From Candidatus Latescibacterota bacterium (GTDB lineage: Bacteria; JAAXHH01; JACQVL01): 11,835 bases of DNA. The DNA lies in contig JACQVL010000301.1 of assembly GCA_016209865.1 (NCBI GenBank), forward strand, positions 1 through 11,835, written 5' to 3'. A program made the translations under genes and the position numbers. Positions 1 to 11,835 of the stretch are shown in pieces (the first letter of the stretch is position 1; the number at the start of each line of letters is the position of its first letter). Under the pieces are notes generated by a model. It saw nothing but the letters and a program-made list of their open reading frames with translations. It did not search any database and was not told the origin of the DNA.

Positions 1-6
1 CCACAC

Positions 7-28
7 GGGCGGCCACACAGGGCCGCCC
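7..28. repeat. Small GC-rich palindrome downstream of the dehydrogenase gene
   Basis: GGGCGGCC (7-14) pairs perfectly with GGCCGCCC (21-28) around the loop ACACAG. The right arm continues into CCTAC and then directly into a TCGTCAC-type heptamer array. This order, palindrome then CCCCTAC then heptamers, is seen again in front of surE in reverse orientation, so I treat it as one copy of a dispersed element. It lies beyond the stop of the minus-strand dehydrogenase gene and could fold in its transcript. No run of T follows, so it is not a convincing intrinsic terminator. Confidence 0.6.
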
Positions 29-32
29 CTAC

Positions 33-59
33 TCGTCACTTGTCACTCGTCACTGCTTT
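33..59 (-). repeat. Heptamer array (3 units) abutting the dehydrogenase stop codon
   Basis: Three 7-base units on the plus strand, TCGTCAC (33-39), TTGTCAC (40-46) and TCGTCAC (47-53), are followed by TGCTTTT and the stop codon complement at 60-62. Read on the coding strand this is CCGTAAAAAGCAGTGACGAG, and the gene's TAA stop is part of it. The string closely resembles the GGTAAAAACAGTGACGAG found just beyond the stop of the barrel gene. Confidence 0.75.
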
Positions 60-1079
60 TTACGGTACCAACGCCACCTTGATCAGCTCGCCCGGTCGGT
101 CGACGAGTGTCTCGAACATCTCGACTCCCCGATCCAGGGCCTTCGGGGCGACCATCGACTTCACATCAATCTTTCCGCCCCCGATCAGGTCGAGTGAACG
201 GGCGAAATCGAGGTTCGTGTAGGCGTACGACCCTCGGATCGTCAATTCCCGGTTGACGATCGCCAGCCCGTCCAGTTCTACGTTCGACTCCGCCCCCAGC
301 CCCAAAAAGACCGCTTCCCCTCCCTGCTTGAGGAAACTCACCGCCTGACGCTGCGTCGAGGCATGTCCCACCGCCTCGACCGAGAGATCGACTCCGCGGC
401 CGTTCGTCCTCTCCATGACGGCGGCCACCGGGTCGGCAGATCGGACGTCGATCGCGGCGGTCACCCCGAACTGCTCAGCCATCCTCAGCCGGGAGGGCAC
501 GAGGTCGGTGATGAACACCTGCGTGGCCCCGATCAGACGGGCGACCTGGAGGGCCAGGAGGCCTTGAGTTCCAGCCCCAACGATGGCGACGCTCTTGATC
601 AGTCCGTGCAGACTGCGATCGAAGATGTGCAGGGCGTTCGAGAGCGACTCGATCATGCTCCCCTCGACGTCCCCGACGTGGTCGGGGAGCTTGAAGCAGA
701 GGTGGGCCGGGACGGCGACGTACTCCGCGAACGCCCCCGGACGGTCGATCCCGATGACCTTTCGGGCCGGACAGATGCTCGATCGTCCCCGCTGGCACTC
801 TTCGCACCGGCCGCAGGTGAGGATGGGGTTGATCGTGACGCGGTCGCCGATGGCGAAGCCCTCGACCTCCGGGCCGATGGCGACGACGTCGCCCGTGAAT
901 TCGTGTCCCATGATGAGCGGAGGGACACGCTTTTTGCTCTTGCCTAAGAAACCATGCAGGTCAGAGCCGCAGATGCTGGCCGCGCTGACTTTGAGGACGA
1001 CTTCGTCGGGCGCGGCCTGCGGTTCAGGAACGGCCTGAATGGCCATGTTGCGGGTACCGAGGTACATCAGGGCACGCAT
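60..1079 (-). CDS. Zinc-dependent medium-chain alcohol/polyol dehydrogenase
   Basis: This 339-residue protein is a complete member of the medium-chain dehydrogenase/reductase family and should be a cytosolic NAD(P)-dependent oxidoreductase of an alcohol, polyol or amino alcohol. Cys37 (in CGSDLHGF), His59 and Glu60 (in GHEFTG) fit the catalytic zinc site. Cys89, Cys92, Cys95 and Cys103 form the structural zinc lobe. A Rossmann fold with GAGTQG at 168-173 is followed by Asp192 at the end of the second strand, which favours NAD over NADP. The layout resembles sorbitol and threonine dehydrogenases, but the substrate cannot be read from sequence. The ATG is preceded by GGAGGAG at 7 bases. The start overlaps the upstream synthetase gene by 13 bases, so the two are probably translated from one message. 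Family is certain; specificity is unknown. Confidence 0.93.
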   Translation of the reverse strand: MRALMYLGTRNMAIQAVPEPQAAPDEVVLKVSAASICGSDLHGFLGKSKKRVPPLIMGHEFTGDVVAIGPEVEGFAIGDRVTINPILTCGRCEECQRGRSSICPARKVIGIDRPGAFAEYVAVPAHLCFKLPDHVGDVEGSMIESLSNALHIFDRSLHGLIKSVAIVGAGTQGLLALQVARLIGATQVFITDLVPSRLRMAEQFGVTAAIDVRSADPVAAVMERTNGRGVDLSVEAVGHASTQRQAVSFLKQGGEAVFLGLGAESNVELDGLAIVNRELTIRGSYAYTNLDFARSLDLIGGGKIDVKSMVAPKALDRGVEMFETLVDRPGELIKVALVP

Positions 1080-2428
1080 GAGAACACTCCTCCAAATGGA
1101 ATCACTTCATCGATCGAGGCGGCGTCGGCGAACAGCATGATCAGCCGGTCGAGGCCAAGCGCGATCCCGCCCGACGGAGGCATGCCCGATTCGAGGGCAG
1201 ACAGGAGGTCTTCGTCAAGCCTCCCGTCGTATTCCTGTTGCTCGCGCTTGACGCGAAGCTGCGCCTCGAACCGCGCGCGCTGTTCGGCCGGGTCGTTGAG
1301 CTCGGTGAACGCGTTGGCCAGTTCAAGCCCGCCGATGTACAGCTCGAACCGTTCGACGACCCGGTCCTCGCCGGGCTTCCGCTTCGCCAGGGACGGCAGT
1401 CGAGCCGGGTATTCGGTCAGGAAGATCGGCCGGTCGGTGGGTAAGAGGGGTTCGACGTACTGGATGAACAGGCGATGAAAGATGTCGTCCCATGTGTCGG
1501 CGGGACCGACGGACACGCCACGGGACTGGGCGCTTAAGCGGAAACATTTTAAGGTGGTACATTTGTGTAGGTCGATCCGGGCGGTCTCGAACAACACATC
1601 CCGGACGGTCTGCCGGGGCCAGGGCGGGCTGACGTCGATCGTCTGGCCGCGGTGTCGGATGGACGGCTCGCCGAAGAGCCGGATGGCCAGGGATGCGATG
1701 AGCTCCTCCGTCGTCCGCATGATATCATGGTAATCCGCGTACGCCTCGTACCATTCCAGACCAGTAAACTCCGGACTGTGGGTGTCCAGCCGCTCACCGT
1801 TGCGGAAGAACCGGCAGATTTGATACACTCGCTCGTAGCCAGCGGCTAACAGGCGCTTCATGTAATGCTCCGGCGACGTCTGGAGGTAGAGCGGGAATGT
1901 TTGTCCTACGTCATCCCGGTACTCCGTCCGGAACGACCGGATGGCGGGGGTGAGCTCCGGAACCCGCATCAGGGTGGGCGTGTCGACAGCCAGAAAGCCT
2001 CGCTCGTCGAAGAACTGGCGAGTGAAACGCAAGACGTCCGTCCGGAGGGCGAGGGCGGACGGGGTGATGAGTGCGGGATCGGGCGATGGCTGGAGGGACG
2101 GGGCAAGGAGACGGACACGCTGGACGGCGAGGCGATCGGACTGCATTCGTCCGGTGCATTCGATGAGATCACCCGCTTCGAGCACCGCCAAGAGCGCCTC
2201 GCTCTCAGGTTCGAGCGCGTGTGGGGAGAAACAGAGCGCGAGCAGTCCCGTCGCATCGTGAAGAGTGCCCATTCGGTCCGTTCGATCGAACGCGAGCAAT
2301 CGTCCCGATACGACGAGAGTTTCCTCTGTGTCTCCTGTCACACTCGCGTCGTGGACGGTGTGCGTCCGTCCTGATCGGGCGGAGTACAGGTCGATGCCGA
2401 GGGTGCGCAAAGTGTCGAGTCTGGACAT
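1067..2428 (-). CDS. Class II lysyl-tRNA synthetase-like protein (EpmA/GenX type) with OB-fold-like N-terminus
   Basis: The 453-residue product is a class II aminoacyl-tRNA synthetase homologue of the lysine branch. Residues about 35-110 look like an OB fold (VVSGRLLAFDRTDRMGTLHD). The catalytic core shows motif 1 near Pro151, motif 2 at 206-227 (RFFRN, then HSPEFTGLEWY) and motif 3 at 421-431 (GIALGLDRLIM, Arg428). Between motifs 2 and 3, DTWDDIFHRLF, LTEYPARLPSLAK and RVVERFELYIGGLELANAF resemble EpmA (GenX/PoxA), which attaches beta-lysine or lysine to elongation factor P. EpmA normally lacks an anticodon-binding OB domain, and LysRS is usually about 500 residues. No efp gene is in the window. 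The ATG at 2428 is preferred; a GTG six codons upstream also opens the frame. Neither has a good ribosome binding site, and the gene begins 21 bases after the surE stop, so coupled translation is likely. Lysine branch is sure, exact role open. Confidence 0.85.
   Translation of the reverse strand: MSRLDTLRTLGIDLYSARSGRTHTVHDASVTGDTEETLVVSGRLLAFDRTDRMGTLHDATGLLALCFSPHALEPESEALLAVLEAGDLIECTGRMQSDRLAVQRVRLLAPSLQPSPDPALITPSALALRTDVLRFTRQFFDERGFLAVDTPTLMRVPELTPAIRSFRTEYRDDVGQTFPLYLQTSPEHYMKRLLAAGYERVYQICRFFRNGERLDTHSPEFTGLEWYEAYADYHDIMRTTEELIASLAIRLFGEPSIRHRGQTIDVSPPWPRQTVRDVLFETARIDLHKCTTLKCFRLSAQSRGVSVGPADTWDDIFHRLFIQYVEPLLPTDRPIFLTEYPARLPSLAKRKPGEDRVVERFELYIGGLELANAFTELNDPAEQRARFEAQLRVKREQQEYDGRLDEDLLSALESGMPPSGGIALGLDRLIMLFADAASIDEVIPFGGVFSCVP
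1087..1093 (-). promoter_or_regulatory. Strong ribosome binding site of the dehydrogenase, inside the upstream gene
   Basis: GGAGGAG on the minus strand lies 7 bases before the ATG at 1079. It falls within the last codons of the synthetase-like gene. It fixes the dehydrogenase start and supports translation from a shared transcript. Confidence 0.8.
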
Positions 2429-2458
2429 CTTGTTTTTACCGACCACCGATCACCGACC
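2429..2458 (-). repeat. Heptamer array spanning the surE stop codon
   Basis: Three plus-strand units, ACCGACC (2438-2444), ACCGATC (2445-2451) and ACCGACC (2452-2458), are followed by a T-run leading into the next gene's start codon. On the coding strand the surE stop TGA (2452-2450) lies inside the array. The only bases between surE and the synthetase gene are repeat plus GGTAAAAACAAG. The same GGTSGTC units and GGTAAA string recur at the ends of two other genes. Confidence 0.75.
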
Positions 2459-3340
2459 ACGAATCATTTTCTCTAACGCTGGCACTGGAACCGTCGCGGT
2501 CTGATCGATCGTGTACGGGGTGATCGAGATAAACCCATTCACGACCGCCCATTCGTCCGTGCCGTCTGCGGCTTTCTCCAGCGTCCGAACCCGGCTCTGC
2601 GCGTAGTACACACGGCCGGATGAGGTCGTCCGTCTCTCGTACATGAATTCCAGGTCGCGATTGCTCTGACGGGTGATCCGGACGCCGTTGATGTCCCGGT
2701 CGGCGGCGGGAAGGTTGACGTTCAGGAACACCCCGGCCGGTAAGCCACTCTGGCGGATGGATTCGACCAGCGTCCGCACGAACCCGGCCGCGCGCGTGTA
2801 ATCGAGCTGAGGCGACGGCGTCCACGGCCGGTCGAGGGAGACAGCGATGGCCGGCACCCCGTTCATCGCGGCCTCGCGAGCAGCCGCCACCGTCCCGGAG
2901 CTTAAGGTCACCAGCCCGGCGTTCGTCCCGGGATTGATGCCGGAGATGACGAGGTCGGGTTTACGGCCCATCAGGGCGCGAACCCCGATGGTGACGCACG
3001 AGGCCGGGGGGACGGTGACGCTGTAGCCGAGGAGTTTCCCATCCCGCTGGTATTCGCTCACGAAAAAGGTATCCCGGAGCGCGACCCGATGGCCGGTCCC
3101 GCTGTAGTCCCGATCCGGGGCGACGATCATCACCTCGACATCCGGCAATGCGCTCAGTTCGCCGTATAAGGCGAGGAGGCCGGGCGCGCTCACCCCGTCG
3201 TCGTTCGTCAGCAGGATGCGGTATGGGGAGGACTGCGCGCGTGCGACCTCCGGGCAAAGTGCGACGATGCACAGGAGCGCCGGGAGCAAGCAGAGGCGGA
3301 CGATTGTCCGCTCAGCGAGCGGAATCGAGCATACGGGCAT
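2450..3340 (-). CDS. surE: SurE-family 5'/3'-nucleotidase with a signal peptide
   Basis: This 296-residue protein belongs to the SurE survival-protein family, metal-dependent phosphatases that remove phosphate from nucleoside monophosphates. The signature LLTNDDG places the metal ligands at Asp47 and Asp48, Ser80 in DYSGTGHR is the next expected ligand, and Asn136 in SGINPGTN completes the site. SSGTVAAAREAAMNG is also typical of the family. Before the domain is a signal peptide: hydrophobic residues about 12-29 and a cleavage-like ARA at 33-35. SurE is normally a cytosolic protein of about 250 residues, so this form probably acts in the periplasm. I chose the ATG at 3340 because GGAG lies 7 bases upstream and because the frame's earlier start (3439) falls upstream of the transcription start expected from the predicted promoter. 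The stop lies inside a heptamer repeat array. Confidence 0.9.
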   Translation of the reverse strand: MPVCSIPLAERTIVRLCLLPALLCIVALCPEVARAQSSPYRILLTNDDGVSAPGLLALYGELSALPDVEVMIVAPDRDYSGTGHRVALRDTFFVSEYQRDGKLLGYSVTVPPASCVTIGVRALMGRKPDLVISGINPGTNAGLVTLSSGTVAAAREAAMNGVPAIAVSLDRPWTPSPQLDYTRAAGFVRTLVESIRQSGLPAGVFLNVNLPAADRDINGVRITRQSNRDLEFMYERRTTSSGRVYYAQSRVRTLEKAADGTDEWAVVNGFISITPYTIDQTATVPVPALEKMIRGR

Positions 3341-3347
3341 AGGGATG

Positions 3348-3351
3348 CTCC
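3348..3351 (-). promoter_or_regulatory. Ribosome binding site deciding the surE start
   Basis: GGAG on the minus strand, 7 bases before the ATG at 3340. It supports this start over the frame's first possible start 33 codons upstream, whose extra residues would be encoded by repeat DNA. Confidence 0.6.
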
Positions 3352-3366
3352 GGGGGAAGAGCAGGA

Positions 3367-3412
3367 ACGAGTGACCAGTGACAAGCCGTAGGGGCGAGGC
3401 GGTGCCTCGCCC
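3367..3412 (-). repeat. Heptamer units plus palindrome in the surE leader
   Basis: On the plus strand, ACGAGTG (3367-3373), ACCAGTG (3374-3380) and ACAAG run into CCGTAG, then a perfect hairpin: GGGCGAGGC (3392-3400), loop GGT, GCCTCGCCC (3404-3412). Read on the minus strand the order is palindrome, CCCTAC, TTGTCAC-type heptamers, the same as at 7-53 on the plus strand. It lies between the predicted promoter and the surE start, so it would form a stable hairpin in the 5' leader of the message. Confidence 0.65.
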
Positions 3413-3423
3413 TTGTTCGCATA

Positions 3424-3452
3424 AGGGTAGTACGCTCACTCGTTACTGTCAA
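3424..3452 (-). promoter_or_regulatory. Predicted sigma-70-type promoter for the surE operon
   Basis: On the minus strand, TTGACA (complement of 3447-3452) is a perfect -35 match. After exactly 17 bases comes TACCCT (complement of 3424-3429), which keeps T1, A2 and T6 of the -10 consensus. Transcription would start about 75-80 bases before the surE ATG. The site lies between two facing palindromes. It is a sequence match only. Confidence 0.5.
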
Positions 3453-3508
3453 CCGAAATTCTGGAAGGGAAAGGCGGAAGGCTCTGAGAGGGGTCTTCGT
3501 CCCGATGC

Positions 3509-3533
3509 GGGCGATCACAAGGATCGCCCCTAC
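3509..3533. repeat. Small palindrome facing the surE leader palindrome
   Basis: GGGCGATC (3509-3516) pairs with GATCGCCC (3522-3529) around ACAAG, followed by CTAC. The right-hand edge GCCCCTAC is the mirror of the GTAGGGGC edge at 3388-3395. The two palindromes therefore face each other about 100 bases apart and bracket the predicted promoter. Confidence 0.6.
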
Positions 3534-3573
3534 ACATTACCCATCTTGATCGTCAAATCTCATGAGGTGTTGC

Positions 3574-3615
3574 TCGTCCCTCGTCACTGTTTTTACCGAC
3601 CACCGACTACCGTCT
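3574..3615 (-). repeat. Composite heptamer repeat just beyond the barrel gene stop
   Basis: Plus-strand order is TCGTCCC (3574-3580), TCGTCAC (3581-3587), TG, TTTTT, ACCGACC (3595-3601), ACCGACT (3602-3608), ACCGTCT. On the coding strand it begins right after the stop codon at 3618-3616. It consists of two GGTSGTC-like units, then GGTAAAAACAGTGACGAG, then GGACGAG. Order and spacing match the repeat at 9077-9109. Confidence 0.8.
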
Positions 3616-6273
3616 TCACACATTCCACCAGTACGCGAATTTAACCATGAACACGTTCTCAGCTTTCGCGTTCAGGAGGCGGTTGAGGGAGCGGTTCAGG
3701 CGGAACGCGCCATCGTTCTCCGTATCAGACCGGTTCTGGGTCCAGACCAGGTACAGGGTCGAGCCGGGCAGGTATTCCCAGCGGAAGACCGCGTTCCCCC
3801 GGAGGGATTTGAAGTTGAAATCCGGGTTCGACAATTTAATGGGTTTGGCCGGCCCCGGCCCATCCGGGTCGGCTTCGCGGGTCGCCTCAGAATACGTCGA
3901 GACGCCGTCTCCGTACCGGGTGAACGCAAAGCTCCTGGGACGGGCGAGTTCTTTAAACTCACGGTAATCCCCGGCGGAGAGTAGCGGCTGAGCGTAGAAC
4001 TGGAGGCTCACTTTCGGGGTGAACGTCCAGTCCAACCGGAGGCGGGCTGACAGGGACGTCTGGCTCAGGGTCGCGAACACGTACCGCTTCCCGAACGTTG
4101 CTGTCGCTAACGGGTCGTCATAGACCCCCACCCATTGGGCATGCTCGTAATTCCGCTCGAAGCGCGGCCGGACGCTGAAGGAGACGTTGGGAGCGGGTTT
4201 CCACTCGATCCGCGGGTTCACGTCCCAGTTCCACGACGCCCCTGGATACCGCTGGCCGCTTGTCCCGAGTCCGAAGACCCACGTTTTCCGGTCATCCGTT
4301 CTCGTAAAAATCTCTGCTTCCCAGCCGGGCAGGTTCAGCATAAGCGGGCCGCCGCGTGTCTGTCGATTGTCGATCGTCTCAGGGTTGTAGGCAAAGAACC
4401 ACTCTGTCGTGTAGTAATTGAGCCATCGGACGAAGCCAAAATGGAAGACGCCCGACCCTGTCGGGTTCTTGTCGAAATCATAACTCCGGAAGACCGCGCC
4501 GGCCACCTGAGCGTACCGGGTGAACCTGCCTGGGTTGACCCATTTGTAGCCGCCAGCGACATGCCCGTTGATGACGTCGCTCCGCGAGTGAAACCCGGCG
4601 TCGTTCGTGTCGAATTTGGGGTCGATCACCCCGACCGCGGCGTTCAGGAACGTGTTGCCTTTTTGCTTGTTGAGCGTGAACCGGGCGGCGTAACCGGTGA
4701 GCGAAGTGGCCGTGCTGTCCACGCTGACATGGGATGCGTCGGGGCGCTGAAAATAGTGCTGAGAGTTTTGCTGAAGGGCGATCATCCGGGCCGGGGTCCC
4801 GTGCACGTCGGTCGTCCCGGCCCATCCGGTGACCACCCAGGTCTTCTCGACATCCAGGAACGTCCAGCCGTCTACCCCGACGGCCACGGCGCCACTGTTG
4901 AGGTCATTCCTGAGCCGGTTGTCGCGGAATTGCCGGGCGGTCAGGGTAGAAAGCAGACCTAGCCCTTGCCGGGCCTGGTTGAACTCTTTCTGCGTCCGGA
5001 TGACCCCATAATGCGTCAGGGGTTCGACTTCCGCCTGGAACTGCTGGCCGGACCTGGCGAACTCGCCCGTCTCCCGTGCGGTCGTAGCATAGAGTGTGCC
5101 GAGATTCCAGTTCTGACCGACTTTCCCGGTGAGTTTTGCAGCGCCGAGGATGTGCGTCCCGACGGGTACGTCTGCGAAGTCTGCGGATGGACGGCTCCCC
5201 TGCGGAGCGCGTCCCAGACGCCGGCTGTAGAAGAACCCTGGATCGCCCCAGTTGAAACCCCAGAAGTCGTTGGCTCCTCCATGGCCGAACCCGAAGATGC
5301 TCGATCCTTCGATGAAGAACGGTCGTTTTTCCTCGAAGAATGTCTCGACATCGCTGAGGTTGACGACCGCCGGGTCGACCTCCACCTGTCCGAAATCCGG
5401 GTTCACGGTCGCGTTCAGCGTAAGGTTGCTGCCGACGCCAACTTTGAGGTCAGCGCCCATCCCCGGGACGTATTTCGAGCCACGGTTGAACGGGTTACCC
5501 GGTGCCGGATGGGTGTACTCCGCACGGGTCGTCCCGTAGGGCAGCAACTCGATGCGGCGTGGGGGCGAGATGTTCTCGATGCCGACCAGGTCGGGGAAAC
5601 GGGACACGAACCCGCTCCCGTTTTTGGGAGTGAACGCGACTGCAATTTCTTCATTCTTGCGGGCGATGTTGCGCTGGAAATTGATCCCCCAGACGTAGAC
5701 GTCCTGTTTCCGGAAGCGGAGCTGGGAATAAGGAATCCGCAGTTCAGCGCTCCAGCCGACATTATCGATGCGGACTTTGCCTTCCCAGACGCCATCCCAT
5801 GAATCATCATCCCAGTCGTCGTTGAACAGGATGCCGTCGTAGAGCGTACCGGCCGCGTTCACCCCGAAGAAAAATGCATTCCGCCGGTCGTGGTACGAAT
5901 CGATGGCGAGAAAGAACGCATCGGCGGTCAGGTCGGCATCGCGCCGGCCCAGCCGGGCGATGATTGAATCGGGCGCGGTGTCGTGCATCCGTGCGCCGAT
6001 GTAGATCGCCTCATCGTCGTACGCCACATGAACGACTGTCTGCTCGGTGGGTTGGGCACCCTCGATCGGGTCGCGCTGGGTAAAACGCGAGATGCCGTAC
6101 CCATTCTGCCAGACGGGCTCTGCGAGGAGACCGTCGATGGCGACCGGCTCCGCGAGCCGCACCGCCTGGATCGTCAGCCGGGGCGCGGACAGGGTATCGG
6201 CCGGGGTCGCGCGCACGAGACAGGGAAAAAGAAGGACAAAGAGAACGGCCAGTTTTATAGGCAGGTTTCTCAC
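3616..6273 (-). CDS. Exported CBM9-like/DUF5916 outer-membrane beta-barrel protein
   Basis: The 885-residue product starts with a signal peptide (hydrophobic 7-20, likely cleavage near VRA at 20-22). Residues about 33-190 resemble the family 9 carbohydrate-binding-like module, with IDGLLAEPVW, DDEAIYIGARMHD and WSAELRIPYSQLRF. From about 200 it matches the DUF5916 type: NFQRNIARKNEE, NPDFGQVEVDPAVVN and the hallmark FFEEKRPFFIEG at 312-323. The remainder is rich in aromatic residues and alternating strands and ends FAYWWNV, as expected of an outer-membrane barrel. These proteins are common beside secreted hydrolases, but their function is not established, so I assign none. The first codon is GTG, with GAGG 5 bases upstream; no better start is seen. 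It is flanked by repeat-filled gaps on both sides and is probably its own transcription unit, or a read-through from the aminotransferase gene. Confidence 0.88.
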   Translation of the reverse strand: MRNLPIKLAVLFVLLFPCLVRATPADTLSAPRLTIQAVRLAEPVAIDGLLAEPVWQNGYGISRFTQRDPIEGAQPTEQTVVHVAYDDEAIYIGARMHDTAPDSIIARLGRRDADLTADAFFLAIDSYHDRRNAFFFGVNAAGTLYDGILFNDDWDDDSWDGVWEGKVRIDNVGWSAELRIPYSQLRFRKQDVYVWGINFQRNIARKNEEIAVAFTPKNGSGFVSRFPDLVGIENISPPRRIELLPYGTTRAEYTHPAPGNPFNRGSKYVPGMGADLKVGVGSNLTLNATVNPDFGQVEVDPAVVNLSDVETFFEEKRPFFIEGSSIFGFGHGGANDFWGFNWGDPGFFYSRRLGRAPQGSRPSADFADVPVGTHILGAAKLTGKVGQNWNLGTLYATTARETGEFARSGQQFQAEVEPLTHYGVIRTQKEFNQARQGLGLLSTLTARQFRDNRLRNDLNSGAVAVGVDGWTFLDVEKTWVVTGWAGTTDVHGTPARMIALQQNSQHYFQRPDASHVSVDSTATSLTGYAARFTLNKQKGNTFLNAAVGVIDPKFDTNDAGFHSRSDVINGHVAGGYKWVNPGRFTRYAQVAGAVFRSYDFDKNPTGSGVFHFGFVRWLNYYTTEWFFAYNPETIDNRQTRGGPLMLNLPGWEAEIFTRTDDRKTWVFGLGTSGQRYPGASWNWDVNPRIEWKPAPNVSFSVRPRFERNYEHAQWVGVYDDPLATATFGKRYVFATLSQTSLSARLRLDWTFTPKVSLQFYAQPLLSAGDYREFKELARPRSFAFTRYGDGVSTYSEATREADPDGPGPAKPIKLSNPDFNFKSLRGNAVFRWEYLPGSTLYLVWTQNRSDTENDGAFRLNRSLNRLLNAKAENVFMVKFAYWWNV

Positions 6274-6278
6274 AGTAA

Positions 6279-6282
6279 CCTC
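6279..6282 (-). promoter_or_regulatory. Ribosome binding site supporting a GTG start for the barrel gene
   Basis: GAGG on the minus strand lies 5 bases before the GTG at 6273, directly followed by the signal-peptide codons. No in-frame ATG gives a better fit. Confidence 0.5.
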
Positions 6283-6304
6283 AATCTTCTTCAGAGTATG
6301 CTAG

Positions 6305-6324
6305 ATTCCCGCTTGCGCGGGAAT
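6305..6324. repeat. REP-like palindrome ATTCCCGC...GCGGGAAT
   Basis: ATTCCCGC (6305-6312) and GCGGGAAT (6317-6324) form a perfect 8-base stem with loop TTGC, followed by GACGGG. This ATTCCCGCN(4)GCGGGAATGAC form is a widespread dispersed palindrome in Gram-negative genomes. It lies between the aminotransferase stop and the barrel gene start. No T-run follows on the minus strand, so a terminator role is uncertain. Confidence 0.7.
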
Positions 6325-6341
6325 GACGGGCGCTTTTCCCA

Positions 6342-6362
6342 AACCCCGAACCCCGAACCCCT
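6342..6362 (-). repeat. AACCCCG heptamer array beyond the aminotransferase stop
   Basis: Three plus-strand units, AACCCCG (6342-6348), AACCCCG (6349-6355) and AACCCCT (6356-6362), begin 5 bases beyond the stop codon complement at 6368-6370. On the coding strand the stop region reads CGTAAAGGGCAGGGGTTCG. The layout (GTAAA, CAG, then heptamers) is like the other gene ends although the unit sequence is unrelated. Confidence 0.7.
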
Positions 6363-6367
6363 GCCCT

Positions 6368-7603
6368 TTACGCCAGCGCCTGACGGAGCGCGTTGATGAA
6401 CACTTCATTCTCTTCCATCGTCCCGATCGAGACGCGGATATGGTTCGTGACCTTCCACATGGCCTCCGCATTCCGGACGAACACTTTTTGCTTGGCGAGC
6501 TGCTCGACGAGCGCTTTGGGGTCCTTCACGTCCACGACGATGAAATTCGCTTCGGACGGCGTGTACGACAGGTTCAACGCCTTCAGCTCCCGGGACAGGT
6601 ACTCCCGGCCTTCCCAGACCACCTGCTTCGATTTGCGGACGTGCTCCTCGTCATCTAACGCCGCGTTGGCGGCGTACAGACTGAGCGAGCTGAACTGGGG
6701 TTCGTCATAGATCCAGAAATTCTCCATCACCTTCTGCGTCCCGATCGCGTACCCGACCCGGATACCCGGCATCCCGTAGACTTTGGAGAACGTGCGGGTC
6801 ACGAGGACGTTGGGGCGCGTCACCGCCAAATCCGCCGCGTTCTTGTAGGCCGGGTCCTTCACGAAATGGATGTACGCCTCATCGACCAGGACGGTCACCG
6901 TCTCCGGGACGCTGTCGATGAACTTCTCTAAAGCCTCGCGCGAGACGATCGTGCCGGTCGGGTTGTTGGGATTTGTGACGATGATGAGCTTCGTCTCCGC
7001 GGTGATCGCCTTGCGCATCGCGTCTAAGTCATGCCGTTTGTCGGGCGTGAGGGGCACGCGCGTGATCGTAATCGGCCGTTTTTTCCGGCGCACCATCCAG
7101 GAGGCCCATCCGCTTACGTCTCCGTAGCCGGGCTCGGCCTCGATCAGCTCCCCGCCGTTGAACAGGTACGCCATGGCGGCCAGACGCAGGAGGGCGGCAG
7201 AGCCGTTGGCGAGGAAGATGCGGTTCTGTTCCCACGCCTTCCGTTGTTCTTCTTCATTCTTGGAATCCAGTCCGGTCATCGGGTTACCATTTATTTTATT
7301 CAGCTTCGGGAAGAGTTCCTCCGGCCATCCGCCGTACCGGTTGACCTCGTGCAGGTGCTGCGTGACCGCTTCGAGCGCTTTGGGAGACGGGCCGAGCGGG
7401 TTTTCGTTGAAGTTCAGGCGGACGATCCCTTTGGGGATGCCGTAGCCCTGCACATCCGCCGCCGTCTTGCCCGCTAACAAGGCTCTGGCCATCGCGTACG
7501 GCGTAGAGCCTAACGCGACGGCCCCCAGGCTGCCCAGCATCGCTCCCTTCAAGAAGCCTCGCCGTGAGACGCCCGGCTGCATCCCCAGACCCCATGTATC
7601 CAT
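6368..7603 (-). CDS. Tat-exported PLP-dependent aminotransferase, histidinol-phosphate type
   Basis: This 411-residue protein is a fold-type I, class I/II aminotransferase closest in pattern to histidinol-phosphate aminotransferase. Residues 1-45 carry a twin-arginine signal: SRRGFLKG at 13-20, a hydrophobic stretch 21-33 and AMA at 37-39 as a likely cleavage site. The catalytic set is complete: NPNNPTGT at 211-218, Asp241 and Tyr244 in VDEAYIHF, Schiff-base Lys274 in TFSKVYGMPG, phosphate-binding Arg282, and the carboxylate-binding Arg390 in RVSIGT. Biosynthetic HisC is cytosolic, so an exported copy points to another substrate, probably an amino acid or amino-sugar-like compound in the periplasm. 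AAGGAG 8 bases upstream supports the ATG. It begins 94 bases after the HEAT gene, in a gap where I see no clear promoter. No his genes are nearby. The fold and export are firm; the reaction is not. Confidence 0.9.
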   Translation of the reverse strand: MDTWGLGMQPGVSRRGFLKGAMLGSLGAVALGSTPYAMARALLAGKTAADVQGYGIPKGIVRLNFNENPLGPSPKALEAVTQHLHEVNRYGGWPEELFPKLNKINGNPMTGLDSKNEEEQRKAWEQNRIFLANGSAALLRLAAMAYLFNGGELIEAEPGYGDVSGWASWMVRRKKRPITITRVPLTPDKRHDLDAMRKAITAETKLIIVTNPNNPTGTIVSREALEKFIDSVPETVTVLVDEAYIHFVKDPAYKNAADLAVTRPNVLVTRTFSKVYGMPGIRVGYAIGTQKVMENFWIYDEPQFSSLSLYAANAALDDEEHVRKSKQVVWEGREYLSRELKALNLSYTPSEANFIVVDVKDPKALVEQLAKQKVFVRNAEAMWKVTNHIRVSIGTMEENEVFINALRQALA

Positions 7604-7697
7604 GAATCGGTCTCCTTATCTGTATGGTTTCGATGATTCCATCGTGATCGTTCGTATCGGTTAGACTCACGGCCACGGAAAAAAGTTGGGAAAATTT

Positions 7698-9041
7698 TTA
7701 CTCTTTGAGCAGACGCTCGAGGAACGTGACCGCGTCGAGGTCGTTGCTCTTCCCCAGCCAGAACATCGCCTTCTTTCTCACTTTGATGGATGCACTACTC
7801 TGAGCGACGGCCATCAGCTTCTTGATCGCGTGTTTGGATTGGGTCTCGCCGAGGATGTCGAGAATCTCTCCCTGCACCTCTTCGTCCTGTTCTGTGTCGT
7901 ACAACTGCGAGAGCGTCGTGATGGACTGGGCATCGTTCCGGCGGGCGATCTGGCGCATCGCCCGCCGGCGCAGCTTACTGTTGTCGTCAGTCCGGGCGAT
8001 GTCGACCAGGCGTTCCTGCGCGCGCGGGCTTCCGATCTGCCCCAGGGCGGAAATCACGCCCTTCTGGATGTCAACATCCTGTTCCTTTTTGAAGATGGCG
8101 ATCAACTCATCCAGGACGGCCTCGCCGCCTTTCTGGCCCAACCCGTTGATCGCCTGGAGTCGCGCGTCGCGGTCGGGGTCGTCGCGTGCCACGGTGAGCA
8201 AGAAGTTCACGGCCGTGTCCTGGTACTCGTTATTGGCGATGGTGTCGAGGATATGTCGTTTGATCTCTCGATTCGAGACGGCTCCGTAGAGGGCCTGTAA
8301 GGTTGAGAGGGCGGCCAGGTCCCGGCTCGCGCCGATGGCGGAGACCGCTCGCCGGCGGACGGCCAGGCTCTCGTCTTCGCGGCGGGCCAGGTCGGTTAAG
8401 AACGGGGACGCGCCTCCGACCTGACCGAGCCAGGAGATGGCGGTCGTGCGGGCCCGGTCGAGGTCGGACGTCCGCGCGATCTGCTCGAGGAGGACGCGGG
8501 CCTGTTGGGCCTCATCGTGCAACGCGATGGCCATGGTCGCCCGCTCGATAGAGCTGTTCGCCTGATTCGGCTCGACCAGGCGTTTGAGCAGGGCGAGGCT
8601 CTCCTCGGATCGGGCGTGACCCAGCCAGTAGACGGGGTATCCGCTGTACGTATGGCGACGGTCGAGGTTGTACACCTCGACGCGCACAGGGACATCGGTC
8701 TTCGGCTCGTTGAGGAGGAACACCCCCAGGTTACGCGTCTCGAAGGATGAGCCGGTATTCATCATGATGTTCATCCCAGAGAACGAACTGATCGTGCCGT
8801 TGGTGTTGACGACTTCCACGTCGACGGCCAGACCGGGCCTGACGTCGAACCCGTAGGCGACCCAGAAGCGCGTGGGCGGAGAGATGGCGCGAGCTTGTGT
8901 GATCGCCGCCTCCATCCGGGCTTGCAGGGTGGGGCCTTCGATGGGACGGAATGTCGATGGCGGCTGTGCCGCCACGTACGGCGCGAGGATCAGGATGAGC
9001 ACGCATGCGGCGCTCAGACGGAGAGAAATAAGTCTATCCAT
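7698..9041 (-). CDS. Exported HEAT-repeat protein with a unique N-terminal domain
   Basis: The 447-residue product begins with a signal peptide (hydrophobic 9-22, VAA cleavage site at 23-25). Residues about 55-135 form a beta-rich-looking region (FWVAYGFDVRPGLAVDVEVV) that I do not recognise. From about 140 to the end there are eight or so HEAT-like helical repeats of about 37 residues, with recurring cores such as AISWLGQVGG, AINGLGQKGG, ISALGQIGSP and AMFWLGKSND. HEAT arrays are protein-binding scaffolds, so this is likely a periplasmic interaction protein, not an enzyme. The C-terminal 100 residues match those of the upstream gene (QLYDTEQDEEVQ against QVYDTESSEDLK), so the pair arose by duplication. 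GGGAG lies 9 bases before the ATG. The gap of 68 bases from the upstream HEAT gene holds a composite heptamer repeat. Probable member of the sigma-factor operon. Confidence 0.85.
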   Translation of the reverse strand: MDRLISLRLSAACVLILILAPYVAAQPPSTFRPIEGPTLQARMEAAITQARAISPPTRFWVAYGFDVRPGLAVDVEVVNTNGTISSFSGMNIMMNTGSSFETRNLGVFLLNEPKTDVPVRVEVYNLDRRHTYSGYPVYWLGHARSEESLALLKRLVEPNQANSSIERATMAIALHDEAQQARVLLEQIARTSDLDRARTTAISWLGQVGGASPFLTDLARREDESLAVRRRAVSAIGASRDLAALSTLQALYGAVSNREIKRHILDTIANNEYQDTAVNFLLTVARDDPDRDARLQAINGLGQKGGEAVLDELIAIFKKEQDVDIQKGVISALGQIGSPRAQERLVDIARTDDNSKLRRRAMRQIARRNDAQSITTLSQLYDTEQDEEVQGEILDILGETQSKHAIKKLMAVAQSSASIKVRKKAMFWLGKSNDLDAVTFLERLLKE

Positions 9042-9076
9042 AGATTCGTGCTCCCGTTAATGACAAAAGGGGTTGC

Positions 9077-9109
9077 TCGTCACTCGTCACTGATTTACCG
9101 ACCACCGCC
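9077..9109 (-). repeat. Composite heptamer repeat between the two HEAT genes
   Basis: Plus-strand TCGTCAC (9077-9083), TCGTCAC (9084-9090), TGATTT, ACCGACC (9097-9103), ACCGCC (9104-9109). On the coding strand it starts directly after the stop codon (9112-9110) and reads GGTGGTCGGTAAATCAGTG then two ACGAG-type units. The order, spacing and position match the repeat at 3574-3615, with the same orientation to the upstream gene. Confidence 0.8.
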
Positions 9110-10672
9110 TCACTTCAGAATCTCCTCCAGGAATTTTATCGCTTCCGGGTCTTGACTCTGGCCGAGTACCGAGACAGCATTGGTTCGCAGCTTCAACGAC
9201 GGATCGTTTTTCGCAATCTCCATGAGCTTCTTCAAGGCTTGAGGTTGCTTCGATTGGCCGAACGCAATCAGGATATGGAGCTTCAGGTCTTCGCTCGATT
9301 CCGTGTCATACACCTGCGCCAGGGCCGCGATCGCTCGTTCATCCCCGCGCCGGCCGATGGAGGAGATCGCTCGTTCTTTCAACCTCATCTTGTCTTTCGT
9401 CCGGGTGATCTCCTTGTCCGTCATCCGGATGAGCTCCATGATGGGGTCCAAAGCAAAATAGCCCCCTTTCTGGGATAAAGCAGAGATGATCTGCATGCGG
9501 ATCTCAACATCCTGATCTGCTTTGTAGAGTTTCATCAGTTCGGTGATGACGGTATCCGCGTCCGTGCTCCCTTCACGGCCAGTTCTTTGGCCGAGCCAGG
9601 AGATCGCCTGCTGGCGCACCCTCAGCGCGCTGGCTGTCCGGGCCAGGTCGAGCATGATGTCGCGGGCTCGCGGGGTCTCATGCTGGGAGAGCGCGGACAT
9701 GGCCGCTCCGGCGACCTCAGGGTCATCAGTCTGCATCGCCAGGTCTTTCAGCACGCGTAAGATATTCTCATCAGCACGAGCGGCGACTCCTCCGGTTCCC
9801 GCGCCTTCGCCACGACCAAGAATCGGGCGGGCGGGAGGAGCGAGAGAAACAGAAGGAGACGGAGAGGGAGAGGGAGACGAGATTTCGATCTCATTCCACT
9901 CATTCATGATGATGTTCCAGTCCCGCCGTCCTAATTGATTGATCGCTTTGATCCGCAGCCTTGAGTCGGGCTCATGGAGGGCGATGTTGACGAGAATGGC
10001 CAGGGCTTGCTGACTATTCACTTCATCGCCAAACCTGCCGAGCAGGGTAATCGCACCTTCTTTCAGACGCCGGCCTGCTTTGGAATCCGGCTTCAGGATA
10101 TCCGTCGCGAACACCATCGCCCGCTCCGGGTTGGCCTGGAAGAGACTTTGCAGAGCCACGACTTTAATCTCGTCGGTCTCCGCGCTGCGAGCCTCTTCCG
10201 CGATGATCTCCCCTTTGCCCAGACGAGGAGCCATTTCGACTCGCATGGCCCGGGCGTCATTGATCCAGGTGGATTTGGGGTACGTTTTGATCAACCGCTC
10301 GAGTGCGGCATCCGCCACATTAAATTTCCCCTGCTTCTTGAGGGTGAATGCCAGCCAGTACATGGCGGCGTCCACATACTCGCTCGTCCGGTATTGCACG
10401 ATGACCTTATTAAACTTTTCTTCTGCTTTGCTCCATTTCTCATCGGCGATCAAGTCCCGGCCTTCACGGAACGTTTTGGCTGCCGCATCCGAGGGGGCGG
10501 CAGCCTGCGCGAGCTGATCCAGCCGTTCACGGCTTTGATCGAAGCCTTCTCCGGTGCTGTGTCGAGGCATCAGGAGCATGGCGCTCATGAGCGCCACCGC
10601 CAGTGTCGCGCAGAGACCCGTACGTCCACGCGGGCTGCAGAGATGAGGGAGTGAACAGGGGTGGCGTACCAT
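9110..10672 (-). CDS. Exported TPR-like plus HEAT-repeat protein
   Basis: The 520-residue product has a long N-region and a hydrophobic segment at about 20-35, fitting a signal peptide or anchor. Residues 60-150 look like tetratricopeptide-type helical repeats (WSKAEEKFNKVIVQY, then GKFNVADAALERLIKTYPKS), similar to BamD/YbgF-type scaffolds. From about 165 to 520 HEAT-like repeats follow, with cores AITLLGRFGD, AINQLGRRDW, AISWLGQRTG, IISALSQKGG and AVSVLGQSQD. The repeats are broken at about 264-300 by a Ser-Pro-rich and Gly-rich stretch encoded by simple-sequence DNA. The C-terminal part is paralogous to the next gene. GGAGG 6 bases before the ATG is near ideal, and the gene begins 21 bases after the anti-sigma gene, so one operon is likely. 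Role: probable periplasmic protein-protein scaffold; partner unknown. Confidence 0.85.
   Translation of the reverse strand: MVRHPCSLPHLCSPRGRTGLCATLAVALMSAMLLMPRHSTGEGFDQSRERLDQLAQAAAPSDAAAKTFREGRDLIADEKWSKAEEKFNKVIVQYRTSEYVDAAMYWLAFTLKKQGKFNVADAALERLIKTYPKSTWINDARAMRVEMAPRLGKGEIIAEEARSAETDEIKVVALQSLFQANPERAMVFATDILKPDSKAGRRLKEGAITLLGRFGDEVNSQQALAILVNIALHEPDSRLRIKAINQLGRRDWNIIMNEWNEIEISSPSPSPSPSVSLAPPARPILGRGEGAGTGGVAARADENILRVLKDLAMQTDDPEVAGAAMSALSQHETPRARDIMLDLARTASALRVRQQAISWLGQRTGREGSTDADTVITELMKLYKADQDVEIRMQIISALSQKGGYFALDPIMELIRMTDKEITRTKDKMRLKERAISSIGRRGDERAIAALAQVYDTESSEDLKLHILIAFGQSKQPQALKKLMEIAKNDPSLKLRTNAVSVLGQSQDPEAIKFLEEILK
9773..9883 (-). repeat. Simple-sequence insert within the HEAT/TPR gene
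   Basis: A run of GGAGAC/GGAGAG hexamers on the plus strand (about 9853-9879) is followed by a GC-rich, Gly-coding segment. It encodes SPSPSPSPSVSLAPP and ILGRGEGAGTGG at residues 264-300. This separates the end of one HEAT unit from the start of the next (DENILRVLKDLAMQ) without breaking the frame. Confidence 0.6.
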
Positions 10673-10693
10673 AATCGTCCTCCAATCGTGCGA

Positions 10694-11536
10694 TTAAAAA
10701 TCCGGGGCCACATCCAGGTTTGACGGCTGGATTGAATAGATCTGTAACTCTGCCATGATCTCGGTGCGCTGCATCCGTTCTTTGATCGACCGTACCTCGT
10801 CGTGAACCTGTTCATCCTGCAAGTTGGCGATGTCGAGCAGGAAGGGTTCAAGGCTGCTGAGGAGTTCCTCTGCCTGAAGATTCCCTTTGGCTTCCGCGTC
10901 GCGCCTGAGCAAGATGTTGGTGCTGAGGAGGTCCCTCGCCCGTTGTTTTTCGTAGTCGATCTCAGCGGCCAGCGCGCCGTTTGAGAGACGCGTGTTTCTG
11001 AACGAACGGAGCAACAACTGGACTTTCTCGATATGACTCGCCGTCTCCGCGTCCGGGAACGGGACGGTCAGGGAGGGCAGGACGGCGAATTCGTCAGCGT
11101 CGAAGCCGGGCGCCATCTCGCCGGACTGTCCCTCATCCACCGTCTGATGGCGGGTGAGTCCTTCTTGAGCGGCCATCTTTCGAGCACTCCGGTCTGCTTG
11201 TATGGACTCGTCCTGCATCACCGGAGGCTGCTCCACTTCCGGCCGACCCGTTTCGTCCTTCGCCCTTCGTCCTTCGTCCTTCATCCTTTGTCCTTCGTCC
11301 TTCACGCTGAGCGTGGTGGTCGCGCGGTCGCGGTGCCCGGCCAGCCACAGTCCCGCCGTCAGCGCGACGAGCAGTACGGCGGCCGCAGCCAGCATGCGAA
11401 AAAAGACGCGTCGGCGCGGGCGGGCGGACAGGTCGGGCACGACGCCGTCGTACCGGAACCGGCTGAGGAGGGTCTCCAGGTGTTCGACCTCAGGGTCAGG
11501 CTCTCCGGAGCCGTCCCACAGGTAGTCGTCGTTCAT
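10694..11536 (-). CDS. Probable anti-sigma factor, single-pass membrane protein
   Basis: The 280-residue product has a short cytosolic N-terminus (DYLWDGSGEPDPEVEHLETLL at 4-24 is the likely sigma-binding part), a basic cluster at 39-47 and one membrane helix at about 48-66. The rest should lie in the periplasm. It contains a 7-residue repeat (KDEGQRM, KDEGRRA, KDETGRP at 79-99), a variable linker, and a charged helical C-terminal domain (about 165-265) that may form a coiled coil. I call it anti-sigma from its position: its ATG overlaps the stop of the ECF sigma gene by 4 bases (ATGA), with GGAGG 7 bases upstream. It has no cysteines, so it is not of the zinc-finger (HxxxCxxC) anti-sigma class. 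The HEAT/TPR gene follows after 21 bases. Topology is sure; the anti-sigma role is inferred. Confidence 0.75.
   Translation of the reverse strand: MNDDYLWDGSGEPDPEVEHLETLLSRFRYDGVVPDLSARPRRRVFFRMLAAAAVLLVALTAGLWLAGHRDRATTTLSVKDEGQRMKDEGRRAKDETGRPEVEQPPVMQDESIQADRSARKMAAQEGLTRHQTVDEGQSGEMAPGFDADEFAVLPSLTVPFPDAETASHIEKVQLLLRSFRNTRLSNGALAAEIDYEKQRARDLLSTNILLRRDAEAKGNLQAEELLSSLEPFLLDIANLQDEQVHDEVRSIKERMQRTEIMAELQIYSIQPSNLDVAPDF
11255..11303 (-). repeat. Seven-unit GAAGGAC heptamer array inside the anti-sigma gene
   Basis: On the coding strand seven consecutive units read GAAGGAC, GAAGGAC, AAAGGAT, GAAGGAC, GAAGGAC, GAAGGGC and GAAGGAC. Three units make 21 bases, so the protein shows a 7-residue period (KDEGQRM/KDEGRRA/KDETGRP) just after the membrane helix. 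Gain or loss of any number of units not divisible by three would shift the frame. Confidence 0.85.
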
Positions 11537-11835
11537 GGGCGTGCCTCCATCCCAAGTGTTTCACGGAGCAGCTTCATGCCGCGGTGCAGGTTGACGCGCA
11601 CGGAGGCGGGCGTCAGGCCCGTCCGTGCGGCGATTTCGGGGCCGGACATACCCTCGACGAGCCGCAGGATGAGTGTCTCGCGGTACGCCTCCGGCAGGCG
11701 GCGGACGGCCATCAGGGCGCGGAGGGCTTCGGCATCCGTCTCGGCCGAACTGGGCTGGGCGAGGTCTTCGGATAACGCCTCGACCTCGCGCGACCGCCGG
11801 TGGAAGTCGTAGGCGCGGTTGCGGGCGATCATCGC
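11533..11835 (-). CDS. ECF-type RNA polymerase sigma factor (C-terminal part, cut by window edge)
   Basis: About 100 codons are visible and the frame stays open to the window edge, so the gene begins outside. IARNRAYDFHRR fits the end of sigma region 2, which reads the -10 element. After a short linker, LPEAYRETLILRLVEGMSG and EIAARTGLTPASVRVNLHRG form region 4 with its helix-turn-helix, which contacts the -35 element. This domain pair without region 3 marks a sigma-70 family ECF factor. The Met at 11832 is almost surely internal because it lies within region 2. The stop overlaps the start of the membrane-protein gene by 4 bases, the usual arrangement for an ECF factor and its anti-sigma partner. 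Its target promoters cannot be told from this window. Confidence 0.9.
   Translation of the reverse strand, partial: AMIARNRAYDFHRRSREVEALSEDLAQPSSAETDAEALRALMAVRRLPEAYRETLILRLVEGMSGPEIAARTGLTPASVRVNLHRGMKLLRETLGMEARP
11544..11548 (-). promoter_or_regulatory. Ribosome binding site of the anti-sigma gene inside the sigma gene
   Basis: GGAGG on the minus strand lies 7 bases before the ATG at 11536 and within the last codons of the sigma gene. With the ATGA overlap it indicates coupled translation of the pair. Confidence 0.75.

Follow-up and report, generated by a model that had tools for sequence, protein, structure and literature searches.

The heptanucleotide repeats at the gene ends of this stretch of DNA are probably the arms of lineage-specific, non-autonomous insertions in which arrays of one heptamer word are placed as inverted repeats. 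The window, that is, the whole stretch of 11,835 nucleotides that was analyzed, is contig C270 of a 3.75-Mb, 83%-complete assembly. Its nine genes all lie on the minus strand and encode a zinc alcohol dehydrogenase, a class II lysyl-tRNA-synthetase-like protein, SurE, a DUF5916 protein, an aminotransferase, two HEAT-repeat proteins, an unnamed protein and a sigma factor. An Rfam search of the window matched no known RNA family.

An earlier note on this DNA had described repeat strings at five of the gene ends, and all five were recovered no more than a few bases from where it placed them (Table 1). The coding strand 3' of the HEAT-repeat gene ending at 9110 reads GGCGGTGGTCGGTAAATCAGTGACGAGTGACGAG, in which an arm of the word GGTGGTC (family B, GGCGGTGGTCGGTA) is followed by AATCAG and then by (TGACGAG)2, the word of family A. 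The equivalent sequence 3' of the DUF5916 gene (3616 end) is GGTAGTCGGTGGTCGGTAAAAACAGTGACGAGGGACGAG. As had been noted, the SurE end holds only the first half of this composite (GGTCGGTGATCGGTGGTCGGTAAAAACA), the dehydrogenase end holds only the second half with the stop codon TAA inside the string (TAAAAAGCAGTGACGAGTGACAAGTGACGAG), and the aminotransferase end holds GTAAAGGGCAGGGGTTCGGGGTTCGGGG, with a heptamer word unlike the others; the coding strand after the aminotransferase gene is GGGGTTCGGGGTTCGGGGTTTGGGAAAAG. The composite is an outer GGTGGTC arm around an inner TGACGAG arm. The GGTAAA piece is the inner end of the B arm, and CAG, previously taken for a linker of its own, is the in-register start of the A arm, a TGACNAG array. 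An inverted TGAC(C/A)AG array near the surE start, overlooked at first reading, makes the pattern mirror-symmetric rather than one confined to 3' ends.

Table 1. Arms, cores and associated features in the window
Feature	Position	Strand	Basis
GTAG-type palindrome GTAGGGGCGGCCCTGTGTGGCCGCCC, immediately inward of the TGACGAG arm; the contig end cuts the element	7..31	-	sequence; contig starts at 1
Family A arm CAGTGACGAGTGACAAGTGACGAG, begins 4 nt past the dehydrogenase stop (TAA 60-62)	32..55	-	
Family B arm CGTGGTCGGTGATCGGTGGTCGGTAAAAACA at the SurE end; encodes the final SurE residues RGR	2433..2463	-	
SurE stop TGA, supplied by the family B arm	2450-2452	-	
DUF5916-surE junction, inserted in full (B arm, A arm, core, inverted A arm)	3341..3615	-	
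Inverted A arm CGAGTGACCAGTGACAAG near the surE start	3368..3385	+	
Core palindrome GTAGGGGCGAGGCGGTGCCTCGCCC, DUF5916-surE junction	3388..3412	+	sequence
Core palindrome GTAGGGGCGATCCTTGTGATCGCCC, DUF5916-surE junction	3509..3533	-	sequence
Inner A arm CAGTGACGAGGGACGAG, DUF5916-surE junction	3573..3589	-	
Outer B arm GGTAGTCGGTGGTCGGTA, DUF5916-surE junction	3595..3613	-	
Core palindrome GTCATTCCCGCGCAAGCGGGAATC; elsewhere in the genome inside elements of several other words	6304..6327	-	
Family C arm GGGGTTCGGGGTTCGGGGTTTGGG, few nt past the aminotransferase stop	6338..6364	-	
Inner A arm CAGTGACGAGTGACGAG; far side without a mirror arm	9076..9092	-	
Outer B arm past the HEAT-repeat gene stop	9096..9109	-	

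Further copies, which the earlier note proposed to look for, are abundant in the genome. The string GGTAAAAACAGTGACGAG with up to three mismatches occurs at 120 places compared with 3 for the reversed control, and ARNCAGTGACGAGTGACNAGTGACGAG occurs at 298 places compared with 0 for its control. Statistics were collected from 867 kb (23% of the genome), composed of the window and 90 stretches picked by contig number regardless of repeats, in which 748 genes were called by our own gene finder using a hexamer model, so that gene starts are approximate. The intergenic DNA of this sample contains 211 tandem arrays at period 7 with only 4 at period 6 and 23 at period 8, and the density of period-7 arrays is 22.5 per 10 kb in intergenic compared with 0.66 per 10 kb in coding sequence. 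About 11 word families cover 209 of the 211 intergenic arrays: TGACGAG (A, the commonest), GGTGGTC (B), GGGGTTC (C), GGGGTCA (D), GGATTTT (E), GGGCAGT (F), GTGAAGA (G), GGACGAA (H), GGAACCT (I), GGGAAAT (J) and AGGTCAC (K). The estimated number of element-bearing junctions in the whole genome is ~820.

The arrays are strongly oriented: 166 of 194 have the G-rich strand directed away from the nearest gene (p = 5e-25, 867 kb). The rule is obeyed at stop codons (100 arrays away from the gene versus 18 toward it) and equally at starts (66 versus 10). Within codirectional gaps sense arrays start a median of 3 nt past the upstream stop and antisense arrays finish a median of 20 nt ahead of the downstream start, and divergent gaps are depleted in arrays (11/55 compared with 111/296 codirectional gaps, p = 0.013). 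Of 75 pairs of facing arrays 65 share a word, where shuffles give 14 with a maximum of 27, and same-word pairs are G-first in 65 cases and C-first in 2. An arm is ~20-40 nt long with two to six units of one word, the cores are mostly 10-190 nt, and many junctions hold a single arm, making half-elements common. The cores vary, with the palindrome GTCATTCCCGCGAAAGCGGGAATCC (in the window at 6304-6327) common to several families and a short conserved loop retained in family F. The two-part order described in the earlier note holds, with GGTGGTC on the outer side of TGACGAG at all 12 places where the two words adjoin closely, but it is not tied to stop codons alone, the same arms being found inverted before starts. 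The orientation rule had been described before, for the G-rich heptamers of Xanthomonas and Nostoc (Rehm et al. 2015, PMC4692102).

The arms frequently form part of the gene end itself. Of 154 first arms, 96 touch or overlap the upstream stop or provide it themselves, and 19 of 48 A arms extend into the gene or the stop codon, often as CAGTGA. Proteins ending in glutamine are accordingly enriched before A arms (14/48 compared with 38/657, p = 2e-6), and the protein encoded before hemB ends RGQGSGVRGQ, encoded by D units that its relative in the related genome G013 does not have. Many arms contain TGA or TAG within their units and, since 7 is not divisible by 3, TGA units place a stop in each reading frame within 21 nt (three units), from which the host genes may benefit. 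Inserted DNA can in this manner rewrite gene ends, the arms becoming the last codons together with the stop.

Orthologous junctions were compared in two relatives from the same order but other families, G001 and G013, in which several gene neighborhoods are kept and whose distance means that gain here and loss there are not separable site by site. The stop-to-start distance between the DUF5916 gene and surE is 275 nt here versus -1 in G001, where the genes overlap as TAATG; this junction is not conserved in G013. The junction between surE and the lysS-like gene holds an array here and is 5 nt in G001 (TAG, 5 nt, then GTG) and 57 nt in G013. The hemA-hemC junction is 124 nt here compared with 36 in G001 and 79 in G013, where it holds a pyrimidine-rich run of its own, the junction of the gene before hemB is 120 nt compared with 9 in G013, and that at lpxB is 73 nt compared with 24 in G001. 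Distances for lepA-lepB are 88 nt here, 32 in G001 and 84 in G013, for lepB and the next gene 111, ~0 and 34 nt, and for mrdB-lgt 275, 89 and 91 nt, respectively. The word found here at each compared junction is absent from its G001 and G013 counterparts. No period-7 arrays are present in the 47 kb of G001 sampled, and 100 kb of G013 contain 13, mostly of other words and with at least one pair of opposite polarity. The G013 lepA-lepB junction contains an inverted heptamer pair of a different word, AAGAGTTAAGAGTAC ... ACTCTTAACTCTGTACT, which suggests that two lineages acquired the same construct at one junction. The residual junction beside complete elements in the present genome has a median of 17 nt compared with 26.5 nt in element-free codirectional junctions, as expected if an element was added to a compact junction.

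The outer start of each arm is fixed, as is its A-rich inner end; arms that share a word face one another as inverted repeats round a variable core with the G-rich strand inward, and elements can nest with GGTGGTC outside TGACGAG, joined by GGTAAAA and the CAG that opens the inner arm. In the proposed mechanism copying and insertion would have placed such elements at several hundred compact gene junctions in the lineage, with purifying selection probably setting where they survive, between the stop codon and a point just ahead of the next start, where they would do least harm. The evidence favors tolerance between stop and start as the cause of this location, perhaps with a preference for stop codons, and arms with TGA or TAG units could replace a displaced stop. 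Of the features that define MITEs, terminal inverted repeats are present (the 65 same-word facing pairs) and target-site duplication is not (3.48 compared with 3.46 in shuffles); a transposon that duplicates its target was rejected on this ground. An origin from RAYT/REP systems was rejected because the Y1/RAYT transposase family PF01797 has 0 matches in the 83%-complete assembly, and a reverse-transcriptase origin was rejected because PF00078 likewise has no match in it. More tentatively, the insertions could belong to a class defined by the construct rather than the word, with phase-locked inverted arms of about four 7-nt units, the G-strand inward, many words, a scattered distribution over phyla and a copying machinery acting at or near stops; if such a class exists, one junction can hold the same construct in two lineages, built there from different words. 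A 25-nt TGACGAG array is found in at least 99 stretches from more than 10 phyla, including the complete chromosome of Nitrospira moscoviensis, but a broad sample of 383 other genomes has it in only 2. In 80 of these stretches 86 of 115 arrays (all words) are directed away from the nearest gene, a weaker figure resting on simpler gene calling. The possible heptamer words number from a few hundred to ~1000, so coincidence is possible and transfer between phyla is not claimed from shared words. A literature search for the heptamer words themselves returned nothing relevant.

Polymerase slippage at sites prone to 7-nt duplication would have grown the arrays in place, in keeping with the view of long simple sequence repeats of Mrazek et al. 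2007, as cited in PMC4679880 and PMC4692102. The period of exactly 7 and the unit numbers of two to six agree with this view. Local slippage is expected to give ends in random phase and neighboring units that are alike, whereas of 79 A arms 62 begin at VAGTGRC and 74 finish at GAG or GAGT, and all 23 C arms finish at GGGR. Four-unit A arms place the variant unit at positions 2 and 3 (non-G counts of 6, 21, 13 and 1 of 35, p = 2e-4), and adjacent identical variants in A arms number 58, fewer than the 80.3 +- 4 of permutations. The arms thus behave as defined sequences that were dispersed, copied rather than slipped, and slippage, which would further need independent words where only ~11 are found in 211 arrays, with matching inverted words on both sides, is already disfavored and improbable. 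Healing of the telomere type, in which G-rich heptamers were added to two broken ends that were then joined head to head round a filler core, fits the inward polarity of the pairs, the uncorrelated arm lengths and the lack of target duplication. It is the least probable of the readings, given that ~800 junctions produced by repeated breakage are implausible, a dozen words would need a dozen templates with no reverse transcriptase found in the assembly, and G013 has a pair of opposite polarity; family F, moreover, already resembles intact near-identical copies, core included, at many unrelated sites. The suggestion in the earlier note of a spreading element with a preferred insertion site agrees with the phase-locked arms, with the short orthologous junctions of the relatives, which lack these words, and with the proportion of first arms at stops.

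Selection for function was considered in two forms. A hairpin at the 3' end or between cistrons, whose arms pair in the mRNA past the stop to block 3'-5' decay, to terminate or to insulate, would be compatible with an insertional origin but is rather unlikely as the explanation of the pattern. The position of the arms just past the stop, the depletion of divergent gaps, which would fit a weak 3' effect, and the same layout with another word at lepA-lepB in a related genus speak for it, as does the folding of elements, which is far better than that of shuffles (median z -6.7). Complete elements, if transcribed, would be predicted to form strong intergenic hairpins, which may act in mRNA 3' ends or decay. 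An arm, however, pairs with its own partner no better than with same-word arms elsewhere (p = 0.68, 0.92 and 0.97 for families A, E and F), so that arm-arm covariation, considered as proof of RNA structure, is absent and the pairing shows no sign of selection. One-armed half-elements are common, arms before starts are equally oriented, and the 281-nt junction in the window as a whole folds no better than shuffles (z -0.39). A scan for intrinsic terminators, with a GC stem followed directly by a U-run, gave none at the window arms, and only about three T follow A arms. Selection of four G-tracts forming a quadruplex, as proposed for GGGNATC, would set both unit number and orientation, and the orientation rule with inverted pairs is as described in PMC4692102. 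G-runs of three or more are limited to families C, D, F and J, and TGACGAG and GTGAAGA (families A and G) lack GG yet follow the same rule with similar unit numbers. Since the commonest word has no GG a quadruplex cannot be the general cause, and this reading is very improbable, although it could still hold for families C and D.

Dispersed intergenic heptamers have precedents. The STRR heptamers of heterocystous cyanobacteria are dispersed, degenerate intergenic tandem repeats of 7 nt, with words that differ from those described here. The closest system is GGGNATC of Xanthomonas and Nostoc, for which the available portion of Rehm et al. 2015 (PMC4692102) reports that the nearer ORF lies on the 5' side of the repeat whichever its direction, that the repeat is on the coding strand after stops and the non-coding strand before starts, that it overlaps stops and forms inverted pairs, that about four units are preferred and that divergent ORFs have fewer repeats between them; phase-variation genes are not involved, a quadruplex is favored and 83% of sites are common to two closely related species. 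The present repeats share the 7-nt intergenic units, the sense orientation after stops with antisense before starts, the overlap with stop codons, the inverted pairs, the preferred unit number of about four and the divergent depletion. They differ in having ~11 words where that portion describes one consensus word per genome, and in words of families A and G that lack the G-tracts of GGGNATC. It does not report phase-locked ends, the nesting of elements, the replacement of stops or relatives with array-free junctions, all of which are found here.

The TAACTGA repeats of Beggiatoaceae (MacGregor 2015, PMC4679880) are likewise intergenic, of few units, many per genome and scattered over phyla, but consist of a single word in direct repeats mainly before starts and in one orientation, with only one inverted case and no composite order. 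For Geobacter metallireducens the accessible part of PMC2700814 describes 49 copies of a four-unit heptamer element and another class of five-unit heptamer arrays drawn as strand-switching pairs; these have other words and are read as regulatory elements, with no analysis there of the fit to gene ends. The REP/BIME sequences resemble the present elements in intergenic dispersal and in GTAG-headed palindromes, which occur here in the cores, but REPs do not include heptamer arms, and this assembly has no match to a Y1 transposase of the RAYT type. Earlier heptamers from cyanobacteria, Xanthomonas, Beggiatoaceae and Geobacter, with one or two words each, were read as slippage, quadruplexes or protein sites. 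The presence of ~11 words under one layout separates layout from word and argues against slippage, and against a quadruplex as general cause, and the array-free orthologous junctions make the origin a question that closely related genomes can answer. The layout is partly known from Xanthomonas and Nostoc; in the present genome at least ten words follow it, and the corresponding sites in related genomes are empty of these elements.

The order DUF5916 gene, surE and class II lysyl-tRNA-synthetase-like gene is old, because the same order occurs in G001, a relative from another family of the same taxonomic order, where the DUF5916 gene and surE are joined by a TAATG overlap and the synthetase-like gene comes after the pair, as in the window. 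The inverted heptamer pair upstream of surE in G013, a second such relative, has the layout seen in the own genome with a different word. Most genomes of genus g3 (G002-G010, G012 and G014; stretches L298-L308) have one in-frame TAG within their SurE matches, which could reflect an alignment running past the gene end or a recoded TAG.

Coordinates of the genes and heptamer elements
Feature	Stretch	Position	Remark
DUF5916 gene / surE, G001	L297	1-1224 and 1209-2081	
Inverted heptamer pair, GAGTTCT/GAATTCT word, G013	L296	2430-2515	upstream of surE
GGACGAA/GGATGAA array	window	11252-11303	52 nt, 7.4 units
Similar GGATTTT elements at two neighbouring junctions	L135	185 and 1103	

The GGACGAA/GGATGAA array of the window lies in the reading frame of a 280-amino acid protein adjoining the sigma factor and codes for the peptide KDEGQRMKDEGRRAKDE, unlike family H arrays elsewhere, which are mostly intergenic. 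Both GGATTTT-bearing junctions of L135 come after similar signal-peptidase-like genes, and this pairing of similar genes with similar elements at neighbouring junctions suggests that gene and element were duplicated as one. Intergenic arrays of period 8 also exceed background in the own genome sample (23 compared with 2-8 at most neighbouring periods), and another 10 occur within 100 kb of G013 sequence; period 8 is possibly a second unit length beside 7.
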